Positions 1 to 9,180 of a DNA stretch of 9,180 nucleotides are shown here, piece by piece. Numbering within the stretch: the first letter of the stretch is position 1; each line of letters starts with the position of its first letter. This stretch comes from Deltaproteobacteria bacterium RBG_13_61_14 (GTDB taxonomy: Bacteria; RBG-13-61-14): positions 1 through 9,180 of the forward strand of contig MGQK01000085.1 in the NCBI GenBank assembly GCA_001797815.1. Reading direction: 5' to 3'. The notes beneath the pieces were generated by a model. That model did no database searches. It was not told the origin of the DNA and worked only from the letters and a program-made list of their open reading frames with translations. The position numbers and the translations under genes were made by a program.

Positions 1-242
1 TCTCATTGCTTTTAATCTTGGCGTCTTTGCCCCTTGGCGGCTTTGCGAGAAACTCTTTTTTTCCTCTCTTTGGTTCCGGCTCGGCCGGGTTAGGAATTGG
101 ACCTTAGGCCATAGGCTTCCTTCGTGTCCCTTCGTGCCCTTCGTGGATAAAATCCTGAATTCGGGGGACACCATACTTAATTCCTTTCCCCCTCTTGAAA
201 TAGGTGACTGTCCCTAATTTCCCTAATTTCCTGGTATTCTAT
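1..242. other. Non-coding repeat-rich left edge
   Basis: No convincing gene is visible. The stretch is built from short repeated strings. CTTGGCGTCTTTGC (17-30) recurs as CTTGGCGGCTTTGC (33-46). CCTTCGTG occurs three times at 119, 129 and 138. The first copy of the 19-bp motif GACACCATACTTAATTCCT lies at 167-185, followed by TTGAAATAGGTGACT at 195-209. This resembles intergenic repeat debris rather than a gene end. Confidence 0.55.
163..231 (+). repeat. Interspersed repeat, copy A
   Basis: This segment contains GACACCATACTTAATTCCT (167-185) and TTGAAATAGGTGACT (195-209), followed by two copies of CCCTAATTT. The same two blocks recur in the same order at 899-968. The first block recurs at 2119-2137 with one mismatch and in inverted form at 1031-1049. 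Copy A ends just past the 3' end of the 208-residue gene. Such strings look like members of a dispersed intergenic repeat family; the family assignment is from general recollection, not a search. Confidence 0.6.
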
Positions 243-869
243 TTAGTGATTAATTCCTATTTTTGTTTTCAAATAATCAAGATATCCAATTTTATCTAAT
301 ATAGTCAAACCTGCAGCTATTGTTACGATAATAGAAGAAAATACTGTAGCTAGCCATATTATTAATTTAATAATTCTTCCTATAGCTGATGACTCTGCCT
401 TTGTTCTATTGAATCCAAATTTTTCTATAGCAATAAATGGTAGGGTAGCTAATTTATCAATTATTTTGGCTATCCAATGAAATGGATTAATAGTTCTAAT
501 TTTGGATCTTAGTTTATTACGTTCGTAAATTCCAATACTTCTGTTGATGATATCTACCAAGTTAATAATTTGAATATTATATTGATGTAGGTTAAATATG
601 TTTTGTAAGAGATCAATGGGACCATTCATTCCGTAGCCTGAAAAAATAAGAACAGTATTTAATCCGGCTCCTTCAATGGCTTTATTGATGCAATCAATCT
701 TCTTGTTTATTATCTCTCTTGTGCGTGAAGCCGCTCTATTTTCAATAACATATATTCCGATATCTGCATATCTAATGTTTTGATGGTATTTTGTTAGCAA
801 CTGCTTAAATTCAATCAGAATTTCTAATCTCTTCTTATTTTCAAACCACGTTATATCATTGTAATCCAT
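243..869 (-). CDS. Hypothetical protein with C-terminal membrane segment, AT-rich
   Basis: I do not recognise this 208-residue protein. Residues 1-30 are hydrophilic. Residues 35-115 read like a soluble alpha/beta region (IGIYVIE, VLIFSGYG, IQIINLVDI). A basic stretch with NPFHW (128-132) and a mildly hydrophobic ATLPFIAI (141-148) follow. One clear membrane helix lies at about 165-191 (IIKLIIWLATVFSSIIVTIA), with a short tail. The start is supported by AGGA seven bases upstream of ATG. Sampled base composition is about one third G+C, while nrdJ nearby samples near 70%, and the lysine, asparagine and isoleucine content fits that. A 228-bp repeat-filled gap separates it from the 326-residue gene upstream, so co-transcription is uncertain. 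A soluble domain anchored by a C-terminal helix could be a membrane-acting effector, but nothing here proves it. Confidence 0.75.
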   Translation of the reverse strand: MDYNDITWFENKKRLEILIEFKQLLTKYHQNIRYADIGIYVIENRAASRTREIINKKIDCINKAIEGAGLNTVLIFSGYGMNGPIDLLQNIFNLHQYNIQIINLVDIINRSIGIYERNKLRSKIRTINPFHWIAKIIDKLATLPFIAIEKFGFNRTKAESSAIGRIIKLIIWLATVFSSIIVTIAAGLTILDKIGYLDYLKTKIGINH

Positions 870-898
870 TGTAATTTCCTACCATTTAGTTTATTCCG

Positions 899-968
899 GA
901 TGACATAATACTTAAATCCTTCTTCCAATATTGAAATAGGTGACTTCCCTCAATTTCCCCAATTTCCC
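899..968 (+). repeat. Interspersed repeat, copy B
   Basis: Copy B carries GACATAATACTTAAATCCT (902-920), TTGAAATAGGTGACT (931-945, identical to copy A) and CAATTTCCCCAATTTCC. It lies just upstream of the 208-residue gene, so A and B bracket that gene in the same orientation. The inverted sequence TATTAT inside it could act as a -10 hexamer for the gene, but no good -35 partner is spaced correctly. Confidence 0.6.
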
Positions 969-1030
969 GTAATCCGCCAGTCGCCGATAAATTGCGAAGT
1001 TCTTTTCATCCTTGGCCCGCCAATGCAATT

Positions 1031-1098
1031 AGGAGTTAAGTATTATGTGAAGCTCTGACCCCGATCCCATTGACCCCGATCCCCCCATCTCCGATCCC
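1031..1098 (-). repeat. Inverted repeat copy D plus GACCCCGATCCC tandem
   Basis: AGGAGTTAAGTATTATGTG (1031-1049) is the reverse complement of copy B's first block with two mismatches, so B and D form inverted repeats about 110 bp apart. Next comes GACCCCGATCCC at 1057-1068 and again at 1072-1083 (period 15), with a partial CTCCGATCCC at 1089-1098. This array abuts and slightly overlaps the TAG stop (1098-1100) of the 326-residue gene. Between B and D, the reverse strand is open in a short frame without a convincing start; I leave it unannotated. Confidence 0.5.
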
Positions 1099-2078
1099 TA
1101 ACCTAAAGATGGCAAAGAAAATTTGTTTGTGTATCCATCTGCAACAAACATTAATGTTACCTTTAATTTAGGACTATATGGCATTCTATCCCCATGTGGA
1201 TAGCTGATTTTCAACTCGTCCCCTTTTCTTGATATTTTCGGTTGTTTCTTATACTCATACGGATAATAAAGATTTGGTAAATCAGCTAGTCCTAATACCA
1301 TTTTCTTATAGTTATCGTTATATTTCACTATATTAAATTTCAAATTAGCATCATTATGAGTTTTATTAATATGATATCTAATAGATTTTTCTAACCCATC
1401 AGATATTTCATAAAAACATATCAATAATACTTTTAAAATATAATTTATAGAAAATGCTACTGTCGCTTGCTCCATTATTCTTGGGAGCCAAGGATAAACC
1501 CCTTTTACCTCTTTTCCTTTTAATTCTTCTATGAAAATTCCATCTATACGATATCCTTCACTTTCAGCACTAATAAAATCAAATCTTTGATTGCCATGCT
1601 TTAGTCCATTTGAAAATAGATCAATATATTTTTGGATATTCTTTGTGTATCCAATGAAATCGCTGGAACATGAAAACCCATTTCTTTTTAGCCACTCATG
1701 AACAAACTTCTCATCAGGCGCCTTATCAAATTCCGGTGGCAAACATAAACTCTTTAATATCAAATAACATTCGTCTTGAAAACTATCAAAATGACCAATC
1801 AATATCTGTAATTCGTCCAAAAACTCCCGCAATTTGTTTTTATCTGAAACCTTTCCATTTTTGCGTTCCACAAGAAACAGGTTTTGGTACAGTAAGAGCA
1901 GCTTATTAAAACTGCGAACAATTTCATCTGTTGCTCGATTTAGAATGCTTCCGGGATGTTTTAATTTATCATAAGATTCAAAATAGAGATAATTTCCTGG
2001 CAAAGCTTTAACTATTGAAAATACTTTGGGAAAAAGGGTCTTATTAATATTGTAGGTTATATTATATCTGTTTAGCAT
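1098..2078 (-). CDS. Hypothetical soluble protein, AT-rich
   Basis: I do not recognise this 326-residue protein. It has no signal peptide and no clear membrane helix; SINYILKVLLICFYEI at 210-225 is the most hydrophobic stretch and reads as a buried helix. Residues 40-110 are rich in helix formers. FSNGLKHG at 155-162 resembles the N-x-x-K-H signature of some HEPN-like helical proteins, but the usual R-x4-6-H catalytic motif is not obvious. The C-terminal third (280-326) looks beta-rich. The start is well supported: AAGGAG lies seven to eight bases before ATG. Base composition is AT-rich like the 208-residue gene and unlike the rest of the window. Repeat copy C lies just upstream and the GACCCCGATCCC array touches its stop, so the gene is boxed in by repeats. 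A defence or cargo role is possible, but is inference from context only. Confidence 0.75.
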   Translation of the reverse strand: MLNRYNITYNINKTLFPKVFSIVKALPGNYLYFESYDKLKHPGSILNRATDEIVRSFNKLLLLYQNLFLVERKNGKVSDKNKLREFLDELQILIGHFDSFQDECYLILKSLCLPPEFDKAPDEKFVHEWLKRNGFSCSSDFIGYTKNIQKYIDLFSNGLKHGNQRFDFISAESEGYRIDGIFIEELKGKEVKGVYPWLPRIMEQATVAFSINYILKVLLICFYEISDGLEKSIRYHINKTHNDANLKFNIVKYNDNYKKMVLGLADLPNLYYPYEYKKQPKISRKGDELKISYPHGDRMPYSPKLKVTLMFVADGYTNKFSLPSLG

Positions 2079-2100
2079 TTACTTTCTCCTTTCGAATTAG

Positions 2101-2137
2101 GGGGACACGAATTAGCAGGACACCATACTTCATTCCT
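2101..2137 (+). repeat. Interspersed repeat, copy C
   Basis: GACACCATACTTCATTCCT (2119-2137) matches copy A (167-185) at 18 of 19 positions in the same orientation. GGGGACACGAATTAGC just before it repeats the GGGGACAC start of copy A. Copies A and C therefore flank the whole AT-rich two-gene segment as direct repeats about 1.95 kb apart. On the minus strand it contains TATGGT, 18 bp from TTGCCT, a weak promoter candidate for the 326-residue gene. Confidence 0.6.
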
Positions 2138-2231
2138 ATGCCTCAAGGCAACACTCCAACTAAAACTAATGGCACCGCGGGGACTCCACGGCCTTGGCGG
2201 GTGATGAAGGCGGCAAGCCGGCACCCCCAGA

Positions 2232-2251
2232 GGGCAAGGCCAGCCTTGCCC
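2232..2251. repeat. Perfect short hairpin GGGCAAGGC/GCCTTGCCC
   Basis: Two perfect 9-bp arms, GGGCAAGGC (2232-2240) and GCCTTGCCC (2243-2251), are separated by CA. It sits about 40 bp past the stop of the ORF6N gene. It could fold in the transcript and slow or protect its 3' end, but there is no run of T on either side, so it is not an intrinsic terminator of the usual kind. The GC-rich surroundings (2170-2230) hold nothing else that I can name. Confidence 0.5.
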
Positions 2252-2292
2252 CTGCCGTTTGATCTGCGTAATCTGTGGATTCTCATTCCTGG

Positions 2293-2829
2293 TTACTTTC
2301 CTCCTCCCTGGTGAAAGCCGATCCTCCGGCGGGGAGGTTGCTTCGGATCCATCAATTGGCGGATGGCCGCGAGCAGGACTTGGATGCTCTCATCGTGAGA
2401 GTCGAGCCGGCGCTCCAATTGGGCAAACTTGTGAGCCAGCTCCTTGTGAGTGCCCAGCATTTCCCTGAGCTTGACAAAGGCCCGGACCACGTGGACGCTG
2501 GCCTGGATGGCGCGCGGGCTGTTAAGGACATTGGCCGCCATGATCGCGCCGTGCTCGGTGAAGGCATAAGGAGAGTAGCGTCGCCCTCCGCGACCCGCAT
2601 TTGAGGTCACAAATTGTGACCTCAAAGATTTCGCCTGATCGAGGGTAATCTTAAACATGAATTCAGGCGGGAAGCGATCCAGGTTACGCTTAACCGCCTG
2701 GTTTAAAACACGTGTCGGCACGCCATAAAGTATAGCCAGGTCCGCATCCAGCATCACCCGCTGGCCGCGGATGACCAGGATCAGGCTTTCAATGGGCTTG
2801 AGCGGGGCCAGAGCGCCGGGTTTTTTCAA
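2293..2829 (-). CDS. ORF6N-domain DNA-binding protein
   Basis: This 178-residue protein has the ORF6N domain at about residues 13-98. Recognisable blocks are VIRGQRVMLDADLAILYGV, LNQAVKRNLDRFP, FMFKIT, LRSQFVTSN, GGRRYSPYAFTEHG and AIMAANVLNSPRA. A predicted coiled coil follows at about 128-160, then the basic tail PPRRRIGF common at the end of this family. ORF6N proteins occur in phages and bacterial accessory regions and are thought to bind DNA; the biological role of chromosomal ones is not settled. The start is TTG, chosen because GGAGG lies six bases upstream and the domain begins right after it. No ATG start is available at the N-terminus. The gene has one perfect palindrome in its coding region and three palindromes upstream, so autoregulation is a natural guess. 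It looks intact. Confidence 0.88.
   Translation of the reverse strand: MKKPGALAPLKPIESLILVIRGQRVMLDADLAILYGVPTRVLNQAVKRNLDRFPPEFMFKITLDQAKSLRSQFVTSNAGRGGRRYSPYAFTEHGAIMAANVLNSPRAIQASVHVVRAFVKLREMLGTHKELAHKFAQLERRLDSHDESIQVLLAAIRQLMDPKQPPRRRIGFHQGGGK
2600..2626. repeat. Intragenic 27-bp perfect palindrome in ORF6N gene
   Basis: Arms TTTGAGGTCACAA (2600-2612) and TTGTGACCTCAAA (2614-2626) are perfect complements around one central base. The palindrome is centred on the codon for Phe73 and encodes L-R-S-Q-F-V-T-S (residues 69-76) of the ORF6N domain. Its core GGTCACAAnTTGTGACC is shared with the palindrome at 2850-2870 next to the ribosome binding site. A matching operator inside and in front of the same gene suggests a protein-binding site rather than chance. 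Confidence 0.8.
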
Positions 2830-2849
2830 TCTGGACCTCCGGGAGCTAT

Positions 2850-2870
2850 GTGGTCACAATTTGTGACCAC
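2850..2870. promoter_or_regulatory. Palindrome (candidate operator 1) before ORF6N gene
   Basis: Arms GTGGTCACAA (2850-2859) and TTGTGACCAC (2861-2870) are perfect around a single base. The site ends about 20 bp before the TTG start and lies just upstream of the GGAGG ribosome binding site, where a bound protein would block transcription or initiation. It shares GGTCACAA and TTGTGACC with the palindrome inside the gene. Confidence 0.7.
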
Positions 2871-2877
2871 CTCTTGC

Positions 2878-2908
2878 AACTTGATATCGCAATTTGCGAT
2901 ATCAAGTT
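2878..2908. promoter_or_regulatory. 31-bp perfect palindrome (candidate operator 2)
   Basis: Arms AACTTGATATCGCAA (2878-2892) and TTGCGATATCAAGTT (2894-2908) are perfect around one central T. The centre is 33 bp from that of operator 1, about three helical turns, so dimers could sit on the same face. It lies where the ORF6N promoter should be. The CAAnTTG core is common to all the palindromes of this locus; the outer arms differ. Confidence 0.7.
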
Positions 2909-2962
2909 TGTAACATCTTGATAATTAGCCTGAAACATCGCCAACGGTTACCTGTTTATGAA

Positions 2963-2977
2963 GACGCAAATTGCGAC
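2963..2977. promoter_or_regulatory. Imperfect palindrome (candidate operator 3)
   Basis: CGCAA (2965-2969) and TTGCG (2971-2975) flank one A, with an outer G/C pair beyond one mismatch. The flanks copy those of operator 1 on the plus strand: TATG starts at 2957 and 2847, and GACCACCTC follows at 2975 and 2865. Sites 1 and 3 therefore look like diverged copies of one unit. Confidence 0.45.
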
Positions 2978-2996
2978 CACCTCCCCGGCAGAGGTT

Positions 2997-3048
2997 GACA
3001 GACAGGAATGTCTGTCCCACCACTCTGTCACCCTGTCACCCTGTCACC
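2997..3048. repeat. GGAA-loop hairpin plus CTGTCACC tandem
   Basis: GACAGACA (2997-3004) and TGTCTGTC (3009-3016) are perfect arms around the loop GGAA. They are followed by three exact copies of CTGTCACC at 3025-3048 and a decayed copy CTGACACT. Related GTCA-rich text continues to about 3078. It lies downstream of nrdJ, which reads leftward, but has no T tract, so I do not call it a terminator. Confidence 0.5.
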
Positions 3049-3100
3049 CTGACACTTGCCACCTTGGCACCTGACACCTTATTCGTTCACGTTCACGGGT

Positions 3101-5689
3101 CTAGAGACACTTCGTGTATCCGCAAAGCTGACAGGTCAAACAGCCTTCTTTGTATTCGATCGAGCCTCCGCAGTCGGGGCAGAGGGCCACGCCGGAGATG
3201 CCGGACTGGTCCTGCTTGGGCACTTTGATCTCGAGTTCGGGCTTGATTTTGACGGCCTGGGGCAGGGGGATCGGGGCCGGGGCGGGTTTGGATTCGAGGT
3301 GGGTGGAGCCGTTCTTGTGATACATGGGGTGCATTTCAATGGCCTTGCCGAGGGCGTCGGCGCAGGAGAGGATTTTCTCGCCGTTCTCCCACCAGGTCAT
3401 CATCGGGCAGGAGATGCCCTTGAGCTGCTTGACGATCTCTTCGGTCTTGATCCCGGCGCGGAGGGCGAGGGAGACGAGGCGGGAGTTGGCCTCGGCCTGG
3501 GAGGACGCGCAACCGCCGGCCTTGCCCATGGAGGTGAAGACCTCGAAGAGCCCGTCTTCGTCCTGGTTGATGGTGACGTAGAGCGAGCCGCATCCGGTGG
3601 GCATCTTGCGGGTGTGGCCGACCACCACGTCGGGCCGGGGCTTGGGCTCGAGCGCGTGGTGCTGGGCCGCGGCCAGGCGGGCCTCTTCCATGGGCTTCAG
3701 CTCCGCGGGCGCGGCGCGGTTGACCCTTTCGATGTTGAGCACCTGGGCCTCGCGCGAGCCGTCGCGGTAAACGGTGACGCCCTTGCAGCCCAATTTGTAG
3801 GCGAGCTTGTAAACCTCGGCGATGTCCTGGGGCTCGGCGTGTTGGGGGAAGTTGACGGTCTTGGAGACGGCGTTGTCGGTGAAGCGCTGGAAGGCGGCCT
3901 GCATGCGGATGTGCCATTCGGGAGCGATGTCGTGGGCGGTGACAAAGATGCGCTTGACCTCGTCGGGCACCTGGGGGACGTCCTGGACCGTGCCTTTCTT
4001 GGCGATCTCCTTCATCAGCTCTTCGGAGTAAAAGCCCAGGTTCCGGGCCACCTCCTCGAAATAGGAGTTGACCTCGGCCAGCTCGTCGTTGTCCATGACG
4101 TTGCGCACATAGGAGATGGCGAAGAGGGGCTCGATGCCGGAGGAGCAGCCGGAGATGATGGAGATGGTGCCGGTGGGGGCGATGGTGGTGACGGTGGCGT
4201 TGCGGATGGGCTCGCGGCCGGGCTGGTCGTGGAGCGAGCCTTTGAAGTTGGGGAAGTGCCCGCGTTTTTCGGCGAGCTCGGCGGAGGCGATGCGGCCCTG
4301 CTCCTGGATGAAGCTCATGACTTCTTCCGCGGTCTCGATGGCCTGTTCCGAGTTGTAGGGGATGCCGAGCAGGATGAGCATGTCGGCAAAGCCCATGACC
4401 CCGAGCCCGATCTTGCGGTTGGCCTTGGTGTTGTCCTTGATCTGGGAGAGCGGGTATTTGTTGGCGTCAATGACGTTGTCGAGGAAGTGGACCGCGGTGC
4501 GGACGACGCGGCCGAGCTGGTCCCAGTTGAGCTTGCCGTTTTCCACCGCCTTGGCGAGGTTGACCGAGCCGAGGTTGCAGGACTCGTAGGGGAGCAAGGG
4601 CTGCTCGCCGCAGGGGTTGGTGGCTTCGATGGCGCCCACGCCGGGGGTGGGGTTGTCCTTGTTGAGGCGGTCGAGGAAGATGACGCCCGGCTCGCCGTTT
4701 TTCCAGGCGCCTTCCACGATCTGGTCAAAGACCTCGCGGGCCCGCAGCTCTTCCACCTTGTCGCCGGTGCGGGGGCTGACGGTCCAGTAGGTGTCGTCCC
4801 GCTCCACCGCCTGCATGAAGGCCTCGGTCAGGCCGACCGAGATGTTGAAGTTGGAGAGGGTCTTGTCCTTTTCCTTGCACTTGATGAACTCCTTGACGTC
4901 GGGGTGGTCCACCCGCAGGATGCCCATGTTAGCGCCCCGGCGGGTGCCGCCCTGCTTGATCTCCTCGGTGGCCGCGTCGAACACCTTCATGAAGGAGATA
5001 GGGCCGGAGGCCACGCCCCGGGTGGAGCTGACCTGGTCGTTCTTGGGCCGGAGCCGGGAGAAGGAGAAACCGGTGCCGCCGCCGGACTTGTGGATCAAGG
5101 CGGTGTGCTTGATCGCCTCGAAGATCGAGTCGAGCGAGTCTTCCACCGGGAGCACAAAGCAGGCGCTGAGTTGCCCGAGCTCGCGGCCGGCGTTCATCAG
5201 GGTGGGAGAGTTGGGGATGAACTCGAACCGGGTCATCAGCCGGTAAAACTCTTCTTCCACCGCGGGGAGGTCGGCCTGGGGGTCGTAGAGCTGGTCCACC
5301 TGGGCCAGGGTATGGGCGACGCGAAGGAACATCTCCTGGGGCGTCTCGGTCGGCCGGCCCAGCGCGTCCTTTTTCAGGTAGCGCCGCTCCAGCACCTTGA
5401 GGGCGTTGGGGGTGATGGGGAGCGGCTCCGGGCTCTGGATCTGGTATTCCTGGATCTTGCACTCGACCAGGTTTTGGACCTCGGTGGAGGAGGGGTTGGT
5501 GAGTTTCTGGGCAAGCATCTCCTCCTGGACGCCCAGAGCCACCCGGTGAGCGTCGGCGTGAGTCAGCGAGCGTTCTCGGACCAGCGTGTCGGTCAGCCGG
5601 TCCAGGTTCAAGACCCCTGCCGCTCCGGCTACGCTCTGGATTTCGCTGTCAGCCTTTATCACTTTCTCCCCTCGATCTTCCGCCTTCAT
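3101..5689 (-). CDS. nrdJ: Class II (adenosylcobalamin-dependent) ribonucleoside-diphosphate reductase
   Basis: The 862-residue enzyme reduces ribonucleotides to deoxyribonucleotides using coenzyme B12 to make the active thiyl radical, so no radical-generating beta subunit or oxygen is needed. Residues 10-80 look like a degenerate ATP-cone. The barrel follows with NSPTLMNAG (160-168), SACF (redox Cys177), [13 protein letters not shown] (203-215), NPCGEQ (358-363: Asn358, radical Cys360, Glu362), [10 protein letters not shown] (redox partner Cys371) and [11 protein letters not shown] (505-514). A TSCPD-type domain lies at about 695-790. The C-terminal tail holds CPDC (837-840) and C850, C853, C856 and C861, a zinc-ribbon-like and thiol-relay segment. 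All catalytic residues are present. The start has AAGGAG six bases upstream of ATG. No nrdA/nrdB-like partner lies nearby, as expected. Two NrdR-box-like sites overlap its promoter. The product name is secure; substrate level (di- versus triphosphate) is inferred from length and type. Confidence 0.96.
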
Positions 5690-5830
5690 TCCCGTCTCCT
5701 TCTCAAATTATGCTGCCTCGGCTCTTAGGAAGCCTCTTCCGTCCGGGCCGAAAATAGGCCCGCTTCCCCGCCAAAGTCAGCTCATTTCAATCAGATAGAT
5801 AACCCGGGAAACGCCATTATTTAGTGGGCC
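5690..5830 (-). other. nrdJ 5' leader with GC hairpin
   Basis: The predicted transcript start lies near 5829, giving a leader of about 140 nt. It contains a perfect hairpin with 6-bp arms CGGGCC (5744-5749) and GGCCCG (5757-5762) and a 7-base loop, ending some 55 bases before the start codon. The ribosome binding site AAGGAG is exposed outside it. I looked for a B12-box-like core because the enzyme uses cobalamin and found none. Confidence 0.4.
5812..5827 (-). promoter_or_regulatory. NrdR-box-like site, gene-proximal
   Basis: Reading toward nrdJ, the 16-mer is CCACTAAATAATGGCG. It fits the known NrdR consensus (acaCwATATmTwGtgt type) in its CACTA outer half and A/T core, but is weaker than the distal site. 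It lies 16 bp from that site, the 15-16 bp separation typical of NrdR box pairs, and just downstream of the -10 region. Confidence 0.6.
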
Positions 5831-5834
5831 AATC

Positions 5835-5865
5835 AATATAGTACCACCATATCTTGTGCTGTCAA
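5835..5865 (-). promoter_or_regulatory. nrdJ promoter, sigma70-like
   Basis: On the minus strand TTGACA (5865-5860) is a perfect -35. The -10 is either TACTAT (5843-5838, 16-bp spacing) or TATATT (5840-5835, 19-bp spacing, better match). Immediately upstream of the -35 is an A/T-only-like tract (about 5869-5888) in the UP-element position. The distal NrdR-like box fills the spacer between -35 and -10. Confidence 0.7.
5844..5859 (-). promoter_or_regulatory. NrdR-box-like site, distal
   Basis: Reading toward nrdJ, the 16-mer is GCACAAGATATGGTGG. CACAAGATATGGTG closely follows the NrdR consensus, with the inner AGATAT core and CAC/GTG outer pairs. NrdR is the nucleotide-sensing repressor of ribonucleotide reductase genes in many bacteria. 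Lying between the -35 and -10, a bound repressor would exclude RNA polymerase. Confidence 0.75.
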
Positions 5866-5868
5866 GGG

Positions 5869-5888
5869 AAAAATTTAAAAAATTTAAT
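5869..5888 (-). promoter_or_regulatory. AT-rich UP-element-like tract
   Basis: This run of twenty bases is nearly all A and T (AAAATTTAAAAAATTTAAT core). It begins a few bases upstream of the nrdJ -35, where the alpha subunit of RNA polymerase contacts strong promoters. It could equally be an easily melted tract next to the DnaA-box-like sites. Confidence 0.4.
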
Positions 5889-5967
5889 CCACAGGAATTG
5901 TTCTTGAAAAACAGGTGATTGGCTGAGTTATGCACAGGTGAACAGGCTGTGGAGAGGGTGTGGACAG
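5885..5967. promoter_or_regulatory. Cluster of DnaA-box-like sites
   Basis: TTATGCACA (5928-5936, plus) fits the DnaA consensus TTATNCACA exactly. TAATCCACA (5885-5893, plus) has one mismatch to TTATCCACA. CTCTCCACA (5956-5948, minus) and CTGTCCACA (5967-5959, minus) have two each. Four sites in about 80 bp directly behind the nrdJ promoter recall E. coli nrdAB, where DnaA acts at the promoter. Three copies of a GGTTGRC heptamer (5972-5992) follow. Confidence 0.5.
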
Positions 5968-5991
5968 GATTGGTTGACGGTTGGCGGTTGG

Positions 5992-6074
5992 CAGGGGGCA
6001 GTCATTTTGGATTTTAGATTTTGGATTAGGAACCTTCCGGTAATCTAAAATCTAAAATTCTTCACTGCCCCCTG
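5992..6074. repeat. 83-bp inverted-repeat element
   Basis: Outer arms CAGGGGGCAGT (5992-6002) and ACTGCCCCCTG (6064-6074) are perfect. Inner arms ATTTTAGATTTTGGATTA (6011-6028) and TAATCTAAAATCTAAAAT (6041-6058) match at 17 of 18 positions around a 12-base centre. The transcript would fold into one long hairpin. It has no T tract. It looks like an intergenic palindromic repeat inserted between the two divergent transcription units. Confidence 0.65.
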
Positions 6075-6102
6075 TGCACTGAGCCCTGGGCACTGAAAGG
6101 AT

Positions 6103-6240
6103 GTACGACATAAATGGTGGGATTTCGTGGGCCTTTGTAGGAGCGATCCTTGTGATCGCCCTGAATCCTGCGTAATGGCAAGGGGGGGCGAATACAAGAT
6201 TCGCCCCTACATCCGCACTAACCACCATTATATGTCGCAC
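6103..6240. mobile_element. MITE-like nested inverted-repeat element
   Basis: Terminal repeats are GTACGACATAAATGGTGG (6103-6120) and, reverse-complemented, GTGCGACATATAATGGTGG (6240-6222), differing by one mismatch and one indel. Inside lie two 26-bp units in opposite orientation: 6136-6161, starting TGTAGGAGCGATCCTTG, and the complement of 6211-6186, starting TGTAGGGGCGAATCTTG. They agree at 21 of 26 positions. Each unit is itself a small hairpin of the GGGCGA/TCGCCC type. The whole is about 138 bp and non-coding, the shape of a miniature inverted-repeat element. No transposase is nearby and no clear target duplication is visible. Confidence 0.55.
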
Positions 6241-6260
6241 ACCCGCACTGAAAGAAGTGG

Positions 6261-6289
6261 TTGACGCTGGTAATTGGGGATGCTAGTAT
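6261..6289 (+). promoter_or_regulatory. Promoter of the signalling operon, sigma70-like
   Basis: TTGACG (6261-6266) and TAGTAT (6284-6289) are 17 bp apart, the ideal spacing. The -10 is weak in its middle bases. It lies about 40 bp before the first gene of the plus-strand operon, and AGGAGG (6321-6326) six bases before the ATG gives strong translation initiation. Confidence 0.65.
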
Positions 6290-6332
6290 TTTTTAGGGCG
6301 AGAGCATTCAACCGTCCGCAAGGAGGAGAGGA

Positions 6333-6791
6333 ATGGAAAGCGTGGCGCTATTGAAGAAGGTCCGGTTATTCCAGGATTTGACCGAGCCGGAGGTCGAGAA
6401 GTTTCGGGAGGTGACCCAGGTCCAGAAGTATTCCCCCCAGCAGGTGATCATCGAGGAGGGCACCGAGGGCCGCGCGCTCTATATCATCAAGCGGGGGACA
6501 GTGGCGGTGAGCAAGGTGGACGGGGAGTTGGTGTCGGAGCTGGTGAAGCTGGTGGCGGGCGAGCATTTCGGGGAGATGTCGCTCTTGGAGGGCGCCAAGA
6601 CCTCGGCCCGGGTGTCGGCGCACAACGAGGTGGAGTGCGTGGTGATTGCGCGGGAGGACTTTCAGCGCCTGCTGGAGGCGGACGTGGCCCTGGCCGCCAA
6701 GGTGTACAAGGCCTTCACCCAGACGCTGTGCGACCGGCTGCGGGCGACCTCCAGCGAGTTGATGACCTGGAAGCCGGAGATCAGTTTTTGA
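6333..6791 (+). CDS. Cyclic-nucleotide-binding-domain protein 1
   Basis: This 152-residue protein is essentially one cNMP-binding (CAP_ED) domain, residues about 7-125. The LFQDL start, a beta-barrel with GTEGRALYIIKRGTVAV (43-59), and the phosphate-binding cassette GEHFGEMSLLEGAKTSARV (76-94) are visible. The key Gly80, Glu81 and Arg93 are in place, so nucleotide binding is plausible. A short C-terminal helix holds LCDRLRAT (132-139). There is no helix-turn-helix, so unlike Crp it should not bind DNA itself; it more likely senses a nucleotide and acts on a partner. AGGAGG six bases upstream fixes the start. Its stop overlaps the likely start of the receiver gene. The protein two genes on is a clear paralogue, including the LRAT helix. 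Confidence 0.9.
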   Translation: MESVALLKKVRLFQDLTEPEVEKFREVTQVQKYSPQQVIIEEGTEGRALYIIKRGTVAVSKVDGELVSELVKLVAGEHFGEMSLLEGAKTSARVSAHNEVECVVIAREDFQRLLEADVALAAKVYKAFTQTLCDRLRATSSELMTWKPEISF

Positions 6792-7231
6792 ATTTAGCGA
6801 TGGACGAGTCGGCGCCGAGAAAACGCCGGATCCTGGTGGCGGACGACACCGAGCTCTTCCGGGGCTTGATGGAAGAGGTTTTGGTCCGGGAGGGGTTCGA
6901 GGTGCTCCTGGCGCGGGACGGGCTGGAAGCCTTCCAGATGATCAAGCATGAGCTTCCGGACCTGGACCTGGTGCTGCTCGACCTCTTGATGCCCAAGATG
7001 ACCGGCTTTGACGTGCTCCGGGAAGTGCGCAAGGGCAAAATGGGCCAGAGTTTGCCGGTGCTGTGCATCACCAATGTGTTCAAGAACCCGGAGGAGGTGG
7101 ATAACTTGAAAAAAATGGGCGCCACCGGTTTCATCACCAAGGACCTTTCGCCGACCGAGATTGTGGAGCGGATCCAGCTGATGCTGGAGACGAACGCGGC
7201 GACCGCCCCGGCCGCGCCGGCGGAGGAGTAA
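6788..7231 (+). CDS. Stand-alone response regulator receiver (CheY-like)
   Basis: A single receiver domain of 147 residues has no output domain. Counting from the TTG start, the acidic pair is Asp19-Asp20 (VADD), the phosphoacceptor Asp65 (LLDLLMPKMTG), the switch Thr95 (CITN) and Lys118 (FITKD). All five conserved positions are present, so phosphorylation by a histidine kinase elsewhere is likely. An Ala/Pro/Glu-rich tail of about a dozen residues closes the protein. I chose TTG at 6788 because GGAG lies eight bases upstream and TTGA overlaps the previous stop, a coupling arrangement. The ATG at 6800, in the same frame, gives 143 residues but has no ribosome binding site. The domain sits between two cNMP-binding proteins and may switch or bridge them; that is inference. 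Confidence 0.9.
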   Translation: MNLAMDESAPRKRRILVADDTELFRGLMEEVLVREGFEVLLARDGLEAFQMIKHELPDLDLVLLDLLMPKMTGFDVLREVRKGKMGQSLPVLCITNVFKNPEEVDNLKKMGATGFITKDLSPTEIVERIQLMLETNAATAPAAPAEE

Positions 7232-7238
7232 AGGCAAG

Positions 7239-7718
7239 ATGGACCCCCGCGACGTGCTCGAAGGGATGCGGCTGTTCCAGGATCTCGACCCGCAGGAGCT
7301 GGGCCTGGTGCACCAGGAATCCGAGACGGTGACGCTTAAGCCGGAGCAAGTGGTTTTTCGGGAAGGGGAGCGGGGCGACTCGCTCTATGCCATCATCTCC
7401 GGCTCGGTGCGGGTGGTGCGCAAGCTCCCGGCCGGCGGGGAGGAAGTGCTGGCCCTGCTCCAGCCGGGGGAGTGCTTCGGCGAGATCAGCCTGGTGGATG
7501 ACGAGAGCCGCTCGGCCACGGTGATCGCGAACGAGGCGAGCGAGCTGATCCGGATCCGGCGGGAGACCTTTAACCGGCTGGTGGAAGAAGACCCCGAGCT
7601 CGCGCTCAAGCTTTACCGGGCCCTGGTCCGCATCCTCTGCGAGCGGCTGCGCGCGACCAACGATACCTTGACCTTTTCCCGCGACCTGCTCTCCGGGCTG
7701 ATGGACAAGGGCGCCTGA
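7239..7718 (+). CDS. Cyclic-nucleotide-binding-domain protein 2
   Basis: This 159-residue protein is a second single cNMP-binding domain. GERGDSLYAIISGSVRVVRKL (43-63) and the phosphate-binding cassette GECFGEISLVDDESRSATV (77-95) are closer to the canonical motif than those of protein 1, with Gly81, Glu82, Arg91 and the SAT triplet. The C-terminal helix LCERLRATNDTL (133-144) matches that of protein 1, so the two arose by duplication. There is no DNA-binding domain. It starts seven bases after the receiver stop, with AAAGG just before ATG. The pair could form a heterodimer, or respond to the phosphorylated receiver between them. Effector-like subunits of this type are sometimes annotated as Crp/Fnr-like, but the helix-turn-helix is absent here. 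Confidence 0.9.
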   Translation: MDPRDVLEGMRLFQDLDPQELGLVHQESETVTLKPEQVVFREGERGDSLYAIISGSVRVVRKLPAGGEEVLALLQPGECFGEISLVDDESRSATVIANEASELIRIRRETFNRLVEEDPELALKLYRALVRILCERLRATNDTLTFSRDLLSGLMDKGA

Positions 7719-7731
7719 ACCGGACCCGGCC

Positions 7732-8088
7732 ATGGCCGAAAAGCTTTTTTTCTCCCAGGACATCATCAACGCCTGGTGCGACGACGCCAAGGTCACTTTC
7801 GAGAACAACATCCTGACCATCCGCACCGACCGGCCCCGGCCCTACCAGCTGGAGCCGGCTTACCGTTTTCTCCGCGTTTCCGGCGATGACCCGGACCCTC
7901 ACGGCCTGGTCGGCCAGATCAAGACCGCGGAGGAACTGGCGACCTTGGGCGCGGACGTTTACCTCAACTCTTGCATTTACGGCGACGTGCCCTATGACCT
8001 GGAGCAGGGCTATGTGGCCGAGCTGGCGGAAAAGGACGAGTCGCTCGAAGAACTGCTGACTCAATACTTATTGAAGGTGATGCTATGA
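7732..8088 (+). CDS. Conserved-looking hypothetical protein, 118 residues
   Basis: I do not recognise this protein. It is acidic, soluble and without signal peptide or membrane helix. Visible pieces are an N-terminal helix (DIINAWCDD), a beta stretch (VTFENNILTIRTD, 21-33), a Pro-rich PRPYQLEPAYRF (35-46), ADVYLNSCIYGDVPYDLEQGYV (74-95) and a C-terminal acidic helix. It begins 13 bases after the preceding stop and overlaps the next gene's ATG in ATGA, so it belongs to the same operon and is probably translationally coupled. Its ribosome binding site is weak. The base composition and codon use match the neighbours. It could be the partner or output of the signalling genes in front of it, but nothing in the sequence proves this. 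Confidence 0.8.
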   Translation: MAEKLFFSQDIINAWCDDAKVTFENNILTIRTDRPRPYQLEPAYRFLRVSGDDPDPHGLVGQIKTAEELATLGADVYLNSCIYGDVPYDLEQGYVAELAEKDESLEELLTQYLLKVML

Positions 8089-9180
8089 TCCTGGTAAATC
8101 ATGAACCTACCCAAAATCTGGAAACGTGTCAGGTGTCAAGTGTCAAGTGTCAGGTGGAAGAAGAGCCGTTCCACTTGATTGCCCTTGGCGACGCAAATGG
8201 TTTTAGGGGCGCAAATGGCTTTAGGGGCGCGGGTGCCCGTTCGGCTGAGCTCACGGCCGAAAGCCTCACCCGCGCACTGCTATTTTTCATCTTCCTCGTT
8301 TTCCCTTGCTTTGCCCCGGCTCAAGAAAAAAGCGATTTCTACTACCAGCTTGCCGGCCACTGGGCGCCGGACCTCTACCAGGACACGTGGTTTCTGCCTG
8401 AGGCCGATTACCTCACCGCCTTTGACGCGGACGGCGATTGGATCGGCAAGAACAATCTCGATCACTTCATGGCCGCCAAGTTCAAGCCCTTTCGGGCCGT
8501 GGTCTATTACTCGGTGATCGAGTCCGAGACCCATTACTTCATCTTCTACTGTTTCTTCCACCCGGTGGACTACGACCGCTACCTGATGCGCCTCCTTCCC
8601 GGCACCTGCCACGAGAACGACATGGAAGGCATACTGGTGGTGGTGGCCAAGGACCCGCAGGACCAGTGGGGCAAGTTCCGGGCCATGGAATCTCTGGCCC
8701 ATAACTTCTTTCATTACTATTCCAACGGCGACGGCATCAAGCCGAACCAGATCAAGGGATTCGAACCGGCGAAGCTTCGCGACGGCTCGCACGTGGAGAT
8801 CTATATCCAGCAGGGCGGCCACGGGCCCTACGAGCTGCACTCGAAAAAGAGCGGCTTCAAGCACGATGAATTCAAGGGCAAAACCGGGGTGGTCTATCGC
8901 TTCACCGGCCGGGCGGAATCGCCCGAAGGCCCGAATGACCGGGACGTAGGCTATGAGCTCGTGGACTTTTTAGCGCCCGGCGGCATCTGGGACCACCGCT
9001 GCGGCGGCGACACCTTTGACCTGCAAAAGCGCATGGTCTATCAGCCGCCCGCCGGCCGGCCCGGCGTGCCCGGCGAAGTGAGCGATTGCAACGACCCGCC
9101 CGGCACGGTTCCGCTCACCTTTGACGGCGACTTGAGCGGGCTGGCCAACGGGGCAGACAAGGCCAAGCCTTTCTGGAGCT
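8085..9180 (+). CDS. Secreted protein, Vps62/DUF946-like motifs, 3' end outside window
   Basis: The frame is open from ATG at 8085 (overlapping the previous stop as ATGA) to the right edge, 365 residues so far. A signal peptide is clear but far from the start: LTRALLFFIFLVFPCFAPAQ (61-80), with cleavage near Ala79. The mature part shows FDADGDWIGKNN (113-124), SETHYFIFYCFFHP (147-160), HENDMEG (176-182), VEIYIQQGGHG (237-247) and cysteines. The HENDxEG and GGHG pair resembles the HEGDWE and GxH patterns of Vps62/DUF946-like proteins; I hold this loosely. Residues 1-60 are unusual: they are translated from short tandem repeats and a hairpin. An alternative TTG start (8175) shortens this to 30 residues but still leaves an abnormal leader. 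Function unknown; export is the best-supported statement. Confidence 0.7.
   Translation, partial: MILVNHEPTQNLETCQVSSVKCQVEEEPFHLIALGDANGFRGANGFRGAGARSAELTAESLTRALLFFIFLVFPCFAPAQEKSDFYYQLAGHWAPDLYQDTWFLPEADYLTAFDADGDWIGKNNLDHFMAAKFKPFRAVVYYSVIESETHYFIFYCFFHPVDYDRYLMRLLPGTCHENDMEGILVVVAKDPQDQWGKFRAMESLAHNFFHYYSNGDGIKPNQIKGFEPAKLRDGSHVEIYIQQGGHGPYELHSKKSGFKHDEFKGKTGVVYRFTGRAESPEGPNDRDVGYELVDFLAPGGIWDHRCGGDTFDLQKRMVYQPPAGRPGVPGEVSDCNDPPGTVPLTFDGDLSGLANGADKAKPFWS
8127..8157 (+). repeat. Short GTCA tandem repeat inside the last gene
   Basis: TGTCAGG, TGTCAAG, TGTCAAG and TGTCAGG follow each other. They resemble the GTCA-rich text at 3025-3078 in inverted form. Here it lies in the 5' coding part of the secreted-protein gene and is in frame. 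Confidence 0.5.
8193..8228 (+). repeat. 18-bp tandem duplication
   Basis: GCAAATGGTTTTAGGGGC (8193-8210) is followed directly by GCAAATGGCTTTAGGGGC (8211-8228), with one difference in 18. In the gene's frame each unit encodes A-N-G-F-R-G, so the duplication preserves the frame. Confidence 0.75.
8227..8275. repeat. Two-tier hairpin before the signal-peptide codons
   Basis: Outer arms GCGCGGGTG (8227-8235) and CACCCGCGC (8267-8275) and inner arms TTCGGC (8240-8245) and GCCGAA (8256-8261) are all perfect. The structure ends right where the signal peptide begins. It looks like an inserted intergenic-type palindromic repeat, or could serve as an mRNA structure that modulates translation. Confidence 0.6.

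Follow-up and report, generated by a model that had tools for sequence, protein, structure and literature searches.

In-frame palindromes in the wing codons of ORF6N genes co-vary with the predicted recognition helix of the encoded protein

The window, that is, the whole stretch of 9,180 nucleotides that was analysed (positions 1 to 9,180 of contig MGQK01000085.1, Deltaproteobacteria bacterium RBG_13_61_14), carries on its minus strand an ORF6N gene with a palindrome inside its coding sequence and further copies upstream of its start codon. The features of this locus are as follows.

2293..2829, minus strand: ORF6N gene of 178 aa (PF10543 match, E 1.1e-31)
2600..2626, no strand: intragenic perfect palindrome TTTGAGGTCACAAATTGTGACCTCAAA, a putative self-operator of 27 bp with 13-bp arms round one base
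2683..2715, minus strand: predicted recognition-helix codons T39-R40-V41-L42-N43-Q44-A45-V46-K47-R48-N49 (AlphaFold2 helix and covariation)
2698-2700, minus strand: codon CAG of residue 44, which predicts palindrome bases 4 and 5
2829-2827, minus strand: start codon TTG of the ORF6N gene, downstream of GGAGG
2836..2840, minus strand: GGAGG, ribosome-binding site of the ORF6N gene by its sequence
2850..2870, no strand: upstream perfect palindrome GTGGTCACAATTTGTGACCAC of 21 bp, about 10 bp before GGAGG
2878..2908, no strand: second upstream perfect palindrome AACTTGATATCGCAATTTGCGATATCAAGTT of 31 bp
2957..2983, no strand: third upstream copy, imperfect, with the core CGCAAATTGCG, of the CG class by its sequence

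A scan for perfect palindromes detected exactly three long ones in the scanned region, at 2600-2626, 2850-2870 and 2878-2908. This confirmed the original prediction of a perfect 27-bp palindrome encoding L-R-S-Q-F-V-T-S within the ORF6N gene and of a perfect 21-bp palindrome directly before the ribosome-binding site; as for the two further palindromes placed behind the latter, that at 2878-2908 was perfect over 31 bp, whereas that at 2963-2977 (GACGCAAATTGCGAC) was imperfect, with 6/7 positions paired, and was part of the weaker copy at 2957-2983. The internal palindrome is more than chance: the window gene forms all 12 pairs that are possible between positions 2 and 13 from the centre, whereas 20,000 synonymous recodings drawn from its own codon usage formed 4.4 on average and never more than 11. 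In the whole 4.74-Mb genome, TCRCAAWTTGYGA occurred at four sites, every one of them at an ORF6N locus, and its reversed control pattern at none, by which the possibility of a dispersed, REP-like repeat was rejected. REP and Rickettsia palindromic elements are also short palindromes, those of Rickettsia lying inside genes, but they are dispersed over the genome, whereas the ORF6N-type palindromes are confined to ORF6N loci. The exact GGTCACANNNTGTGACC was found genome-wide only at 2605-2621, inside the gene, and at 2852-2868, within 2850-2870; allowing a single mismatch added just one genomic site, which precedes another ORF6N gene (L003), and when two mismatches were allowed the total came to 7, about equal to the 6 for the reversed control pattern. 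Orphan palindrome matches in the genomes of relatives mostly lacked the long arms.

Elsewhere in the window, a dispersed direct repeat (GGACACCATACTTAATTCC-like) was present in three intergenic copies (157-190, 892-925 and 2109-2142), and two AT-rich frames on the minus strand, 243-869 (208 aa) and 1098-2078 (326 aa), neither with a Pfam match, were located close to a GC-rich ribonucleotide reductase gene. At 6333-7718, a response-regulator-like frame was flanked on both sides by proteins with cyclic-nucleotide-binding domains.

The window gene belongs to the ORF6N family (PF10543), its protein scoring 109.4 bits over residues 16-101, above the curated Pfam cut-off of 27.8. The protein is predicted to consist of a winged-helix DNA-binding domain and a C-terminal coiled coil, with the terminus RRIGF. 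In an AlphaFold2 model (pLDDT 82), the predicted recognition helix spans residues 39-48, and the residues encoded by the palindrome (LRSQFVTSN) form a poorly ordered loop with a pLDDT of about 50, which follows the helix-turn-helix and lies between two short strands, that is, in the position of a wing. A PDB sequence search returned coiled-coil matches only, Foldseek returned no match to the model at E<=0.001, and VIA-align gave middling matches with Z<=6.6, which included SKI/Dachshund, RacA, ParA and MerR-type winged helices and APSES Mbp1. The model and these weak structural matches suggest that ORF6N is a winged helix.

The palindrome was then surveyed across the family. Genes were collected by peptide patterns outside the motif, by a Pfam search of whole genomes, and from viral contigs, plasmids and phages; the families were sampled from the genomes available, the start codons of homologues were guessed, and tree support was low. 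Pairing was scored at positions 2-13 on either side of the centre, 12 pairs in all, and a palindrome was called at 10/12 or more. As a result, a palindrome was present at the same place in 249/261 ORF6N domains, which came from many phyla as well as from plasmids and phage contigs, compared with 26/640 control windows of other ORFs, and most of the exceptions that were examined proved to be fragments or wrongly anchored genes. We propose an in-frame palindrome in the wing codons as a trait of the ORF6N family, which the window gene shows with its complete pairing. The source genome has two further ORF6N genes, L003 and L001, with a palindrome at the same codons in other bases (beginning TTCAAGATCACA and CTTGAGGTGCCA, respectively). 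The three genes have unrelated neighbours; L001 follows a phosphoglycerate-mutase-like gene at a distance of 48 bp and is itself closely followed by a purL-like gene (names given by eye).

Several members showed more than one palindrome or domain. Tandem in-frame double palindromes that differ from each other, mostly with the same recognised bases and different outer arms, were observed in L003, L012, L036, L095, L107, L109, L188 and L212. The related genomes G322, G319, G320 and G318 had 12 to 18 ORF6N matches each, and some of their open frames contained two ORF6N domains. In another genome of the same order (G001), three palindromes of the ORF6N class lie in a row at 1460-1570 of locus L265, at the end of contig C62; no ORF6N gene was found in that genome, and it may have been lost or lie beyond the contig break.

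The palindrome is under constraint at the level of DNA. The mean pairing was 11.1/12, compared with 5.0/12 in synonymous recodings with each gene's own codon usage, and 231/245 genes were at P<=0.01. Among 115 genes, the arms differed widely in sequence with their complementarity kept, each of positions 2-13 being 89-100% paired by up to four pair types; position 4, for example, was A-T in 52, G-C in 33, C-G in 24 and T-A in 4, and was paired in 98% compared with 34% expected. Beyond +-13, pairing fell to 45% at position 14 and to background at position 16. Since third codon positions in the left arm face second positions in the right, whether serine is written TCA or TCG tracks whether valine or alanine follows three codons on, and the pairs of left-arm codon and right-arm residue were S(TCA) with V, S(TCG) with A, F(TTC) with G, C(TGC) with G and F(TTT) with E. 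The same DNA is also used in a second reading frame, in which it encodes the unrelated peptide VVTNCDHL in place of LRSQIVTS, and the type of frame was unclustered on the backbone tree, itself poorly resolved (18 changes compared with a shuffled mean of 19.1). Two copies that were 98% alike in DNA had the same palindrome. As a separate observation, L041 and L048 are mostly 90-100% identical in the surrounding DNA and differ in a cassette of palindrome plus wing; the differing stretch comprises the 27-mer and about 30 bp downstream, and the changes are compensated in both arms.

We then compared every alignment column outside the palindrome with every palindrome base, using 112 disjoint pairs of nearest relatives. 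Residue 44 co-varied with base 4 (68 pairs with neither changed, 40 with both changed and 4 discordant; P = 1.8e-25) and with base 5 (P = 4e-13), residue 40 was a predictor of base 7 (P = 1.6e-10), and residue 41 co-varied with base 4 (P = 3e-6); no column besides 40, 41 and 44 came close for bases 4, 5 and 7 in these pairs. For bases 5 and 4, Q44 went with CA in 107/110 domains, E44 (with R41) with CG in 58/58, K44 (with N41) with TC in 19/22, L44 with TT in 5/5 and R44, the least strict, with GC in 22/33, and K40 went with G at position 7 in 131/132. These pairs agree with textbook residue-base chemistry, in which glutamine reads adenine, glutamate cytosine, arginine or lysine guanine, and leucine thymine. 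On supported tree branches, Q and CA changed together in 17/19 independent pairs and in opposition in none (p=1.5e-5). In a prospective test on 49 domains fetched after the code was learned, all 49 had the palindrome, bases 5 and 4 were predicted correctly in 44/49 (the commonest class accounting for 21/49) and base 7 in 46/49. The three ORF6N genes of the source genome also obey the code at bases 5 and 4 (Q/CA twice and R/GC once), 424/456 internal half-sites fitted the code of their own protein, and in genes with two internal palindromes both matched in 6/7 genuine cases.

Taken together, helix and site co-vary in the sequences compared, and each ORF6N protein very probably binds, as a homodimer, the palindrome that its gene contains; between the half-sites, the recognised bases are about one helical turn apart, as a helix-turn-helix dimer would require. 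The original prediction that the protein binds the palindrome and that gene and site co-evolve is thus supported by the near-universal palindrome and by the bases predicted from residues 40, 41 and 44. Its reason, that a change in the peptide alters the site, is a part of the explanation, but the co-varying partner of the site is the recognition helix, which is encoded about 85 bp away. The outer arms (positions 8-13) were paired, yet in the same 112 pairs they had no covarying partner in the protein backbone; therefore, the helix code alone is insufficient for the whole 27 bp. The outer arms may be read by the wing that they encode, or else structure or template switching may keep them alike.

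A similar palindrome lies close to the start, as guessed for the homologues, in about one ORF6N gene in eight, with base frequencies nearly those of the main-frame internal palindromes. The expectation that internal and upstream palindromes covary did not hold: in the 25 genes compared that have such an upstream copy, the likeness in the recognised bases was no better than in shuffled pairs (P = 0.41). Only 31/90 upstream half-sites fitted the code of their own protein, and therefore control of the promoter by the encoded protein is not general. At the window locus, 2850-2870 fits the code of its own protein (Q44: CA), and 2878-2908 carries CG, the bases of an E44-type ORF6N protein and not of the window protein. 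The exact cognate site predicted for the latter occurs only twice in the genome, once within the coding sequence and once immediately ahead of the ribosome-binding site. The genome G002, from the same order, has a Q-type gene that is preceded by two CG copies and whose paralogues are of the E type; the copies that precede one of its E-type genes are CA in one half and CG in the other, as would suit a heterodimer. The upstream copies thus look like operators of other ORF6N specificities. Within one genome, paralogues showed no measurable avoidance of each other's recognised bases.

Binding of a regulator inside its own gene has precedents. C.Kpn2I, the controller of the Kpn2I restriction-modification system, has a site inside its own ORF at which the bound protein acts as an elongation roadblock, its relatives have such an intra-ORF site singly or in duplicate, and the authors regard this promoter-independent control as suited to horizontal transfer (PMC6237814). 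ORF6N resembles it as a DNA-binding protein whose cognate site, as the covariation (Q44/CA) suggests, lies in its own reading frame. The C.Kpn2I site, however, is placed where the ORF begins and belongs to a single group of C proteins tied to restriction-modification genes. In ORF6N, a different family, almost every gene has the site, which is part of the coding sequence of the DNA-binding wing and shows covariation with the recognition helix. ORF6N may work like C.Kpn2I, but since none of the 8 window ORFs scanned with Pfam was a restriction-modification gene, we do not count it as a member of that type. LacI likewise limits its own transcription as a roadblock at operator O3, but as a single case with a site outside the DNA-binding codons of the repressor gene (PMC3711431). 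At the level of RNA, G-quadruplexes and the RGG motifs of human proteins show a coding relation in which the peptide has its nucleic-acid target in the very segment that encodes it, without a co-varying specificity code (PMC11789052).

We regard it as probable that an ORF6N homodimer binds the in-gene palindrome, with helix and site co-evolving, and that the likeliest use of this binding is promoter-independent autoregulation. A homodimeric winged-helix protein would bind the palindrome in its own wing codons through the recognition helix, and site and helix would co-evolve under a code of Q44/A, E44/C, R or K44/G and L44/T, together with K40/G at position 7. The bound protein would then block RNA polymerase on its own gene as a hypothetical roadblock, by which the gene would be held in check in whatever operon receives it, and additional upstream palindromes would serve as operators for the own or other ORF6N proteins. 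The unrelated neighbours of the three ORF6N genes in the source genome, and the position of L001 between two genes, fit this picture of horizontally moving self-control.

Autorepression is, in our judgement, the likeliest role, and its main rival, which we consider rather unlikely, is self-marking or self-immunity, in which the protein would act against foreign DNA or other copies and the in-gene palindrome would mark self or titrate the protein. We know of no defence phenotype of ORF6N, and most of the ORF6N genes found are chromosomal, both of which count against such a role, whereas the confinement of the predicted cognate sites to ORF6N loci and the presence of the genes on plasmids and phage contigs speak for it. 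The model for it is BstA with its aba element: BstA, which contains a KilA-N-like domain, is a putative DNA-binding protein, and its variants each come with a cognate aba, a DNA-based element that overlaps the gene of that variant (PMC8585504), to which ORF6N is similar by its covariation. However, aba spans the start codon, depends on terminal direct repeats and confers immunity to abortive infection, and in the excerpted account neither a palindrome nor a recognition code is described for it. The ORF6N palindrome, located in the wing codons, differs from aba in this respect.

The complementarity itself could also be what is kept. A DNA hairpin or cruciform, extruded for example when ORF6N genes exchange wing cassettes by recombination, would account for outer arms that vary freely with their pairing kept, for similar backbones with different wing cassettes as in L041 and L048, and for the unclustered frame type, but structure alone does not predict that helix residues match the inner bases, and the identical palindrome in the two closely alike copies also argues against it; we consider this reading improbable, and a version in which the structure is kept and the sequence is free was rejected once the helix code appeared. 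A hairpin in the mRNA, with a 12-bp stem and a loop of 3-5 nt, could form by its sequence, but among 2,940 pairs the G.T mismatches that RNA would tolerate (45) were not in excess over A.C (59), which places the constraint on DNA and not on RNA, and the bases follow a DNA-binding helix; in the lack of such a wobble signature, a functional RNA hairpin is largely refuted, and it is the reading to which we give the least credence. Only slightly more credible is a mutational artefact, in which the palindromes would be kept perfect without selection. Correction of quasi-palindromes by template switching is known in general, but it does not predict the same place in all phyla, a boundary at +-13 or the agreement with helix residues whose codons lie 85 bp off. 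The helix code refutes template switching as the sole cause, and it could nevertheless help to keep the arms equal.

Autoregulation through a self-encoded site may extend beyond ORF6N. In Bro-N genes (PF02498; L271-L299), which were taken as a control, in-frame palindromes followed the helix-turn-helix in 22/30 of the loci sampled (for example, CAGTTGTCGACAATTTGTCGACAACTG in L279 and CAAACGGTGACAAATTGTCACCGTTTG in L294), and in RhuM genes (PF13310; L399-L428 and L298), likewise only sampled, they were present in a third reading frame in 22/25 loci (for example, CAGTTATCCGGAAATTCCGGATAACTG in L409). RhuM has an apparent helix code of its own, since an E at X of its helix [NST]-X-H-[IL] was accompanied by CGG in one or both halves in 10/10. 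KilA-N genes had the palindrome in 0/6 loci. We put forward, as a tentative proposal that is well within the possible, that ORF6N, Bro-N and RhuM form a superfamily of mobile winged-helix genes with self-encoded operators, in which the wing codons would be the operator, the wing may read the outer arms, and wing, site and helix specificity would make up one self-referential unit that carries regulation or a self-tag into any context.

A site inside its own reading frame is already known from the C.Kpn2I group; the universality, the place in the DNA-binding codons and the readable code extend considerably further than this precedent. No earlier report of the palindromes of ORF6N or RhuM was found in the searchable literature, which covered few subscription journals. 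The code would allow the DNA target to be read directly from the gene for several poorly characterised and very widespread families, and recognition helix and operator would form a natural pair in each member, providing hundreds of matched protein-site examples for learning a recognition code. The palindrome is also a case of selection on DNA overriding selection on protein, since the choice among synonymous codons in one arm determines which amino acids the other encodes. More generally, the finding may explain how a solitary gene moving from operon to operon keeps itself in check, or is told from non-self.
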